From NCBI GenBank assembly GCA_026398135.1, contig JAPLTN010000085.1, forward strand, positions 1 through 64,000: a stretch of 64,000 nt of DNA, in the 5' to 3' direction. Under the pieces are notes generated by a model. The model ran no database searches and was not told the DNA's origin. It worked only from the letters and a program-made list of their open reading frames with translations. The stretch is from Verrucomicrobiota bacterium. Its GTDB lineage: Bacteria > Verrucomicrobiota > Verrucomicrobiia > Opitutales > Opitutaceae. The position numbers and the translations under genes are program-made. Shown here piece by piece: positions 1 through 64,000 of the stretch (position 1 is its first letter; the number at the start of each line of letters is the position of its first letter).

Positions 1-1
1 C

Positions 2-82
2 CAACTCCTGGCCCACCTCGGCCTGCGCCTGCCAAAAGGCACTCGCGAAATCAGCAATGTAGTGCCGAAAATCGCCCCTTAA
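2..82 (+). CDS. 3' end of a probable transposase (partial)
   Basis: The reading frame open from base 2 encodes 26 residues and ends at TAA 80-82. It reads QLLAHLGLRLPKGTREISNV and then VPKIAP. This resembles, from memory, the C-terminal tail of large DDE transposases of the IS1634/IS4 type (a leucine-rich helix followed by a short basic/proline stretch). The gene enters from outside the window, so no catalytic residue is visible. The non-coding 83-197 stretch behind it would then hold the element's right end. Family assignment is inference. Confidence 0.4.
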   Translation, partial: QLLAHLGLRLPKGTREISNVVPKIAP

Positions 83-205
83 ATTACACAAGTGCCTCAA
101 ATACAACAAAACCATCTTTCAAACTGCGGAACTCGGGTTAAGGCAGGAGCTTCGTTGAGCATAGCTTCGAGGAAGCGATAACAGCGAGGTCACTACATTG
201 CTGCC

Positions 206-230
206 AGTGGATTTTAGTGATCCACTAAAA
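206..230. terminator. Overlapping hairpins between transposase remnant and kinase gene
   Basis: Two mutually exclusive perfect stems overlap here. One pairs AGTGGAT (206-212) with ATCCACT (220-226). The other pairs TTTTAGTG (212-219) with CACTAAAA (223-230) around a 3-nt loop. The site lies about 25 bp past the stop of the minus-strand kinase gene, so it may end that transcript, but there is no long U tract. Otherwise 83-254 shows no gene. Confidence 0.35.
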
Positions 231-254
231 ATGCTGCGGGTGCACCGCCCCCGC

Positions 255-2276
255 TCACGAAGCCAGCGCCGCCGCCAGCTTGGCGGCGAAGTCTTCGCTC
301 GAAAAGGGCTTCGACAGGAAAAACACGCCCGGCTGCTCCATCGCTTCCAGCGTGGTCGCGTCGTCCACGTAACCCGACATATAGAAGACCCGCAGGTCCG
401 GCTTGATCTCGCGCAGTCGTTTGGAAAGCGCGTAGCCGTTCATGCCCGGCATCACGATGTCGGTAACAAGCACGTCGATGTCGAGCAGGCCCGTCTTCGC
501 TGCCCAGGCGCATGCTTCCCGACTATCGCCGAAAACCGTCACCCGGTGACCCAGCGACTCCGCCAGCATACGCGTGACCGAGCGCACCAGATCGTCATCC
601 TCCACCAATAACAAGTGCGCCGGCCGCTGCTCCGCCGCATCCGCCTGCGCCTGGTCATACGCCGTCAAGGGATCCTCGATCTCCGGCAAATCGAGATGAA
701 ACACCGTGCCGCGCCCGAGCTCGGTTTCGTAGGTCAAATCGCCTCCAAACGCGCGCACAATGTTGAGCGAGGTCGCCAGCCCGAGCCCGGTGCCGCGTCC
801 GCGCGCCTTGGTGCTGTAAAAGGGCTGGAAAAGCCGCGCCTGCACCTCGGGCGGAATGCCGGGCCCGGTGTCGCCGACCGACAGCCGCACTCGCCGCGAT
901 CCATCCGGCGCGGTATGCCCCGCGACCACCCGCAGGGTAAGCACCCCGTCCGTGATCATGACATCGCGCGCATTCAGACAGAGGTTAAACAACACCTGCT
1001 CCAGTTGCTTGCTGTCCGCCCGGCACCAGGCCGGCGTCTCCGCCAGCTCCACCTCGATGCGCACATGCTCGCTGAGCAGGGAGCGGATAAAGCCGCGCAA
1101 ATCGTCCACCAAGGTATTCAAATCCAGCGTTTCCGTCTGGGTGACATCCTGGCGGCTGAAGGCCAGCAGCTGACGCACCAGATGGCTCGCCCGGCTGGAG
1201 GCATGCAAAATATCGTCCACCCGGGAGCATTGCTCGGGGTCGGCCAAATCATCGCGCAGGAGCTCCGCGAAACACCGGATCGCGGTCAGCAGATTGTTAA
1301 AATCGTGGGCCACGCCGCCGGCCAGCAAACCGACCGCCTCCATTTTTTGCACCTGCTGGGCCCGTTCCTCGCCTTCGCGCAACTTGATCTGTGCCCGGTA
1401 GCGGGCGTGGGCGATGGCCAGAATGCTCGCCAGATCCCGCGCATAATGCAGGGGGCCGATGGCTTGACGCCCCGTGGCCGCGCGCAGTCCGATCAACCAG
1501 CCCACTTGGGGATCCTGCGGGTCCACCGGAATGGCGACACCCTCCGCCCACGACGCCGCCTGCATCCAGAGGGCATCGACCGGGAAATCATCCCTGTCAT
1601 CCGGATAACCCAGCGTGGCCCCGGTCGCGTTACTGATCAGCAATACTGGCGGCGGCAGTTCTTCCGCCAAGCCGCGGTGGGCAAAAACCCGGAGCGGTTC
1701 CTCCGCCCGGTCGCGCAACACCAGCAATGCGGCGTCCACCGCCAAATGTTCACAGAACAAGCGCAGGGCTTCGCGGTTGATTTCTTCCGGCGAGGACTGC
1801 TCCAGCGCCACCCGGCTGAAGCAGGTAAGCGAGGTCTGCCGCAGCGTGATCAAGGCCAGGCGGTGCTCATGTTCCTTTTGATCCTGAATATCCAGCGCGC
1901 TACCCAGATAACCCAGTGGCCGGCCCGCCTCGTTGCGCCACGGCTGCACCCGTTCCAAGACCCAGCGATAAGCGCCGTCCGCCTGTTTCAACCGATACTC
2001 GAAAGACGTCGGATTGCCGGAAAACGTACCCGACGCGGCATTCAAGCGCTCACGATCATCCGGGTGCACCAGATTCCACGCGTCGTCGGGCTTGAAACTG
2101 TCAAGCCGCAAACCCGTCGCCGACGCCCATGCTTCGTTAAAGTAAAGCAAACGGCCGTGGGCGTCGCTCAACCAAACCATGCCGGGCGAGGCGTTCAGCA
2201 CGAACCGCAAACTCGCATCCACCGGCGGGAGTTCGCCGCCGGGCGATACCTTGGGGACACAGGGTGAAAACGGCAT
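255..2276 (-). CDS. Hybrid sensor histidine kinase (PAS-GAF?-HisKA-HATPase-REC)
   Basis: A soluble sensor kinase of 673 residues. A PAS domain (about 22-135) is followed by a GAF-like region (about 150-290), a HisKA dimerisation helix with the phospho-acceptor in GVAHDFNN (His324), an HATPase_c domain with DTGPGIPPE and GTGLGLA motifs (about 420-535), and a C-terminal receiver domain (about 553-673) with phospho-acceptor Asp606 in VLVTDIVMPGMNG and Lys656. No transmembrane segment is visible, so it is probably cytoplasmic. I chose the ATG at 2276, since upstream starts are TTG and would add a low-complexity tail. It is the last gene of a same-strand sensory cluster, 84 bp after the chemoreceptor. 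The signal is unknown. Confidence 0.88.
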   Translation of the reverse strand: MPFSPCVPKVSPGGELPPVDASLRFVLNASPGMVWLSDAHGRLLYFNEAWASATGLRLDSFKPDDAWNLVHPDDRERLNAASGTFSGNPTSFEYRLKQADGAYRWVLERVQPWRNEAGRPLGYLGSALDIQDQKEHEHRLALITLRQTSLTCFSRVALEQSSPEEINREALRLFCEHLAVDAALLVLRDRAEEPLRVFAHRGLAEELPPPVLLISNATGATLGYPDDRDDFPVDALWMQAASWAEGVAIPVDPQDPQVGWLIGLRAATGRQAIGPLHYARDLASILAIAHARYRAQIKLREGEERAQQVQKMEAVGLLAGGVAHDFNNLLTAIRCFAELLRDDLADPEQCSRVDDILHASSRASHLVRQLLAFSRQDVTQTETLDLNTLVDDLRGFIRSLLSEHVRIEVELAETPAWCRADSKQLEQVLFNLCLNARDVMITDGVLTLRVVAGHTAPDGSRRVRLSVGDTGPGIPPEVQARLFQPFYSTKARGRGTGLGLATSLNIVRAFGGDLTYETELGRGTVFHLDLPEIEDPLTAYDQAQADAAEQRPAHLLLVEDDDLVRSVTRMLAESLGHRVTVFGDSREACAWAAKTGLLDIDVLVTDIVMPGMNGYALSKRLREIKPDLRVFYMSGYVDDATTLEAMEQPGVFFLSKPFSSEDFAAKLAAALAS

Positions 2277-2360
2277 AAACCTAAAAAACAGAAACGCGTC
2301 CGCCGGAGCGAGCGCGTTTCGCACAAGAAGAGCAAAGGGAGGTCCCAAAGCTCGGCTCGA

Positions 2361-4037
2361 TTAATCGCGGAAGGTCAGTTTGGGCGAGTCCCCCGGCGGC
2401 ATCGCGGGGCGCGCGCCGGCTCGCACCACCGAGGGCTTAACCTTCACCACCCGACGCGCGGCCGCGGCCGGCGGGGACGGCGGAGGAGGCATATGCGCCA
2501 CCGTCGCCTCGCCTGGTTCCCGTGCACCCGAGACAATCGTCACCAGTCTGTAAACCGCAGCTTTAAGCTCGATGGACTGGGCGCTGAGCTCCTCCGAGGC
2601 CGAGGCGGATTCTTCGGCGGCGGCGGCGTTGCTCTGCGTGACTTGGTCGAGCTGGCTGACGGCGGTGTTTACCTGGCTGACGCCTTCGCTTTGCTCGGTG
2701 GAACCGCTGGCGATCTCGCGCACCAGATCGTTCATGCGGCGGGCCTTGTCGGCGATGTCGTTCAAGCTGGCCGACACCTTGTTGCTGATCTGCACGCCGT
2801 GTTCGCTCTTCTGGATGGAATCGGTGATGCGATCCGCCGTCTCGCGAGCGGCGACCGCCGAGCGCTGGGCGAGCGAACGCACCTCATCGGCCACCACGGC
2901 AAAACCGGCCCCGGCCTCCCCGGCGCGCGCGGCTTCGACGGCCGCGTTGAGCGCCAGGATGTTGGTTTGAAAGGCGATTTCGTCGATGGTCTTGATGATC
3001 TTCGAAATATTGTCCGAGGCCGCTTTGATTTCGCCCATGGCGCGCACCATTTCCTTCATATCGACGGTGCCGCCGTCGGCGGCTTCTCGAGTCTGGGCGG
3101 CGATAGTCTGGACGTTGCCGGCATGCTCGGCGTTGCGCTTGGTCATGCTGGAAATCTCCTCAAGGGTCGCGCTGGTCTCCTCCAGCGACGCGGCCTGCTC
3201 GCTCGCCCCTTCCGCGAGGCGCTGGGAGGCGGTGGCGATTTCCCGGGCGGAGGACTCTTCCTGGGCGCTGGCGCCATCGATCACGGCGATGGAGGCCTCC
3301 AAGGGCTGGATGATGGTCTTGCGGGAAAAAACCATGGACCCGATCGCCACCAAGGCGGCGGCGGGCAGCACCCAGAGCAAGGTCTGCCCCATGCCGGCGC
3401 GGGCGACGGCGTCCACGCCATCCAAGGACGCGTGCAAGACGAAGGCGCCGTGCACTTCGCCCTCGCGCCAGTTTTCCATTTTGAAGCCCAGCGCATCGAG
3501 GCCGTCGCCGGTCGGGCTGGTCTTGGGATCACCGTGGCAGGACATGCAATCCGCGCTGAGTTTGATGGGGCGGGCGAAGACGATTTTGTTGTTCGCTTTA
3601 TCGACTTCGAAGTACTCCGGGACGTCGCCCTTTTCGAGGATCGCGAGGATTTTGGCCTCTTCGGCGGTCGGGGTGTTTTTCTCGTTGCGGGCGTCGTTCT
3701 TTGGCACGCGGAACTGCCACTTGTTGTCATCGGCCACCTTTTGAATCGCGTTCCACGCCGCCACCACCGGGATCGTGGTATAGAGGGTGGAGCCGCGCAG
3801 ATCGCCGGTGCGTTTATACTCCGCCAGAAGCTTGGCCCGATCAAAGGCCCCCATGGTGCCCATGTTGGAAATCGTGGCGCGCACGTTTTCCGCCTCCACG
3901 ATCGCCGCCCGCATCGTTTCGCGGGTTAGCTCGACGCCTTGTTTATGGATGACCTGGCTCTGGACCAGAAGACCGACTGTCACACTTATCGTGATGGCGG
4001 CCAAAGCAATGAGAACAATTTTGTTACCTAATTTCAT
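2361..4037 (-). CDS. Methyl-accepting chemotaxis protein with periplasmic c-type haem sensor domain
   Basis: A transmembrane chemoreceptor of 558 residues. TM1 spans about 7-26 and TM2 about 218-238. The periplasmic domain between them carries CMSCH (164-168), the covalent haem-attachment motif of the DUF3365/Tll0287-like sensor family. The cytoplasmic signalling domain (about 260-500) has the conserved hairpin tip around [20 protein letters not shown] (351-370). Only about 20 residues separate TM2 from the first signalling helix, so a complete HAMP domain is missing. The tail beyond 505 is proline- and alanine-rich and shows no CheR-docking pentapeptide. It probably senses redox state or a gas ligand and controls CheA. 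A sigma-28-like promoter lies just upstream, and the neighbours on both sides are hybrid kinases. Confidence 0.92.
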
Positions 4038-4093
4038 AGGGGAGGGGTTATTGGAAAAGACACTTGGCGCCCGAAAAATAAGCGCATCCCCAC

Positions 4094-4120
4094 TAATCGC
4101 CCCCTCCGCCTAATACTTTA
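4094..4120 (-). promoter_or_regulatory. Sigma-28 (FliA)-like promoter of the chemoreceptor gene
   Basis: Reading leftwards, TAAAGTAT (4120-4113) is followed by exactly 11 bases and GGCGATTA (4101-4094). The enterobacterial FliA consensus is TAAAGTTT-N11-GCCGATAA, so 13 of 16 positions match with exact spacing. The element ends 56 bp before the chemoreceptor ATG. A fliA gene is present in this window at 23267-24088. Function is inferred from the match. Confidence 0.55.
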
Positions 4121-4123
4121 GTT

Positions 4124-6859
4124 CTAAATGCCTACTGAATTATTCTTTTTCATCACGACTTCCGGCTCGATGGCTTTGTTGACCGCGAGAATCAAGGCCG
4201 TCGCCTCGCAGGGTTTGGTAATCACCCCGCGGATCACCTCACTCAGCGAATCGGGCAGCACGTAGTCCCCTTCGTTTCCGGTCATGATCAAAATCGCCAG
4301 ATCCGAGCGTCGGCTGCGTAATTGCTCGATAAACTTCAGCCCCGACACTCCCGGCATGGCCATGTCGGTAAGAACCAGATCCACCCGGCCGCCGGCGGCT
4401 TGGAGCTGGGAGAACGCGGCATCGGCACCATCGGCGCACATAACCCGGTAGCCTTCGCGCACCAGGATCAGGCGCATGATGTCCCGCACCGCCGCTTCGT
4501 CGTCCACCACCAGCACCGTCCGGCCTCCGCCGCTCGGCGCAGTGCGCGGCGGGGCCGACGGACTGAAGGGCGTGCTGGTCGTCGGCGGCGTGAGGCAGAG
4601 CGGCAGATAGACTTTTAACAAAGTACCCACCCCCACCCGGCTGGAGACCTGCACGAAGCCGCCGTGCCCGCGCACGATGCCGAGCACCACCGACAAACCC
4701 AGGCCGCTGCCCTGGCCAAAGGGCTTGGTGGTAAAAAACGGATCGAAAATCTTGTCCAGAATTTCCGGCGCGATGCCGAGCCCATGATCGGCGACGGTGA
4801 GGATGACAAAGGTCCCCGCCCGCAGCTCGGTATTCCGCGCGGCGGCATCGGCGGAGATTTCCGCGCGGTTAACGCCAAACACCAGACGCCCGCCGCGAGG
4901 CATGGCATCGGCGGCGTTGATCGCCAGATTCACCACCACCTGCTGGAGCTGCTGCGGATCGCCCATAATCGGGAATTCGCCGGTCGCCGGCACGGCATCC
5001 AGCGTGATGTTTTTCGGGAAGGTTTCGCGGATGATGGTGCAGGCGTCACGCAGTACGTTTTTGAATTCCAGCCGGACCTTTTCCCCGCTCTCACCACGGG
5101 AAAACGCCAGCAATTGGTGCACGATGGCCGAACCGCGCCGGGCCCCGGACTCCATCGTATCGAGCAGCATGCGCCCGCCGGTGTCGTTGACGTGGGCGCG
5201 CAACATCGCCGGGGCCATGAGAAGGGGCGTAAGGATGTTATTCAGATCGTGAGCCACACCGCTGGCCAGGCGACCCACGCTTTCCAGACGTTGCTGACGG
5301 AGCAACTGGCCCTGCATCGCATTCCGCTCCGACAAGTCGCGAAAAATAGTCAGATGCACGCCCGGCAGGATGCGTGCGACCGCGCTGTAATCCGCCCGCA
5401 GCGAAGCCCCGTCCTTGCGCCGCAGCGAGCATTCGCCGCTTTGCGTGCCGACCACCAGAAACTCCTGCCAGGCCTCCTCCGCCAGGCTGCGGTCACTGGC
5501 GGCGAAAACCGCATCAATGCTCAGGCCCAGCAACTGTTCGCGGGAATACCCGAGCATGCGGCTGGCCGCCGGGTTAACATCAAGGTAGCGGCCATCGTCA
5601 CCGGCCATGAGAATGGCGTCGTGCGAGTGCTCGAACAGCGCCTGCAAACGGATCTGGCTCGCCCGCAGGGCCGCCTCCTGCTGGGTGCGCGCGGTGACGT
5701 CGTGGGCGTTGAAATACACCCGCCGCGCCTGCCCGTCCGCGCTTTTTAGCGGCGTGTAACGGACGATGAAATGCCGGCGGGTTCCGCCGCGATCCACCAA
5801 CTCGGCATCGTGCTGCACCACCCGGCCGCCCGCTGCGGCGGCCAGACTCAAACGCACCTGCCGGCGCATCTCGGCGGGCATGAGCCGGAACACGGAATCG
5901 CCTTCCCGCAGCGGACGCGAAAGGATTTCAGCCGAGATTTCGTTCGCGGCGGTATTTGCCACCTCGACCACGCCGCGCGTATCCAAGACCAGGTGCACCT
6001 GCTCGGACGAATCGAGCACGGCCTGGAGCAAACGCTCGGAATTGTGCAAATCCAATGTGCGGCGCTCCAGCATGTGCTGGGCGCGGATAAGCGAGTTTTT
6101 CTGCCGGGCCAGATCACAAAGCCCGAACAAATAATCGGCCGCAAAAGGCCTGCGCAGATGCGCGCTGGCCCCCGAACGCAAGGATGCCACCGCCGCCTCC
6201 GGCGCCGGATTGACCGTCACCGCGAGAAAACTGGTCTCCGGAAAGGCAAGGATCAGTTCCGACATATGCCCGGTCGATGCGCCGGGCATATCCAGATCGT
6301 AAACCACCGTTTCCCACGACTCCTGCTGAAGCGCACCCGCCAGCGAGAGGGCGTCCGGCACCTCGCGCACCACACAACCCTGAGCCAAAAAAACCTCCCG
6401 CACCTCGTTTTCCTCCGCACCGGCCGGCAGCGCCAGCAAGACTCGCCAAACGAGCGCGGGGTCAGGCGTATTGAGCAAGCGCCTCACCCGCTCCCTCAGC
6501 AGCTTCGCATCCACGGGAGCGGGCAACAGGTCGTTGGCCCCCAACTCGACTGCGATCGCGGCCGCCGACTTGCCCGAAAAGGTCTCGGAAATGACCAGTA
6601 TCGGAGTTTGATTAAATTCGCGATAACCAGGGGAGCGCAGCATGCGGCAAAACCCCCAGCCATCGATTTCCGGCAGGTTGAGTTCCGTGATCACCAGAGC
6701 CGGGCGCCGCTGCAACAAGACCCTCATCGCCTCGGGCACGGACCGGCACGTCGCGAGCTGCAAACCTTCATGGGCCAGCATAGCCGCCACCTCCAAGAGC
6801 TGGACCGGATCGTGGTTAACCAAAACAACGAAGGGGAGCTCGGAGACAACGAGTGACAT
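4124..6859 (-). CDS. Hybrid histidine kinase with three receiver domains (REC-REC-PAS-PAS-HisKA-HATPase-REC)
   Basis: A cytoplasmic multi-receiver kinase of 911 residues. The first receiver (about 9-128) has Glu59 in LVITELNLPEIDGW where the phospho-accepting Asp is normally found. The second (about 137-250) is degenerate but keeps Asp188 in VVYDLDMPG. Two PAS domains (about 275-395 and 400-510) precede a HisKA helix with His537 in GVAHDLNN, an HATPase_c domain (about 630-755, with GSGLGLS), and a C-terminal receiver (about 780-900) with Asp832 in LVLTDMAMPG. The ATG at 6859 is chosen because it overlaps the upstream kinase stop as TGATG, which suggests translational coupling. The Glu substitution may lock receiver 1 in an active-like state. 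Confidence 0.88.
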   Translation of the reverse strand: MSLVVSELPFVVLVNHDPVQLLEVAAMLAHEGLQLATCRSVPEAMRVLLQRRPALVITELNLPEIDGWGFCRMLRSPGYREFNQTPILVISETFSGKSAAAIAVELGANDLLPAPVDAKLLRERVRRLLNTPDPALVWRVLLALPAGAEENEVREVFLAQGCVVREVPDALSLAGALQQESWETVVYDLDMPGASTGHMSELILAFPETSFLAVTVNPAPEAAVASLRSGASAHLRRPFAADYLFGLCDLARQKNSLIRAQHMLERRTLDLHNSERLLQAVLDSSEQVHLVLDTRGVVEVANTAANEISAEILSRPLREGDSVFRLMPAEMRRQVRLSLAAAAGGRVVQHDAELVDRGGTRRHFIVRYTPLKSADGQARRVYFNAHDVTARTQQEAALRASQIRLQALFEHSHDAILMAGDDGRYLDVNPAASRMLGYSREQLLGLSIDAVFAASDRSLAEEAWQEFLVVGTQSGECSLRRKDGASLRADYSAVARILPGVHLTIFRDLSERNAMQGQLLRQQRLESVGRLASGVAHDLNNILTPLLMAPAMLRAHVNDTGGRMLLDTMESGARRGSAIVHQLLAFSRGESGEKVRLEFKNVLRDACTIIRETFPKNITLDAVPATGEFPIMGDPQQLQQVVVNLAINAADAMPRGGRLVFGVNRAEISADAAARNTELRAGTFVILTVADHGLGIAPEILDKIFDPFFTTKPFGQGSGLGLSVVLGIVRGHGGFVQVSSRVGVGTLLKVYLPLCLTPPTTSTPFSPSAPPRTAPSGGGRTVLVVDDEAAVRDIMRLILVREGYRVMCADGADAAFSQLQAAGGRVDLVLTDMAMPGVSGLKFIEQLRSRRSDLAILIMTGNEGDYVLPDSLSEVIRGVITKPCEATALILAVNKAIEPEVVMKKNNSVGI

Positions 6860-9800
6860 CAAGAGGGGTGAGGGGTGGGACTGGACGCCGGACTTTCGTT
6901 TTGAATATGCCGGGCGGCATCGTCGAGCACAGCTTTAAGTTCATCTTCCAAAGCAGTAAACACGTTCGCCAGATCCAGCCCCTGCGCCACTGCGGCTTCC
7001 ACTTCGGAGGCCGCCAGACGCAGGTTTTTGGCGGAAAAATTCCCTGCCGCGCTCTTCAAGCTGTGCATGGCCCGGCCCAGCGTGACTAAATCCCCTTCGG
7101 TCCGCGCCGCTCGCGCCCGCACCTGATAATCGGATATTTCACGGCAGAACTGGACCAGCATCTCCGCCGCCAGCACGCTGTCTCCGCCCATGCGCTCCAG
7201 GTATTCCTTCCAATCCAGCGCGGCCCTCGGCGCGGCCGGCGAAGAAAGCGTGGAAAGGTGCAAGGCCAGACACTCCGCCAGCGCCTTGGCGTTGATCGGC
7301 TTACTAAGGTAATCGTTCATGCCCGCCTCCAGACAACGCTCCCGGTCGCCCGTGAGCGCGTTGGCGGTCATCGCCACGATCGGAATCTTGGGATTGAGCG
7401 CGGTGCTCTCCGGCCCGCGCACCGCCCGGGTCGCCTCGTAACCATCCATCTCCGGCATCTGGCAATCCATCAAAACCAAATCATAGGGCGCGCGCGCCAG
7501 CGCGGTCACGGCCTCGCGACCATTGGCCACCGCATCCGCCCGGTAGCCCAGCCGGGCCAGAATGGCCAGGGCCACGCGTTGGTTGATCGAGTTATCCTCC
7601 ACCAGCAGCAGGCGCCAGCCGGTGCGGTTGGCCGGCAGACGCGGCGCGGGCGCGGCCACCGCCACGGCTGGGGAAAACACCTCCGCCAGCGTGCGATGCA
7701 GGTTTGCCCGCCGCACCGGCTTGGAAACCACCGCCCGCGCCCCCGGCAGGGCAACCCGACCCGCCAGACTCGACAACACAATCACCGGCACGCCGAGCCT
7801 GCCATCCGGCCGCGACGCGATGGCCGCCGCCATGGCTTCATCCGCCCCCGGAGTACGGTCGGAAAGCAACACCACTTCATAGCCCGAACCACCCGGCGCG
7901 CTCAGCAAATCAATGACGGCGGCCACGGAGGAGAAAACCTCGCAACGCGCCCCGCTGGCATCGAGCAACATGCACACTTGATCGGCGGTGGGGCGATGCG
8001 GCTCGATCAACACGATGTTGCGCCCGATCCAGGCCGGCGGCGCGCCGCGCACCGGCTCGGGCCGCTCCGGCAAGGGCAGCAACACCGTAAACGTGCTCCC
8101 CTGCCCCACCCGGCTTTGCAACGAAAGCTCGCCGCCCATCAGCTCGACCAGCTGTCGAGAAATCGCCAGCCCCAGCCCCGTGCCCCCGTAGCGCCGGGTG
8201 GTCGAGGAATCCACCTGCGTGAACGGCTGAAACAGGCTGGTAACGCGTTCCGGCGGGATGCCCACCCCGGTATCCGCCACCGCCAGCGAAAGCATGGGCT
8301 CGGCCCCCTCCCGCGCCCGGGTGCCGATGCGCACCACCACCTCGCCGCGCTCGGTAAACTTCACCGCGTTGGCCACCAAATTGACGATGATCTGGCGTAT
8401 GCGTCCGGGGTCGCCCACCACCCGCCGCGGCGTGCCGGGCGCGAACACCGCCGCCAGCTCCAGGTTGCGTTCGTGGGCGCGCAGCGCGAGCAGCTCGAGC
8501 GCGTCCTCGACCAACTCGACCAAATCAAAATCAATCGACTCCAACTCGAGTTTACCGGCCTCGATTTTGGAGAAATCCAGCACGTCGTTCACCAGGTGCA
8601 GCAGATTCTCCCCGCTCAAACGGGCGGTCTCGGCAAAGCCTCGCTGCTCGGCGTCGAGCTTGGTGTCGAGCAAGAGTCCGATCATGCCCATCACGCCGTT
8701 GATCGGGGTGCGGATCTCGTGGCTCATGTTCGCCAGGAACATGCTCTTGGCCGTGCTCGCGGCCTTGGCCTGGCGCGCCATTTCGTGGGCCATGCCGACC
8801 GCCTCCTGAATCTGCGCGTTCATGTGCTGCGAGGCTTCCTGCGCCGCCTTCAGCGCCAGCTCGGCGGCCTGTTGCTCATCGACCCTGCGCGCCAGACCCA
8901 GATAACCGATCGGCGCGCCGCGCCCGTCACGCATGGCGGTGACGATCAGACGCACCGGCACCCGCCGGCCGGCGCGGGTAAGAAAGGTCCACTCGCGTTC
9001 GTCCGATTGCCCATGATCACGCGCCATCCGGAACCACACTTCAAAATCCGGAGCACAGAGCGGCTCATCCAACTTGGACATTTGCTCCGCCCGACGGGCC
9101 AGCTCCAGCGGATCATGGAACCGGGCCGGGGTGCACAAACCCACCACTTCCGCCGCCGGGTAGCCCAGCAGCGTCTCGGCGCTGTTATTGAAAACCGAAA
9201 TCAACCCATTCACGTCGGTCGCGATGATCGCCACCCTCACCGAGGCCAATATCGCCCGCTGCATCACCTCCGCCTGATGTCGCGCGCTGGCGTCCGACTG
9301 GATGGCGATAAATCCGTCAACGCGACCCTGCGCGTCTATGAGCGGATCAATTTTGGTGTGCAGCCAATAGGCAGTCCCATCGCGTCGATAGTTAAGAATA
9401 TCCGCCTCGACCGATTCCCCGGCGGTGAGGCTGGCGTGGATTCTGGCTATTGTTTTCGGATCCGTGTCCGGCCCTTGCAAAACCGTGCCCGGCTTTCGTC
9501 CGACCACCTCGGACAACGTGTAACCCGACAAACGGGTAAAGCCTTCGTTGACCCACTCCACCCGGCCAAAGGCATCGGTGATCACCACGCCATTGGTGGT
9601 CTTGCTCGCCACCAGCGCCAGCCGGGCCTGCTCGCGCGCGGCAGCCTCGTGCGCCACCGTCACTTCCGTTTGCGTAACCAACGCGACCGCGCCCGGCGCG
9701 AGCGCACAGGGGACCGCCCGCAAACGAAACCACCGCACCCCGGTTTCCTCCTCCCGGTCATACACCCGCTCGTAGTCCGGGCGGCGTCCGGCCAAAAGCT

Positions 9801-9978
9801 CCTCCAGACCATAAACAACCAAAGGGCTGCACACCGACCAGAAGGATTCGCCCGGCGTGCCGCCCGCCCCGCATGAAGCCGCCAGCACTCGGCCGGTGCG
9901 GTCGAGGACGAGCGCCTCGCCCTCCACCACCGAGGCCAGCAGGGCGAGCGTAGCCGCTAGTTTATCCTTCGAATCCAT
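6859..9978 (-). CDS. BarA-like hybrid histidine kinase with phosphorelay modules (PAS x3-HisKA-HATPase-REC-REC-Hpt)
   Basis: A phosphorelay kinase of 1039 residues. PAS domains lie at about 15-100, 120-235 and 240-365, followed by a coiled coil (about 368-412). HisKA carries His420 in MSHEIRTPINGVMGM, and HATPase_c lies at about 515-640. Receiver 1 (about 652-770) is weak (candidate Asp707). Receiver 2 (about 788-905) is canonical with Asp838 in LMDCQMPEMDG. A C-terminal Hpt domain has His972 in MHSLKSAAGNF. All steps of a His-Asp-His relay are therefore present in one chain. It heads the sensory cluster and overlaps the next kinase by one base. No membrane segment is visible. The second PAS has a LOV-like GPDTD stretch but lacks the flavin-binding Cys. 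Confidence 0.9.
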   Translation of the reverse strand: MDSKDKLAATLALLASVVEGEALVLDRTGRVLAASCGAGGTPGESFWSVCSPLVVYGLEELLAGRRPDYERVYDREEETGVRWFRLRAVPCALAPGAVALVTQTEVTVAHEAAAREQARLALVASKTTNGVVITDAFGRVEWVNEGFTRLSGYTLSEVVGRKPGTVLQGPDTDPKTIARIHASLTAGESVEADILNYRRDGTAYWLHTKIDPLIDAQGRVDGFIAIQSDASARHQAEVMQRAILASVRVAIIATDVNGLISVFNNSAETLLGYPAAEVVGLCTPARFHDPLELARRAEQMSKLDEPLCAPDFEVWFRMARDHGQSDEREWTFLTRAGRRVPVRLIVTAMRDGRGAPIGYLGLARRVDEQQAAELALKAAQEASQHMNAQIQEAVGMAHEMARQAKAASTAKSMFLANMSHEIRTPINGVMGMIGLLLDTKLDAEQRGFAETARLSGENLLHLVNDVLDFSKIEAGKLELESIDFDLVELVEDALELLALRAHERNLELAAVFAPGTPRRVVGDPGRIRQIIVNLVANAVKFTERGEVVVRIGTRAREGAEPMLSLAVADTGVGIPPERVTSLFQPFTQVDSSTTRRYGGTGLGLAISRQLVELMGGELSLQSRVGQGSTFTVLLPLPERPEPVRGAPPAWIGRNIVLIEPHRPTADQVCMLLDASGARCEVFSSVAAVIDLLSAPGGSGYEVVLLSDRTPGADEAMAAAIASRPDGRLGVPVIVLSSLAGRVALPGARAVVSKPVRRANLHRTLAEVFSPAVAVAAPAPRLPANRTGWRLLLVEDNSINQRVALAILARLGYRADAVANGREAVTALARAPYDLVLMDCQMPEMDGYEATRAVRGPESTALNPKIPIVAMTANALTGDRERCLEAGMNDYLSKPINAKALAECLALHLSTLSSPAAPRAALDWKEYLERMGGDSVLAAEMLVQFCREISDYQVRARAARTEGDLVTLGRAMHSLKSAAGNFSAKNLRLAASEVEAAVAQGLDLANVFTALEDELKAVLDDAARHIQNESPASSPTPHPS

Positions 9979-10404
9979 GGTGTCCGCTAGGATTGCCCAC
10001 GTGCCGCGGGCAGGGCCGACTCTGAAACCCGCGATATTGCCAAGGCAGAGCCTGGGGCCGATGCGGGCAGCGGGCTAAACGAGGTTAAAAACATGGAGTT
10101 AAACGACAGGAGGATATTCGCGACATGGTCACATCGGCACAGCCCGGTTTCGCTTAACCCCGAAATCTTGGATGAACTCCTCGTTGATAAAAAAGCGACC
10201 CTGCCGGACGCAGTTCCCCGCTCCATTTTCGGGTACTTACCTCGCGCGTGAGCAGAAAGCCGGACTTGGCCAGGGACGGCCAACGCTACACAAATCGTCA
10301 GATGTGAGTAAACTATGTGCCATTTGATCGGATGGCCGTCCCCGGCCAATGCAGCTCAACTTGAAAGCGAACTGGAATTTAAACGTCCACTTGACCGTCC
10401 CTTT
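9979..10404. other. Non-coding stretch between divergent kinase and toxin-antitoxin genes
   Basis: I see no convincing gene in these 426 bases. The stretch should contain the leftward promoter of the kinase cluster, but no clear sigma-70, sigma-28 or sigma-54 element is recognisable. The right half holds the palindromic repeat at 10266-10349, listed separately. Confidence 0.5.
10266..10349. repeat. Palindromic repeat, copy A
   Basis: The left arm contains TTGGCCAGGGACGGCCAACG (from 10266) and the right arm ends in GGCCGTCCCCGGCCAA (10334-10349). The arms pair imperfectly and enclose about 40 bp. A second, better-conserved copy is at 11172-11252, on the other side of the toxin-antitoxin genes. 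Such GC-rich paired arms are typical of REP/MITE-like dispersed repeats. Confidence 0.7.
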
Positions 10405-10431
10405 CATGTGCTACATTACTCGTAGCACATG
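10405..10431. promoter_or_regulatory. Operator of the toxin-antitoxin operon overlapping the start codon
   Basis: A perfect 10-bp inverted repeat, CATGTGCTAC (10405-10414) and GTAGCACATG (10422-10431), is separated by 7 bp. The right half contains the antitoxin ATG (10429-10431). Phd/YefM-type antitoxins autoregulate by binding palindromes at their own promoter, so this is very likely the operator. Binding here would block initiation directly. Confidence 0.75.
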
Positions 10432-10674
10432 AAAACCGCCACTGTCCGCACCTTGCGGAATGATTACGCGAAGCTCCTTCGCCGGGTGGAAGCCGGGGAA
10501 GAAATCATCATCTCCCGTCGGGGGGTCGCCGTCGCCAAACTCGTCCCCGCTCAAATTAAAGATTCCAAGGTCGATTGGGCAAACAGCGCCACATTTCAAC
10601 TGCTTGGGAGCGAAAAGCCTTTGTCGGCGGAAGAGAGTCTGACGCTGATCAAGGATGCGCAGGGCAACTGGTGA
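10429..10674 (+). CDS. Type II antitoxin, Phd/YefM family
   Basis: A small DNA-binding antitoxin of 81 residues. The N-terminal half has the Phd/YefM pattern: VRTLRNDYAKLLRRVEAGEE, then IIISRRGVAVAKLVP, the usual beta-strand/dimer core. The C-terminal part (about 50-81) would be the toxin-neutralising tail. It ends at TGA 10672-10674, 6 bp before the ATG of the PIN toxin. The start codon sits inside a perfect palindrome, consistent with autoregulation. The pair lies between two copies of a palindromic repeat and near signalling and motility operons it has no obvious link to, which suggests lateral acquisition. Confidence 0.85.
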   Translation: MKTATVRTLRNDYAKLLRRVEAGEEIIISRRGVAVAKLVPAQIKDSKVDWANSATFQLLGSEKPLSAEESLTLIKDAQGNW

Positions 10675-10680
10675 TTGGAC

Positions 10681-11106
10681 ATGCTCTGCGCGGACACAAG
10701 TTTCCTGTTTTCGCTTTACCGCCGCGACGACCATTCGGAAGAGGCGCACGCGCAGTTGTCCAAGGCCGCGCAGCCTTTGCTGCTCTCGGCGTTGAACGAG
10801 TTTGAACTGGGCAACGCCCTCCGTTTTGCCGAGTGCCGCGGGTTGATCCCGCCGGGATCTGCCCGCTTGCGGCTGGAAGCGCTGGCCATTGATCACGCCG
10901 CCGGCCGATGGCGGCGCAGCGAAGTTCCGCTCGTCGAGATCGTCGCCGAAGCCGGCCGCCTGTCTGATGCGTTTACGCAAACCGGCGGTCACCGAGCCTT
11001 CGACATCCTGCATGTGGCGCACGCCCGCCTCGCCAGTCCCGAGCGATTCCTGAGCTTCGACACCAATCAGCTCCGGCTCGCTAAGGCCGCCGGGGTGCGA
11101 TGCTGA
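10681..11106 (+). CDS. VapC-type PIN-domain ribonuclease toxin
   Basis: A toxin of 141 residues with a PIN nuclease fold. The acidic metal-binding residues are visible: Asp5 in CADTSFLF, Glu40/Glu42 in NEFELGNALRF, Asp108 in FDILHVAHA and Asp127 in LSFDTNQ. PIN toxins of this type cleave RNA and are held inactive by the cognate antitoxin. I chose ATG 10681 rather than TTG 10675, because the latter would abut the antitoxin stop and adds only two residues. All catalytic positions are present, so the module looks intact. It converges on the flagellin gene. Confidence 0.87.
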   Translation: MLCADTSFLFSLYRRDDHSEEAHAQLSKAAQPLLLSALNEFELGNALRFAECRGLIPPGSARLRLEALAIDHAAGRWRRSEVPLVEIVAEAGRLSDAFTQTGGHRAFDILHVAHARLASPERFLSFDTNQLRLAKAAGVRC

Positions 11107-11111
11107 TTCGC

Positions 11112-11292
11112 TAGTTCTACTTTGTTAAACCCTGTTGAGGAGTTCCCACCGCATGTGCGCTTCACCATTTTTTGGCCGGGGACGGCCAACGCTACAAAAG
11201 AAACAAGCCATTGTACTCGTTGGAAAATGTAGAGTTGGCCGTCCCCGGCCAATCTCCGAGGGCTTTTTGCGCACTTTAACAAAGTAGAACTA
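11112..11292. repeat. MITE-like element: 18-bp terminal inverted repeats enclosing palindromic repeat copy B
   Basis: The outer ends are perfect 18-bp inverted repeats: TAGTTCTACTTTGTTAAA at 11112-11129 and its exact complement at 11275-11292. Nested inside at 11172-11252 are two 25-bp arms, starting TTGGCCGGGGACGGCC and ending GGCCGTCCCCGGCCAA, that pair with one mismatch. The element fills the gap between the convergent toxin and flagellin genes and could act as a transcription terminator in both directions. No coding sequence is present. Mobility is inference from the terminal repeats and the second copy at 10266-10349. Confidence 0.7.
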
Positions 11293-11323
11293 CGACGTGT
11301 CTGGATTTAGAAACGAATCGGGC

Positions 11324-12202
11324 TCAGCCCCGGCCGAGCAGTTTAAGGATGTTGCCGGAGGCGTCGCGCGCCTGGGCGAGCATGGCATTGTGGCTCTCGG
11401 AAAGGATTTGCAGACGCGACAGGGAGGTGACTTCCGCCGCGATGTCCGCATCGCGGATGGCGGATATCGCCGCCTCCTGGTTGGTCTTGGCGGTGGTGAC
11501 CACGCCCGAGGCAAATTCCAGGCGGCTTTGCACCGCGCCGATGGTGGCGGCGCCGCTGCTCGCCTGATCCAGCGCGGTGTTCAGCGCGGCGGGAATACCG
11601 GCGGTGTTGAGGTTAAAGGTATAGGCGCCGGTGGCGTCTTGCTTGATCAGGTCGCCAATCGCCCCGATGCGGAAATTCAGGGTGGGCAGGGCCAGCTGTT
11701 CATCGGCTTGCAAACCGATGGAGAGCGACTCGCCGCTGGACGGGCCGAACAGCGCTTTGTCGTTAAATTTGGCGGTGGGTTGATCGACGCCGACCGTGCC
11801 GCCGATCTCGGCCGTGCTTCCGCCAATGCTTTGACGCATCTGGTCCTGAAGCTGGGTAAATTCTGCCTGGTAGAGCGAGCGGTCCTTCGCGTTTTGCAGA
11901 TTGTTACTGGCCAGCGCGGTGATCTCGCCCATGCGGGTGAGGATTTTGCTGATCTGGCCGAGCTGGCCGGAGGTCACCTGCATGCGGCTGATGCCGTTTT
12001 GGAGGTTTACCTGCACCGCGCTGAGCCGGGTTTGCTGGGCATCGAGCTTGGCGGCCTGGCCCAGGCCGGCGGAATCAACGGCGGGACGATCAATACGCTG
12101 CCCCGAGGAGATGCGGGCGGAAACGCTATCCGACTTGGGCTGCAGGCGCGCCAGACCGGCGGCGAGACTGAGCGATTGCTGGGTGAGATTGAGCGAAGAC
12201 AT
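11324..12202 (-). CDS. fliC: Flagellin
   Basis: The filament subunit, 292 residues. The N-terminal D0/D1 helices (about 1-135) include SARISSGQRIDRPAVDSAGL and the C-terminal D1/D0 helices (about 215-292) include the usual ...SRLQILSESHNAMLAQA. The variable middle is short (about 75 residues), so the filament surface is minimal. It is the last gene of a 12-gene flagellar operon, 27 bp after csrA. The 5' leader (GTCCGCCATTTTTTACCGCC before ATG) contains no GGA, the core of a CsrA site, although csrA and fliW precede it. No strong intrinsic terminator follows; the palindromic element at 11112-11292 may serve. Confidence 0.93.
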   Translation of the reverse strand: MSSLNLTQQSLSLAAGLARLQPKSDSVSARISSGQRIDRPAVDSAGLGQAAKLDAQQTRLSAVQVNLQNGISRMQVTSGQLGQISKILTRMGEITALASNNLQNAKDRSLYQAEFTQLQDQMRQSIGGSTAEIGGTVGVDQPTAKFNDKALFGPSSGESLSIGLQADEQLALPTLNFRIGAIGDLIKQDATGAYTFNLNTAGIPAALNTALDQASSGAATIGAVQSRLEFASGVVTTAKTNQEAAISAIRDADIAAEVTSLSRLQILSESHNAMLAQARDASGNILKLLGRG

Positions 12203-12229
12203 GGCGGTAAAAAATGGCGGACGGGGATA

Positions 12230-12496
12230 TCAGGGTTTGGCGACGGAGCCGACTGGGGGCGCGAGGCGCGGCAGCGCGGGCAGGCGGGAGCCAAGGGCAC
12301 CGGCACCGGCATGCGACATGGCGGCGGCCTGGTTGTTGGCGGCGAGTTCGAGCAGGACTTCCTTGCGCACGATGGAAATCTCGCGCGGAGCCTGGATGCC
12401 GATCTTCACGACGTCTCCATCGATCCGGGTAATGCGGATTTCGATGTTGTCGCCGATGACGATGGCTTCGTTTACCTTTCGGGTGAGGACGAGCAT
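12230..12496 (-). CDS. csrA: Carbon storage regulator CsrA
   Basis: An RNA-binding translational regulator of 88 residues. It starts [20 protein letters not shown] and has the VRKEVL stretch with the Arg of the GGA-binding surface (R44 region). Residues beyond about 60 form an alanine- and proline-rich tail longer than in the typical 61-75-residue protein. CsrA usually represses flagellin synthesis and is antagonised by FliW. Here the order fliW-csrA-fliC encodes all three partners in a row, with spacers of 15 and 27 bp. Confidence 0.93.
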
Positions 12497-12511
12497 GGCT
12501 GGAGGGTGGGG

Positions 12512-12949
12512 TCAGCTCGCGGTGACGAGCGGATGACGGGCGCTGAACTGGGTGTGGTTGGCGACGACGACCTGGCGGGCGACGCCCGTGTGCCGATTGA
12601 TAATAATCGGTCCGACAAGATTGACGTTAGCGGTGGAGGCCTGGTCACGGACGGTGACTATGTTGAGCACCAGGGCGTCGGACGAGTCGATAATGCCGAG
12701 CGCGGTCGCATCGTCGTCAAATAGTTCGGGCGCGTAGTCGGGCAGCAAGCCGATGGGGTCGATCACCACGAAGTGCAGCGGCGAAGGACCGTGGAGACGG
12801 AGCCATTGAAACGGGAGCTGATCGGCGAAGTGGAAGACCTCGCCGCGGCGGTGTTCGGGGAAACCCACGATTCCGTTTGGGAATGTGAGTTCGAGCGCCG
12901 GTGGGGCTACAGGGGTTGCCTGCAGGGTGGATTCGTCTAGGACTTTCAT
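12512..12949 (-). CDS. fliW: Flagellar assembly factor FliW
   Basis: A beta-barrel regulator of 145 residues that binds either flagellin or CsrA. Family features include FPNGIVGFPEHRRG near residue 23, the central FVVIDP and the C-terminal LVGPIIINRHTGVARQVV. Free FliW sequesters CsrA when flagellin is exported, allowing flagellin translation; this partner switch is known from Bacillus and Campylobacter. It lies between flgL and csrA with gaps of 29 and 15 bp. Confidence 0.92.
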   Translation of the reverse strand: MKVLDESTLQATPVAPPALELTFPNGIVGFPEHRRGEVFHFADQLPFQWLRLHGPSPLHFVVIDPIGLLPDYAPELFDDDATALGIIDSSDALVLNIVTVRDQASTANVNLVGPIIINRHTGVARQVVVANHTQFSARHPLVTAS

Positions 12950-12978
12950 AGGGTAATAAAAAGGGGGACGGGGAAAAG

Positions 12979-13875
12979 TTACTTCAGGTAATCGAGGAGC
13001 GACATCTTGAGCATGGTGGATCCGGAACTCAGCGCGGCCTCGTAGGCCTGGGTGGTCTGGTTGAGCCGGACGATGGTGCTGGTAAGATCGACGTCGGCGT
13101 CGGCCGAGATGGCCGTTTCAATGCTATCGAGCCGGGTGCGTTGCTGGGTCTGGGCGACCTCGATGCGCAGCTGGATCGCGCCGTGTTCGCTGAGCGAGGA
13201 GACGAGCAGGTTTTCCGAGGTATCGAGACCGGCGCGGGTGGCCTGGGTGGCGTTGGTATCGCCGGCATTGAGGGCGTCGCGCAGGGCGACAAGCTGGTTC
13301 ATGAAATCGGCGAGGCCGGAGTTGGTGGCGGCGTCGGGCGTGGGCTGGATGCTCGCGCCGTCGGCGAGGGGCACCGAGACGCGGCCGGCATCGCCGACGT
13401 AGGCGACGGCGGTGATCTTGCCGTCGGCGTCGCGGGTGGCGGTGAAGGGAGGGGTATCCACGGCGGTGCCGCCGAAGACGTAGTCGTTGCGAAAGCGGGT
13501 GTTTCCGCTGGTGGCGGCCTGCTCCAGGAGTTGGTCCACTTCGGAGGCGTAGGCTTGCATGGCCGAGGTGCCGAGATTGCCGGTGCCCATCACGGCGAGT
13601 TCGCCGGCGCGGTCGGAGAGCTTTTTGAACTGGTCGAGGCCGCTGTAGGAGGTTTTTGAATATTCCAGGGCGGCGTCGGCGTTGCGCGCGTATTGCGAGA
13701 CGCTGGCGCGCTCCATCTGGGCGGAAATGACGCGGGCGGCGGCGGCAGGGTCGTCGCTTGGCTTGAAGATGCGCTGGCCGGTGGCGACCTGGTTCTGCAG
13801 CTCGGCCTGCTGAGTGCTCAGCCGTTGCAACTGGGCCAGGACGTTGTCCGAGGTGGAGGCGGTGGAGATGCGCAT
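12979..13875 (-). CDS. flgL: Flagellar hook-associated protein 3 (FlgL)
   Basis: A hook-filament junction protein of 298 residues. The N-terminus MRISTASTSDNVLAQLQRL and the GQRIFKPSDDPAAAARV stretch are typical of FlgL, and a flagellin-like C-terminal helix ends at SLLDYLK. It follows flgK by 17 bp in the operon. The leader reads TTACCCTTACCGCC before the ATG, with no Shine-Dalgarno sequence. Confidence 0.93.
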   Translation of the reverse strand: MRISTASTSDNVLAQLQRLSTQQAELQNQVATGQRIFKPSDDPAAAARVISAQMERASVSQYARNADAALEYSKTSYSGLDQFKKLSDRAGELAVMGTGNLGTSAMQAYASEVDQLLEQAATSGNTRFRNDYVFGGTAVDTPPFTATRDADGKITAVAYVGDAGRVSVPLADGASIQPTPDAATNSGLADFMNQLVALRDALNAGDTNATQATRAGLDTSENLLVSSLSEHGAIQLRIEVAQTQQRTRLDSIETAISADADVDLTSTIVRLNQTTQAYEAALSSGSTMLKMSLLDYLK

Positions 13876-13892
13876 GGCGGTAAGGGTAACTA

Positions 13893-15311
13893 TCAGCGAA
13901 CGAGTTGATTGACGACGACATCGAGCATGCCGTCGATAATGCCGATCATACGGGAAGAGGCCTCGAAAGCACGCTGGTATTTCAACAAGTCGGCCATTTC
14001 TTCATCCATCGAAACCCCGCTGATGCCCTGGCGCTGGGTGCGAACCAGGGCCTCGATGTTTTTCTGGTCTTCGAGGCGGCCATCGGTGCTGGAGACGGTG
14101 CGGCCAAAGCCGCTGACCACGCCGGAATAATACTGGGCGAAGGTGCCGTCGATGCGGTCGCCGGAGGCGGTGGCAAACTTGGCCGAGGCCAGGGCGGCGA
14201 CCGCTTTGGCCAGGGAGTTGTCACCAGCGGAGCCGCTATCCGAAGACTTGAGGGCGACGGGGGTCACTCCGGCATCGAGCGCGATGGTGGCCGAGGGCGT
14301 GGTGGCGTTGAAGGTAAAGAAGTCGCCGGTGGCGCCCGTGGGGTTGTAGGCGGCGTTGACGGATTCGGCGAGCTGGCCGGCGAACGCGCCGATGGAGTCG
14401 CGCAGGTTCTGGATCGTGGTATCGCGGGCGTTGAGCAGGCCCTTGATCGTGCCGGAGCTGAGCGCGATGGGCGTGGCGGCGGTGCCGGCGGTGAGCTGGG
14501 TGCCGTCGAAGGCGATGGCGTTGGTCACGCTGGCGAGGCTCACCAGCACGAGGGGGGCGCCGGATGCATCGCGCACAAACACATCGACCTGGCCATCCTG
14601 GGTAGCGTTCGGCCGGGTTTCGGCGCCGATCTTGGCCGCGAGTTTTTCGATGGCGGCCTGGCGGCGGTCGCGCAGATCGACGGCGGTGCCGGGATTATCA
14701 AGTTCGAGGCCACCGATCTGGCTGTTGAGCTCGGCCACGGAGAGAAGCAAATCGGAGGTGGCGCCGGTCTCGCTGGCAATCTGGGTGTCGATATCGTCCT
14801 GAATCTGGGATAACCGGCCATCGGTGACCTGGAAGCGGTCGGCCATGATGGAGGCGCGCTGGACCAGGTTTTGGCGTTCGCCGAGGTCGGTGGGGCGGGC
14901 GGCGAAGGCCTGGAAGGCGTTGAAAAACTCGCTGACCACGCCGGCCAGGCCGCTGCCGGAGGCGATGACGTCCTGGGCCCCGTCGGTGCGCTGGATGGAT
15001 TCGCCGAGGGCGGCCTGGGCTTTGGCATTGGCCTCGGATTCGGAGGTCAGCGCGGCGGTGCGGCCGATTTCGCGGCTCAGCTGCTGATCGACGAGGGTAT
15101 CGCGGAGCTGTTGAATGGATTGGGCTTCGACGCCGAGGGACTTGGGACCGGCGGGAGTCAGCACCGAACCGCGATCCGCGATCAGCACCCGCTGGCGAGA
15201 GTAGCTGGCGTTGTTGACGTTGGCCAGATTGCTACCCGCGATTTCCACCGCCCGGGCCTGGGCATTCAGGGCGGTGACGTTTTGGCTGAGGCTGCCGAAT
15301 AGTCCGGACAT
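13893..15311 (-). CDS. flgK: Flagellar hook-associated protein 1 (FlgK)
   Basis: A hook-filament junction protein of 472 residues. The start MSGLFGSLSQNVTALNAQAR is followed by IAGSNLANVNNASYSRQRV, the conserved rod/hook-protein N-terminal motif. The C-terminus (SGVSMDEEMADLLKYQRAFE) is also conserved. The frame is open further upstream, but the added residues are a proline/arginine-rich translation of the flgN 3' region, so ATG 15311 is the start. Its chaperone gene flgN lies directly upstream. Confidence 0.94.
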   Translation of the reverse strand: MSGLFGSLSQNVTALNAQARAVEIAGSNLANVNNASYSRQRVLIADRGSVLTPAGPKSLGVEAQSIQQLRDTLVDQQLSREIGRTAALTSESEANAKAQAALGESIQRTDGAQDVIASGSGLAGVVSEFFNAFQAFAARPTDLGERQNLVQRASIMADRFQVTDGRLSQIQDDIDTQIASETGATSDLLLSVAELNSQIGGLELDNPGTAVDLRDRRQAAIEKLAAKIGAETRPNATQDGQVDVFVRDASGAPLVLVSLASVTNAIAFDGTQLTAGTAATPIALSSGTIKGLLNARDTTIQNLRDSIGAFAGQLAESVNAAYNPTGATGDFFTFNATTPSATIALDAGVTPVALKSSDSGSAGDNSLAKAVAALASAKFATASGDRIDGTFAQYYSGVVSGFGRTVSSTDGRLEDQKNIEALVRTQRQGISGVSMDEEMADLLKYQRAFEASSRMIGIIDGMLDVVVNQLVR

Positions 15312-15354
15312 GGCGGGGAGTGGGTTTGGAGGGAGGTTGACGCGGACCGGAAAC

Positions 15355-15852
15355 TCAGCCGGTGGCTTGCAGGGCGGCGGCGGGGCCCGAGATGTTGCCC
15401 ATGCGACCGGAGGGGGCGTAGGTGCGGGGCCGGGCGGCGGGGTGCAGGGTGGCGAGCGCCTCGCGATGGAACTCGACCGCGCGGGAGAGGATGGAGTGGT
15501 TCTGGCGGGCACGGCGGCGGACGCGGTGCAGCAGGTGGTTGATCTCGTCGATCAAGGCCCCGAGGAGCGGGCGCTGATCGGCGGGGAAAAACTCCAGCAG
15601 GCGGCGCAAACTGGCGTCGGCGGGCTGGTCGTGGGCAAGGGCGAAGCGCACGACCCAGGCCTCGCGGGACTCGCGGTTGCGCGCGGTCTCGGCGGCGAGT
15701 TGCTCGATGGCGAGCGAGGTCTCGGCCACGGCCTGGGCCTCGCGGCGCCAGAGTTGGTTTTGCTGCTCATCAAACAGCGCAAGCAAGCCGCCATAACCGG
15801 CGAGCTCGGCGCGGAGCAGTTCCACAAGGGGAAGAAAAGGCAGGGAGTGCAT
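15355..15852 (-). CDS. flgN: FlgN-like flagellar export chaperone
   Basis: A mainly alpha-helical protein of 165 residues. The long N-terminal helix (ELLRAELAGYGGLLALFDEQ), the central LIDEINHLLHRVRRRARQN and the location immediately before flgK and flgL fit FlgN, the export chaperone that holds these junction proteins unfolded. Sequence similarity in this family is low, so context carries much of the weight. The ATG overlaps the stop of the rod-binding gene as TAATG. Confidence 0.7.
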   Translation of the reverse strand: MHSLPFLPLVELLRAELAGYGGLLALFDEQQNQLWRREAQAVAETSLAIEQLAAETARNRESREAWVVRFALAHDQPADASLRRLLEFFPADQRPLLGALIDEINHLLHRVRRRARQNHSILSRAVEFHREALATLHPAARPRTYAPSGRMGNISGPAAALQATG

Positions 15853-16205
15853 TACGTTTCGTCGTCCGAAGACGCGGGTGAAAGTTGACGGGAGATGACG
15901 CTGGCCAGGCCGAGGCCGCCGCCTTGGGAGACGGAGTTGGCCAGCACATCGGTGAGCATGTAGCCATAGACGCCGCCGCCACTGCTGCCGGGGCCGGCCT
16001 TGCCGCCCATGGAGCCGTTCATCATCGGCTCGATCGCCGGGGCGAGCAGCTGGCGAACAAGGATGGCCTCGAATTGTTGCGCGGCCTTGGTGACTTCGGC
16101 CGGGGTGGGCTTGGGCGCCGCGCCCGAACCCGACTCCGCCTGATCCTTCCGGCCAGTTTGGTTGGCGACGGAAGGGGTAAGCGAGGAGATGGCGGAAACA
16201 TTCAT
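15852..16205 (-). CDS. flgJ: Rod-binding protein, FlgJ N-terminal domain only
   Basis: A protein of 117 residues matching the N-terminal rod-binding half of FlgJ: AAQQFEAILVRQLLAPAIEP, then glycine-rich VYGYMLTDVLANSVSQGGGLGLA. The C-terminal peptidoglycan hydrolase domain of the enterobacterial protein is absent, as in many other phyla, so a separate lytic enzyme must open the wall for the rod. The stop codon overlaps flgN, and flgI lies 20 bp upstream. Confidence 0.82.
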   Translation of the reverse strand: MNVSAISSLTPSVANQTGRKDQAESGSGAAPKPTPAEVTKAAQQFEAILVRQLLAPAIEPMMNGSMGGKAGPGSSGGGVYGYMLTDVLANSVSQGGGLGLASVISRQLSPASSDDET

Positions 16206-16225
16206 GGCAAATTCTGGGAAACGAA

Positions 16226-17320
16226 TCAGTTGATGATCAGGTCGGCTTGCAGGGCGCCGGCGGTCTTGAGGGTCTGAAAAATGGCCATCATCTCGCGCGT
16301 GCTGACGCCGAGGGCGTTGAGCGCGGAGGCGAGGCGCTCCACCGAGGGGGCATCGGGCACCATGATGAAGTTGCCCTTGCCTTCTTTCACGTCGGTCTGG
16401 GTGGTCGGCACGATGGCGGTCTGGCCGCCGCTCAGGGGGCCGGGCTGGGAGACATTCAGGGTCGAAGCGATGGTGATGGTGAGGGATCCGTGACTGATCG
16501 CGACCTGGGAAAGACCCACCGGGGCGGTCGCGACGATGGTGCCGGTGCGCTCGTTGATGACGATGCGGGCCGTGCTGTCGGGGATGACGGTGACGGAGCC
16601 GATGTCTGCGAGGAAAAGCACATCGCGGCCGGCATAGGCGGCGGGCAAGACGAGATCCACGGTGGCGGCGTCGCGGGCGTGAGCCTGGGATTCGGGGAAG
16701 AGCTCGTTGATCGCATCGGCCATGCGCGAGGCCGAGGTGAAGTCGGGCTGGTGCAGGGAGAGCGACAGGCGGCCGTCTTTCACGAAATCGGCCGGGATCT
16801 CGCGTTCCACAATGGCGCCGTTGCTGATGATGCCCACGGTGGGATGGTTTTTCTGGACCGTGGCCCCGCCTGCGCCGCCCGCGCCGCCGACGAAACCGCC
16901 GACCGCAACCGGGCCCTGCGCGACGGCGTAAACGCGACCGTCGGCACCGATAAGAGGCGTCTGAAGCAGGACGGCGCCTTGAAGCGACTTGGCGTCGCCC
17001 ATGGAGGCGACGGTGACGTCGATGCGGGAGCCGTTTTTCAAGAAGGCGCCGATGTCGGCCGTGATCATGACGGCGGCGGCGTTCTTGGATTTGATCTGGG
17101 TGGGATCAAGTTTGAGGCCGTTGCGTTCGAGCACATTGGCCACGGAGCGCAGGGTGGCGAGGGCGTTGGAATCGCCGTCGCCGGCCAGACCGACCACGAT
17201 GCCGTAGCCGACCAGTTGATTTTCCCGCTGGCCGTCGAGACGGGTGAGATCTTTCACGCGAGCGGCGTGCAGCGAAAGCGGCAGCACGAGGCAAAGTAAG
17301 GTGAAAAGGTGAAGGCGCAT
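16226..17320 (-). CDS. flgI: Flagellar P-ring protein FlgI
   Basis: A periplasmic P-ring subunit of 364 residues. A signal peptide (about 1-19) precedes RVKDLTRLDGQRENQLVGYG, the family hallmark, and the ...VVGLAGDGDSN loop. The C-terminus has ...LNALGVSTREMMAIFQTLKTAGALQADL. It lies between flgH and the rod-binding gene, 41 and 20 bp away. The presence of a P-ring supports a diderm cell with a peptidoglycan layer. Confidence 0.95.
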   Translation of the reverse strand: MRLHLFTLLCLVLPLSLHAARVKDLTRLDGQRENQLVGYGIVVGLAGDGDSNALATLRSVANVLERNGLKLDPTQIKSKNAAAVMITADIGAFLKNGSRIDVTVASMGDAKSLQGAVLLQTPLIGADGRVYAVAQGPVAVGGFVGGAGGAGGATVQKNHPTVGIISNGAIVEREIPADFVKDGRLSLSLHQPDFTSASRMADAINELFPESQAHARDAATVDLVLPAAYAGRDVLFLADIGSVTVIPDSTARIVINERTGTIVATAPVGLSQVAISHGSLTITIASTLNVSQPGPLSGGQTAIVPTTQTDVKEGKGNFIMVPDAPSVERLASALNALGVSTREMMAIFQTLKTAGALQADLIIN

Positions 17321-17361
17321 GGGAGGGGGAATTCGGCGGAGAAGTCGGCGAATGGAGCGGC

Positions 17362-17967
17362 TTAGAAGGGGCGGAGTTTTTCGTAGAACTTGCTCAACCA
17401 GCCGCGTTTTTGGGCGTCGGAGAGCGAGCCCTCGGAGATGAATTCAAGGCGGGCGTCGGCGATGTTGCTCGATTGGATCGTATTGTCGGAAGCGATGTCG
17501 GAGGGACGGACGAGGCCGTGAAGGATGACGTTTTGAGTCTCGCCGGAAAAGGTGAGGCGACGGGCTCCGGCGATGACCAGGTTGCCGTTGGGCAGGACAT
17601 CCGTGACCAGCACGGCGGCGCGGGCGTTGAGGGATTGGGAGTTACTGACCTGACCGCCGCCGGCGAAGTCGCTCTTGCCGCCAAACTTGATGCCGGGGAG
17701 CTGGCCGCCCTTGGTGCCGAGCTTGCTCACGGAGGCGGGGAAAAGGAACTGGGAGACGGCGGCGTCCACGTTGCCATCGGAGGTGGTGGATTTGTTTTGC
17801 GAGGAACTGGTGACCGCGCTTTCCGAGACGACGATGGTGAGAATATCGCCGACCTGGGCGGCCTTGATATCGGCGGCGAAGCCCTGTTCGCGCGATCCGG
17901 GCGCGGTCCAAAGCGAGCCGGCGCAAGCGAGGGCGGGGAGCAGCAGGGAGATAACGAGGGGCTTCAT
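17362..17967 (-). CDS. flgH: Flagellar L-ring protein FlgH
   Basis: An outer-membrane L-ring subunit of 201 residues. The start MKPLVISLLLPALACAGSLW gives a signal peptide with a Cys at 15, although the -3 residue makes a poor lipobox. The conserved AAQVGDILTIVVSESAVTSS and VLPNGNLVIAGARRLTFSGE stretches are present. The open frame extends 136 codons upstream, but that part overlaps flgA and is arginine/proline-rich, so ATG 17967 is the start. It implies an outer membrane. Confidence 0.93.
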   Translation of the reverse strand: MKPLVISLLLPALACAGSLWTAPGSREQGFAADIKAAQVGDILTIVVSESAVTSSSQNKSTTSDGNVDAAVSQFLFPASVSKLGTKGGQLPGIKFGGKSDFAGGGQVSNSQSLNARAAVLVTDVLPNGNLVIAGARRLTFSGETQNVILHGLVRPSDIASDNTIQSSNIADARLEFISEGSLSDAQKRGWLSKFYEKLRPF

Positions 17968-17996
17968 GGCGAGGGGTGGAGTTTTAGGCGAAAGAT

Positions 17997-18704
17997 TTAG
18001 AAGCGGACCGAGGCGCGAGACTCGGCGACGACGAGGGCGATAAAGTCTTTTTTGGAGTCGGGGTTGCGCACCCGCACCGGTTCGCCTCGGGCGGCGTCCT
18101 GCAGGGCGACGCCGCGCAGGGTGATGGTGAGTGTGCCGTCGGAGGCCAGCACCTCGATGGACTGGCCGCGCCGGACCAAGGGGCGGCGCACCACATCGCG
18201 CCAGGTGAGGAGGCGACCGGCGGGGACATTGCGGGCGAAATTCAACTCTGCGGCGGTGTCGGCGGGAATCGCCTCGCGCTCGCGCAGCATATCGAAGCGG
18301 CGGGTATCCACGGCCATCGTATCGAGCGGGCTGGCGGTGGCGGCGGGTTCGCGAAGCGTCCAGCCGTCGCGCCACAGTTCGGCGCGCAGGATGAGGGTGT
18401 GCTCGGTGGCGCGGCCGGCCTCATCGGTGGCGCGCACCGTGACGAGGATCTGCGGGGCGAGCTCGGCGGGGGCGTTAACAATCGCCAGATCGGCCGTCGC
18501 CGGAGCGGTGGCGGGGCGGGGGCGATTCCAGGCCAGCTGCAAGTCGCCCGCGGCCTGATAACGATCCACCAGCAAGGCGGAGAGCGTGCCGAGCCAGGGA
18601 TCCGTTTCCATGGCGGTGGCGGCGGGCGCGGTCTGGGCCGCCAGCGGCCGGACGAGGACGGCGAGGGCGAGCAGCAGACTGAAAAGTGAAGGGCGAAGAC
18701 GCAT
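17997..18704 (-). CDS. flgA: Flagellar P-ring assembly chaperone FlgA
   Basis: A secreted protein of 235 residues with a signal peptide (about 1-23). The C-terminal half has the SAF fold: REREAIPADTAAELNFARNV, PAGRLLTWRDVVRRPLVRRG and LASDGTLTITLRGVALQDA. FlgA assists P-ring assembly in the periplasm. The region around 30-110 is divergent. It sits between flgG (5 bp) and flgH (29 bp), just before the ring genes it serves. Confidence 0.88.
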   Translation of the reverse strand: MRLRPSLFSLLLALAVLVRPLAAQTAPAATAMETDPWLGTLSALLVDRYQAAGDLQLAWNRPRPATAPATADLAIVNAPAELAPQILVTVRATDEAGRATEHTLILRAELWRDGWTLREPAATASPLDTMAVDTRRFDMLREREAIPADTAAELNFARNVPAGRLLTWRDVVRRPLVRRGQSIEVLASDGTLTITLRGVALQDAARGEPVRVRNPDSKKDFIALVVAESRASVRF

Positions 18705-18709
18705 GGCGA

Positions 18710-19492
18710 TCAGCGTTTCAGCTGGTTGACGTTCTGGAGCATCTCGTCGGAGGTCTGGATGGACTTGCTGTTCACCTCATAGGCGCGCTGGGCGACGATG
18801 AGGTTCACCATTTCCTCGACGATGTTCACGTTGGAGGTCTCGACGTAGCCCTGCAGCACGCGGGCATAACCGCTTTCACCCGGCTGGCCGCTCTCGGCCG
18901 TGCCGCTGGAACCGGTGGCGGCGTAGAGATTGCCGCCGAGGCTTTCGAGACCGGCGGGATTGGCGAAGCGCGTCACGGTGAGGCGGAAGCTCTGGCTGCC
19001 GGAAGCGCTCTGGTAGGTAACTTCGCCGGATTCGGAGACGTTGATGGCGGTGGTGCCGGCGGGCACATTTTGAAACCCGCTCAGGATGGGCATGCCGTCC
19101 GTATTCACAACCTGGCCACTGGCGTTGAGCTTGAACGAGCCGTCGCGGGTATAGGCGGTGGTGCCGTCGGGACGCTGCACCTCGAAGAAACCGTCGCCTT
19201 GCAGCGCGAGGTCGAGGCGTTCGCCGGTGTTGGTGAGCTGGCCCTGGGTGAAGACCTTGGAGGTGGCGGCTACGCGCGAACCGTTACCGACCTCGATGCC
19301 GGTGGGGACGACGTTGCCGCCGCCGTTTTCCGCGCCCGCGTTCTTGGGTTTCTGGTAGAGCAAATCCTGAAACTGGATGGTGCTGCGCTTGAAGCCGGGG
19401 GTGTTCACGTTCGCGAGGTTGTTCGCGATGGTGTTCAGGTTGAGCTGCTGGGCTTCCATGCCGGTCGCGGCAGAGTACAGGGAGAGATTCAT
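18710..19492 (-). CDS. flgG: Flagellar distal rod protein FlgG
   Basis: A distal rod subunit of 260 residues. The N-terminal LNTIANNLANVNTPGFKRS motif, the central LALQGDGFFEVQRPDGTTAY and the C-terminal VETSNVNIVEEMVNLIVAQR are diagnostic, and the length matches the family exactly. It follows flgF by 12 bp. The leader is CCCCGACCCGCC before ATG, with no Shine-Dalgarno sequence. Confidence 0.96.
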   Translation of the reverse strand: MNLSLYSAATGMEAQQLNLNTIANNLANVNTPGFKRSTIQFQDLLYQKPKNAGAENGGGNVVPTGIEVGNGSRVAATSKVFTQGQLTNTGERLDLALQGDGFFEVQRPDGTTAYTRDGSFKLNASGQVVNTDGMPILSGFQNVPAGTTAINVSESGEVTYQSASGSQSFRLTVTRFANPAGLESLGGNLYAATGSSGTAESGQPGESGYARVLQGYVETSNVNIVEEMVNLIVAQRAYEVNSKSIQTSDEMLQNVNQLKR

Positions 19493-19504
19493 GGCGGGTC
19501 GGGG

Positions 19505-20254
19505 TTAAGTTAAGGCGTCCAACGTCTTTGACATGATGCTGTCGCGGCTCTGGATAAGTTTTTGGTTGGCCTCGTAGGCGCGGGCGATGTTGACGAGGTC
19601 CACCATCTCGCGGAGCGGGGCGACGTTGCTCGCCTCCAGGTAGCCTTGTTGCACCACGGGTTTCTCGACGGGAAACATGCCGGCACCGGCGCCGGCCTGA
19701 TAAAGACCACCGGGAAGAGGGATGAGGCGGGAGGGTTGGCCGGCGTCGGAGATGCCCAGCTTGCCCAGGATGGCGTCGCCCTGGCGAACCGTGCCGTCGG
19801 AGGTCACGACCGGGGAACCGCCCTGCTGGAGGAGCTGGATGGGGTCGCCGCGCTCATTGAGAATTTCCAGCCCCTGGCCGGTCACAAGAGTGCGGTCCGG
19901 ACGCACGCTGAGCTCGCCGGCGCGGGTGTAGGCGAGTTCGCCGTCCGGTTTGCGAACGGTGAAGTAGCCGGGACCGGAAACGGCGACGTCGAGGTCGCGG
20001 CGGGTGGGGCGGTTTTCGCCGGGTTGAAACGCGATGGCGTAGCGGGATTGGGGAAACAGCGCGGGCATGCCCTCGCCGCGGTCGGCCCGCGCGCTGGGAT
20101 CAACCAAAACCTCGCCCATGCCCTCGGCCGCCACCTGCACGGTGCGGCGCTTGTAACCGTTGACCTGGCTGGAGGTGATGTTCTGCGAAACCGCATCCTG
20201 CCAACGCTCCAGCGCACTTAAGGAAGCTGCGCTTTGATAGAGCCCGATGTTCAT
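19505..20254 (-). CDS. flgF: Flagellar proximal rod protein FlgF
   Basis: A proximal rod subunit of 249 residues, first gene of the 12-gene flgF-fliC operon. The N-terminus has the rod-protein helix (AVSQNITSSQVNGYKRRTV), the middle DVAVSGPGYFTVRKPDGELA and the C-terminus YLEASNVAPLREMVDLVNIA. A sigma-54-like promoter ends only about 14 bp before the ATG, predicting a leader of roughly three bases. flgB, flgC and fliE are not in this window. Confidence 0.92.
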   Translation of the reverse strand: MNIGLYQSAASLSALERWQDAVSQNITSSQVNGYKRRTVQVAAEGMGEVLVDPSARADRGEGMPALFPQSRYAIAFQPGENRPTRRDLDVAVSGPGYFTVRKPDGELAYTRAGELSVRPDRTLVTGQGLEILNERGDPIQLLQQGGSPVVTSDGTVRQGDAILGKLGISDAGQPSRLIPLPGGLYQAGAGAGMFPVEKPVVQQGYLEASNVAPLREMVDLVNIARAYEANQKLIQSRDSIMSKTLDALT

Positions 20255-20267
20255 AACTCCACACCAT

Positions 20268-20283
20268 AGCAGCGGATGTGCCA
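20268..20283 (-). promoter_or_regulatory. Sigma-54-like -24/-12 promoter of the flgF-fliC operon
   Basis: Reading leftwards, TGGCAC (20283-20278), five bases, then CTGCT (20272-20268). The consensus is TGGCAC-N5-TTGCW, and the invariant GG-N10-GC spacing is exact. Transcription would begin near 20257, three bases before the ATG. Directly upstream are two AT-rich palindromes, CTTAAT-CGTT-ATTAAG (20289-20304) and AATTTTAA-AAAG-TTAAAATT (20308-20327), possible activator sites. Confidence 0.6.
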
Positions 20284-20385
20284 GATTCCTTAATCGTTAT
20301 TAAGCATAATTTTAAAAAGTTAAAATTCAAGACGCCGCTTTTTGCCGATACGACCCAGCAAGATTTGCCGCCCGGGCGCGGGCGC

Positions 20386-21144
20386 TTACTTTTTCCAAAC
20401 CAGCAGCCGGGTGCCGCGCCAATCCGCGAGGGCTATTTCCTGATCGGGGGACACTCCGGGGATTCCGAAGGTATTGCTGATTAACCAGGTGCCGGGACGG
20501 AGTTCAGCCTGGGCTTTTTGCCACAGGGCGGGCATCGGCAGAGGCGACAAAAAGCAGTAAACCACGTCATACTGGGCGAGCGGGACGCGCCAGAGACTGC
20601 GGTAGCGGATGCGGCAATTCCGGCGGGGCAAAGCGCGCAACCAAGCCAAGGCAAAGGTCAGCGGTGCCGTCTCCACCCCGGTGAACCGGGCCTTGGGATA
20701 GAGCCGCGCGAGCTGGCAAAGCGGATCCGCCAGCCCGCAGCCCAGGTCGATAAAGCGGAACTCCGGCGCCTGCTCGCGCAACAACTCCGCCAGGCGAAGG
20801 CTCGCTGCGTTGCTCGTCAGGTAGAGCGGCACCCCGTGGCGAAAACTATTCCAGTTTAAGAGCAATACGACCAGGAATGCCCCCAGGTAGGCGACGGGCG
20901 GCAGCGCGAGTGCGTTCAAGCCCAGCAAGGCGGGCAGGAAAAGCGCCTGGAATATACCCCACCAGCGAGTGAGGCCGAACCGGCGTCCAATCCCTACGGC
21001 GAGTCCGGCCTGCGCCAGCACCAGCAGCGCCCAAGGCAGCCGCACCCGAGCGAAGTTAACCAACAGGAAGGCCGTCAACGCCACCAGCGCCAGCGCGATG
21101 CCTTGGGCGGCAAGCGCCCGCAAAATGGGGTAACGCCGGCGCAT
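20386..21144 (-). CDS. Membrane-anchored class I SAM-dependent methyltransferase
   Basis: A protein of 252 residues with about four hydrophobic segments in its first 90 residues, followed by a Rossmann-like domain. The SAM-binding motif I is visible as FIDLGCGLADPLCQLA, followed by an acidic residue in FTGVETAPL. The substrate is unknown. Its ATG (21144) overlaps the stop of the 80-residue gene as TGATG, which itself overlaps motB the same way, so all three are probably co-translated. The longer TTG start at 21168 would break this arrangement. Possible roles include modification of a flagellar, wall or lipid component; nothing in the sequence decides. Confidence 0.65.
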   Translation of the reverse strand: MRRRYPILRALAAQGIALALVALTAFLLVNFARVRLPWALLVLAQAGLAVGIGRRFGLTRWWGIFQALFLPALLGLNALALPPVAYLGAFLVVLLLNWNSFRHGVPLYLTSNAASLRLAELLREQAPEFRFIDLGCGLADPLCQLARLYPKARFTGVETAPLTFALAWLRALPRRNCRIRYRSLWRVPLAQYDVVYCFLSPLPMPALWQKAQAELRPGTWLISNTFGIPGVSPDQEIALADWRGTRLLVWKK

Positions 21145-21386
21145 CACTTGCCCGCCGGATACAGACAATCGATCTCGATCCGTTCACCACAGGAGCAATG
21201 CACAATAACTCGGGTGATGCGGTCCCCCTCGCGCACGCACTCGATGCGCGTGCCGTCGGCGGCTTCGGGCTGGGTGCGATGGACGTGTTTGCCGCTGGCG
21301 GCCGAGAAAACCGCCGGCGCAGGCACGGGCGCGGCCGCCTGGTTAGGGGTGCCCACCCGGGCGCGATCGGAGAGAAAGGATTTCAT
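21144..21386 (-). CDS. Hypothetical 80-residue protein coupled to motB
   Basis: I do not recognise this protein. It has a variable alanine/proline-rich N-terminus and a compact C-terminal half (RIECVREGDRITRVIVHCSC, then GERIEIDC) with three cysteines and alternating charged/hydrophobic residues, suggesting a small beta-rich fold that may bind metal. No signal peptide or membrane segment is present. Start and stop overlap motB and the methyltransferase gene by one base each, so expression is almost surely tied to the motor operon. Confidence 0.65.
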   Translation of the reverse strand: MKSFLSDRARVGTPNQAAAPVPAPAVFSAASGKHVHRTQPEAADGTRIECVREGDRITRVIVHCSCGERIEIDCLYPAGK

Positions 21387-22246
21387 CAGTGGGTCGGTTT
21401 GGCTTTGGGCTTTTCGGAGGCAGCCGATTCAGACTTCGGCACCGTAGCCGGGGTGTTGGTGGCGGCGGGCGCCGCCGCAGGCGAGGCGGGCTTTTTGGCC
21501 GGCTCGGGTTCGCGTTTTTTTCCGAGCCGCAGACTGAGCGTGACGCGTTGATTGGAGGGGGACTCCGGCGCCATCAGCGGGACCGGTCGGGTGTCCGCAT
21601 AGCCGGTGACGCGCTCGATCTGGCCGTTATCCACGGCGTAGCGCACCAAGGCGCGGCGGGCCGAGTTGGCCCGGTCGGCGGATAATTCCCAAGGGGTATA
21701 ATCCACCGAGGTAAGCACCAAACCGGCGCGGGTATGGCCTTCGATCACGATGTTGAAATGGTTGCGCTCGATCATCCAGGCCAGGCTCTGCATGGCAAAA
21801 TCTCCCCACTTGGTTAACTGCGCGCTCATGTCCTCGAAAAGCGGTTGTTTGGCCCGGTCATAGAGCGTAATGCGCAAGCCATCCGAGGTCACCTGCACTT
21901 CGATGGGCTTATCAGCCAGCGACTCGTCCAGGTTAAGCATTTTATACACGTCTTTGGCCACCGAATTGAGGAATTGCAGATCGATGGTATTCGCCGAGGT
22001 CGATGACTTGCCTCCGCCGGTTTCGCCTTTGTCGCCGCCGCTGGTGTTGGCGGGTTTGTTGGAATCGAAATTCAGAAGCCCCGACTTTTGCTCCATCGGG
22101 GAGGTAAACGGGTTTTGAAAATACTTCGAGGTCGCAATGAGGATCTCCTTGTCCTGCGACGTAAGCCACATGACGAGGAAGAAGGCCATCATGGCGGTCA
22201 TGAAGTCCGCGAACGCCACCTTCCAAGCTCCACCTTTTCCGGCCAT
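21386..22246 (-). CDS. motB: Flagellar motor stator protein MotB
   Basis: A stator subunit of 286 residues. The N-terminal helix (about 8-28) carries the proton/ion-binding Asp14 in VAFADFMTAMMAFFLVMWL. The plug/linker region is followed by an OmpA-like peptidoglycan-binding domain (about 140-245) with IVIEGHTRAG and LSADRANSARRALV. The tail beyond 245 is rich in Ala, Pro and Lys. It follows motA by 53 bp. The ATG lacks a Shine-Dalgarno sequence (AACTCACCCGCATAAC precedes it). Confidence 0.94.
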   Translation of the reverse strand: MAGKGGAWKVAFADFMTAMMAFFLVMWLTSQDKEILIATSKYFQNPFTSPMEQKSGLLNFDSNKPANTSGGDKGETGGGKSSTSANTIDLQFLNSVAKDVYKMLNLDESLADKPIEVQVTSDGLRITLYDRAKQPLFEDMSAQLTKWGDFAMQSLAWMIERNHFNIVIEGHTRAGLVLTSVDYTPWELSADRANSARRALVRYAVDNGQIERVTGYADTRPVPLMAPESPSNQRVTLSLRLGKKREPEPAKKPASPAAAPAATNTPATVPKSESAASEKPKAKPTH

Positions 22247-22299
22247 GTTATGCGGGTGAGTTAAATGTTTTTAAACCGTTCAAGTCAAATGACATGAAC

Positions 22300-23154
22300 C
22301 TACTTTATTGCCTTCAAAATAGTTTCGAGTTCTTCCGCGCCCGGCTGGCAATCATGGGAAACCGTGCGTCTGGCGATCTCCACCGCGGTGATGGGGGCCA
22401 ATCCCTTGGCGAAACCGGACACTGCGGTAACGATGCAGCGCAGATAAGCGCCGTCAGCCGCATCCATAGCCATGATACGGGTGGCCAGGGGATTCACCAT
22501 GCCGTAGGATACGAAGATACCCAGCATCGTGCCGGTCAGCGCGGCGGCGACCTTGGCACCCACCGCTTCGGGACCGTCGGCGATGGAGGACATCGTATTA
22601 ATAATACCAAGCACGGCAGCGACGATGCCAATGGCCGGAAGGGCGTCGGCGATCATTTGGTACGCGTGCACCGGGTGGCTGGCTTCCTCGGCCTTGGCTT
22701 TGAGCTCTTCGTTCAGGAGCGTTTCCAACTGGTCGGGCTTGATCTTGCCGTCGATGACGGGCTTCAGGCCGTTTATCAAAAAGTCCATCCGTGTATGATT
22801 GGAGGTAAACGCGGGATATTTGTTAAAAATCGCACTGCTACCTGGATTCATTACATGTTCTTCCAAAGCGACTAAGCCATTGCGTCGGCCGACCATGAAA
22901 ACCTCGTAGAGCATTTTCATGAGTTCCATGTAGCTGTCCTTGCTGTCGGTCTTACCCGCCAAAGCCACCTGAAGCTTATGGACCATTTCCTTGATCACGC
23001 CGATCGGGGTCGAGATCACGAGCACGCCCAAGGCGATACCAAGGATTACCACGAACTCCGAAACGTGAATCAACACCCCGGGATTGCCGCCAGCCATCAT
23101 GAAGCCGCCAATGGTGGAAGCAAAGACGATGGCCAATCCGATTAGGATAAACAT
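22300..23154 (-). CDS. motA: Flagellar motor stator protein MotA
   Basis: A membrane stator subunit of 284 residues. It has four hydrophobic segments: two near the N-terminus (about 2-20 and 32-50) and two near residues 170-190 and 200-220. The cytoplasmic loop and the PAIGIVAAVLGIINTM segment are typical of MotA, which forms the ion channel with MotB and pushes on FliG. It lies 112 bp after fliA, and the gap may hold a 27-codon ORF. Confidence 0.94.
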   Translation of the reverse strand: MFILIGLAIVFASTIGGFMMAGGNPGVLIHVSEFVVILGIALGVLVISTPIGVIKEMVHKLQVALAGKTDSKDSYMELMKMLYEVFMVGRRNGLVALEEHVMNPGSSAIFNKYPAFTSNHTRMDFLINGLKPVIDGKIKPDQLETLLNEELKAKAEEASHPVHAYQMIADALPAIGIVAAVLGIINTMSSIADGPEAVGAKVAAALTGTMLGIFVSYGMVNPLATRIMAMDAADGAYLRCIVTAVSGFAKGLAPITAVEIARRTVSHDCQPGAEELETILKAIK

Positions 23155-23172
23155 GGGTAATGAGGAGTAGGG

Positions 23173-23256
23173 TTAGGTAGCCAGCGTCGCAGTGACGCCG
23201 TGGAGGCGATCGGGACGCGGAGCAAAATCAGTCGAGGAGGTAGTATCGGCGATCAT
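23173..23256 (-). CDS. Possible 27-residue small protein between fliA and motA
   Basis: An ATG at 23256, 10 bp after the fliA stop, opens a 27-codon frame ending at TAA 23173, 18 bp before the motA ATG. The peptide starts MIADTTSSTDFAPRPDRLHG. The placement has normal operon spacing on both sides, which explains an otherwise odd 112-bp gap. I know no homologue, and chance cannot be excluded. Confidence 0.25.
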   Translation of the reverse strand: MIADTTSSTDFAPRPDRLHGVTATLAT

Positions 23257-23266
23257 CAGCGGGGGC

Positions 23267-24088
23267 TCAGCGATTCCGTGCGGTCGAAATCTGGGCGCGC
23301 AGCCCGAGGATGGCGCGGGAGTGGATCTGGCAGATACGCGACTCGGTCAGTTTAAAAACCGCCGCGATTTCCGCCAATCGCATGTTTTCGTGGTAATACA
23401 TGGCAAGGATACGTCTTTGAATATCGGGCAGTTCCTGAATTTTTTGAGCGACAAGTTGGCTCAACTCCTCGTGTTCGAGGAGATTTTGCACCGGGACGGC
23501 TTGTTCGTCGGCGATCATCTCGTGCCGGCTGCCGCCGCCGCCTTCCTCCATCTCGTTGGTGTCGTCGATGGCGACAAAGCTGATCGGACGAACCTCGACC
23601 ATCCAGTGCTCGTAGTCCTTGGCGCTGAGCCCGAGGTTGGCGCGAATCTCGTCATCCGTGGGGGCGCGTCCGAGCTTCTGTTCCAGCTCGGCGATGGCCG
23701 TCTTGATCTTGCGCGCCTTGGCCCGGGCGCGGCGGGGAAACCAGTCCAGCCGACGCAGTTCATCCAAGACCGCACCCCGCACCCGCGTCGTCGCGTAAGC
23801 GGCAAAGGTATGCTGTTGCTCGGGATTGTAGCGATTCACCGCCGCGATGAGCCCTGTTACGCCCACACTGTAGAGATCGTCCGCATCGACGTGCGCCGGC
23901 AGAGTGAGCTTTAGCCGGTCAACTACATTACGGACCAAGGGGAGATAACGCTCGATCAGGGTTTTTTCGTCCACGGTTCCCCCGGCGGACTGGTAGGCGC
24001 GCCAGGCGTTCGACGAGACGGTGACGGGAGCTGGCGCAGTCGCGCAAGAAGAGGCGACGGTGGGGGCTTGCAGGGTATCGGAGTTCAT
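23267..24088 (-). CDS. fliA: RNA polymerase sigma factor FliA (sigma-28)
   Basis: A flagellar sigma factor of 273 residues. Region 2 has RYLPLVRNVVDRLK, DADDLYSVGVTGLIAAV and FAAYATTRVRGAVLDELRR. Region 3 follows, and region 4 is the helix-turn-helix LAEIAAVFKLTESRICQIHS. An N-terminal extension of about 35 residues is longer than usual. The conserved motifs match the FliA/WhiG group. It probably reads late genes, including the sigma-28-like promoter at 4094-4120. No anti-sigma factor flgM is seen in the window. Confidence 0.94.
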   Translation of the reverse strand: MNSDTLQAPTVASSCATAPAPVTVSSNAWRAYQSAGGTVDEKTLIERYLPLVRNVVDRLKLTLPAHVDADDLYSVGVTGLIAAVNRYNPEQQHTFAAYATTRVRGAVLDELRRLDWFPRRARAKARKIKTAIAELEQKLGRAPTDDEIRANLGLSAKDYEHWMVEVRPISFVAIDDTNEMEEGGGGSRHEMIADEQAVPVQNLLEHEELSQLVAQKIQELPDIQRRILAMYYHENMRLAEIAAVFKLTESRICQIHSRAILGLRAQISTARNR

Positions 24089-24109
24089 AACGATTACGGG
24101 TTGAAATAA

Positions 24110-24460
24110 TTAACGACTGGCGGCCTTCGCCGGGGGCGGCGAGGAGGTGGCCGTCGATTTTGAAGCGGGAGCAGGGGGACGAGCGGAAGGGGATTTGGCA
24201 CCGGCTGCCGGTGCGGGTGGAGCCGACGCAGCGGCTTCGGCGGCCGCGGCGGCGGCTTCGGCGGCGGCTTTGCGCGCCACCACGGTTTCGGAAAACGCAC
24301 GGTCCACCACCTGCCAGAACCAGCGTCCGGCCAACGCGGTGATCAGGCAGGCCACGGCGGCATCGCGCAGCACGAGATCCACCGGACGGTCGGCGGAAAA
24401 TCCCGCCAGAGCCGCCAAGACAAAACCGATGGCCCCGGAAATCAGGAAGGCGAATTTCAT
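24110..24460 (-). CDS. Small membrane protein in the flhG position
   Basis: I do not recognise this 116-residue protein. Two hydrophobic segments (about 2-20 and 30-45) are followed by a helix with an alanine run and a proline/serine/alanine-rich C-terminal tail (about 65-116). The ATG at 24460 overlaps the flhF stop as ATGA, so it is translationally coupled. In many flagellar operons this slot, between flhF and fliA, holds flhG (a ParA-like ATPase); no such ATPase is present here. A role near the flagellar pole or export apparatus is only a guess. Confidence 0.6.
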   Translation of the reverse strand: MKFAFLISGAIGFVLAALAGFSADRPVDLVLRDAAVACLITALAGRWFWQVVDRAFSETVVARKAAAEAAAAAAEAAASAPPAPAAGAKSPSARPPAPASKSTATSSPPPAKAASR

Positions 24461-25488
24461 GACCGCACCCCCAACCCGCGCATCGGCAAGGTGCAGGCCA
24501 GCACCCGCCCCAGCACATCGGCATCGATTTCCCCGGTAAGGCCGGGACCCGTGCTCAAAAACAAGGGGGACAACTCGCCCTCCAAAAGAAACTCCCACAG
24601 ACGCCCCCAGCGCGGGGTCTCATCCAAATGGGTGCAGACCAGATGAGTGGCCCCGAAATCACGCCCACGTGCATAGGCCGTGCGCAGGGCCTCGGCATCG
24701 TAGGCAGCGTTCAAAACCAATACGCGTCCGGCGAATTGCTCGCGGTCCAGGAAGCGGGCCAAATCCCTCGCCTCGCGCGAACCAGCAGCAGGCAAGCCCG
24801 GCAGATCCGCCAGCAAGAACTCGCCCGCCGCGGCCGCATCCACCGGCATGCCCGCCGCGTAGTGGTCCACCGGCACGCCCAGCGCTTCGCCAAAAACATC
24901 CAGCGCCGGAGCCGGATTTGGCCGGTCGAATTCCACCCGCCAGACCCGTCCCGCACGCCCGCGCGTAAACACCTCGTGAGACATCCATTTGCAGAGCGCC
25001 GTGGTGCGCCCCACCCCGGCCGCGCCGAGGAAGGCCACCCGTTCCGGCAAAGGACGCACCGGCCGCGCCGAGGCCCGTAAATCACGCGCCAGATCCGCCA
25101 GCGCTTCATGCAGCGGACGGCTGAGCGTGCGCGTCCAGCCAGGGGAAGTTTCCAGCCGGCCGATCAGACGCTCGGGGAACCCGGCCCGGCGCAGCACCTG
25201 CGGCAGACGCGCGCCATCGGCCAGCGCGAGCGCATTGGGTTCGGGCGCCTTGACCTGCGCAGGCTCCTCGTAAACCGGCGCCGGGGCGGGCAACTCGGCC
25301 ACCACCTCGAAACGCGGCGCGCCAAAAAGTTTGCCCAAGCCACGGCGCGGCTGGCTGCGCACCGAAATCACCCGCGCGTCCGGTCCCAGCCGGTTGCGGA
25401 TCACCTCGACCGCCTCGGCGGTGGAGCCGACTTCAAAGCGGTAGGTGCCGGGGGCGGCGGGTTCGGTCATGGCGGAAGGGGCGATCAT
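24457..25488 (-). CDS. flhF: FlhF-like SRP GTPase with degenerate nucleotide-binding motifs
   Basis: A protein of 343 residues, shorter than typical FlhF. The N-terminal stretch FEVGSTAEAVEVIRNRLGPDARVIS is a clear FlhF signature, and position between flhA and fliA supports it. The P-loop reads GAAGVGRTT (154-162) with Arg in place of the catalytic Lys. The G3 motif reads DLPG instead of DTAG, and G4 reads CTHLDE instead of TKLDE. FlhF normally dimerises on GTP to set flagellar number and place. This version may bind GTP weakly or not at all. ATG 25470 (leader CCTTCCGCC) is an alternative start. Confidence 0.8.
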   Translation of the reverse strand: MIAPSAMTEPAAPGTYRFEVGSTAEAVEVIRNRLGPDARVISVRSQPRRGLGKLFGAPRFEVVAELPAPAPVYEEPAQVKAPEPNALALADGARLPQVLRRAGFPERLIGRLETSPGWTRTLSRPLHEALADLARDLRASARPVRPLPERVAFLGAAGVGRTTALCKWMSHEVFTRGRAGRVWRVEFDRPNPAPALDVFGEALGVPVDHYAAGMPVDAAAAGEFLLADLPGLPAAGSREARDLARFLDREQFAGRVLVLNAAYDAEALRTAYARGRDFGATHLVCTHLDETPRWGRLWEFLLEGELSPLFLSTGPGLTGEIDADVLGRVLACTLPMRGLGVRS

Positions 25489-25503
25489 GGTAAAAGTTCA
25501 GAT

Positions 25504-27711
25504 TCAGGCGGCGCGGGCGACCTGGGCTGCGGGCGGCACCAAGCCGGCCGGAGCGGGGATGATTCCGGCATTTTCCACCTCGGTGGCGGAGGGAAGTTCT
25601 TGATAGGAAAGCACCACGACCCGGGGGAAGGAGGGCTCGATAAAGCGGCGGAGCGGCAGGCGTATCTCGGCCCCGACAACCACCACGACCTGGCCGCCGT
25701 TCTCGGACAGCGTGGCCGAGCCGCGCGAAAGGTGTTCCATCAAGTGACGGCCCAACACGGGATCGAGCGCCAGCCCGACCTCGCCCGGGGTGCGATGCAC
25801 ACGGGCGCCGAGCGCTTGCTCCAGGCGGGGGTCGAGGGTGAGCGCGCGCACCACGCCGGGCCGGGCCTCGTATTCGCCGACAAAGTAAATTCCGAGGCGA
25901 CGACGCACCAGCTCGCTCAGGTCGTCGGGGTTCTTGGTGGTGGCGGCGAAGTCCGCGATGCCTTCCAAAATCACCGGCAGGCCCAGAACCGGCACACCTT
26001 CGCGCAACAGATTCTGCAATACGCGCTGGATCACGCCGAGGTTGACCAGATCGGGCAGCAACTCGGCCACCAGCGCCGGATGATGCGCCTTCACGTGATC
26101 GACCAAGGTCTGCACGTCCTGTCGTCCAAGCAGCAGATGGGCGTTGGATTTCAACACCTCGGAGAGATGCGTGATCACCACCGAAGCGGCGTCCACCACG
26201 GTGTAGCCGTTAAGCTCGGCCACCTTGCGCTCGGACTCCTCGATCCAGACCGCATCGAGGCCGAAAACCGGCTCGCGGCAGGGCGTGCCGCGCAAGGATA
26301 CACGACTGCCGCTCACATTCATCGCCATCCAGCGAGAGGCCTGGACCAGGCCGCGACCGACGGTTTTGCCGCGCAGCAGGAAGCGGTAGTCGTTGGACTC
26401 GAGCTCCAGATTATCCCGCACCGAGATGGGCGGCACAATCACCCCGCGCTCGCGGGCGAGAGTCTTGCGCACACCGGTGATGCGACCGAGCAAATCCCCA
26501 CCCCGGGTCGAGTCCGCCAGCGGCAAAAGCCCGTAACCGACCTCGATGGCAAACACGTCCTGATCAATCACCCGGCGCAACTCGTCCGGAATGCTCCCGG
26601 CCGCAGTACCGCCGCCACCGGAAGCGGCGGGAGCATCGCCCGGCTTGCCCGCCGTCGCCCCAGCCTTGACTGGCGCGCCCGGCGTAGCGGCGGCGGGAGC
26701 GGGCTCGAATTCATCCGGCTGGCCTTCGCCGAGCTGACGCCCGACGTAATAGGCCAGCCCGCCGAGCAACGCAAAAGGCAGCATGGGCATGCCAGGCATC
26801 AGGCCAAACGCCGCCAACATTACTCCCACCACCCGCAACGCGCGGGGATAGCCGAGGAGCTGGCGGCCAATCTGCACGCCGAGATTGGCGTTGCCCGAGG
26901 CTCGTGTAACCAGAATACCGGCCGCGACCGAGATGATCAGCGCGGGAATCTGCGAAATGAGGCCGTCACCGATCGAGAGCAGGGTAAACTTTTGCAGCGA
27001 TTCCGCCAGCGACAGATCCATCTGGAGCACGCCGATGGCGAAGCCGCCCAGGATGTTCACCAACGTGATCAAGATGCCCGCGATCGCCTCGCCGCGCACG
27101 AACTTGGACGAACCGTCCATCGCGCCGTAAAAGTCGGCCTCCTTCTGCACCTTCATGCGCCGGGCCGTGGCGGTGACTTCGTCGATCACGCCGGCATTCA
27201 GCTCGGCGTCGATGGCCATTTGTTTACCGGGCAAAGCGTCCAAGGTGAAACGTGCCGCCACCTCGGCGATACGCCCCGCGCCCTTCGTGATCACCACGAA
27301 GTTGATCAACACCAGAATGATAAACACCACGAAGCCGACCACGTAGTTGCCCTGGATAACGAAGTGGCCGAACGATTCGATCACGCCACCGGCCTCGCCC
27401 TTGGTGAGAATCAGACGCGTGGTACAGATGTTCAGCGCCAGCCGAAACAACGTGAATGCCAGCAAGATGGTGGGGAATCCGGAGAACTCGGGCGGATCCT
27501 TCACATACACGATCACCATCAGAACCAGCAGCGAGAACCCCAGGCTGAGGGCGAGCAGCAGGTCCAGCAACAGCATCGGCACCGGCATGATCAACAGCAG
27601 CACCGTGGCGAACAGCGTTACCGTAAAAACGAAGTCCGCCCGACGCTGAAAGCTCGGTGTCTGCAACTGCGCCGAAGGCGCGGCGGCGGACGTGGCTACG
27701 GCGGCGCTCAT
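25504..27711 (-). CDS. flhA: Flagellar export apparatus protein FlhA
   Basis: The export gate subunit, 735 residues. The N-terminal half has about eight membrane segments and the FHIPEP signature region around FTLDALPGKQMAIDAELNAG. The C-terminal cytoplasmic domain (about 360-720) forms the substrate-docking platform. An alanine/glycine/proline-rich linker at about 325-380 joins them. The ATG overlaps the flhB stop as ATGA, and flhF follows 15 bp after the stop. Confidence 0.96.
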   Translation of the reverse strand: MSAAVATSAAAPSAQLQTPSFQRRADFVFTVTLFATVLLLIMPVPMLLLDLLLALSLGFSLLVLMVIVYVKDPPEFSGFPTILLAFTLFRLALNICTTRLILTKGEAGGVIESFGHFVIQGNYVVGFVVFIILVLINFVVITKGAGRIAEVAARFTLDALPGKQMAIDAELNAGVIDEVTATARRMKVQKEADFYGAMDGSSKFVRGEAIAGILITLVNILGGFAIGVLQMDLSLAESLQKFTLLSIGDGLISQIPALIISVAAGILVTRASGNANLGVQIGRQLLGYPRALRVVGVMLAAFGLMPGMPMLPFALLGGLAYYVGRQLGEGQPDEFEPAPAAATPGAPVKAGATAGKPGDAPAASGGGGTAAGSIPDELRRVIDQDVFAIEVGYGLLPLADSTRGGDLLGRITGVRKTLARERGVIVPPISVRDNLELESNDYRFLLRGKTVGRGLVQASRWMAMNVSGSRVSLRGTPCREPVFGLDAVWIEESERKVAELNGYTVVDAASVVITHLSEVLKSNAHLLLGRQDVQTLVDHVKAHHPALVAELLPDLVNLGVIQRVLQNLLREGVPVLGLPVILEGIADFAATTKNPDDLSELVRRRLGIYFVGEYEARPGVVRALTLDPRLEQALGARVHRTPGEVGLALDPVLGRHLMEHLSRGSATLSENGGQVVVVVGAEIRLPLRRFIEPSFPRVVVLSYQELPSATEVENAGIIPAPAGLVPPAAQVARAA

Positions 27712-28829
27712 GCGGAAACCGCTCCCTCGGTGGCCAGCGCGGCGCGGCGGCTAGGCAGGCGATAGAAATAGTAACGATGCGTGCGGTAAACGAAAGCCAG
27801 GATGCCCGCCACCGCCTGGAAAAGCTCGGACGGGATGGGCGAGCCCACTTTGGCCGTGGCGTAGAGCATGCGGGCCACCGGCCGATTCTCGACCATGGGC
27901 ACCTCGTGTTCGGCGGCGAAGGCCTTGATGCGCCGGGCGAAGGCGTTCTCGCCCTTGGCCAGCACGACCGGAGCGAAGTCCACCCCGCGCTCGTATTTCA
28001 AGGCCACCGCATAGTGCGTCGGATTGGTCACCACCACATCGGCCGTCGCCACCGCTTGCAGCATCTGGCGCTGGGCCAGGCGGCGGGCCATGCGACGGAT
28101 CGCCATCTTCACCTGCGCATTGCCCTCGGCCTGCTTGTGCTCCTCCTTCACCTCCTCCTTCGTCATCATCAAGTCCTTGTTGGTCTTATGCTTCTCGTAG
28201 GCGTAGCAAACTGCGGCGACCACCCCGAGGATTAAAACCAAACGCGACAACAGGCGGTGAATACCATGCTCGATAAACTGCCCCAAATACGAGGCTTCAA
28301 CCGGAGTCGAGAAGAGTGGATCAGCCAATAACTCCCTCATCGCCAGCCATAAGCAGTAGCCGATGGCCACCATTTTCACAAAATCCATCGCGCCATGCAC
28401 CGCCGCTTGCTGCGAAAACAGACGCCCAAACCCAGCCATCGGGTTGAGCTTTTCAAACTTCAGGCCGATCGTCTCGGTGGTTAGTTCAAAACCGCTCTGA
28501 AAGCCACCCGCCAGCAGGGCCGCCACCACCGATCCGACCAAAAAGGGCGCCAATACAATCGCCACCACCTTCGCACCGCCCAGCAGCGGCAAGGGCACCT
28601 CGCCTGCGTGAAACTGCACTTGATGCAACTGGCTCAGCAAAGTGATGGTATATTGCGCCACATCCCTCGCACCGCTCGCCCCGCCTAAACTGATCGCCCA
28701 GAGGCCCGCGACCAACGAAAGCACCACTCCAAGCTCAGCCGTGCGCGCAAACTGGCCTTTCTGATGCGCTTCACTCAGGCGCTTGCCAGAGGCCTGCTCG
28801 GTTTTTGAATCTTTATCGTCGTCGGCCAT
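27708..28829 (-). CDS. flhB: Flagellar export specificity switch FlhB
   Basis: Export apparatus protein of 373 residues with four membrane segments and a cytoplasmic domain containing the autocleavage site NPTH (about 269-272) in VVVTNPTHYAVALKY. Cleavage switches export from hook to filament proteins. I chose ATG 28829, because MADDDKDSKTEQASGKRLSE is the family N-terminus; ATG 28853 and an upstream non-ATG start would lie in or before the promoter. It heads the flhB-to-methyltransferase operon. The leader predicted from the sigma-54 element is about nine bases. Confidence 0.95.
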   Translation of the reverse strand: MADDDKDSKTEQASGKRLSEAHQKGQFARTAELGVVLSLVAGLWAISLGGASGARDVAQYTITLLSQLHQVQFHAGEVPLPLLGGAKVVAIVLAPFLVGSVVAALLAGGFQSGFELTTETIGLKFEKLNPMAGFGRLFSQQAAVHGAMDFVKMVAIGYCLWLAMRELLADPLFSTPVEASYLGQFIEHGIHRLLSRLVLILGVVAAVCYAYEKHKTNKDLMMTKEEVKEEHKQAEGNAQVKMAIRRMARRLAQRQMLQAVATADVVVTNPTHYAVALKYERGVDFAPVVLAKGENAFARRIKAFAAEHEVPMVENRPVARMLYATAKVGSPIPSELFQAVAGILAFVYRTHRYYFYRLPSRRAALATEGAVSA

Positions 28830-28848
28830 GGAGCGTGGCCCAACAATT

Positions 28849-28864
28849 AGCATTCTCGCTGCCA
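28849..28864 (-). promoter_or_regulatory. Sigma-54-like -24/-12 promoter of the flhB operon
   Basis: Reading leftwards, TGGCAG (28864-28859), five bases, then ATGCT (28853-28849), with exact GG-N10-GC spacing. It shares TGGCA-N7-TGCT with the element before flgF. The predicted start site is near 28838, about nine bases before the flhB ATG. An inverted repeat GTTTTATT/AATAAAAC (28889-28896, 28922-28929) lies upstream. Confidence 0.55.
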
Positions 28865-28968
28865 AGGTTTCTTGGCTAGTTGTAAACTGTTTTATTAAAA
28901 GAAGTTAAAGCCTACTTATTAAATAAAACACCCGGAATTCCGCCCAAGCGGGGAACAAACGCTAAAGC

Positions 28969-28987
28969 AGCGGCAAAAAGTGCCGCT
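28969..28987. other. Hairpin in the flhB-ruvA intergenic region
   Basis: A perfect 7-bp stem, AGCGGCA and TGCCGCT, around a 5-base loop, lies 94 bp before the ruvA ATG. No U tract follows in either direction. It could be a dispersed repeat or part of the ruvA leader. Confidence 0.35.
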
Positions 28988-29080
28988 ATCCCACATCGGT
29001 TCTCGTTGGCCTACAGGCTCCAACCGAAATATTCCGATTGGCGATGGACAAGCCGGCCTGGAACTTGGTGATTTCCGCCC

Positions 29081-29713
29081 ATGATCACCTCCATTCACGG
29101 TTTGCTCACCGAGGCGACGCCCCTCCGCGCGGTCGTCGAACTCAACGGCTTCGGCTACGAGGTAAACATTCCCGTCACCACGGCGGAAAAACTCCCCGCC
29201 CCCGGCGCGCAGGTGAAACTCCACACCCTGGTGATTTATCGCGAGGACGCGCAGACCCTCTACGGCTTCTCCACCCCGGCGGAGCGCGACTTTTTCCGCC
29301 TCATGATCGAAACCGTCTCCGGCGTCGGTCCCAAGCTCGCGTTGACCATCCTCAGCCGCATGTCCCTGCCGCTGCTGGAATCCGCCATTCGCAATGGCGA
29401 CGTGGCCGGTCTCTCCAAGTGCCCCGGCATCGGCAAAAAAACCGCCGAACGCCTGGTCATCGAGCTGCGTGCCAAAGTGGGCGTCACCGGCGGCGCGGGC
29501 CTGGTCCCCGGCATCGGTTCAGAGCCCCTCGGCAGCGGGACCGGTGCCGCACCCGCCGCCGCCGGAGATGTTCCTCTGCGCGATGCGGTCCTGGCCCTCG
29601 GCGCCCTCGGCTACAAAGCCGCCGATGCCGACGCCGCCGTGCGTCGCGCCCAGATCGCCCTCGGGGCCGGCGCGAGCACGGAAAAACTGATCAAACACGC
29701 CCTGGCCGGCTGA
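29081..29713 (+). CDS. ruvA: Holliday junction branch migration protein RuvA
   Basis: DNA-binding subunit of the RuvAB motor, 210 residues. Domain I (about 1-62) is an OB fold starting MITSIHGLLTEATPLRAVVE. Domain II (about 63-150) has helix-hairpin-helix motifs SGVGPKLALTIL and CPGIGKKTAERLVIELR. A glycine/alanine-rich linker leads to domain III (about 160-210), which contacts RuvB. ruvB and ruvC are not adjacent. The leader GTGATTTCCGCCC is typical of this genome. Confidence 0.95.
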   Translation: MITSIHGLLTEATPLRAVVELNGFGYEVNIPVTTAEKLPAPGAQVKLHTLVIYREDAQTLYGFSTPAERDFFRLMIETVSGVGPKLALTILSRMSLPLLESAIRNGDVAGLSKCPGIGKKTAERLVIELRAKVGVTGGAGLVPGIGSEPLGSGTGAAPAAAGDVPLRDAVLALGALGYKAADADAAVRRAQIALGAGASTEKLIKHALAG

Positions 29714-29742
29714 AAGCCGCCAGGGACGGGGGAAAAACTGCC

Positions 29743-31482
29743 TTAAACCGCAGGAACTGCTTTGGCCGGCACCAGCCCGCCCGTGCCCACCGCGTGGAAG
29801 GTCGCGTCGGCCGGCAGAATAACCCGCTCGCAGTAGTCGCCGAACTTTTCGCCCGCGTTGCGCTCCGTGGCGTAGCGCTTGATCACCGGCGTGAGCAGCT
29901 TCACCGCGTCGTCGATCGTGATGCTCGGCGAGACCAGCCGGTTCAACCGCGTGCCCAGATACGAACCGCCCAGATAGAGCGCGTATTTGCCGGGCGCTTT
30001 GCCCACAAAACCGATCTCCGCCAGATACGGACGGGCGCACCCGTTGGGGCACCCGGTCACGCGCAGGCTGATCGCGTCTTCGCGCAGCCCGGCCTCGTCG
30101 AGCACGGTTTCAAACTTGGTCAAAATCTCCGGCAACGCGCGCTCGCTCTCCGCCAGAGCCAGGCCGCAGGTCGGCAAAGCCACGCAGGAAAGCGCATTTA
30201 AACGCAGACCCGAAGCGACGTTTTCCCTGTCCAGAGCGTGCTTGGCCAAGATGGCCTCGATCAAGGGCTTCGCCGCTGCGGTAACGCCCGAAATGGTGAC
30301 GTTTTGCGAAGGCGTAAGGCGGAAGTCGCCCGTGTGAATCGTCGCGATCTCGCGCAGCGCCGTCTTCATCGGCCAGCCCGCGCGGTCCACGATGCGACCG
30401 GAAAGGAGGTGCAGGCCGTAGAACCAGGTGCCGTCCGGGTTTTGCACCCAACCGTGCTGATCCTGAATCGTCGTAAACACCACCGGACGCGCCGGTGCAA
30501 AGGTGATGCCGCTGCGTTGCTCCACCTCGGCCTTGAACCACTCGATGCCGCGGTCGGCGATGGTGTATTTGAGGCGCGCGTGTTTGCGGTTGGTGCGGTC
30601 TCCATGGTCGCGCTGCGTGGTGATCACCGCATGGGCGATGGGGTTGACGTTTTCACGAGTGATAAAGCCGAGGGTGTCCGCCAGACGCGGGAAAGTCTCC
30701 TCGTTGCCATGGCTCATGCCGAGGCCGCCGCCGACCGTCACGTTATAGCCGGCGAGTTTGCCGTCCTCGATGATCGCGATGTAGCCGAGATCCTGCATGT
30801 AAACGTCCACGTCGTTGGACGGCGGTACGGCAAACGCGGTCTTGAATTTGCGCGGCAGGTAGGTGGAGCCATACATCGTCTCGACCTCGGGCTCGCCGCC
30901 CGCGACCAGCTCCTCATCGAGCCAGATTTCGTGGTAGGCGCGGGTCTTGGGCAGCGAGTAATCGCTCCAGCCCTTCGCGTCCTGGTAAACCTGTTCCAAC
31001 ACCGGCGACTGCTCGGGGTTCACCGGAGCCATGACGTTGCGGTTCACGTCGCCGCAGGCCGCGATGGCGTCGAGCAACACCTTGTGCATGCCCTGGATAA
31101 GCGGTTTCATGTTGCCCTTGAGCACGCCGTGAAACTGGAAGGTCTGCCGCGTGGTCAGCCGCAACGACGGCGAGCACAGATCGGTGGCGAGCTTGTCCAG
31201 CACCAGCCACTGGGCGGCGGTGGCCTTGCCGCCGGGCAGACGCACGCGCAGCATGAACGAGTAGGCCTTGTCCTTGCCGGCCTTCTTGAGCGCGAGCCGC
31301 TGGTCGCGGTCGTCCTGCTGATAAGTGCCGTGAAACTTGATCAGTTGCTCGCTATCGGCCGAGACCATCGGCGTGGACGTGTCGGCGAACTCCGCCTTGA
31401 GATTGCCGCGCAGATGGTGCGAAGCGGTCTTGATACCCTCGTTGGCAACGAGCGGCTTGGGGGCGGCGGAGTCGGTGTTCAT
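29743..31482 (-). CDS. cysI: Assimilatory sulfite reductase haemoprotein subunit
   Basis: A sirohaem/4Fe-4S enzyme of 579 residues that reduces sulfite to sulfide. The cluster ligands are CVALPTC and CPNGC (about residues 440-490), the usual C-x5-C and C-x3-C pattern. Two ferredoxin-like and two catalytic repeats are recognisable, with the substrate-contacting Arg/Lys stretches. I chose ATG 31482, as the 23 codons before it are not conserved-looking. No cysJ flavoprotein subunit or other sulfur gene is adjacent, so the electron donor is encoded elsewhere or may be ferredoxin. Confidence 0.9.
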   Translation of the reverse strand: MNTDSAAPKPLVANEGIKTASHHLRGNLKAEFADTSTPMVSADSEQLIKFHGTYQQDDRDQRLALKKAGKDKAYSFMLRVRLPGGKATAAQWLVLDKLATDLCSPSLRLTTRQTFQFHGVLKGNMKPLIQGMHKVLLDAIAACGDVNRNVMAPVNPEQSPVLEQVYQDAKGWSDYSLPKTRAYHEIWLDEELVAGGEPEVETMYGSTYLPRKFKTAFAVPPSNDVDVYMQDLGYIAIIEDGKLAGYNVTVGGGLGMSHGNEETFPRLADTLGFITRENVNPIAHAVITTQRDHGDRTNRKHARLKYTIADRGIEWFKAEVEQRSGITFAPARPVVFTTIQDQHGWVQNPDGTWFYGLHLLSGRIVDRAGWPMKTALREIATIHTGDFRLTPSQNVTISGVTAAAKPLIEAILAKHALDRENVASGLRLNALSCVALPTCGLALAESERALPEILTKFETVLDEAGLREDAISLRVTGCPNGCARPYLAEIGFVGKAPGKYALYLGGSYLGTRLNRLVSPSITIDDAVKLLTPVIKRYATERNAGEKFGDYCERVILPADATFHAVGTGGLVPAKAVPAV

Positions 31483-31657
31483 GGCGCGAAAAGATGGGAA
31501 AAAGAGAACGCAACTTGGCCCTGCACCGCGTCGGGGCAAATCCAATCCCAAGTAAGTTCATGAATAAACTCAGGCGCGCCGGAAAGAAACTCGACTAAAA
31601 CGCCCAAGTCCGCGCTTCCCTCCGCCCGCCGCGCCGCCTGCACTACGGTTTCCCACC

Positions 31658-34024
31658 TTGACCATCGACCACGCCCAACGTCTCGCCCGCTTCGCCGTCG
31701 GGGAACTGGCGACTTTCGCCCCCGGCCCCCGTTCGGTCGGCGAGAGCGGACCGGCTTCTCGCTGGCGCAGGGAGCTCGGCTCGCACTGGCACCGCGAAGC
31801 CCACGCGGCGGACACCGCCACCGACTCCGCCCGCCGCCAGGAAGTCTCCGTTAGCGGCACCCTCGCCCAGCGCGGCTGGCGCTTCGAGCTCGAAGGCCGC
31901 ATCGACCAACTCCACCCCGGCCCCGACGGCCCGCTCATTCGCGAGCTAAAAACCACCCTGCTCCGCCTGCCCGCCGCCCCCTCTGAACTGCGCGCCCACA
32001 GCCCCGGCCACTTTGTCCAACTCGGCCTCTACCTGCGCCTCCACGCCCTCGCCGACCCCGCCACCCCGCCCGCGCGCGGCGAACTCGTCTTCATCGAGGC
32101 CGGCACCGGACTCCAGCAGGTCGTGCCCTTTTCCACTGCGGACGAAACCGCCACCGACGCCCACCTCGACCTCGTCGCCGATTTCCTCGAAGAACGCCGC
32201 GCCGACCTCGCCCGCCTGCGCAGCCTCACGTGGCGACCGGCCTTCGCCACCCCGCGCCCCGGCCAGGAAACCATCGTCGCCGACCTGCAAACCACCCTCG
32301 CCGCCACGCCCGTCGTCGTGCTCGCCGCCCCCACCGGCTACGGCAAAACCGGCGTGCTGCTCGAAACCGCCTTCGCCGCCCTGCGCTCCGGCCGGGCCGA
32401 CCGCCTCGTTTACCTCACCGGCAAATCCACCGGCCAGCTCCATGTGCTCGCCACCTTGGATAAAATGCTCGCCTCCCCCGCCACCCGCGACGCGCCCGCC
32501 GACGCCGCCCCTCCGCTCGTTGCCTGGAACCTGCGCCCCAAACGCGAACACTGCATCAACGACGTTTACCACTGCACCCGCGAACGCTGCCGCTTCCTCC
32601 ACGACCTGCCCCGCCGCTACCGCGCCGCCGGCCTCGCCCGTTTCCACCTCTTCCCCACCGAAGCCCGCGACTTGCCCGCCCTGCGCGCCGCCGGCCTCGC
32701 CGCCGAAATCTGCCCCTACGAAATCGCCCGCGCCGCCCTGCCCGCCGCCAGCGTCTGGCTCGGCGATTTCAACTACCTCTTCGCCCCTGCCAACCGAGGC
32801 GTGTTCGTCGATCAACCCACCTGGGACCCCGCCCGCACGCTGCTCGTGATCGACGAGGCCCACCACCTGCCCGCCCGCGTCGCCGACGCCCACTCCCACG
32901 CCCTCGACGCCGACGAACTCCACACCCTGCTCGCCGAACTGCCCGACGACACCGCCCGCCCCCTGCGCCGCGCCCTCGAAGGCCTCTGGCGCTTACTCGC
33001 CGCCCTGCCCGCCGCCGACGCCCTCGATCTCGACACCGAGGACGACCTCGCCGCCGCCCTTCGCACCTGCGCCGCCACCCTTGAAAAACACCCGCCCGAC
33101 CTCGCCGCCCTGCCCGCACCCGCCGCCGACCTCCTCTTTCGCCTGCCCGCCCTGCTCGCATGGCTGGAAGACCAAGCTCTTGAAAAACTTCTCTGGTGCC
33201 CCCGCCCTGCCGCACTGCGTTTCACCTGCCTCGATGCCGCCCCCGTCATCGGCGAACAACTGCGCTCGTTCGCCGGGGTCATTCTGGCCACCGCCACCCC
33301 GCCGCCGCCCGAAGTCTTCGCCGCCGCCCTCGGTCTCGATCTGCTCGCCCCTCCCCCCACCCTCGCTCCGCCCGCCCCCTGGCGCGCCCAAGCCTACGAC
33401 GTCGCGCTCGATCTGCGGGTGGACACCAGCTTCCGCCAACGCGAACGCCACCACCCCGCCACCGCCGCCACCCTCGCCACCCTGCGCGCCGCCTCTAGCG
33501 CGCCGGTGGCGGCCTTTTTCCCCAGCTACGCCTACGCCGAGAAAATCATCGCCCTGCTCGCCGACATCGAACCCGGCCTGCGTTGCGCGCTCCAACCCCG
33601 CGCGGGCGAACTGGCCGCGCAGTCCGCCTGGATTGAGGAACACCTCGCGCTGTCCGACGTGCTTTGTTTCGTCTTGGGCGGCAGCTTCGCCGAAGGCATC
33701 GACCACCTCGGCGGCCGCATCACCCACGCAATGGTGGTCGGCCCCGCCCTGCCCGAGGTCAACGCCCTGCAACGCGCCCGCGAAGCCGCCCTCGCCCGCC
33801 ACCTGCCCGCCGCCGAAGCCTTCCGCCGCACCTACCTCGTGCCCGGCCTGCAAAAAGTAAACCAGGCCCTCGGCCGCCTCGCCCGCGCCCCGGGTCAACA
33901 CTGCAAAGTACTGCTCCACTGCCGCCGCTTCGCCGACCCCGCCTACGCCGCCCTGCTCGCCCCCGAATACCAATTCGGCCGCAATATCCTGGAAACCGCC
34001 GACCTCGACGAATGGATCGGATGA
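31658..34024 (+). CDS. PD-(D/E)XK nuclease fused to an Fe-S (XPD/DinG-type) DNA helicase
   Basis: A two-part enzyme of 788 residues. The N-terminal part (about 1-180) has a RecB/Cas4-like nuclease signature, GRIDQLHPGPDGPLIRELK, with Asp83, Glu96 and Lys98. The helicase starts near 200: Walker A APTGYGKTG (about 224-232), DEAH box LLVIDEAHH (396-404), and four cysteines (299, 306, 311, 352) between them in the position of the XPD Fe-S cluster. A C-terminal motor domain ends with QALGRLARAPGQH. Initiation is probably at TTG 31658 (leader TTTCCCACC); no ATG occurs in the first 265 codons. DNA repair or defence are both possible. Confidence 0.85.
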   Translation: MTIDHAQRLARFAVGELATFAPGPRSVGESGPASRWRRELGSHWHREAHAADTATDSARRQEVSVSGTLAQRGWRFELEGRIDQLHPGPDGPLIRELKTTLLRLPAAPSELRAHSPGHFVQLGLYLRLHALADPATPPARGELVFIEAGTGLQQVVPFSTADETATDAHLDLVADFLEERRADLARLRSLTWRPAFATPRPGQETIVADLQTTLAATPVVVLAAPTGYGKTGVLLETAFAALRSGRADRLVYLTGKSTGQLHVLATLDKMLASPATRDAPADAAPPLVAWNLRPKREHCINDVYHCTRERCRFLHDLPRRYRAAGLARFHLFPTEARDLPALRAAGLAAEICPYEIARAALPAASVWLGDFNYLFAPANRGVFVDQPTWDPARTLLVIDEAHHLPARVADAHSHALDADELHTLLAELPDDTARPLRRALEGLWRLLAALPAADALDLDTEDDLAAALRTCAATLEKHPPDLAALPAPAADLLFRLPALLAWLEDQALEKLLWCPRPAALRFTCLDAAPVIGEQLRSFAGVILATATPPPPEVFAAALGLDLLAPPPTLAPPAPWRAQAYDVALDLRVDTSFRQRERHHPATAATLATLRAASSAPVAAFFPSYAYAEKIIALLADIEPGLRCALQPRAGELAAQSAWIEEHLALSDVLCFVLGGSFAEGIDHLGGRITHAMVVGPALPEVNALQRAREAALARHLPAAEAFRRTYLVPGLQKVNQALGRLARAPGQHCKVLLHCRRFADPAYAALLAPEYQFGRNILETADLDEWIG

Positions 34025-34166
34025 GATTCTCTGCCCTGTAAACGAACGCTCCGGGTGACAATCGCTCAACCAGGTGTATGCGCGAATAGCTACCCTTACT
34101 TCTTGGCCCGTTTCCGCAACAACCTTAAACAATTCCTATAAGTCTCCTGAACCTGCATTCACCGAC

Positions 34167-34331
34167 ATGCCCATCCCTGACTACGAAAAGGTAAAACTTC
34201 CCGCCTTGAACCTGTTGGCCGATGGGCGCACGCGACCCTTGCGCGAGCTTTATGAGGCGTTGTCCGGCAGGGGTTGGAATTACCCCGCTGGCATGACACA
34301 TGGAACAGGCGTGCCATCCTTCCTCCGATAA
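34167..34331 (+). pseudogene. mrr: Truncated mrr restriction gene (N-terminal winged-helix fragment)
   Basis: The first 33 codons encode MPIPDYEKVKLPALNLLADG and then RTRPLRELYEALS. This matches the start of the Mrr N-terminal DNA-binding domain (typically MxIPDYQ..MLP.L.l..DG..h...E..e.la). After about 34265 the similarity stops and the frame runs into the 3' end of the opposite-strand PIN toxin gene. The catalytic Mrr domain is absent, so only a remnant of the restriction gene remains. Confidence 0.6.
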
Positions 34332-34704
34332 ACCGAAAAATCCGTCCTATCCACCGTGATGAGCCGGGCTCGCGGGTTGCGTTCCGACAACGCCACCAAC
34401 GTGGCGTCCCCCAAATCCATCTGCGGGTATTTCTGCAAAAGCACTCCGATGCGTCCCGCGTCCTCCGCCAGCGTGGGCAACGGAACCAGCACCCCCGCTT
34501 CCACCATGCGAACGACCTCCTGAACCGCCCTTCGACGACCACCGAGCAGATAACACGCCTCCGCCAATACGGTCTCCGTCGTAGCCAGCCTTTCTTGCAA
34601 AACAGTCAACGTATTAGCCGACCATTCATGCCACTGATCCCGCTCACTCAAAAGGCCACCAGCGGCCCGGCATCCACAAGGTAATTAATACCCAATACCT
34701 TCAC
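34280..34704 (-). pseudogene. PIN-domain toxin gene with a frameshift
   Basis: Two frames together encode a VapC-like toxin. From GTG 34704 the first frame reads VKVLGINYLVDAGPLVAF and then stops. The second frame, from about 34651, continues with LSERDQWHEW and runs to TAA 34280, with Asp residues in MDLGDATLVAL and TVDRTDF. The break falls at AAAA 34650-34653 (plus strand), and one extra A would restore a continuous protein with the catalytic Asp of LVDAGPL. This is either an inactivating mutation or a sequencing error in the homopolymer. Confidence 0.7.
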
Positions 34705-34876
34705 GTGTGGAAAGGTCGCTCCTGCCGCTCTCCACCATGCCTGCGACTCGCTTGGCCCACTCCCCAAAGGTCTTCGGCATATCCGCTTTATCAGCTTTGA
34801 GCCTAACCACTTTCTTACCCGCCTTGCGAACGGTCTTCTTCGCAGCCGGCTTACGCGCCTTTGGTAACGTGCTCAC
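34685..34876 (-). CDS. Antitoxin-like partner of the frameshifted PIN toxin
   Basis: A basic protein of about 63 residues. The lysine/arginine/alanine-rich N-terminal half (ARKPAAKKTVRKAGKKVVRL) precedes an acidic/aromatic tail, MPKTFGEWAKRVAGMVESGR, then SDLSTREGIGY. Its end overlaps the toxin start by about 20 bases in another frame, a common toxin-antitoxin layout. The start is uncertain; GTG 34876 is the likeliest. The family is not recognised. Confidence 0.55.
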   Translation of the reverse strand: MSTLPKARKPAAKKTVRKAGKKVVRLKADKADMPKTFGEWAKRVAGMVESGRSDLSTREGIGY

Positions 34877-35087
34877 ACCCGCAATCTGCACGCCGCAAAC
34901 CTCCCCCTGGCAAGCCGGTTGCTGGCGAAACACGGATACTGGCGAAACAGTTACCCTCTTCGCCGTATCCTCCCATTCCCAAGCATCAAGTAACCTATTG
35001 GGTTACTTTAACCGGGGTGCGCTTGGCTTACTTCAAACCTTTCGCTTGTTAGCTCTGTTGGGTGTCCACACTTTGGACACCGTTGCT

Positions 35088-37031
35088 CTACTCGGACACA
35101 AGGGTTGCCTGAACGGCGGCGGCGACTTGCGCGAAAGGCACATGCAGGGTCGAGCCGAAGGCGGCATGGCGGGTCAGCTTCGCTTTGGTAAGCGCGGGCG
35201 AGGCGATGCCGCACAGGAAGCGCGTCATCTGCCGCATGGCGCGCAGGGCCTCCGGATAGCGGACGCGCAGCGCATCCAGCGACTCAACCGGCAGCTCAAG
35301 CGCGGGCGTGGGGCGATCCAAGCGCACCGCGGGGTCGCCTTCACAGCGCCCGCAGTGGCCGCAATCGCGGCCCAGCTCCTCGCCAAAGTACGCGAGCAGT
35401 CTGCGCACCAAGCACCCCTCACCGCCGAGCAACGCGGCGACGGCGGCGCTGCGCTTGAGGTCGCTCCGCTCGCGGGTGGCGAAGCGTTCGCAAAGGTCAC
35501 GCCACACCGTGGCGAGGTCGTCCGGCACCTGCACTACGCGGTAGCCCTGGCGCACTCCAGCGACTTGGAGCTCAAGGTCGCCTTTTTCTTCGAGGTAAGT
35601 GAGCGCTTTGACGATGCGTTCGCGTTCGCCCCCGAGGGCCCCGGCGGCTTCGGCCAGCACGAGCGAGTGCCAGACGCGACCGACCTTGGCCAAGGCAAAG
35701 AGGCTCTCCAAAAACGCGCGGCGCGGAGCATCGAAACGCGCGATCAACTCGGCGGGCTCGCGGAGAAACTTCCACTGGTAGGTGGTATAAAACGGACTGG
35801 TCGCCTCGATAAAGCCGCCCAGCTCCAAATAGGTCAGCGCGGTGGAAACGACGAGTTGGCGTATGTCGTGCCGGGCCGAGAGCTCGTAAGTCGAAAGATC
35901 AAAGACCTCGCCGACGGCTCGTTTGGCGAGGAGTTCCTTGAGCAAATCCCCCAGGGCCTCGCGCGTCGGGGTATCGCCGTAAGTGAAGTTTTCCAGAACC
36001 GTGAGGTCTTCGCCGGCGGCGAGGATTTCACAGTAGGATGGCTTGCCGTCGCGCCCGGCACGGCCGATTTCCTGGGCGTAGTTTTCGACGCTCTTGGGCA
36101 AGTTGTAGTGATAGACGGAGCGGATGTCGGCCTTGTCGATGCCCATGCCAAAGGCGATGGTGGCCACGACCACGCTATCGGCCCCGGCCATGAAACGGTT
36201 TTGCACCGCCTCGCGCGCCTCCGGCTCCATGCCGGCGTGGTAGGCCTCGGCCGGAAACCCAGCCTCGGCGAGGGCGACGGCGACCGTCTCGGCGGTTTTT
36301 TGCAAGGTCACGTAAACGATGGCCGGCCCGCGCGGGCGGGCGCGCAGACGCGAGAGCAACACACCGAGGCGGGCGGCGGGCGCGCAGGCGGTGGCGCGCA
36401 GGAAAAGATTAGGACGGTAAAAACCGGTATGAACGTGCGCGGCGGGCTCGATGGCGAAGGCGCGGCAGATGTCTTGCGCCACCTCCGGCGTGGCGGTCGC
36501 GGTGAGAGCGAGCACACGCCCGACCCCGAGCTCGCGCGCGAGACGGGAAAGCTTGAGGTAATCCGGGCGAAAATTGTGCCCCCATTCCGAAATGCAGTGG
36601 GCCTCGTCGATAACGAGTAAATCGATGCGGAGCGTTTTTAGGCGGGCGAGAAAGCGTTCGTTGGAGAAACGCTCGGGCGCCACGTAGAGGAGCTTGAGCG
36701 TGCGGGCGCGGAGGGCGTTTTGAATGTCCTCAAAAGCCTCGCGCGACACGCTAGAATCCAGCCGTGCCGCAGGGATGCCGCGCGCCTGAAGGAAGTCGGT
36801 CTGATCCTTCATCAAGGCAATGAGCGGGGAGACGACCACCGCAAGCCCCTCCAGCAAAAGCGCCGGGAGTTGGTAACACAGGCTCTTGCCGCTGCCGGTG
36901 GGGAAAACCGCGAGAGACGAACGGCCGGCGAGCAAATGTTCGATGACGGCCTCCTGGCCGGGGCGAAAGGCGTCAAAGCCGAAACGCTCGCGCAACACCT
37001 GGCGCGGTCGGGATAAGGGGGCAGAATTCAT
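35088..37031 (-). CDS. recQ: ATP-dependent DNA helicase RecQ
   Basis: A RecQ-family helicase of 647 residues. Walker A FPTGSGKSLCYQLPA (about 45-58), DEAH box LLVIDEAHCISEWGHNFRPD, motif VI QEIGRAGRDG, and an RQC-like region with zinc ligands CLVRRLLAYFGEELGRDCGH followed by CGRC are present. No obvious HRDC domain is seen; the C-terminus is short. I chose ATG 37031; the longer frame adds nine unlikely residues. RecQ unwinds recombination intermediates and stalled forks. Confidence 0.92.
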   Translation of the reverse strand: MNSAPLSRPRQVLRERFGFDAFRPGQEAVIEHLLAGRSSLAVFPTGSGKSLCYQLPALLLEGLAVVVSPLIALMKDQTDFLQARGIPAARLDSSVSREAFEDIQNALRARTLKLLYVAPERFSNERFLARLKTLRIDLLVIDEAHCISEWGHNFRPDYLKLSRLARELGVGRVLALTATATPEVAQDICRAFAIEPAAHVHTGFYRPNLFLRATACAPAARLGVLLSRLRARPRGPAIVYVTLQKTAETVAVALAEAGFPAEAYHAGMEPEAREAVQNRFMAGADSVVVATIAFGMGIDKADIRSVYHYNLPKSVENYAQEIGRAGRDGKPSYCEILAAGEDLTVLENFTYGDTPTREALGDLLKELLAKRAVGEVFDLSTYELSARHDIRQLVVSTALTYLELGGFIEATSPFYTTYQWKFLREPAELIARFDAPRRAFLESLFALAKVGRVWHSLVLAEAAGALGGERERIVKALTYLEEKGDLELQVAGVRQGYRVVQVPDDLATVWRDLCERFATRERSDLKRSAAVAALLGGEGCLVRRLLAYFGEELGRDCGHCGRCEGDPAVRLDRPTPALELPVESLDALRVRYPEALRAMRQMTRFLCGIASPALTKAKLTRHAAFGSTLHVPFAQVAAAVQATLVSE

Positions 37032-37228
37032 GGTTATGCGAAAGGGTGCAGTAGGCACGCCAACCAGACGACACGCGCCTTAAAAAACAATCCAACCGGA
37101 TACTTGCGGTCACCCTGGGAGCTTACGTTTTCCCACTTTTTAGCCCAATCATTTTTACACTTACTTCAGAAATCACCTAATATATAAAAATATGATAAAA
37201 AAAGTTTTAAATAATTACTAAAAATCAA
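37032..37228. other. AT-rich intergenic region upstream of the AAA+ ATPase gene
   Basis: No gene is visible. The right half (about 37130-37228) is far richer in A and T than the surroundings, with runs such as AATATATAAAAATATG, and leads directly into the 23-bp tandem repeats. It should hold the rightward promoter for the ATPase gene and the leftward promoter for recQ. Base composition suggests foreign origin. Confidence 0.4.
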
Positions 37229-37290
37229 AACCGGCAAATGGACGCTTGCCTAACCGGCAAATGGACGCTTTTCTAACCGGCAAATGGACG
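37229..37290 (+). repeat. Three 23-bp tandem repeats spanning the start codon of the ATPase gene
   Basis: The 16-bp core AACCGGCAAATGGACG occurs at 37229-37244, 37252-37267 and 37275-37290, a strict 23-bp period. The intervening 7 bp are CTTGCCT and CTTTTCT. Each unit contains ATGGACG; the third ATG (37284) starts the ATPase gene. The first opens a 12-codon frame ending inside the array. The array may be an operator, or a duplication of the initiation region. Confidence 0.85.
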
Positions 37291-38528
37291 ATCCCTCATT
37301 ACCACGCGCTCTCGCCCCGGCGCTTCACGCGGCCTTGGCCGATACTCCCGTGGTGTGCCTGTTGGGTCCCCGCCAATGCGGCAAGTCCACTCTAGCCCGC
37401 ACTCTTCAGCCGACCTATGGCTATGTAAGTCTGGATGATACCGATGCCCTGGCTTTGGCCCGGAGCGACCCCAACGGCTTTATGGCCGCGTTACCCGACC
37501 CGGTTATTCTCGATGAAATCCAGCGCGCGCCGGAATTACTCCGTACCATAAAACTCGCGGTGGACCGCGACCGGAGGCCCGGTCGCTTTCTGCTCACCGG
37601 TTCGGCCAATCTTCTCCTCCTGCCCAAGCTCGGCGATTCGCTGGCCGGCCGCATGTCCGTGCTGGAACTGCACCCGCTTACCGGCGCCGAACTCAACCGC
37701 GCGCCCGGCGGTTTCCTCGCCGCCTGGCTGGCCGGAAAACTTCAACCCTCGCTGGCGAATGCGTCTAATCTTACCGACCCGGCTGCCTTGGCGGCGCGTA
37801 TCGTGAGCGGTGGTTTCCCCGAGCCGCGTTTGCGCACTCCGGCGCGAGCGCGCGCCTGGCATCGCGACTACCTTCGTGCCTTGCTGGAGCGCGATGTGCA
37901 GGATGTGTCCCGGGTGAAGGAGCCCCGCGATCTCTCGCGCCTGCTCAGCCTGCTCGCCCTGCGCACCGGCGAACTCCTGAATCTCACCACCCTCGCCAAC
38001 GAACTCGACCTGCGCCGCGAAACGGTGGAACACCACCTCACCGCCTGCGAACGCCTTTACCTCGTGCGCCGACTCCAGCCCTGGCACCGGCACGAGTCCA
38101 AACGGCTCATCAAAACCCCCAAGGTTCACTTTATCGACACCGGTCTGGCCGCCACGCTGGCTTCACTCACGCTCGAAGACTGGCCCGCCCGGCGCGATCG
38201 GTTCGGGCACCTGCTGGAAACTTACGTACTGCAAGAACTCATCGCCCAGGCTGGCTGGACCGACCCCGAGCTGCGTTTCTGGCACTACCGCGACAAAGAC
38301 CAGGTCGAAGTCGATGTCGTGCTCACGCACGGCGCGCAAACCTGGGGCGTCGAAGTCAAAGCCACCGCCACTCCTGCGCTCGCGGATATATCCGGCCTGC
38401 GCCGCCTCGCGGCCCAGTGCGGCGATGATTTTGGAGGCGGCATTCTCTTTCACGCCGGGGCCAACACCGTCACCCTCGGAGACCCCAGATTTCTCGCCGT
38501 GCCCTTGGCCAAGCTTTGGGAAATGTAG
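37284..38528 (+). CDS. AAA+ ATPase with DUF4143 domain
   Basis: A protein of 414 residues in the AAA_14/DUF4143 family. Walker A is LLGPRQCGKSTLART (26-40), Walker B PDPVILDEIQ (about 71-80), and sensor-like LLTGSANLLLL follows. The DUF4143 half (about 185-410) contains a winged-helix-like stretch (TTLANELDLRRETVEHHLTA) and a nuclease-like VEVDVVL...WGVEVKAT pattern. Members are widespread and patchily distributed; the function is poorly known. The start ATG lies in the third unit of a 23-bp tandem repeat. The AT-rich upstream region supports lateral acquisition. Confidence 0.85.
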   Translation: MDDPSLPRALAPALHAALADTPVVCLLGPRQCGKSTLARTLQPTYGYVSLDDTDALALARSDPNGFMAALPDPVILDEIQRAPELLRTIKLAVDRDRRPGRFLLTGSANLLLLPKLGDSLAGRMSVLELHPLTGAELNRAPGGFLAAWLAGKLQPSLANASNLTDPAALAARIVSGGFPEPRLRTPARARAWHRDYLRALLERDVQDVSRVKEPRDLSRLLSLLALRTGELLNLTTLANELDLRRETVEHHLTACERLYLVRRLQPWHRHESKRLIKTPKVHFIDTGLAATLASLTLEDWPARRDRFGHLLETYVLQELIAQAGWTDPELRFWHYRDKDQVEVDVVLTHGAQTWGVEVKATATPALADISGLRRLAAQCGDDFGGGILFHAGANTVTLGDPRFLAVPLAKLWEM

Positions 38529-38591
38529 GCCGAAGAGCAGCACCAGCGCAATACGGAGGGCGGGGCGCTTCCTCCCCTTCCCCGAACGCAC

Positions 38592-39929
38592 TCAGCGCAC
38601 GTCGAGATCCTGCCGGGCCGCCGCCGCCAAGCGTTCCAACGCCGCCGACACGATCTCCGGCGTACCCGCCTCCGCCAACAAACGCAGCTTCGGCTCCGTG
38701 CCGGAAAACCTCACCATTACCCGGCCCGCCTCGCCCAACTCGGCCTCCAACCCGGATATCTCCCGCTGCAAAGCGAAGCACTCGTCCAGCGGACGTTTGG
38801 CCGCCACCATAAGATTTTTCGTGCCCTGCGGAAATTTCTTCAACTCCCCGCGCAGTGCCGACAGCGGCCGACCCGAAGCGTGCATAATCGCGATTACGCC
38901 CAGCGCCGCCGCCAATCCGTCCCCGGTCGGCGAAGCCGAAAGGTCGATTATGTGCCCGCTCGATTCCCCGCCGAGCTGCGCCCCGACCGCGCGCATGCGT
39001 TCCAACACATGCCTGTCCCCCACGTCGGTGCGCTCCACTTTGCCGCCAGCGGCGTTCACCACCGCATCCAGACCTAAATTACTCTGCACCGTCACAACCA
39101 GCGTCCGCGCGGGCAACGCGCCGCGCCGCAGCGCATCCAGCGCCAGAATCGCCAAAATCTCGTCTCCATCGAGCAGGAACCCGGTCTCGTCGCACAACAC
39201 GCAACGATCCCCGTCCCCATCGTGCGCCACGCCCAGCTTCGCCCCCGCCGCGCTCACCGCCGCCGCCAGCCCTTCGGCATGTTCGCTGCCCACTCCGGCA
39301 TTGATATTCAATCCGTCCGGCGCACCGCCGATTACCTCGACCTCCGCGCCCAGTCCGCGCAACGCGGCCGGGGTCGATTCGCACGTCGCGCCATGCGCCG
39401 TATCCGCCACGATGCGCCATCCACGCAAGGCCCCGGCTGACAAGCGCCCATTAAGCGCCGCCACATAATCCGCCACCGCATCAATCCGTGGCACCGCCTC
39501 AGCACCGGCCCAAACCGGGGTGGCCTCGGGCGCGGGCAAACACGCCTCGATCTCGGCCTCCTCCGCATCGGTGAGCTTGCGCCCGCCCGGCGCGAAAAAC
39601 TTGATGCCATTGTCCGCCGCCGGGTTGTGCGACGCCGTGATCACCACGCCCAGACTCGCCCCGCGAGTCACCACCGCGCGCGCCACCGCCGGAGTCGGCG
39701 CGACCCCGACCGAGACCGGTGTTAACCCTCCCGCCCGCAGCCCGGCCGCGATGGCCGCCTCCAAGGCCGGACCCGAGGCTCGCGTATCGCGGCCGATCAC
39801 CACCTCGCCGCCGCCCGCGCCCGTCCAACGCGCCACGGCCAGACCAAGGCGCGCCGCGAAATTCTCGTTGATAACGGAGCCGCCGTAAGGGCCGCGCACG
39901 CCGTCGGTGCCGAAGTAAACACGTTTCAT
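38592..39929 (-). CDS. glmM: Phosphoglucosamine mutase
   Basis: An enzyme of 445 residues that converts glucosamine-6-phosphate to glucosamine-1-phosphate for peptidoglycan and LPS precursors. The N-terminus FGTDGVRGPYG, the phospho-serine loop VVITASHNPAADNGIKFF, the metal site DGDGDRC and the C-terminal phosphate-binding RFSGTEPKLRLL are all present. The ATG overlaps the trpD stop as ATGA, an unusual but tight pairing. Confidence 0.93.
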   Translation of the reverse strand: MKRVYFGTDGVRGPYGGSVINENFAARLGLAVARWTGAGGGEVVIGRDTRASGPALEAAIAAGLRAGGLTPVSVGVAPTPAVARAVVTRGASLGVVITASHNPAADNGIKFFAPGGRKLTDAEEAEIEACLPAPEATPVWAGAEAVPRIDAVADYVAALNGRLSAGALRGWRIVADTAHGATCESTPAALRGLGAEVEVIGGAPDGLNINAGVGSEHAEGLAAAVSAAGAKLGVAHDGDGDRCVLCDETGFLLDGDEILAILALDALRRGALPARTLVVTVQSNLGLDAVVNAAGGKVERTDVGDRHVLERMRAVGAQLGGESSGHIIDLSASPTGDGLAAALGVIAIMHASGRPLSALRGELKKFPQGTKNLMVAAKRPLDECFALQREISGLEAELGEAGRVMVRFSGTEPKLRLLAEAGTPEIVSAALERLAAAARQDLDVR

Positions 39930-40990
39930 GAATGATCGTTAAAAAACTCCCGCGTCGCCGCGATGCGGGCCTTCACCGCGCCGCCCAGCAACCACTCGCG
40001 CGCCTGCCCGATGGCCGCGCCGGGACTCGCCGTGCGCCCCAAAATCCAGAGCGCCACCGACGCATTCAGCGCCACCGTATCGGCCAATCCCGCCGGCCCC
40101 TTTCCCGCCAGCAACGCATCCACGATGGCGAGATTCTGGGCCAGGTCGCCGCCCGCCAGCTCGCTAAAATCCGTCCTGCGCAGCCCCAGCTCCTCGGGCC
40201 GCCAATCCGTATCCAAATCCCTGAGCCGCCCGAAACCCCGCACCCGGGTGTCGGTGGCGCTGGTGAGCTCATCCACGCCCGAACCGGGCGCGATCCGCCC
40301 GTGGGCGGCCAGCCCTGCGCTCGCACCGAGCCGGTGCAACACATCGGCCATGAGCGGCGTCCATGCTTCCGAGAAAACCCCCAGCAACACATGCGCCGGA
40401 CGTCCCGGATTGATCAGCGGCCCGAGCACGTTGAACAGGGATCGACGCCCCTCCGCCGCGAGCAAACGCCGCGCCGGCGCGATGTGCTTGAACGCCGGAT
40501 GAAAGGCCGGCGCGAAATAAAACACATACCCCAGCTCACGCAGAGCCGCACGCAGCGTCTCCGGCGACGCGTCGATGCGGAATCCCAGACCCGCGAGCAG
40601 ATCCGCGCTCCCGCACTTGGAGGTGATTCCCCGGTTGCCATGTTTCATCACCGGCACGCCCGCGCAGGCCAAAGTCAGGACCACGAGACTGGATATATTA
40701 AAGGCCCCGGTGTGATCCCCTCCCGTGCCCACGATGTCTATCGCCTCCGCCGCCCACTGCCCCACCCCGGGATCCACCGCCCGGGCGCGAAAAGCGGTCG
40801 CAAACGCCGCAAGCTCCCCCGCCGTTTCACCTTTGTCGGACAGCGCGCGCAGAAACTCCGCTTTCACGCCCTCCTCGACCCCCGCCTCCGCCAGTGCGGA
40901 CGCGGCCGATTCGACCTCGGTGGGTTGAAGTTCACGGGTCTGACGCAGTTGCTGCGTCAGCTCGACCAGTGCGTGGTGATGCGGAGACAT
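39926..40990 (-). CDS. trpD: Anthranilate phosphoribosyltransferase
   Basis: A tryptophan-pathway enzyme of 354 residues that joins anthranilate to PRPP. The glycine-rich IDIVGTGGDHTGAFNISS, the MKHGNRGITSKCGSADLL segment and NVLGPLINPG are diagnostic. The frame is open 123 codons further upstream, but ATG 40990 gives the family N-terminus (a helix starting MSPHHHALVELTQQLR). No other trp gene is adjacent; it is coupled to glmM. Confidence 0.93.
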   Translation of the reverse strand: MSPHHHALVELTQQLRQTRELQPTEVESAASALAEAGVEEGVKAEFLRALSDKGETAGELAAFATAFRARAVDPGVGQWAAEAIDIVGTGGDHTGAFNISSLVVLTLACAGVPVMKHGNRGITSKCGSADLLAGLGFRIDASPETLRAALRELGYVFYFAPAFHPAFKHIAPARRLLAAEGRRSLFNVLGPLINPGRPAHVLLGVFSEAWTPLMADVLHRLGASAGLAAHGRIAPGSGVDELTSATDTRVRGFGRLRDLDTDWRPEELGLRRTDFSELAGGDLAQNLAIVDALLAGKGPAGLADTVALNASVALWILGRTASPGAAIGQAREWLLGGAVKARIAATREFFNDHS

Positions 40991-41075
40991 GCCGCAAAGC
41001 CGTGCCCTGCCCCGCGCCCGACCGCAAGCGGAAGCATTCACTCGACACCCGCCCCCGACTCTGAGGCCATGCGGC

Positions 41076-42080
41076 GTGCGTGCGTTCAAACTGTGCATCC
41101 TCGGTCTCGTGTTATCGGCCACTTGGGCGTTTTCCGCCCCGGTGCCTGCGACGTCGCAGGCGTCTCTTCCCCCGCCCGCCCCGGTCGCGGCCCCACAACC
41201 CACGGCCACCGACGCCATCATACTCGGGCTGGTCGAGGGCGTAACTGAATTTCTACCCATCTCCTCCACCGGCCACCTCGTGCTCACCACCCACGCACTC
41301 GGCCTGGATTCACCCGCGTCCATCGGCCGCGACCGGCACGGCGAAGTCGTCACTTTCAAGGATGCGGCCGATACCTACACCGTGGTCATTCAAGTCGGTG
41401 CCATCGCGGCGGTGGCCTTCCTCTATTGGACCCAGCTCATCACCATGCTCGTCGGCATCCTTGGCCGAAATCCCGCCGGCCTGCGTCTCTTTCGCAACGT
41501 CGTGCTCGCCTGCATCCCGCCGGTCATCACCGCGCTGGCCTTCAAGAAACTCATCAAAGCCCACCTTTTCTCGGTCAACACCGTGGCCTATGCCCTGCTG
41601 GTCGGCGCCGCCCTGATGCTATACGCCGAGTGGTGGCGTCGGCGGAAGGAGCTTTCAGCCCGGCAGTATGCCGTTCCCCACGCCCCCGACCTGGTTCCCG
41701 CCGACTTGAGCCCACTACGCGCCCTGATAATCGGTTTCGTGCAATGTTTCGCCCTCTGGCCAGGCATGAGCCGCTCCATGACTGCGATGGTGGGCGGGTA
41801 TTTTGTCGGCTTAAAACCCAAGGCGGCGGCCGAGTTCAGCTTCCTCCTAGGCCTTCCCCTGCTCGGTGCCGCCGCCGCCAAAGACACCCTCGACGGCGGC
41901 CCCGCCGTGATCACCGCCTTCGGCTGGTCCAACACGCTCATCGGCCTGCTGGTCGCCTTTGTCAGTGCCGGACTGGCGGTAAAACTCTTCGTCGGCTTTC
42001 TCAGCCGGAGCGGACTCGCCCCCTTCGCCATCTATCGCGTGCTCCTGGGCGCGGGACTGCTGTGGTTTTTTGCCACGTGA
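41076..42080 (+). CDS. uppP: Undecaprenyl-diphosphatase UppP/BacA
   Basis: A membrane enzyme that recycles the lipid carrier for cell-wall synthesis. Motifs GLVEGVTEFLPISSTGHL and ALWPGMSRSMTAMVGGYFVG hold the catalytic Glu, Ser and Arg residues, and at least seven hydrophobic segments follow. The N-terminus is uncertain. GTG 41076 gives a signal-like stretch (KLCILGLVLSATWAFSAP) and 334 residues. An in-frame ATG at 40989 would share CATG with the divergent trpD start. An insertion of about 20 residues after GHLVLTTHALGLD is longer than usual. Confidence 0.88.
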   Translation: MRAFKLCILGLVLSATWAFSAPVPATSQASLPPPAPVAAPQPTATDAIILGLVEGVTEFLPISSTGHLVLTTHALGLDSPASIGRDRHGEVVTFKDAADTYTVVIQVGAIAAVAFLYWTQLITMLVGILGRNPAGLRLFRNVVLACIPPVITALAFKKLIKAHLFSVNTVAYALLVGAALMLYAEWWRRRKELSARQYAVPHAPDLVPADLSPLRALIIGFVQCFALWPGMSRSMTAMVGGYFVGLKPKAAAEFSFLLGLPLLGAAAAKDTLDGGPAVITAFGWSNTLIGLLVAFVSAGLAVKLFVGFLSRSGLAPFAIYRVLLGAGLLWFFAT

Positions 42081-42166
42081 CCATTCTTTAAAATAATCGC
42101 CGACATCGCGCTTGACCGCACCTCGCAGCGGCTTCATTCCAATCAATTTTTCCCACCTTACAACCC

Positions 42167-42184
42167 GCCCGGCTCACACCGGGC
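42167..42184. other. Hairpin before rpmF
   Basis: GCCCGG (42167-42172) and CCGGGC (42179-42184) pair perfectly around a 6-base loop, 24 bp upstream of the rpmF ATG and 86 bp after uppP. Without a U tract it is a weak terminator; it may be a leader structure of the ribosomal-protein mRNA. Confidence 0.35.
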
Positions 42185-42208
42185 TTCATCCTAAAACCCT
42201 CTTTCACC

Positions 42209-42388
42209 ATGGCTAATCCGAAACGCAAGCAGTCCAAACGCCGCAGCGCCAACCGTCGCGCCGCCAACGCCTTCCAGGCTCCCGAGTTCGCCAAGGATCC
42301 GGTTGATGGCACCCTCTTCCGCCCCCACCGCGTGAATCCGAAAAACGGTCTCTATCGCGGTCGCCAGGTGCTCGACGTCTCCGTCTGA
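42209..42388 (+). CDS. rpmF: 50S ribosomal protein L32
   Basis: A ribosomal protein of 59 residues. The start MANPKRKQSKRRSANRRAAN is the family N-terminus. The zinc-binding cysteines of many L32 proteins are absent (a C-minus paralogue). It sits in the widely conserved rpmF-plsX-fabH order, 39 bp before plsX. The leader is CTCTTTCACC before ATG. Confidence 0.93.
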   Translation: MANPKRKQSKRRSANRRAANAFQAPEFAKDPVDGTLFRPHRVNPKNGLYRGRQVLDVSV

Positions 42389-42427
42389 GCCCCGCGCCCA
42401 CCCTTCCGCTCCTGAATTCCGACCCCG

Positions 42428-43525
42428 ATGGGAACGCCCACCGGTTCCATCGGCCGCATCGCGATCGATGCAATGGGCGGCGACCTCGGCCCCGCTGAAG
42501 TAGTCGCCGCCGCCGCTTTGGCTTTGGCTGACTCCGCCTTGGTCAACGACCTCATCCTCGTGGGTAAACCCGAGCTGCTTGAGCCATTGTTAAAAACCCA
42601 CGGCCTCAGCCACTCCAAACGCGTTACCATCCACGCCGCCTCCGAGGTTATCACCATGGAGGACAAGCCTATCCAGGCCCTCCGGCGCAAAAAGGACTCT
42701 TCGATGGCCCGCGCCATCGAACTGATCAAAACTGGCGAAGCCGGTGCCGTGGTATCCTGTGGCAATACCGGCGCGCTCATGGCCGGGGGCACCCTCCGCC
42801 TGCGCACCATCGAAGGCATCGCCCGACCCGCCTTGGCCGCGATCATCCCGCGGGCGAACGGCTACTTTATCCTGATCGACGCCGGGGCCAACCCCGAGGC
42901 CGAACCGCTCCACCTCGCGCACAACGCCCTGCTCGGCAGCCACTACGCCCGCGTTATTCTGGGCGTTGCCAACCCGCGCGTCGGCCTGCTCACCGTCGGC
43001 ACCGAGGAAGGCAAGGGCAACGCGCTCAGCAAAGAAACCCACGAGCTGCTTAAACGCACCGGTTCCTTGCTCAATTACGCAGGCCCGACCGAAGGGTTTC
43101 AGGTCTTCACCGATCATTGCGACGTCGCCGTATGCGATGGCTTTGTCGGCAACCTCCTGCTCAAGAGCTGGGAATCACTCGCTAAATTCATCACCGGCAG
43201 CCTCAAGCAAGAGCTCAAGGCCAACCCTCTTCGCATGGGCGGAGCCATTTTGGCCAACGGAGCGTTCACCGCGCTTAAAGCCAAAATCAACCCCGAACGC
43301 TATGGCGGGGCCCCCTTGCTCGGCCTCCGAGGCAACGTGCTAAAAGCCCACGGCTCCAGCAACCGCCGCGCGCTTCATGCCGCAATCCTCGCCGCCGACA
43401 AAGTCGTGCGCGCCGATTTCCTCGGCAAAGTCGCCCACGATACGGCACGGCTCAATGCGTTGATCGCCACCCCTGCGCCTGCCCAAGCCACCGCGCCCCT
43501 CCCGGCCGAAGAACCCGCCGCCTGA
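42428..43525 (+). CDS. plsX: Phosphate acyltransferase PlsX
   Basis: A peripheral membrane enzyme of 365 residues that makes acyl-phosphate from acyl-ACP for phospholipid synthesis. IAIDAMGGDLGPAEVV, VVSCGNTGALMAG, the LLTVGTEEGKGN loop and CDGFVGNLLLKSWES are characteristic. The N-terminus has a short extension before RIAIDAMGGD. It is followed by fabH 15 bp later. Confidence 0.94.
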   Translation: MGTPTGSIGRIAIDAMGGDLGPAEVVAAAALALADSALVNDLILVGKPELLEPLLKTHGLSHSKRVTIHAASEVITMEDKPIQALRRKKDSSMARAIELIKTGEAGAVVSCGNTGALMAGGTLRLRTIEGIARPALAAIIPRANGYFILIDAGANPEAEPLHLAHNALLGSHYARVILGVANPRVGLLTVGTEEGKGNALSKETHELLKRTGSLLNYAGPTEGFQVFTDHCDVAVCDGFVGNLLLKSWESLAKFITGSLKQELKANPLRMGGAILANGAFTALKAKINPERYGGAPLLGLRGNVLKAHGSSNRRALHAAILAADKVVRADFLGKVAHDTARLNALIATPAPAQATAPLPAEEPAA

Positions 43526-43540
43526 GACCTGCGTTTCCCC

Positions 43541-44536
43541 GTGTCCACCCCGTCCGCCACCCCTTCCTTTACCATCTTGGGCACCGGCTCCCACGCCCCC
43601 TCCCAGGTAGTGACGAACGACGACTTGGCGACCAGCATCGAGACCTCGGACGAGTGGATTCACTCCCGCACCGGCATCCGCGCCCGCCATTTATCCGGCC
43701 CGGAAGACACCACCACCCGTCTCGCGGTAAACGCCGCCCGGGCCGCCCTGCTCGATGCAAATCTCGCGGCCAATCAGATCGACCTGCTCATCGTGGCCAC
43801 CTGCACGCCCGATCTGCCCATGCCTTCGACCGCGAGTCTGGTGCAAAATGAACTCGGCCTCTCCCCCCGCGCCGCCTGCTTCGATCTCAACGCCGCCTGC
43901 ACCGGCTTCGTTTACGCCCTGGACACCGCCTGGGCCATGCTCTCCAGCGGACGCTACCACCACGCTCTCGTGATCGGCGCGGAGAAGATGTCCACCGTCC
44001 TCGACTGGACCGACCGCACCACCTGCGTGCTCTTCGGCGATGGAGCAGGAGCCATCATCCTTGGACCCGCGCCTGCGGATCACCCTGCTTCGGGCATCCT
44101 GGCTGCTCGCCTCGGGACCATTCCCTCCACCAGCGATTTGTTACGCATCCCCGGCGGCGGCAGCTCTCCGCTCACTCCCGAAGCTCGGCGCTACATCACG
44201 ATGAAAGGCCGCGAAGTCTTTAAGTTCGCCGTCCGGGGAATGGAAGAAGTTGCCCGGGAGCTTCTTGCCGAACAGGGCTTGGCCACGGAAAACATCGCCC
44301 TGGTGGTTCCCCATCAGGCGAATCTGCGCATCATCCACGCCATTTCGGAATACCTCGAGGTGCCGCGCGAACGCTTCTTCATCAATGTGGAACGCTACGG
44401 CAACACCTCCGCCGCCTCCATTCCCATCGCGCTGGACGAGGCGCGCCGCGCCGGACGCGTCCAACGCGGCGACCTTGTTCTTCTCGTGGCGTTCGGGGCG
44501 GGCTTGACCTACGGAGGGGCGCTGGTTCGCTGGTAG
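43541..44536 (+). CDS. fabH: 3-oxoacyl-ACP synthase III
   Basis: A fatty-acid initiation condensing enzyme of 331 residues, joining acetyl-CoA to malonyl-ACP. Catalytic residues are visible: Cys120 in DLNAACTGF, His in VVPHQANLRI and Asn in ERYGNTSAAS. Translation begins at GTG 43541 (leader GCGTTTCCCC). The enzyme completes the rpmF-plsX-fabH block. Confidence 0.95.
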   Translation: MSTPSATPSFTILGTGSHAPSQVVTNDDLATSIETSDEWIHSRTGIRARHLSGPEDTTTRLAVNAARAALLDANLAANQIDLLIVATCTPDLPMPSTASLVQNELGLSPRAACFDLNAACTGFVYALDTAWAMLSSGRYHHALVIGAEKMSTVLDWTDRTTCVLFGDGAGAIILGPAPADHPASGILAARLGTIPSTSDLLRIPGGGSSPLTPEARRYITMKGREVFKFAVRGMEEVARELLAEQGLATENIALVVPHQANLRIIHAISEYLEVPRERFFINVERYGNTSAASIPIALDEARRAGRVQRGDLVLLVAFGAGLTYGGALVRW

Positions 44537-44543
44537 CAACACC

Positions 44544-45599
44544 ATGCCATCCGCGTCACGCCGTATCGGTTTTATTATTACCCTGTTAGCCGTCTGGGTT
44601 TTTGCTCTGCCCAACCTCCGGGCCGTTCTGGTCTGGGAGCCCAAAACCGGCTGGCGCGCGGAAGGCGGCTTAGCCTCCAGCTTCATGGACAGCGCGGACG
44701 GACGCTCAGCCAAGGCCCTCATGGACAAAGCCCGTCGCGCCGAGGATGCAGGCGGCAAAGGCTCCGCCATCTCTTTGTACAAAAAAGTCATCAAGAAATA
44801 CCCCGCCTCCGTTTACGCCGCCGAAGCCCTCCGCCGCTCCGCCGCTCTTTACGAGAACAAGCGCATGTTTTCCAAGGCGCACACCAACCTCCAGCGCATC
44901 ATCGCGGAACATCCCGCCTACCCGAAATTCAATGAAATACTTGGCGCCCAATTCCGTATCGCCGAAAAACTCACCAACGGCGTTCGCCCGCTCTACTTCG
45001 GTTTGATCCCCGGCTTCCGCCAGCGCGAAAAGGGCCTCGAGTACTACGAAATCCTCGTCGTCAACGCCCCGTACAGCGAATACGGCCCCCTCGCACTCAT
45101 GAACGCCGCCCGCGGCTACACCAAAGACGGCGACCGCGACGCCGCGATTGATGCGCTTGATCGCATGATCAACAACTACCCGGACAGCTTCCTCACCTCC
45201 GACGCCTACCTCAAACTCGCCGGCGCCCAAGCCTCCATCACCCAAGGCCCGCCCTACGATCAAGCCTCGACCCAGCTGGCTCTCACCTACTTCCAGGATT
45301 ACACCATTCTCTACCCCGGCGAGGCCGATATCCGTATCGCCAACAAGGGCTACGACGACTCCCGTGTGATGCTCGCCGAAAGCAAGATGACGATGGGCGA
45401 CTTCTACTACAAGAAACGCTCCAACTACAAGGCAGCCAAAATCTTCTACAACGAAGCGATCACCCTTTATCCTGAATCCGCCACCGCCGACCGCGCCCGG
45501 AAGTACCTCGCTCGCATCGAGCAACTGGAGTCCGGCAACCCCGACGCCAAGGGCGCTCTGCGCAACGGCCCGCGCTCGAAGCGCTTTTGGGTGTTTTGA
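44544..45599 (+). CDS. bamD: BamD-like outer-membrane assembly TPR protein
   Basis: A periplasmic tetratricopeptide protein of 351 residues. A signal peptide (about 1-27) is followed by WEPKTGWRAEGG and TPR-like helical pairs from residue 50 on, such as GSAISLYKKVIKKYPASVYA and AIDALDRMINNYPDSFLTSD. This arrangement matches the BamD/YfiO family, which assists beta-barrel insertion. Unlike the canonical lipoprotein it lacks a lipobox Cys after the signal, and it is about 100 residues longer. It lies between fabH and the lptE-like gene. Confidence 0.75.
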   Translation: MPSASRRIGFIITLLAVWVFALPNLRAVLVWEPKTGWRAEGGLASSFMDSADGRSAKALMDKARRAEDAGGKGSAISLYKKVIKKYPASVYAAEALRRSAALYENKRMFSKAHTNLQRIIAEHPAYPKFNEILGAQFRIAEKLTNGVRPLYFGLIPGFRQREKGLEYYEILVVNAPYSEYGPLALMNAARGYTKDGDRDAAIDALDRMINNYPDSFLTSDAYLKLAGAQASITQGPPYDQASTQLALTYFQDYTILYPGEADIRIANKGYDDSRVMLAESKMTMGDFYYKKRSNYKAAKIFYNEAITLYPESATADRARKYLARIEQLESGNPDAKGALRNGPRSKRFWVF

Positions 45600-45675
45600 T
45601 CCAGCCGCGCTTCTCGCCTAAACGCTCGGCGTCCGCCGAGCGCCTTCCCCTACTCGTCCCTTGTTTTCCCTGTTC

Positions 45676-46227
45676 ATGCCCCGCTCGATCCGCATTTACG
45701 TCTTCACTATTCTCGCTCTCTTCGGTGCGACCGGCTGTTCGCACTACCGACTGGGCACCGGCGTCGAACGCCCGTTTGAAACCGTGTTTATCCCGCCCAT
45801 CGTGACCAAGGGTGCCTTGCCCCAGGCCTCGGCGATTTTCACCACCCAGCTCCGGGAAACCTTTATTCGCGACGGACGCCTCCAAGTAGTTAACTCCCCT
45901 GCCGAAGCCGACGTGGTGCTCGATGTGCAAATCGGCAAATACTCCCGCCGCGCCCTCACCGCCCTCCCGAGCGATACTGGTCTCGCCCGCAAAATGGGTA
46001 TCACCCTCGACGTCACCGCCACCCTCCGCGACACCAAGGGTGAAAAAACCTGGTTCACCGACCGCCCCATCCACGTGGAGCGCCAGATTTTCACCGACGA
46101 TGGCTCAACCGCTGGCGCGACTTTTCTCCAACCCGTCCAGCAAACTCAGGCCGAATACCAACTCGTCCCGCAACTCGCCGAAGCCGTCGCCGAAAAGATC
46201 AAGGGTGCCGTGCTCGACACTTGGTGA
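45676..46227 (+). CDS. lptE: LptE-like LPS-assembly lipoprotein
   Basis: A lipoprotein of 183 residues. Its signal ends in FGATGC, an acceptable lipobox, followed by SHYRLGTG, the start of the LptE fold. The body (IFTTQLRETFIRDGRLQVVN, EADVVLDVQIGKY) fits the family that plugs LptD. I chose ATG 45676 over the upstream TTG. Neighbouring bamD supports an outer-membrane role. Confidence 0.75.
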   Translation: MPRSIRIYVFTILALFGATGCSHYRLGTGVERPFETVFIPPIVTKGALPQASAIFTTQLRETFIRDGRLQVVNSPAEADVVLDVQIGKYSRRALTALPSDTGLARKMGITLDVTATLRDTKGEKTWFTDRPIHVERQIFTDDGSTAGATFLQPVQQTQAEYQLVPQLAEAVAEKIKGAVLDTW

Positions 46228-46236
46228 AATAGCCCC

Positions 46237-46905
46237 GTGCCCGTCCCCGCCCTCCCCTCGATCCTCGCCCCGTCCCTGCTCGCCGGTCAGCACACCCGCC
46301 TGGCGGAAAGCGCCGCGCAAGTCGCCGCCGCCGGCGCACCCTGGCTGCACCTCGACATCATGGACGGCCACTTCGTGCCCAACCTCACGTTCGGCCCGCA
46401 AATGGTCGCGGAACTCAAACGCGAACTGCCCGGTTTGTTCTTTGACGTGCACCTCATGCTCTCGGAGCCGCAAAACTACGCCGAAGCCTTCATCACCGCC
46501 GGCGCCCGGCTGGTGAGTTTCCATATCGAGCCCACCCTGGACCACCGCGCCCTGCTCACCCGTATCCGCGCCCTCGGCTGCCAGAACGGTCTCGTACTCA
46601 ACCCCGGCACCCCCGCCGAAGCCGTCGAACCTTTCCTCGCCGAGGTGGACCTCATTCTCGTCATGACCGTGCAACCCGGCTTTGGCGGGCAATCCTTCCG
46701 CCGCGATATGCTGGCCAAAATCTCCCGTATCGACACCTGGCGGCGCGAACGCGGCCTGAACTTCCGCCTCGAAGTGGATGGAGGCGTCGATGCCCGCACC
46801 GGCCGCGAATGCCGCGCCGCCGGAGCCGACACCTTTGTCGCCGGAACCGCGTTTTTCAAAGCCCCCGACCGCGCCGCCTTCGTACGCGACGTCGCAACTT
46901 GGTAA
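46237..46905 (+). CDS. rpe: Ribulose-phosphate 3-epimerase
   Basis: A TIM-barrel enzyme of 222 residues in the pentose phosphate pathway. ILAPSLLAG, WLHLDIMDGHFVPNLTFGP with the metal-binding His/Asp, VMTVQPGFGGQSF and EVDGGVDART are diagnostic. Translation starts at GTG 46237, nine bases after the lptE stop. It ends the uppP-to-rpe run of plus-strand genes. Confidence 0.95.
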   Translation: MPVPALPSILAPSLLAGQHTRLAESAAQVAAAGAPWLHLDIMDGHFVPNLTFGPQMVAELKRELPGLFFDVHLMLSEPQNYAEAFITAGARLVSFHIEPTLDHRALLTRIRALGCQNGLVLNPGTPAEAVEPFLAEVDLILVMTVQPGFGGQSFRRDMLAKISRIDTWRRERGLNFRLEVDGGVDARTGRECRAAGADTFVAGTAFFKAPDRAAFVRDVATW

Positions 46906-46934
46906 TCTACACGCGCCGCGACCGACGCACAGGA

Positions 46935-48569
46935 TCACTCCGCCCCGGATCGCGCCACTGCGGCCGCCCGTCGATATTGGGCCCGGAAATGCTCGCCGAG
47001 TTCGCGCGCCAACCGGAGTTCTTCGATCTTATCCTTGGATCGCAGCGCGGCCCGGATACGACCCTGCGCGGCCGCAAAATCCACCGCGCTTACGTCGGTC
47101 AAAATCTCCAGCGCACTCGGCGGACACCCCGCTTGAACGATCTCCCGCCACGCCGACTGCAACTCGGGATGCGCGTCCAGACACATCACCTTTAAGATGA
47201 ACCGGAGCTCACCGAAAAGCGCTCCCGTCCATTCGGGCCGATAAATCAAGGGCTGCGCCAGCGTGTAGGGCGACTCCGCCGGATCACTGCGCCAAGCCGA
47301 TGCCGCAGGCTCGCGGTAGAGGTCTTTGCGCACCGGAAGACGCCTCAATGCATAACGCTCCGGCCCGCCCGGAGTGCCGGGCTTTTGGTTCCACAAACGC
47401 TGCCCCTCAACCGACATCACAAAATCAATAAACTCCCGCGCCGGTCCCGCGTGCGGTGCCCCGCGCAACAAACCAATCGGATCCACCGAAAAGACCGTCC
47501 CGCCTGCCGGCGAAACATAAGCCACCCGGTCACTGCCCGCCCGCCGCGCCAAGGCCTCGACCTGTTGCCGACCATAAAAATCGATACCCATGCCCGCCGC
47601 ACAGTTTCCCGCCGCCACGTCAATCGGCACCTTTTGCGCGCTGTCCGTAAAGTAGCGCGCGTTCGCGGAAATTTGTAACAACAGCCGCAGCCCTTCGCTC
47701 CAGCCCTCCGCAACCGCCGCCTGCTCCACCACGGCCAGCGCCTCCGTGTCTTTATCTTTCGCGGTCGCCAGGCGCGCCGCCACCACCGCATGCATCCGCT
47801 GCTGCACCACGGTTTCAAAAGCCTTGTTCATCGACCCGCTTTTGGTCGGATCCGCCAGCGCGACCGCCCCCAAATACCGACTATCCGCCAGGTCCGCCCA
47901 CGCCATTGGTTTCGGCAGTCCGAGCCGGGCAAGCACATCGCGATTATAAACGATCCCGAACGAACTCAGCACCGCTCCCGTCCAGCGGCCCTGCGCGTCC
48001 CGGAAATCGTCCCCCGCATGACGCAACGGCACGATTTCCTCCCGCATCCATTCCGGCGCGAAAGCGCCTGGCGGCACCATCGCCACCAGCCTGCCGGCCC
48101 GGGCCTGCGAGATAAAATCAAAAGTCCCGCCGCCAAAAAACACATCGATCCCGCACCCCACATCCGAAGCCAAAAACGCCTCCCGCGCCTCCCTCGCCTC
48201 CGTCGGCGCATCCGCCCGCAAGCGCCCGTCGGCGAACCCGCCCTCCACCACCGCGCTCCACTTCCGCCCCAGCTTCGCCGTCCAATAATTCCGAAACGAC
48301 GCACCGTACTCGCCCTCCAGATAACGGGTTATCTCGCTCGTCCCGCCGATCAAGCGCCAGTCCATGCGCACGTCCCGTCCCACGCGTTTGCGGTACCAAC
48401 TCCGAAACCCGGCCTCGAACTCCGAGCGGATGGCTTCGTTGTGCGGTGAAATCACCGCCACCGTATCCACTTCCCCAGCCCGGACCCCGCGCTCGACCTG
48501 CGGACGCAACGCAAACGGGGCGACCAGCACCGCCGCCAGCATCACAAACAAGAGCCCATTCCGCAGCAT
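46935..48569 (-). CDS. ABC transporter substrate-binding protein (Fe3+/polyamine type), enlarged
   Basis: An exported protein of 544 residues. The signal anchor (about 1-22) is followed by VDTVAVISPHNEAIRSEFEA, VFFGGGTFDFISQA, SSFGIVYNRDVLARLGLPKP and ALADPTKSGSMNKAFE, which match the FbpA/PotD-like class 2 binding proteins. It is about 200 residues longer than usual; the extra C-terminal part (about 380-544) is not recognised. It starts 5 bp after the ATPase gene. No permease gene lies on either side. Confidence 0.78.
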   Translation of the reverse strand: MLRNGLLFVMLAAVLVAPFALRPQVERGVRAGEVDTVAVISPHNEAIRSEFEAGFRSWYRKRVGRDVRMDWRLIGGTSEITRYLEGEYGASFRNYWTAKLGRKWSAVVEGGFADGRLRADAPTEAREAREAFLASDVGCGIDVFFGGGTFDFISQARAGRLVAMVPPGAFAPEWMREEIVPLRHAGDDFRDAQGRWTGAVLSSFGIVYNRDVLARLGLPKPMAWADLADSRYLGAVALADPTKSGSMNKAFETVVQQRMHAVVAARLATAKDKDTEALAVVEQAAVAEGWSEGLRLLLQISANARYFTDSAQKVPIDVAAGNCAAGMGIDFYGRQQVEALARRAGSDRVAYVSPAGGTVFSVDPIGLLRGAPHAGPAREFIDFVMSVEGQRLWNQKPGTPGGPERYALRRLPVRKDLYREPAASAWRSDPAESPYTLAQPLIYRPEWTGALFGELRFILKVMCLDAHPELQSAWREIVQAGCPPSALEILTDVSAVDFAAAQGRIRAALRSKDKIEELRLARELGEHFRAQYRRAAAVARSGAE

Positions 48570-48574
48570 GGTGT

Positions 48575-49642
48575 TCAACGCTCCAAAACCACCACGTCCT
48601 GCGCCGCCGCCGAGGCGAACCAATCCTCGCCACCCCCGCGCTCGATGCGTGGGTTTAATTCGTAAATGCGCAGCGCCCCGCCTTCCGCCGCGAAGTGATA
48701 CTGGGCGACTTCCCCCAAATAAATCGCCTCGCCGATCCGCCCGCGCACGCAGTTTGCCGCCTGCGCCCGCTCGTCCAGTCGCCACGCCTCGGGGCGCACC
48801 GAAAGCGTTACCTTCATACCCGCCCCCGGTCGGGCCGCCGGATCACCAAGCACGCCGATAAACCGGCCCAGCGTCGTCTCCACTTCGACTTCGCGACCAC
48901 GCCGCGCCAGCACCGTCCCCTCAAAAAAATCCGCCTCGCCAATAAAATTGGCCACTGTGCGGCACACCGGACGCCGGTAAACCTCGCGCGGCGCACCGAC
49001 CTGCAAAATCCGCCCGCCGTCCAGCACCGCCATACGGTCCGCGATCGACAGCGCCTCTTTCTGGTCGTGGGTGACGTAAACCGTGGTGAGTTTGAACTCC
49101 TTGCACACCCGCCGGATTTCCCCGCGCATCTCCAACCGCAACTTTGCATCGAGATTACTCAGCGGCTCGTCCAACAACAGACAGCGCGGCCGGATAACCA
49201 GTGCCCGCGCCAGCGCCACCCGTTGCTGCTGCCCGCCGGAAAGCTGATTAGGCCGACGCTCGGCATACGCCTCCATTCGCACCGAGGCCAGCACCTCCGC
49301 CACCCGCTGGCGAATCTCCGCTTTCGGCGTTTTTCGCTCCACCAAACCAAACGCGACATTCTCCGCCACCGTCAGATGCGGCCACAGCGCGTAGCTTTGA
49401 AACATCATCCCGGTGTTGCGTTTATGCGGGGCCAACTTCGTCACGTCCTCACCACCGAAAGCAATGGTTCCCGCCTCCGGCAGATAAAATCCCGCCAGAC
49501 TGCGCAACAGGGTGGTTTTGCCGCAGCCACTCGGTCCGAGCAGGAAAAACAACTCACCCGCCTCGATTGTCAGGTCCAGATTCTGCAACGCCACCGTCGT
49601 GCCGAATCGTTTGGTGAGTTGCGAAATCTGGATGGAAATCAT
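48575..49642 (-). CDS. ABC transporter ATP-binding protein (FbpC/PotA type)
   Basis: An ATPase subunit of 355 residues. Walker [19 protein letters not shown] (about 34-51), Q-loop FQSYALWPH, signature [15 protein letters not shown], Walker [13 protein letters not shown] and the H-loop VTHDQKEAL are intact. A TOBE-like domain (about 245-350) follows. It energises import with the adjacent binding protein; the substrate is probably Fe3+ or a small organic ion. The membrane component is missing from the window. Confidence 0.88.
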
Positions 49643-49786
49643 ACGAATCGGGACACTTGGATGCCCAGCAAGGCTGCCCTCAGTCGCGAGTCAAAGGCTT
49701 TGACCGAAGGTCCAAATCGTTACTTCGCCGTAATAATTCCCGCACTTGCAGCGGCCCTTGAACGACCTACGCTCCCCCCTTCGCCT

Positions 49787-50371
49787 ATGCCGTCCTTCGC
49801 CGTTTTGCCCGCCACCGATCTGCCTGCCGCGCTCGAATCCGTTCTGGTTTCCGAAGCCGACATCAAAAACCGCCTGCGTAAACTCGGTGCCGAAATCGCC
49901 TCCCTCTATGGCGACCAGGAGATCACCGTGGTGGCGGTGATCAACGGGGCCATCCTCTTCACCGCCGACCTGCTGCGCCATATCGACAACCCCGTGCGCC
50001 TCGATTGCATCCGCGTTTCCAGCTACCGCAACGAGACCAAATCCACCGGAAAACCCCAGGTGCTCGGCCACCTCAGCCTCGATCTGGCCAACCGCCACGT
50101 CCTCCTGATCGACGACATTCTCGATACCGGAAAAACCCTCTCCCTCATCGTCGGGATGATAAAAAAACTCCAGCCCGCCAGCGTGCGCACCTGCGTCCTG
50201 CTCGACAAACGCGGCCGTCGCGAAGTCGAGTTCGAGGCCGATTTCGTCGGTTTTCAAATCCCCGATAAATTCGTCGTTGGCTACGGCCTCGATTACGCCG
50301 AACGCTACCGCAACCTACCCTGCATCGGCGTGCTCAAATCCCACCTGCAAAACCCGCCGGAATGGGCCTGA
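49787..50371 (+). CDS. hpt: Hypoxanthine phosphoribosyltransferase
   Basis: A purine-salvage enzyme of 194 residues. The PRPP-binding loop is [20 protein letters not shown], preceded by [17 protein letters not shown] and followed by [20 protein letters not shown]. The open frame is longer upstream, but ATG 49787 (leader CCCCTTCGCCT) gives the family length. The end overlaps the next gene by 10 bases. Confidence 0.9.
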
Positions 50372-51156
50372 CGGCTAAACCCTTGCTCAATCTTCATGGG
50401 CTGACCGTGCAACGCGGTCACACCACGCTGCTACACGACGTGGCATGGTGCGTCGATCCCGGCCAGCACTGGGTGATCCTCGGCCCCAACGGCTGCGGGA
50501 AAACTTCGCTCCTCAAAACCCTGACCGGCTACCTCACGCCCAGCGCCGGCCAGATCGAATTACTCGGCCAGCGTTATGGCGAAAGCGACTGGCGAGACCT
50601 GCGCCGCCAGATAGGCCTCGTCAGCAGCGCCCTCCAAGCCTCCGTGCCCGTAGACGAACCGGCGGTGGAAACGGTCATTAGCGGCAAATACGCGCAACTC
50701 GACCTGTGGATGAAAGTCACCCCGGCCGACCGCCGTGCCGCCTTAAAACTCCTTCGCTTATCCCAGTCCGCACACCTCGCCAAGCGCCTCTGGAGTCAGC
50801 TCTCCCAAGGCGAACGCCAGCGCATCCTCATCGCCCGCGCCCTCATGGCACGGCCCACCCTGCTCATCCTTGACGAACCCTGCGCCGGGCTCGACCCCGT
50901 GGCGCGCGAACAGTTTCTCACTTTAGTTAACCAACTCACCCTCGCTCCCGAAGGCCCCACGCTGGTGCTGGTGACCCATCACGTCGAAGAAATCACCCCC
51001 GGCTTCACCCACGCTCTACTGTTGAAAGCCGGTCGCGTCCACGCAAGCGGACCACGCCGCGCTACTCTCATTTCAGCCAACCTCTCGGCGATCTTCGGCC
51101 ACCCCATCACCCTTAGTCGGCGCGAAAACCGCCTCCAGCTGCGCATCGCTCCTTAG
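50362..51156 (+). CDS. ABC ATPase, stand-alone
   Basis: An ATP-binding protein of 264 residues. Walker [19 protein letters not shown], signature [16 protein letters not shown] and Walker [14 protein letters not shown] are present, with the H-loop in [10 protein letters not shown]. Sequence style resembles the ModF/YlmA-type subfamily. No permease or binding protein is adjacent. It overlaps hpt by 10 bases and is likely co-transcribed with it. Confidence 0.85.
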
Positions 51157-51177
51157 CCCCCCGAACCAGCGTATTTT

Positions 51178-51280
51178 AATCACTCAAATAATCTGTGCGA
51201 TATTTATCCATTATTAATTACAATATCTTAATAATAAATAGACTAAATTAAATTGAATCACTGAATTATCTGTGCGTTAT
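51178..51280 (+). repeat. Pair of direct repeats upstream of the HipA-like gene
   Basis: AATCACTCAAATAATCTGTG (from 51178, then CGATAT) and AATCACTGAATTATCTGTGC (from 51256, then GTTAT) match at most positions, 78 bp apart, in a very AT-rich 135-bp region. The second copy ends 11 bp before the ATG. They are good candidates for operator sites of the protein's own DNA-binding domain. Confidence 0.65.
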
Positions 51281-51291
51281 AGCCAGTAAAT

Positions 51292-52713
51292 ATGGCTCGC
51301 CGCGCTATCATCACCTTACCCGCCCTGACCCTGCGTTTGCAGGCGCAGGGACCCCAGACCGCCCTGCAGTTGGCGGCGGCGGCCGGGGTGGATCGCTCGC
51401 AGGTATCGCGCACGTTAGCGGCTGCAAACGATGCCGTCGTACAGATCGGCGCGGCACGGCGCGCTCGTTACGCCCTGCGCCGTCCGGTGCGGACTATCGG
51501 CGCACGCTGGCCGATTTTCCGGATCGATGACGTCGGGCGCGCCCACGAATGGGGCGAGCTCGAAGCGTTTCACGGCGGTTTTCGCATGACGTGGGCCGCA
51601 ACCGCCTCCCCTCTTTGGGCAGGTGCGTTTGCCGATGTCGATGGCTGGGTGGACGGGTGTCCTTTTTTCGTGAGCGATCTGCGTCCGCAGGGGTTTCTCG
51701 GTCGCGCCCTCGCCCGCCGCCTGAGCGACAGCCTGCTTCTGCCCGCCGATCCCACGCGCTGGAGCGACGACGACACACTGGTGTTTCTCCAAACCGCCGG
51801 CGACGACCTGCCCGGCAACCTCGTGGTGGGGGAAACGCCCTTGCGCCGCGCCCTGGCGCAACCGGACAACGCCCCCGACTGGGTCGCCGACTCCGACCGC
51901 GCGACGCGTTACCCCGCGCTCGCTGCGGAATCGATGCAAACCGGCGTGCCCGGCTCCTCGGCTGGCGGGGAACAACCGAAATTCCTCGTTTACCTCCAGC
52001 CCGCCCCCTTGGCCGCTCCCGACGTATCGCCTCCTCCGCCACAGGCCGTTCTGGTGAAATTTTCCCAACCGCTCGATACCCCGTCCGGCCGCCGCTGGGC
52101 CGATTTGCTCGCGGCCGAATCCCACGCGCTCGCCATCCTCACCGCTGCCGGAGAGGCGGCTGGCGAGGCGCGCGTGCTGGATGCGGGCGGCCGACGCTTT
52201 CTCGAAGTGCCGCGTTTCGACCGCGTCGGTGCGCACGGCCGGCGTGGCGTAGTGTCGCTCGGCGCCTTGCACGAGGCGCTCGGCACCGGCCCGGCGAACA
52301 CTTGGGTGCAAGCGGCGGAAACCTTCGCCGCCACCGGCCTGATCGCGCCCGAGGCACTCGGGGCGATTCGCCGCCGCCACGCATTTGGCGAACTGATCGG
52401 CAATATCGATATGCACTTCGGCAACCTCGCGTTCTGGCTCGATGACTCCGCCCCGTTTCGCCTCGCGCCCGCTTACGACATGTTGCCCATGCTTTGGGCT
52501 CCAACGACGGGCGGCGAAATCGTCCCGCGCACCTTTGCGCCCCTTCCGCCCTCGCCCACCCATGCCGCCGACTGGAGCATCGCCGCGCACTGGGCGGCCG
52601 CGTTCTGGCAACGCGTCGCCGCCGACCCGTGCATTTCCCCCGAATTCGCCGCCACTGCGCACACCTGCGCTGAGACCATCAGCCGTCTCATTACCCGCTT
52701 CAGCACCGCGTAA
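51292..52713 (+). CDS. HipA-family serine/threonine kinase with N-terminal DNA-binding domain (YjjJ-like)
   Basis: A toxin-type kinase of 473 residues. The N-terminus (about 1-65) has a winged-helix/HTH-like stretch, LQLAAAAGVDRSQVSRTLAA, in place of a separate HipB antitoxin. The kinase part carries the glycine loop SSAGGEQPKFLVY, catalytic GNIDMHFGNLAFW and metal-binding LAPAYDMLPM. This is the layout of the E. coli YjjJ group. HipA kinases phosphorylate a tRNA synthetase or related target. No hipB gene is adjacent. AT-rich upstream DNA with direct repeats suggests autoregulation and acquisition by transfer. Confidence 0.85.
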   Translation: MARRAIITLPALTLRLQAQGPQTALQLAAAAGVDRSQVSRTLAAANDAVVQIGAARRARYALRRPVRTIGARWPIFRIDDVGRAHEWGELEAFHGGFRMTWAATASPLWAGAFADVDGWVDGCPFFVSDLRPQGFLGRALARRLSDSLLLPADPTRWSDDDTLVFLQTAGDDLPGNLVVGETPLRRALAQPDNAPDWVADSDRATRYPALAAESMQTGVPGSSAGGEQPKFLVYLQPAPLAAPDVSPPPPQAVLVKFSQPLDTPSGRRWADLLAAESHALAILTAAGEAAGEARVLDAGGRRFLEVPRFDRVGAHGRRGVVSLGALHEALGTGPANTWVQAAETFAATGLIAPEALGAIRRRHAFGELIGNIDMHFGNLAFWLDDSAPFRLAPAYDMLPMLWAPTTGGEIVPRTFAPLPPSPTHAADWSIAAHWAAAFWQRVAADPCISPEFAATAHTCAETISRLITRFSTA

Positions 52714-52727
52714 ACCCCGAAGAGACC

Positions 52728-52754
52728 GGATTTTAATCGCGGAACTTAAAATCC
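52728..52754. terminator. Inverted repeat between convergent hipA-like and hemW genes
   Basis: GGATTTTAA (52728-52736) and TTAAAATCC (52746-52754) form a perfect 9-bp stem around 9 bases. The site is in the 52-bp gap between two convergent genes, so it may terminate both transcripts. The stem is AT-rich and weak. Confidence 0.4.
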
Positions 52755-52765
52755 AGCCCGCGTTA

Positions 52766-53968
52766 TCACTCCAGCACACCCATCAACTCCGCCCCCACCG
52801 CATCCGCCAGCAAGCGTCCTGCGCGGGTCAGACACACCGTAGAAGCCGTATCGTCCAGCTCAACCAGGCCCTGCTCACGCATCCGCTCCAGCGCCTGCTC
52901 CAGCTCGTCCCACCCGGCCACGCCGGTGAAACGCGTCCGGACCGCGCCAAGATCCACGCCTTCGTTCAGCCGCAAACCGAACACCAAGGCATCTTCCGCC
53001 AACAGCGCCGGCGTTAGCGCCGTCGTGTCCTCGGTCATGCGCAGGCCCCGCCGCAGCTGTTCGCCCCATTTATCTAAATCGGCCGGATTTGCCCCGCGCC
53101 GCCCATCGTGCTGACCGGCCGCCGATGGACCTATGCCCACCCATTCGTGCATGCGCCACGTATTCAGATTGTGCGCGCACACGTGTCCCGGTCGGGCGAA
53201 GTTGGAAACCTCATACTGCGCGTAACCCGCCTCCGCCAGCGCATCCCAGGTGCGTTCGTAAAGCTTGGCCTCATGCTCCACGTCCAACTTCACCTGACCC
53301 TTGGAAAGCTTCACCCAAAGCTTGGTGTCCTCCTCAAAAGTCAGGCAGTAGGTGGAAATATGATCAGGCTGCAAACGCACCGCCTCGCTTAAATCCTCTG
53401 TCCACGCCGCCGCCGCCTGGCCCGGCAGGGCGAACATCAAGTCCAGATTCACACTGGCAAACCCCGCCTCCCGCACCCGTTCGTAGGCGCGGTAGACCTG
53501 CTCACGCGTATGTTGACGTCCCAACGCATCCAATAAATCGGGCGAAAAACTCTGCACGCCCAGTGAGACCCGCGTGACGCCCAGCTCTTTCAGCACCGCC
53601 AAGCGAGCCTCGGTCACCGACGCCGGGGCCAGTTCCACCGACCACTCCGCCGGCACCCCGCCACAAGCGGTGCGCACCGTCTCGCCGAGCCGGCGCAAAT
53701 CATCCGGTGCCAGCAAACCGGGAGTACCGCCGCCCCAGAAAACCGTGTCCACCGCCTTGCGCCAAGTTATCAAGGCGAGCTCCCGGCCCACGTTATCCAG
53801 ATAACCCACCACACCTTCGCGCGTAGGCGTGGTCTGGTAAAACGCGCAAAAATCGCAGGTGCTCGCGCAAAACGGCACATGCACATAAAGCCCGAGCGGA
53901 CTGCGCGCGAAGGCCGACGCCAGATTTGAAGCCGGTGCCTGGGGAAGAGATATTTCGTGCGTTGCCAT
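52766..53968 (-). CDS. hemW: Radical SAM haem chaperone HemW
   Basis: A radical-SAM protein of 400 residues. The cluster motif CASTCDFC (34-41) is CxxxCxxC, preceded by GLYVHVPF. FWGGGTPGLL, VSLGVQSFSPDLLDALGR and YEVSNFARPGHVCAHNLNTW follow, the last containing the HN-x-x-W element linked to haem binding. I favour HemW over true coproporphyrinogen dehydrogenase HemN because it lacks the HemN N-terminal extension. ATG 53968 is chosen. Confidence 0.88.
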   Translation of the reverse strand: MATHEISLPQAPASNLASAFARSPLGLYVHVPFCASTCDFCAFYQTTPTREGVVGYLDNVGRELALITWRKAVDTVFWGGGTPGLLAPDDLRRLGETVRTACGGVPAEWSVELAPASVTEARLAVLKELGVTRVSLGVQSFSPDLLDALGRQHTREQVYRAYERVREAGFASVNLDLMFALPGQAAAAWTEDLSEAVRLQPDHISTYCLTFEEDTKLWVKLSKGQVKLDVEHEAKLYERTWDALAEAGYAQYEVSNFARPGHVCAHNLNTWRMHEWVGIGPSAAGQHDGRRGANPADLDKWGEQLRRGLRMTEDTTALTPALLAEDALVFGLRLNEGVDLGAVRTRFTGVAGWDELEQALERMREQGLVELDDTASTVCLTRAGRLLADAVGAELMGVLE

Positions 53969-54017
53969 GGAAGGGTTGCCCATTATCGCTGTCGTTTTAA
54001 CCGATATCCAACTCGCG

Positions 54018-54935
54018 ATGCACCACCAACCTGTTTTCTCCCTCACCCGCGTTCTCCGCGCCGTTTTCTGCGCCGCCGCTCTCGCCTTGCTGGCGGGTTG
54101 CGATCTCAAGGTCACCGATCTCACGCCCAAGGTTCTCCCCGAGAACCCTTCGCGCATCTACACCTTCGCCCTGAGCGTCACGCCCAAGACCACCACCATC
54201 GCTCCGGGCAGCATCGCCGCCCGCATCGTGGTGGATGGCCAGATCCACGAGATGACCGCCGGCAACCTCGGCAAGGGCGTGTTCGAATATGAGTTCCAGC
54301 TCCCCGCCGGGCGCGACGAACTGGCCTACTACTACATCGTGGACTACGCCATCGAGCACGGCGGCGGTATCACCCGTAAACAAGAATACACCGACATCAC
54401 CCGCACCCGCGTGGTCGGTCGCTATGTGCTGACCATGGAAACCAACCGCGGCCCGGTCGGTTCTCGTATCAGCGTCGTGGGTCGCGGTTTTGGCAGCGCC
54501 GACGTGGTGAAATTCGACGACCAGCCCGTGCGCACGTTGAACGAATCCTCGAACGCCCTCAGCTTCTACGTGCCCGCCGTAGCCACCGGACGCAACTACC
54601 GCGTCACCCTCGAAGGCGCGACCGGCAGCTCCCCCATCGGAACCTTCCGCGTGGACCCCGCCGTGCTGGACGTCTCCCCCACCCGCCTCGCCTTGACTCA
54701 AGGCGGTTCCCAGCCCCTCACCTTCACTATTCCCTCGCCCGCCTCTTCCGGTGGCCAGCTGCTCGATGTCACCACCGACATTCCCGATAGCGTGGTCATG
54801 CCCGAAGTCATCGTGCCAGAAGGCCGCAACTCCGTGACGATCGACGTCAAGGGCGGCAAACCCGGCACCGGCAACCTCTTCCTCAAGGGTTACGGCACCA
54901 CCGGCGAAATCACCATCCCGGTCACCGTAAAGTAA
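54018..54935 (+). CDS. Secreted lipoprotein with IPT/TIG-like domain
   Basis: A surface or periplasmic lipoprotein of 305 residues. The signal ends with ALALLAGC, a good lipobox. The body has an unknown beta domain (about 30-140), an IPT/TIG-like repeat (about 150-220, GPVGSRISVVGRGFGSADVV) and a C-terminal beta domain rich in Gly, Ser and Thr. It is divergent from hemW and is followed by a strong intrinsic terminator, so it is monocistronic. Function is unknown. Confidence 0.75.
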   Translation: MHHQPVFSLTRVLRAVFCAAALALLAGCDLKVTDLTPKVLPENPSRIYTFALSVTPKTTTIAPGSIAARIVVDGQIHEMTAGNLGKGVFEYEFQLPAGRDELAYYYIVDYAIEHGGGITRKQEYTDITRTRVVGRYVLTMETNRGPVGSRISVVGRGFGSADVVKFDDQPVRTLNESSNALSFYVPAVATGRNYRVTLEGATGSSPIGTFRVDPAVLDVSPTRLALTQGGSQPLTFTIPSPASSGGQLLDVTTDIPDSVVMPEVIVPEGRNSVTIDVKGGKPGTGNLFLKGYGTTGEITIPVTVK

Positions 54936-54966
54936 GCCCACAACCGGCTGCGAAAGCGGCTTTACC

Positions 54967-54999
54967 AGCGCGGACCTCGAAAAGGGTCCGCGCTTTTTT
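54967..54999 (+). terminator. Intrinsic terminator of the lipoprotein gene
   Basis: AGCGCGGACC (54967-54976) and GGTCCGCGCT (54985-54994) form a perfect 10-bp stem with an 8-base loop, followed by six T. It lies 32 bp after the lipoprotein stop codon, in the right orientation. Confidence 0.9.
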
Positions 55000-55035
55000 C
55001 TGCCTGGAAACCAGCGCCGACCGATGCGGACAGAT

Positions 55036-55074
55036 GAAAAACGAAAAAGGCCGCCGATGTGATCGGCGGCCTTT
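55036..55074 (-). terminator. Intrinsic terminator of the tRNA-Ala gene
   Basis: Reading leftwards, AAAGGCCGCCGAT and ATCGGCGGCCTTT (arms 55074-55062 and 55058-55046) form a 13-bp stem with a 3-base loop, followed by TTCGTTTTT. It begins 5 bp after the encoded CCA of the tRNA. The stem is nearly symmetric, so it could also act on rightward transcripts that escape the previous terminator. Confidence 0.85.
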
Positions 55075-55078
55075 AAAA

Positions 55079-55154
55079 TGGTGGACCCTAGCAGGTTCGA
55101 ACTGCTGACCTCCTCAATGCCATTGAGGCGCTCTACCAACTGAGCTAAGAGCCC
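55079..55154 (-). tRNA. tRNA-Ala (anticodon GGC)
   Basis: A 76-nt cloverleaf with encoded CCA. The acceptor stem pairs GGGCTCT with AGGGTCC and includes the G3-U70 pair, the alanine identity element. The D-arm is GCTC-AGTTGGTA-GAGC. The anticodon loop ATGGCAT holds GGC at 34-36 and is flanked by CCTCA/TGAGG. The T-arm is AGCAG-TTCGAAC-CTGCT. It is followed by its own terminator. Confidence 0.97.
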
Positions 55155-55246
55155 CTGTGCGAAACAGGACGGGCAAGAAGCCGGTTGCCCGTCCTGAATG
55201 CAAGCGGTTTTTTCGCGAATTTTTAAGACCGCTTAACGGGACCCGT

Positions 55247-57181
55247 TTACTTGGCCGCACTTCCATCCGGGACCACCGGGAACCAACGGGCCATCAAAGC
55301 CAGCGCCGAAGGCTCCTTAGGCAGTTGGCGTAAAATTTCCTCCAAAATCATGCGCGCCGCTTCGGGCTTAGCCGCCGCATGCAACTCCCCCGCCAACTCA
55401 ACGGCGTAACGCAGCCGTACCCGATCATTGTTAATATAACTACGCGCCGCGCTGGTGAACGCCACCTGATCATTGCCCTTTGCGAGATAACCCAGCTCGT
55501 TCCGCGCCACCCGCTCCTGCGTTTCCAACAGCCAGGCCGGCCGCGCCCGACGTAGTTCCCCGATTAAAAGCAGGGCGGCCTCGGGACCGCGCTCCGTAGC
55601 CGTCGTGTCCAAGACACGGAAAAACGCTTTCTCATTGGTTAAAATCGCCGGAATTACCGCCACCGGTTTCGCCGCCTCGGCGCGCGCTCGCGTTTCCGCG
55701 AGCTCAGCGTCGATCGCCGTCCGGGTCGCAGCCAAATAACGATTGGCCGGAAACACCCCTTCCGCAAAGGTGATGATTTCTCGCGCGGTCGCAGGCCGCC
55801 CCGCTGCGCGCAGAAGCTCGATCGACTGCCGATAAGCCGTCATCGGCAACTGCAAGCTGCGCACGTAATCGATCAGCGAAGACTGCGATCCCTCCGCCGG
55901 ATCGGCCGCGGCAGTGACCAGTGCGCGGAGAAACTCCAGCATGCTCGCCTGACTCTCACCCAGCCCCGCTGTGCCGGTGTGCAAGGCTTGCAACTGGCGC
56001 AGCGCTTCCGGCCAGTTTTTCTCCGCAAATAAAATCTGCAGACGCGCCGCCTGCAATTTCGGGTCTTTAATCCCGCGCTCGGCCGCCGCCGCCAGCAGGC
56101 GATCCAGTTGCGGGCGACGTTTGATTTCGCCCAGCGGCTCGGCCAGCAAAACGAAGTTTTTTGCGACACCGCCAAAGCGGAAAAGGTAGTCCTCAATCTG
56201 CGCATCAGCCTCTTCGTCAAGATTCAGCAGAAGCGTCTGGATGATCGAATACACCCGCACCCGGGGATCGGCCGGACTCTGGCGGCGCAATTCCTCCAGC
56301 GCCCCGCGCATCGCTTCCGCCCGCCCGGCGTCGCGATAGGTGCGCGCCAACATGCGCAAAACCTGCGCCGTATCCCCCGCACGCTTCCGCCAGGCCTCGG
56401 CAAATTCCACCCCTTCCGCCGTCCGGCCCAGTTGTAGCAAAACCAAAAGTCGAAGTTCCGAATACACGGCGTCTCCAAGCGTCTCTTTCTGCTGTTCCAG
56501 AAACACCAACACATCCTCGGGACGCTCGGCCGCGAGCAGGGCTCGAACGCGTTGCTCCACCAGCCAGCGCCGGTCCGCGCCGGCATGCCGGGCGGGATCA
56601 TGCAAACTCAGACCGCGATCACACAAAGCAATCACCAGGTCAAAATCCTCGCCGGCCTGCACGACATTGATTGCGTTTTCCAAATACGCCCGCCCCGGCC
56701 ACCCGAACTCCAATCCGCCCAGCAAAGTCTCTTGCGCCCGCATGCGCAGTTTGGACCCGAGGAAAAACTGAGCTACCTTCAAACGCGCATTCAGGTCGCG
56801 CGGGTATTTCTCCAACCCGACCCGGAGCTTCATCAACGCAGACTGCCACTTCTTCGCCTCAAAATCGTCGAAGCCCTCCGCGATCATCGCCTGGCCGCGC
56901 GCCTCGTTGATCTGCGTTTTCCGCACCGGATAAAGCAGCAGATCCGTGTAACTCACAAAATTGTAGGGGCGTTGCTCCAATTTCCACCAAACGTACCCGG
57001 CCGCCCCGGCATAACTCAGCGCCCCCGCCAGCAAACTCCAACTCGCCACTCCTCGCAGACTGATTGCCAGCCCGCGCCCCCGACCGCTCTTGCGCTCGTA
57101 CCTTCCCCATAGACCCAAACGCCACTCGCCGGGAGTCGTCTTGGCCCCGCCCCATTGCAGTTTAATCTGTGGAATCTTCAT
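55247..57181 (-). CDS. Membrane-anchored TPR-like protein downstream of smc
   Basis: A protein of 644 residues of unknown function. One hydrophobic segment (about 45-68) follows a basic N-terminus (RYERKSGRGRG), so the long C-terminal part should face the periplasm or lie against the membrane. It is built of helical pairs resembling tetratricopeptide repeats (for example KWQSALMKLRVGLEKYPRDL, AARMILEEILRQLPKEPSAL). It starts 21 bp after the smc stop and probably shares its transcript. Confidence 0.65.
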   Translation of the reverse strand: MKIPQIKLQWGGAKTTPGEWRLGLWGRYERKSGRGRGLAISLRGVASWSLLAGALSYAGAAGYVWWKLEQRPYNFVSYTDLLLYPVRKTQINEARGQAMIAEGFDDFEAKKWQSALMKLRVGLEKYPRDLNARLKVAQFFLGSKLRMRAQETLLGGLEFGWPGRAYLENAINVVQAGEDFDLVIALCDRGLSLHDPARHAGADRRWLVEQRVRALLAAERPEDVLVFLEQQKETLGDAVYSELRLLVLLQLGRTAEGVEFAEAWRKRAGDTAQVLRMLARTYRDAGRAEAMRGALEELRRQSPADPRVRVYSIIQTLLLNLDEEADAQIEDYLFRFGGVAKNFVLLAEPLGEIKRRPQLDRLLAAAAERGIKDPKLQAARLQILFAEKNWPEALRQLQALHTGTAGLGESQASMLEFLRALVTAAADPAEGSQSSLIDYVRSLQLPMTAYRQSIELLRAAGRPATAREIITFAEGVFPANRYLAATRTAIDAELAETRARAEAAKPVAVIPAILTNEKAFFRVLDTTATERGPEAALLLIGELRRARPAWLLETQERVARNELGYLAKGNDQVAFTSAARSYINNDRVRLRYAVELAGELHAAAKPEAARMILEEILRQLPKEPSALALMARWFPVVPDGSAAK

Positions 57182-57202
57182 GAAACAAGGAACGCCCGAC
57201 CC

Positions 57203-60200
57203 TTACGCCGACGCCGCCGTGGCCGCCTCGGTGCGGGCCTTGGCTCCGCGCACCGACTCGGCGATATTTTCCGGCTGGGTCTCGGGCTCGCCTCGAACCT
57301 GGTTAAACCGCATCGAAACCGTCTTCGACACGCCACGCTCCTCCATCGTCACGCCATAGATCGCCTGCGCCGCCGATACGGTGCGCTTGTTGTGCGTGAT
57401 GATGATGAACTGGGATTCGTGCACGAATTTCTTCAAGAGGTCTGTGAAGCGCCCGATGTTCGACTCGTCCAGCGGCGCGTCCAGCTCATCAAGTAAACAA
57501 AATGGTGACGGCTTCACCATATAGAGCGCGAAGAGCAGGGCCACGGCGGTCAGCGTTTTCTGCCCGCCGGAGAGAAGCGTGATGCTCTTCAGCTTGGTGC
57601 CGGGCGGCTGGGCGGTGATCTCGATGCCCGACTCCAGCACGTCGTCCGTCACCACCAGTTCCAGGTTGGCCACACCGCCGCCGAAGAGCGTCTGGAAGGT
57701 GTAGATGAAGTTCTTTTTGATCTGATCAAAGGTGATTTGAAACTGCGACATCGAGGTCTGGTTGATCTCGTCGATGGTCCGCATCAGCTCCGCCTTCGAT
57801 TGGTCGAGGTCGTCGCTTTGCTCCTTCAGGAAATCGTAACGCTGCTTCAGCTCGGCGTATTCCTCGATCGCGGCGGTGTTGACCGCGCCCATGCCGGCCA
57901 GGCGCGCACGCAAGGCGTCGATCTCGGTCTTGATCGCCGGCCACTGCACCTCGTCGGCCAACTTGGTCAAATCGTCCTCGGTCGGGTCCGGTTTGGGCCC
58001 GGCTTTTTTGCGGCGACGTTTCACCGGCGCGGCTTCCGCAGCGCCCTCCGGTTCCGATGCCTGGGTCGCTCCCGCGCTGTCTTCTGTCGGCGCATCCTCG
58101 TCCTCGTCGTCGAGGTCGAGGTCCTTTAAATCCGGTGGATCATCGTCGGCCCGATAAAGCAGACCGCGCCAGTCGTAGCTGCCGATGGGCAACTGATACT
58201 CGCGCTGCACATCCTCGGTGATGAACTGCACCCGGCTCTGCGTCTGGGCCAGCTCCACTTCGCACCGGCTAAGGTCGGACGCGGATTTCTCCGCATCGGT
58301 GCGGATGCCATCCTGCGAGGATTCCACCCCGTTGATCGCGCGCTCGACTTCGGTCAACTGGATGCGGATCAGCTCCACTTGTTGCACGGCGACCGCGATG
58401 GTCTCAGCCAGCTGTCCGGCGCGATAACGCTGACCCTCGGCCTCCTGTTCGAGCGAGGTAATCTGGTCGGTCCAGGTCTCGATCTCGCGCTGACGCTGCA
58501 CCAGAATCTCCGCGATCTGGGCGCGTCGGCGCTGCATGTCGGCGATGCCTCTATCCAGCACTTCCACCTTCTGGCGACGCTCGGCCAGCTCCAGTCTGGC
58601 TTGGGAAAAGGTTTCGCGCTTCACATCGCGCTCGGTGCGCAAAGCAAGCAGCTGGGCGTCGAGCTCGATTATGCGGGCGCGGCCGGCCTCCACCGAGTGC
58701 TCGGCCTCGGTGAGTTGCTGGCGGGCGCGCTCGAAACGCGTGTGCGTCTCGTGGCGGGCGGCTTCGAGTTGCTGGAGCTCGCGCTCCATGCGCTCGGCCC
58801 GCTGGCCGATCTCTTCGACCGCGCGGGTGGCGTTGCGCTCCTCTTGCTGCACGGTGGCGAGATTCTGCGAAGCTTCGAGCACCTCGCCGCGTTTCTCCTC
58901 CAAGCCTTGCTCGGCTTCGGAGAGCCGGACTTGCAGCGCGTCGATCACCTGCCGCTGCCCGTCGTGCGCGATTTGATCGTCGGCGAGGGCGGTGGTGGTC
59001 TCGCGCAAGTCGATCTCGCGTTGCACCAGACTGCCGCTGCCGGACTTTTTCCGAAAGCCGCCGAAGATCACGCCGCGCGCATCCACCAACTCGCCCTTGG
59101 CGGTGGCGACGGCCAGAAATCGAAAATCCGGATTCGCCCGCCAATAGACCAAAAACGCCGTCAGATCGGTGGCCAGATAACAACTACGCAAAAGCGCCGC
59201 AGCGGGATGCTCGGCATCAAAGCCGACCAGCGAGTCGGTGGCGGGACGAAGCCCGGGTGGCAGAGCCGCCGACTCATGGGGAGTTTGCGTTTTAGGATTG
59301 GGGATTTGCAGCGCCACGCTGCCGATCTGCTGGGCTTCGAGCTCGGTCAGGATTTTTTGAGCGACATCCAGATCGGCCACCGCCACCGCCTCGCCCGCCG
59401 CGCCGAGCAAGGCCTCCAGCGCGCGCGCCCACTCCGCGCGTGGACGCAGCCCGTCCGTAATGGGGCGTGGCTTGACCGCGTTTTCACCCAGCAAAGTGGT
59501 GAAGCGGCCTTGCAAAATGGCCTTCGCGCCTTCGCCGAAGCCCTCGAATTTTTCCGCCAACTGTTGAAGTAGTTTTAACCGGGCGGTTCGTTGGGCCAGG
59601 TTGCGGTCGATCTCCTGAAGCTTTTTCTGCGCCTCGCGAAACTCTTTGGTGAGTTCGCCAATTTGGTTTTGCAGGTCTTGCGACTCGGAGTGGGCGCGAG
59701 CCTTGAGCACCTGGGCTTCCTCCACCCGGGCGTTTACCTCGGAGAGCTGTGCGGAGGCGGCGGATTGTTGCTGGCGAACACCCTCGACCTCTGCGGCCAG
59801 CGATTCATGGCGCTGGGCCGAGGTTTTTTGATCCACCTCGTAGCTGGTCGCATCCGTGCGCAGCCGGGCCACATGGCTCTCAAATTGCAGGAGCTGAAAC
59901 TTGGTCTGAGAGAGCTCTTGTTCGTATTTGGATAGCTCAGCTTCGAGCACGGTGAGCTCACGGTTGCGGTCCTGAAACACCGCGTCGGAACTACCGAGCA
60001 GGGTGAGCTGCATCTGTTTGTCCTGCGCACCGCTATCGACCTGCGACTCCAACTCGCGCAACTGCATTTCGAGCTCGCTCAGGTTGGCCTGCGAACCGGC
60101 CAGGCGCTCGGCCAGGCCGCTGCGTTTGATCTGGGCGAGGTTGGCGGAGTTTTCCGCCTGCTCTTTTTCCGAGCGCAAATCGAAGACCGCCTGCTGGGCC

Positions 60201-61054
60201 TCCTGCACGCGCTGGTTCAGGCGTATCCGCGCGGCTTTTTTCTCCTCCAGCTCACTTTGTTGCTGCTGGAGGTGGGTGCGGCGGGTCTCGGCGGCGGCGC
60301 GCAACTTGATCACGTTTTCCTCCAGCGTCGCGAGCTGGGCGGCAAGAATGGCGTGGTGGTGCCCGTGGTGGGCGAGCGCGAGGTGGCGCAAGCGCCAGGA
60401 GAGTTTTTTGTGCCGCAGCGCCTTGGTCGCCTGCCGCTTGAGCGAACCGATCTGGCGGCCGACCTCGGAGATCACATCGGCAACGCGCACCAGATTGGTG
60501 TCGGTCAACGCGAGCTTTTGCAGGGCCTCCTTGCGTTGCGATTTATACTTGGTGATGCCGGCTGCCTCCTCGAACACGGCGCGCCGCTCCTCCGGCTTGG
60601 AGGACAGGATCTGGTCGATCTGACCTTGCGCCATGATCGAGTAGCTGGTCCGGCCGATGCCTGTGTCCATGAACAACTTTTGAATGTCCTTCAGGCGGCA
60701 GGGCTGGCCGTTGAAAAAATACTCGCCGCCGCCGTCGCGATAAACCCGGCGCATGATCTCGATCTCGTGAAACTCGCTGCCGAGCTGCTTTTCGCAGTCG
60801 GTGAGCAGCAGCGAGACCTCGCACATCTGGGCGGCCTTGCGGGTGTCGGCACCCTCGAAAATCACGTCCTGCATCTTGCCGCCGCGCAGCGCCTTGGCCG
60901 ACTGCTCGCCGAGCACCCAGCGGATGGAGTCGGCGACGTTGGATTTGCCGCAACCATTGGGGCCCACGATGGCGGTGACACCGGGCTCGAAACGCAAGGT
61001 GGTGGGATCGGCGAACGACTTGAAACCGTGGAGTTTGAGCGCTTTGAGATACAT
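57203..61054 (-). CDS. smc: Chromosome partition protein SMC
   Basis: A condensin ATPase of 1283 residues. MYLKALKLHGFKSFADPTTL and Walker A IVGPNGCGKSNVADSI open the head. Coiled coils flank a hinge (about 515-680, with VDARGVIFGGFRKKSGSG). The C-terminal head has signature LLSGGQKTLTAVALLFALYM and Walker B FCLLDELDAPLDESN. An unusual insert of about 90 residues at 990-1080, acidic then basic (DLDLDDEDEDAP, KRRRKKAGPKP), interrupts the second coiled coil before AGMGAVNTAAIEEY. The signature has Gln where Glu is usual. ATG 61054 gives the canonical start. Confidence 0.95.
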   Translation of the reverse strand: MYLKALKLHGFKSFADPTTLRFEPGVTAIVGPNGCGKSNVADSIRWVLGEQSAKALRGGKMQDVIFEGADTRKAAQMCEVSLLLTDCEKQLGSEFHEIEIMRRVYRDGGGEYFFNGQPCRLKDIQKLFMDTGIGRTSYSIMAQGQIDQILSSKPEERRAVFEEAAGITKYKSQRKEALQKLALTDTNLVRVADVISEVGRQIGSLKRQATKALRHKKLSWRLRHLALAHHGHHHAILAAQLATLEENVIKLRAAAETRRTHLQQQQSELEEKKAARIRLNQRVQEAQQAVFDLRSEKEQAENSANLAQIKRSGLAERLAGSQANLSELEMQLRELESQVDSGAQDKQMQLTLLGSSDAVFQDRNRELTVLEAELSKYEQELSQTKFQLLQFESHVARLRTDATSYEVDQKTSAQRHESLAAEVEGVRQQQSAASAQLSEVNARVEEAQVLKARAHSESQDLQNQIGELTKEFREAQKKLQEIDRNLAQRTARLKLLQQLAEKFEGFGEGAKAILQGRFTTLLGENAVKPRPITDGLRPRAEWARALEALLGAAGEAVAVADLDVAQKILTELEAQQIGSVALQIPNPKTQTPHESAALPPGLRPATDSLVGFDAEHPAAALLRSCYLATDLTAFLVYWRANPDFRFLAVATAKGELVDARGVIFGGFRKKSGSGSLVQREIDLRETTTALADDQIAHDGQRQVIDALQVRLSEAEQGLEEKRGEVLEASQNLATVQQEERNATRAVEEIGQRAERMERELQQLEAARHETHTRFERARQQLTEAEHSVEAGRARIIELDAQLLALRTERDVKRETFSQARLELAERRQKVEVLDRGIADMQRRRAQIAEILVQRQREIETWTDQITSLEQEAEGQRYRAGQLAETIAVAVQQVELIRIQLTEVERAINGVESSQDGIRTDAEKSASDLSRCEVELAQTQSRVQFITEDVQREYQLPIGSYDWRGLLYRADDDPPDLKDLDLDDEDEDAPTEDSAGATQASEPEGAAEAAPVKRRRKKAGPKPDPTEDDLTKLADEVQWPAIKTEIDALRARLAGMGAVNTAAIEEYAELKQRYDFLKEQSDDLDQSKAELMRTIDEINQTSMSQFQITFDQIKKNFIYTFQTLFGGGVANLELVVTDDVLESGIEITAQPPGTKLKSITLLSGGQKTLTAVALLFALYMVKPSPFCLLDELDAPLDESNIGRFTDLLKKFVHESQFIIITHNKRTVSAAQAIYGVTMEERGVSKTVSMRFNQVRGEPETQPENIAESVRGAKARTEAATAASA

Positions 61055-61246
61055 GCGGGAAAACGAAGGGCGGGGAAGCGGATGGACGGGGGGCGAGGCG
61101 GCGTAAAGGATGAGGGCGGACGAGGGAGACGTTTTAGCGGGCAAGACAAGCCCGCCCGGCCCGCCCGGTGCAAGCCCGGGGATGAGCGCGCAAATTTAAC
61201 GCGCCCCGGGATTGTTTTCCGCCCTCCGGCGCTATTGGGTGGGGAA

Positions 61247-61867
61247 ATGAACGTCCACGCCCGCATCTCCAAGGAATGGCGCCGCCGCATGATCTTTATG
61301 TTCATGATGCTCTTCGGCTCCGGCGTCTGGTTTCTCTCCGACGGCTACTACGCCTGGCCGGCCGAGGCCAAACGCCACGTGGTTTTCAGCCAGATGGCCG
61401 ATAAGCTGATCGCCGACGGTCAGGCCAAGGAAGCCAAAGACCCGGCGGTGGTGCGCGCTTGGGAGAAATACGCCAAAGAGCAAAAGTGGCCGGTCAAAGT
61501 CCCGAAGGAGCGCACCGCCGGCGACCTCGCCGGACAACGCTGGCCGGGCTGGATTTTCTTTATCAGCTCCGTGCTCTTCGCCGCTTGGGTGGCGTGGAAT
61601 CATAAGCTCAGCGTGCGCGCCGACGGCGACATCATCACCGGCGCCTCAGGCCAGAAAGTTCACCTCGATAGCATCGTGGAAATGGACCGCCACAAGTGGG
61701 CCAACAAGGGCATCGCCTACGCGATTTATGAGCACGGCGGCAAACGCCGACGCCTCACCCTCGACGACCATAAATTCCTCGGCTGCGAAGCCATCATCCT
61801 CGAAGCCGAACGCCGCATCGCGGCGCGCGCGGCGCAGGCCGCTGAAGCCACGGCCGAAGCCAGTTAA
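61247..61867 (+). CDS. Hypothetical two-TM membrane protein
   Basis: A protein of 206 residues, divergent from smc. A first hydrophobic segment (about 15-33) and a second (about 100-118) enclose a roughly 65-residue charged extracytoplasmic loop. The C-terminal cytoplasmic part has a small beta-rich fold (KLSVRADGDIITGASGQKVH, then LDSIVEMDRHKWANKGIAYA) and an alanine-rich end. I do not recognise the family. The frame is open far upstream across smc, but only ATG 61247 marks a sensible start. Confidence 0.7.
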   Translation: MNVHARISKEWRRRMIFMFMMLFGSGVWFLSDGYYAWPAEAKRHVVFSQMADKLIADGQAKEAKDPAVVRAWEKYAKEQKWPVKVPKERTAGDLAGQRWPGWIFFISSVLFAAWVAWNHKLSVRADGDIITGASGQKVHLDSIVEMDRHKWANKGIAYAIYEHGGKRRRLTLDDHKFLGCEAIILEAERRIAARAAQAAEATAEAS

Positions 61868-61904
61868 ATCCCTAACCGTTCCGGTCGGACGCCACCAAGG
61901 ACAC

Positions 61905-61934
61905 GCCCCGGACCGTGGATCCACGGATCGGGGC
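61905..61934. terminator. GC-rich palindrome between convergent genes
   Basis: GCCCCG-GA-CCGTGGATCCACGG-AT-CGGGGC forms a long interrupted palindrome in the 80-bp gap between convergent genes. It has no U tract in either direction, so it may be a weak bidirectional terminator or a protein-binding site. Confidence 0.45.
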
Positions 61935-61947
61935 GGTGGAGGTGTTC

Positions 61948-63543
61948 TCAAGCCACGATCAAGCTCTCGCCGGTCATCTCAGCGGGCTTGGGCAGACCCA
62001 TGAGGTGGAGCACGGTGGGGGCGATATCGGCGAGACGGCCGCCGCTGCGCATACGCGTGCCGGCCTTGGTAAAGCCGTCGCCCACCACGAAAACCTCGAC
62101 GAGGTTCAAGGTGTGGGCGGTGTGCAGGCCGTTGAGCACGGGGTCCCACATTTGCTCGGCGTTGCCGTGGTCGGCGCACACCACCGCGCGGCCGCCCACC
62201 GACTTTAACGCCGCCAGGAGCTCGCCCACCCCGGCGTCGGTCGCCTCGCAGGCCTTGACCGTCGCGGGAATGGAACCGGTGTGTCCGACCATGTCGGGGT
62301 TGGCGTAGTTGACGATCACCAGTCCGTATTTTCCGGAGAGGATGGCCTCTTTGCTGAGGCGGGTAACTTCGACCGCATTCATCTCGGGCTGCATGTCGTA
62401 GGTCGGCACCTTGGGACTGGCCGGGCAGGCGCGATCTTCCAGCGCGAAGGGCTCCTTGCGGTAGTTGTTAAAGAAGAAGGTGACGTGCGGGTTTTTCTCC
62501 GTCTCGGCGCAGCGGAACTGGGCCACTCCGGCGGCGGCGACCACTTCGCCGAGGATGTTTTTCAACTTGGGTGGCTTGGGCGAAATGATCTTCACCGGCA
62601 GGCCGGCCTCATACTCGGTCATGGTGGCGTAGTAGAGGTCGAGCTTGGGGCCGCGATCGAAGCCGGCGAAGTCGTCCATCACGAAGGCGCGGGTGATCTC
62701 GCGGGGGCGGTCGCCGCGGTAGTTGTAAAACACGACCACGTCGCCGTTCGCGTAGGTGGCGAGTGGTTTGCCGTTCGCGCCGAGGATCGCCGTGGCGGGA
62801 ACGAACTCGTCGCCCTTTTGCGTCTCGGAAAGCGGGTTCTCGTAGTAGTGCTGCACCGCGGCTTCGGCGGAGAGCGCGGTGGCCGTGATGTTGCGGCCGG
62901 TCAGCAGATCGTAGGCTTTTTGCACACGTTCCCAGCGGTTGTCGCGGTCCATGGCCCAGAAGCGGCCGGTGATGGTGGCGATGCGGCCGTAATTGCCCAG
63001 CTCCTTGATCTTGGCCTCGACCTGGCGGATGTAGCCCAGCGCGGAGGTCGGTGGCGTATCGCGACCGTCGGTGAAGCCATGCACGAACACGCGGTCGGCC
63101 GCGATGCCGTCGGTCTGCGCCTGGATGAGCAGCCCGTAAAGGTGTTCCAGCATGCCGTGCACGCCGCCGTCCGAGACGATGCCCATCAAGTGGAGTTTGG
63201 CGGCGGGATTGGCCTTCAGGCGGGCGATAGCACCCAGCCAGGTGGCGTTGCCCGCGAGTTGTTTCTCGGAGAAAAGCTTGTTCAAGCGCACCAACTCCTG
63301 ATCGACGATGCGCCCGGCGCCGATGTTTTCGTGGCCCACTTCGGAGTTGCCCATCTGACCGTCGGGCAAACCCACATCCAACCCGCTGGCCGATACATAG
63401 GCCACGGGCGAGGCCGCTTGCAGTGCGTCGTCGGTGGGCTTTTGGGCGAGGGCCACAGCGTTGTATTGGGCCTGCTCGGCGTGGGGATTATGCCCCCAGC
63501 CATCGCGAATGATAAGAAGAACGGGTTGGTGCGCGGTGCTCAT
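61948..63543 (-). CDS. gpmI: 2,3-bisphosphoglycerate-independent phosphoglycerate mutase
   Basis: A glycolytic metalloenzyme of 531 residues. Asp14 in IIRDGWG and nucleophile Ser67 in GQMGNSEVGHENIG define the family; further metal ligands appear in VHGFTDGRDTPP, YANPDMVGHTG and VCADHGNAEQMWD. I chose ATG 63543 over the upstream start, as the first eight residues are dispensable. It interconverts 3- and 2-phosphoglycerate. Confidence 0.95.
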   Translation of the reverse strand: MSTAHQPVLLIIRDGWGHNPHAEQAQYNAVALAQKPTDDALQAASPVAYVSASGLDVGLPDGQMGNSEVGHENIGAGRIVDQELVRLNKLFSEKQLAGNATWLGAIARLKANPAAKLHLMGIVSDGGVHGMLEHLYGLLIQAQTDGIAADRVFVHGFTDGRDTPPTSALGYIRQVEAKIKELGNYGRIATITGRFWAMDRDNRWERVQKAYDLLTGRNITATALSAEAAVQHYYENPLSETQKGDEFVPATAILGANGKPLATYANGDVVVFYNYRGDRPREITRAFVMDDFAGFDRGPKLDLYYATMTEYEAGLPVKIISPKPPKLKNILGEVVAAAGVAQFRCAETEKNPHVTFFFNNYRKEPFALEDRACPASPKVPTYDMQPEMNAVEVTRLSKEAILSGKYGLVIVNYANPDMVGHTGSIPATVKACEATDAGVGELLAALKSVGGRAVVCADHGNAEQMWDPVLNGLHTAHTLNLVEVFVVGDGFTKAGTRMRSGGRLADIAPTVLHLMGLPKPAEMTGESLIVA

Positions 63544-63624
63544 GTGGTGAGAAAGGCTGATAGCCATGACGCACCACCCGCCCCGGGGTCAAGAAAGCGG
63601 GCTGACGTGCCGATATAAACCATA

Positions 63625-63989
63625 GTTTCGCCAAACCCACCACCCCGATGACGCTGATAATTCGCGATCAATTGGTAAACCCGCCGACCTGGTTCGCCTC
63701 CTTCCGGGATCTGACCCTCTACTGCAATATCTTCCTCCACCACGACATCGTGATCGAGAGCGAAGACCCCGACCCCTACGTGCGCTTCATGCGCCCGCGC
63801 GGCGGCTTGGATTTCGTGGCTGATTTCGTGCGGCCCGGCACGGAAAACGGACTCCACCTCGACGTGGCTTACCATTATCCGCGCTCGTTGATCACCGACC
63901 GCATCGCACCGGAAAACGTGCACCGACTCATCGCCGGCATTCGGGCGTTGCGCGAAAAATAAGCTTCGCCCGCTCTGGTTTGGCGAAAC
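63625..63989. repeat. 13-bp inverted repeats flanking the last gene
   Basis: GTTTCGCCAAACC (63625-63637) and GGTTTGGCGAAAC (63977-63989) are perfect complements, 339 bp apart, on either side of the 104-residue gene. They could be protein-binding sites or the ends of a small inserted cassette, but one pair is weak evidence. Confidence 0.5.
63648..63962 (+). CDS. Hypothetical 104-residue protein
   Basis: A compact acidic/aromatic protein starting MTLIIRDQLVNPPTWFASFR. No signal peptide or membrane segment is visible; histidine, aspartate and aromatic residues (FLHHDIVIESEDPDPYVRFM) stand out, but no known motif does. It is divergent from gpmI, 104 bp away. The leader CCACCACCCCG matches the genome's usual initiation context. 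Function unknown. Confidence 0.65.
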   Translation: MTLIIRDQLVNPPTWFASFRDLTLYCNIFLHHDIVIESEDPDPYVRFMRPRGGLDFVADFVRPGTENGLHLDVAYHYPRSLITDRIAPENVHRLIAGIRALREK

Positions 63990-64000
63990 GCAGCTTATCC

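Follow-up and report, generated by a model that had tools for sequence, protein, structure and literature searches.

In Proteobacteria, flagellar genes are governed by hierarchies of sigma-54 and NtrC-family activators (FleQ/FleR, FlrA/FlrC, FlbD and FlgR), and the sigma-54-dependent genes have ordinary leaders with Shine-Dalgarno sequences. Certain type III secretion genes, such as SctQ/SpaO, yield internal translation products. For the Opitutia, sigma-54-dependent regulation of motility genes has already been predicted in print by a survey of sigma-54 regulons (PMC12316311), the accessible portions of which mention neither leader lengths nor activator sites, and neither helical phasing nor a promoter within fliK. 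Messages that begin at the start codon or close to it are known, from the accessible parts of the respective papers, in Campylobacter/Helicobacter (PMC3847290), Leptospira (PMC5243855) and Sinorhizobium (PMC3616915); the leaderless mRNAs of C. jejuni are linked there to sigma-70 -10 boxes and show poor conservation from one species to another (PMC3847290). In the literature searched, some of it in partial texts and with subscription papers mostly outside its scope, near-leaderless sigma-54 flagellar promoters did not turn up, nor did a description of the phased upstream palindrome or of the promoter within fliK that are presented here.

The flagellar genes described below, from a genome of an Opitutaceae relative, resemble the proteobacterial hierarchies in three ways: putative sigma-54 promoters precede genes of the basal body, hook and export apparatus, an activator of the REC-AAA+-Fis type is associated with flagella, and a gene for a FliA-like sigma factor adjoins the export genes. 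Unlike the proteobacterial genes with their ordinary leaders, these have, at nearly every locus, a promoter that ends 11 to 26 nt ahead of the start codon. The promoters probably belong to a conserved motility regulon of the Opitutaceae and their relatives that is activator-driven, gives rise to near-leaderless mRNAs and includes a further promoter inside fliK. A broader proposal, tentative and not quite probable, is that in the Opitutales, and in part of the Verrucomicrobiota, sigma-54 is coupled to leaderless translation of flagellar mRNAs that begin at the start codon, and that the fliK-internal promoter yields a leaderless mRNA of its own, encoding a short FliK with the secretion-switch end together with the hook genes.

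Putative promoters of the flgF and flhB operons

The window (the whole stretch of 64,000 nucleotides that was analysed) contains the following flagellar genes and putative regulatory sites.

18710..19492, minus strand: flgG, the next gene on the same strand as flgF; a second, weaker FlgF match, named by eye
19505..20254, minus strand: flgF (PF06429, PF22692)
20255..20257, minus strand: predicted flgF mRNA leader of 3 nt, with +1 at 20257, by arithmetic from the site
20268..20283, minus strand: putative sigma-54 -24/-12 promoter of the flgF operon, TGGCACATCCGCTGCT, from pattern match and conservation in relatives
20357..20369, minus strand: candidate activator site GGCAAATCTTGCT, one mismatch to GGCA-N5-TGCC, with the first base of the promoter 86 nt downstream
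21386..22246, minus strand: motB (PF13677, PF00691)
22300..23154, minus strand: motA (PF20560, PF01618)
23267..24088, minus strand: sigma-70 family sigma factor on the same strand as flhB (PF04542, PF04539, PF04545), FliA-like by eye
25504..27711, minus strand: flhA (PF00771)
27708..28829, minus strand: flhB (PF01312, E 1.1e-101)
28830..28838, minus strand: predicted flhB mRNA leader of 9 nt, with +1 at 28838, by arithmetic from the site
28849..28864, minus strand: putative sigma-54 -24/-12 promoter of the flhB operon, TGGCAGCGAGAATGCT, from pattern match and conservation in relatives
28972..28984, minus strand: candidate activator site GGCACTTTTTGCC, an exact GGCA-N5-TGCC, with the first base of the promoter 120 nt downstream

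The original prediction had placed TGGCA-N7-TGCT on the minus strand ahead of both operons, and the letters of the two sites confirm it, together with the GG-N10-GC spacing. By convention the C of the GC element is -12, and counting from it to the ATG codons at 20254 (flgF) and 28829 (flhB) reproduces the leader lengths of about 3 and 9 nt that had been proposed. The flhB open reading frame called by program begins further upstream, with TTG at 28865; the FlhB proteins of relatives begin with MADxD or similar.

The two sites had also been called unlikely to occur by chance, which motif counts do not bear out but position and conservation do. Three matches of this type occur in the window, with a mean of 0.49 in shuffled sequences, 4 of 100 of which reach three. 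The genome itself contains 52 matches to TGGCAN7TGCW, many of them intragenic, versus 38 for a backward control. The pattern TGGCAYN6TGCWN{9,19}ATG was matched 127 times in 14 flagellates (control, 29) and 66 times in 14 non-flagellates (control, 23), groups that differ in genome size. Because these genome-wide counts are weak, they are not taken as proof of promoters. It is position plus conservation across relatives that raises the sites above chance: the same place is kept in 28 of 30 flgF loci and 63 of 80 flhB loci, with phased palindromes upstream. Unless the relatives share some unrelated constraint at these places, this conservation rules out the idea that the pair are chance occurrences of a nine-base pattern, the probability of which is negligible.

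Conservation of the promoter-to-start distance

In the relatives, a site was found at all 30 flgF loci obtained from 33 matching genomes, 28 of which have a predicted leader of 1-6 nt; a recount over named and fetched clusters gave 1-7 nt for 28 of 29 recognised flgF genes. The predicted leader of flgB is 1-5 nt in all nine recognised genes, including that of the source genome. That of flhB is 2-16 nt in 63 of the 80 named loci, and in the remaining 17 the site is absent, or poor and distant. A draw across the phylum found near-leaderless geometry at 13 of 16 new flgF loci; in G174, G164 and G137 the flgF ATG comes only after about 34-35 nt and is preceded by a purine-rich stretch. Other exceptions are G019, with 34 nt at flgF, and L023, where the best-scoring site is at 16 nt. 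Several flgF sites depart from TGGCA/TGC (for example, CGGCACGCGGTTGGCT). The -24/-12 elements with GG-N10-GC are also seen in column counts over 80 promoters. Missing from this set of 80 are the flhB promoters of L100-L179, which were counted only among the 80 named flhB loci. From L100 onward, entries in the set were picked for having a site, a condition not imposed in the flgF and flgB recounts. On this sequence evidence, conservation of the predicted near-leaderless geometry spans the order and extends to part of the phylum.

Start codon assignment might be at fault, such that translation really starts downstream of the assumed ATGs and the leaders are longer than predicted. The start calls rest on sequence alone, and the N-terminus of the short FliK discussed below is variable, yet the proteins of relatives are alike from the first residue (FlgF, MN[IV]GLYQSA; FlhB, MADxDQDQKTE; FlgB, MIDPIFQ), and the position of the ATG is kept in flgF and flhB while the DNA between it and the promoter varies. 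An error of this kind is very unlikely.

With conserved near-leaderless starts tied to sigma-54, all-or-none control by an activator would be coupled to leaderless translation. Unlike the leaderless mRNAs of C. jejuni, as far as the consulted text describes them, those predicted here are linked to sigma-54 and conserved across an order; the sequence evidence favours conserved near-leaderless sigma-54 starts for a whole regulon, versus a poorly conserved sigma-70 set.

Start codons and Shine-Dalgarno signal

Shine-Dalgarno sequences are not enriched at gene starts, being found at 12 of 116 first ATGs and 78 of 736 internal ATGs, where first ATGs of long open reading frames served as a crude gene call. 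At the 80 operon heads, a Shine-Dalgarno 4-mer occurs within 22 nt of 15 start codons and inside the predicted leader of only one. A point against near-leaderless translation is that pairing with the anti-Shine-Dalgarno sequence is better at the heads than at flgG starts (p 5.6e-13). The near-absence of a Shine-Dalgarno signal from these genomes makes near-leaderless mRNAs plausible. The original prediction had regarded sigma-54 control and near-leaderless mRNAs as an unusual combination: the geometry has stood, with conservation in the order and partly in the phylum, and the unusualness is softened, since leader-poor mRNAs fit the Shine-Dalgarno-poor style of translation in this lineage, which offers a place to study how leaderless mRNAs are selected.

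The promoters could be real but minor, with the translated mRNAs coming from promoters further upstream and having ordinary leaders. In the source genome, flgF has GGAG immediately 5' of its ATG, mostly upstream of the predicted transcription start and usable only on a longer mRNA. However, a scan of 20200-20500 and 28800-29080 found no sigma-70-like promoter; the distance from site to ATG is constant within a few nucleotides across an order; and neither flgG starts nor the first ATGs of long open reading frames use Shine-Dalgarno sequences, so that a longer leader would bring no obvious gain. Transcription from further upstream is considered improbable as the source of the translated mRNAs.

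The base at the predicted +1 is mostly C. Sigma-54 transcription usually starts at purines, and the true starts may therefore be 1-2 nt away. The start codon is ATG at 74 of the 80 heads and GTG at six; in E. coli, non-AUG starts of leaderless mRNAs are said to be inefficient, according to the portion of the source available (PMC3616915).

RpoN, a candidate activator and its putative binding site

Sigma-54 control of flagella, as first predicted from the two sites, is supported by several features of the source and related genomes: an encoded RpoN (PF04552, E 1.7e-58), further sites before flagellar genes in both the source genome and its relatives, a candidate activator and upstream palindromes. 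The candidate is an NtrC-type protein encoded on contig C103 of the source genome, with REC, AAA+ (GAFTGA) and Fis domains (PF00158 and HTH_8). Activators of this type co-occur with flagella: among the relatives, 29 of 33 flagellates encode one, as do 3 of 24 non-flagellates (p = 9.9e-9, uncorrected for kinship). In G017, G019, G020, G029 and G035, the gene and flagellar genes are no more than about 12 kb apart. Four flagellates (G006, G015, G037 and G045) lack it at the cut-off used. No H-box motif of a partner histidine kinase was found in 30 loci (L263-L292) covering at most 1.5 kb on each side of the activator genes; the kinase may be located elsewhere or have a different motif. Another activator, encoded on contig C64, was rejected as the flagellar regulator, being present in 56 of 57 relatives.

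An exact GGCA-N5-TGCC palindrome lies 63-135 bp upstream of 22 of 40 flgF, 11 of 17 flhB, 5 of 9 flgB and 5 of 14 fliK promoters, versus 0.03-0.23 in shuffled sequences. Its distances group at 63-65, 84-88, 98, 109-111, 118-123 and 132-135. In a permutation test of helical phasing on distinct distances, none of 5000 permutations did as well, although neighbouring related distances were treated as independent and the fliK distances move in 3-nt steps. The spacing appears to follow the DNA helix, keeping the palindrome on a fixed face as expected of a candidate activator site. The C103 activator would bind the GGCAAATTTTGCC-like palindrome on one face of the helix and cause RNA polymerase bearing sigma-54 to open at the -24/-12 site. 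In most cases transcription would begin 0-10 nt ahead of the start codon, leaving the flgF, flhB and flgB operon mRNAs without room for a Shine-Dalgarno sequence, and their translation would be initiated by recognition of a start codon lying at the 5' end or close to it.

A putative promoter within fliK

A site of the same kind lies inside the fliK frame upstream of flgD, with an in-frame ATG at 15 nt, in 29 of 32 recognised flgD loci (L134, L257 and L258 lack this layout). These counts required an ATG at 15 nt and cannot themselves show a fixed spacing, but when a start codon was allowed anywhere from 8 to 27 nt, all 14 matches had it at 15 nt, and it was always ATG. The sites are intragenic, since the open frame reaches hundreds of codons further upstream, and for this reason they were rejected as operon heads. 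From this fourth promoter, a near-leaderless mRNA would be expected that encodes the C-terminal portion of FliK and then flgD-flgE. In the source genome, the site has a poor -12 element, AAGCT.

Alternatively, the site may drive flgD-flgE only, the in-frame ATG having no role and being retained as part of the FliK protein. Full-length FliK has to preserve its frame in any case, and sites within a coding frame necessarily move in steps of 3 nt; the palindrome distances at fliK (111, 114, 120, 123, 132 and 135) are all multiples of 3. Yet the residues between promoter and methionine vary freely while the ATG stays at 15 nt in all 14 matches of the search with the wider spacing; of 3525 sites with similar scores in these loci, 112 are followed by an ATG at that distance. 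A promoter for the hook genes only is judged the less likely reading, and translation of a short FliK is preferred.

If the broader, tentative proposal is true, a single fliK locus would provide both a ruler and a rulerless switch protein, with the flagellar activator in control. The predicted short isoform would bear on the setting of hook length and of export specificity. Like the internal products of SctQ/SpaO, it would be a shortened, C-terminal form of a secretion-system component, made from within the gene; unlike them, it would arise from an internal promoter rather than an internal ribosome site, and the protein concerned is FliK.

Probable sigma-54 promoters of the flagellar operons

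Sequence comparison indicates that the near-leaderless sigma-54 promoters predicted at the heads of the flgF and flhB operons are real, conserved, and part of a larger arrangement than the original prediction saw. Both TGGCA-N7-TGCT sites were confirmed by reading out the sequence:

20268-20283, minus strand: sigma-54 site of flgF, 16 bases, TGGCACATCCGCTGCT
28849-28864, minus strand: sigma-54 site of flhB, 16 bases, TGGCAGCGAGAATGCT
Window, same strand as flhB: genes encoding FlhA, a FliA-like sigma factor, MotA and MotB

By convention the C of the GC pair is numbered -12, which places the inferred +1 of flgF at 20257 with its ATG at 20254 (a leader of 3 nt), and that of flhB at 28838 with its ATG at 28829 (9 nt), the same leader lengths as were first proposed. 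The motif alone is weak evidence: three matches occur in the window versus 0.49 expected (at least three were reached by 4 of 100 shuffles), and the 3.39-Mb genome (117 contigs) has 52 TGGCAN7TGCW matches, many of them within genes, versus 38 for the backwards pattern. Position and conservation are strong evidence for the putative promoters.

Sigma-54-dependent regulation of motility in Opitutia has already been predicted in the available part of PMC12316311, so this control is not itself new; the variant predicted here is its near-leaderless, helix-phased form together with an intragenic promoter in fliK. The accessible parts of PMC3847290, PMC5243855, PMC12403871, PMC3162934, PMC4287350 and PMC3616915 deal with leaderless mRNAs or sigma-54 sites and do not describe this combination, and no report of near-leaderless sigma-54 flagellar promoters, or of a promoter within fliK, was found among the literature search results.

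Conservation of the promoters

FlgF is present in 33 and FlhB in 31 of 57 relatives (own genome counted in), and upstream DNA was compared for 30 loci of each. Every one of the 30 flgF loci carries, within 110 nt, a GG-N10-GC site with a score of 8 or more, and 28 of them have an inferred leader of 1-6 nt; the exceptions are loci L020 (34 nt) and L023 (best site 16 nt, second site 5 nt). FlgF identity to the own protein is as low as 32% among these loci, and the match therefore cannot be put down to close kinship alone. At flhB, 17 of the 30 loci have leaders of 2-11 nt (2-10 nt with four starts moved one codon back). The other 13, where flhB mostly lies close behind another reading frame (by eye), comprise 11 loci lacking a site and two, L061 and L068, whose site is weak or distant. 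The best 80 of 212 FlhB relatives in genome_contigs were mostly from Opitutaceae or Opitutia MAGs, Geminisphaera colitermitum TAV2 included, which makes an Opitutaceae genome (phylum Verrucomicrobiota) the most likely source of the window. The named flhB loci number 80 and share genomes with the 30-locus comparison. Leaders of 2-16 nt occur at 63 of them, two show poor, distant matches and 15 lack a site; the labels of these last 17 are Spartobacteria, Chthoniobacter, Terrimicrobiaceae, Puniceicoccaceae or -ales, Opitutales, or plain Verrucomicrobia.

In a recount with genes found by protein motif, the presence of a site being no condition, the inferred leaders are 1-7 nt in 28 of 29 flgF genes (the exception, L256 of genome G019, has 34 nt) and 1-5 nt in all nine flgB genes, including the own copy on contig C72. 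Several of these flgF sites depart from consensus at the first T or the -12 T, e.g. CGGCACGCGGTTGGCT. The further sites sought before flagellar genes of relatives were found upstream of flgF, flhB and flgB.

A draw of 194 genomes across the phylum yielded FlgF at E <= 1e-20 in 23, of which 16 were new and had their upstream flgF DNA compared. At thirteen of these 16 loci a site would leave a leader of 1-7 nt (among them two loci from the same class and five from other classes). The distant members G174 (L300), G164 (L303) and G137 (L299) have a sigma-54-like site with a predicted leader of about 34-35 nt to the flgF ATG, which is preceded by a purine-rich, Shine-Dalgarno-like stretch (such as AAGGAG or GGGAG); the starts of G192, G164 and G137 were placed by eye. 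The phylum thus contains two states, and the longer predicted leaders accompany Shine-Dalgarno-like sequence, a natural contrast to the near-leaderless state.

Upstream palindrome and candidate activator

The promoters share an upstream palindrome with the consensus CGGCAAATTTTGCCG, a candidate activator site. Exact copies of GGCA-N5-TGCC lie within 250 nt of 22/40 flgF, 11/17 flhB, 5/9 flgB and 5/14 fliK promoters (first-order shuffles: 0.23, 0.13, 0.03 and 0.07, respectively), and copies with at most one mismatch at 34/40, 17/17, 9/9 and 14/14 (expected: 5.5, 2.3, 1.4 and 1.8). Counted upstream from the promoter's first base, the best palindrome of 74 of the 80 promoters falls at 63-65, 84-88, 98, 109-111, 118-123 or 132-135 nt, each step being roughly a turn of the helix (best period 11.3). 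Those of the window are:

20357-20369, minus strand: candidate activator site of flgF, palindrome with one mismatch
28972-28984, minus strand: candidate activator site of flhB, exact palindrome

In the own genome, nine TGGCAN7TGCW sites are preceded at 40-160 nt by a palindrome with no more than one mismatch. At four of them (flgF, flhB, flgB and an operon on contig C74) it has an AT-rich core and a usual distance; the cores of the other five are dissimilar.

A candidate for the activator gene that had been sought, of NtrC type, is present on contig C103 and co-occurs with flagella. Its product has REC, Sigma54_activat (with GAFTGA) and Fis-type HTH domains, and matches at E <= 1e-110 were found in 29 of 33 flagellate versus 3 of 24 other relatives (Fisher p = 9.9e-9, which ignores kinship). 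The three non-flagellates are G041 and, with partial matches, G008 (L274) and G009 (L287), two same-genus genomes without a FlgF match; the receiver part is missing in G009. These partial genes look as if they had decayed after loss of flagella, or been truncated at contig ends. In G017, G019, G020, G029 and G035 the activator gene and flagellar genes are no more than about 12 kb apart, and a CheY-like gene is close to the activator gene in G017, G020, G035 and the own genome (by eye); no histidine kinase H-box motif was found in 30 activator loci, which include up to 1.5 kb of flanking DNA per side. An enhancer-binding protein on contig C64 was rejected as the flagellar regulator, being universal (56 of 57 relatives). 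A response regulator (G000:C74:26200-27462; L200:6200-7462) has a sigma-54-activator-like domain lacking GAFTGA and is therefore probably unable to activate sigma-54.

A predicted promoter inside fliK

Similar sites near flgD were considered as the head of a fliK-flgD operon, but the frame is open for 215-745 codons upstream, so they lie within a long fliK frame. A search that made an ATG at 15 nt a condition took as its starting point 32 distinct flgD loci, identified by protein motif; 29 have a fliK-internal site with that ATG in frame (inferred leader 5 nt). Another search allowing 8-27 nt and ATG or GTG gave 14 of 14 fliK hits at 15 nt, all ATG. Loci L134, L257 and L258 lack the layout, the latter two having a site before flgD with different spacing. 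The palindrome (at most one mismatch) is 111-135 nt upstream in 27 of the 29; L148 has two mismatches and L170 (Chthoniobacter-labelled) none usable. The own copy, which lies outside the window, is:

G000:C56:1751-2366 (L294): fliK-internal site, poor -12 element AAGCT, exact palindrome at 123 nt

Residues from promoter to Met are variable. Every palindrome distance inside the gene is divisible by 3, which is what additional translation of the stretch within full-length FliK would predict. The short FliK product is a prediction, mostly of 190-250 aa (163, 295 and 550 in three loci). The own one matches the FliK C-terminal domain (PF02120) at E 2.8e-6, below the curated cut-off; that of G035 reaches only E 0.075, and a longer part of the same frame has no match. 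In L160 (Chthoniobacter-labelled), a site with a leader of 1 nt heads a 397-aa fliK-like gene whose frame is closed upstream.

Translation signals

Low Shine-Dalgarno values for Verrucomicrobiota classes, and Shine-Dalgarno-scarce members by name, are given in the available part of PMC10783764. The own genome lacks the signal: a Shine-Dalgarno 4-mer at -16 to -5 precedes 12 of 116 first ATGs (those of long ORFs, from crude gene calls) versus 78 of 736 internal ATGs. Such a 4-mer occurs within 22 nt of 1 of 47 flgG starts in the flagellar loci compared and inside 1 of 80 inferred leaders. Several features count against a simple leaderless picture: compared with flgG starts, the first genes behind the promoters pair better with the anti-Shine-Dalgarno sequence (p 5.6e-13), a 4-mer lies within 22 nt in 15 of 80 of them, 6 of 80 start with GTG, and the inferred +1 base is mostly C.

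Sites beyond known flagellar genes

Sites at ordinary distances occur in the own genome as well, e.g. 84 nt ahead of a glutamine-synthetase-like ORF (named by eye). Ammonium-transporter-like genes in L312 (G035) and L313 (G029), the latter followed by a GlnK/PII-like gene (all named by eye), have a sigma-54 site whose inferred leader is 5 nt long; a flagellar palindrome was found at neither. The near-leaderless layout is thus not strictly confined to flagella, and such sigma-54 starts may reach beyond them.

A 160-200-aa protein, the own copy of which has no Pfam match, and an actin/MreB-like protein are encoded in one operon at G000:C74:8868-10571 (L199) and in L315-L319 and L321-L323. In 9 of 21 loci this operon has a sigma-54-like site at a distance of 1-11 nt from its first ATG, weak in L321-L323. 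The closest solved chain to the actin/MreB-like protein is 8r2n_A, "Actin/actin family protein" (E 2e-112), followed by "Actin-like ATPase" chains. It is a possible flagellum-linked bacterial actin, present in 19 of 33 flagellate versus 1 of 24 non-flagellate relatives.
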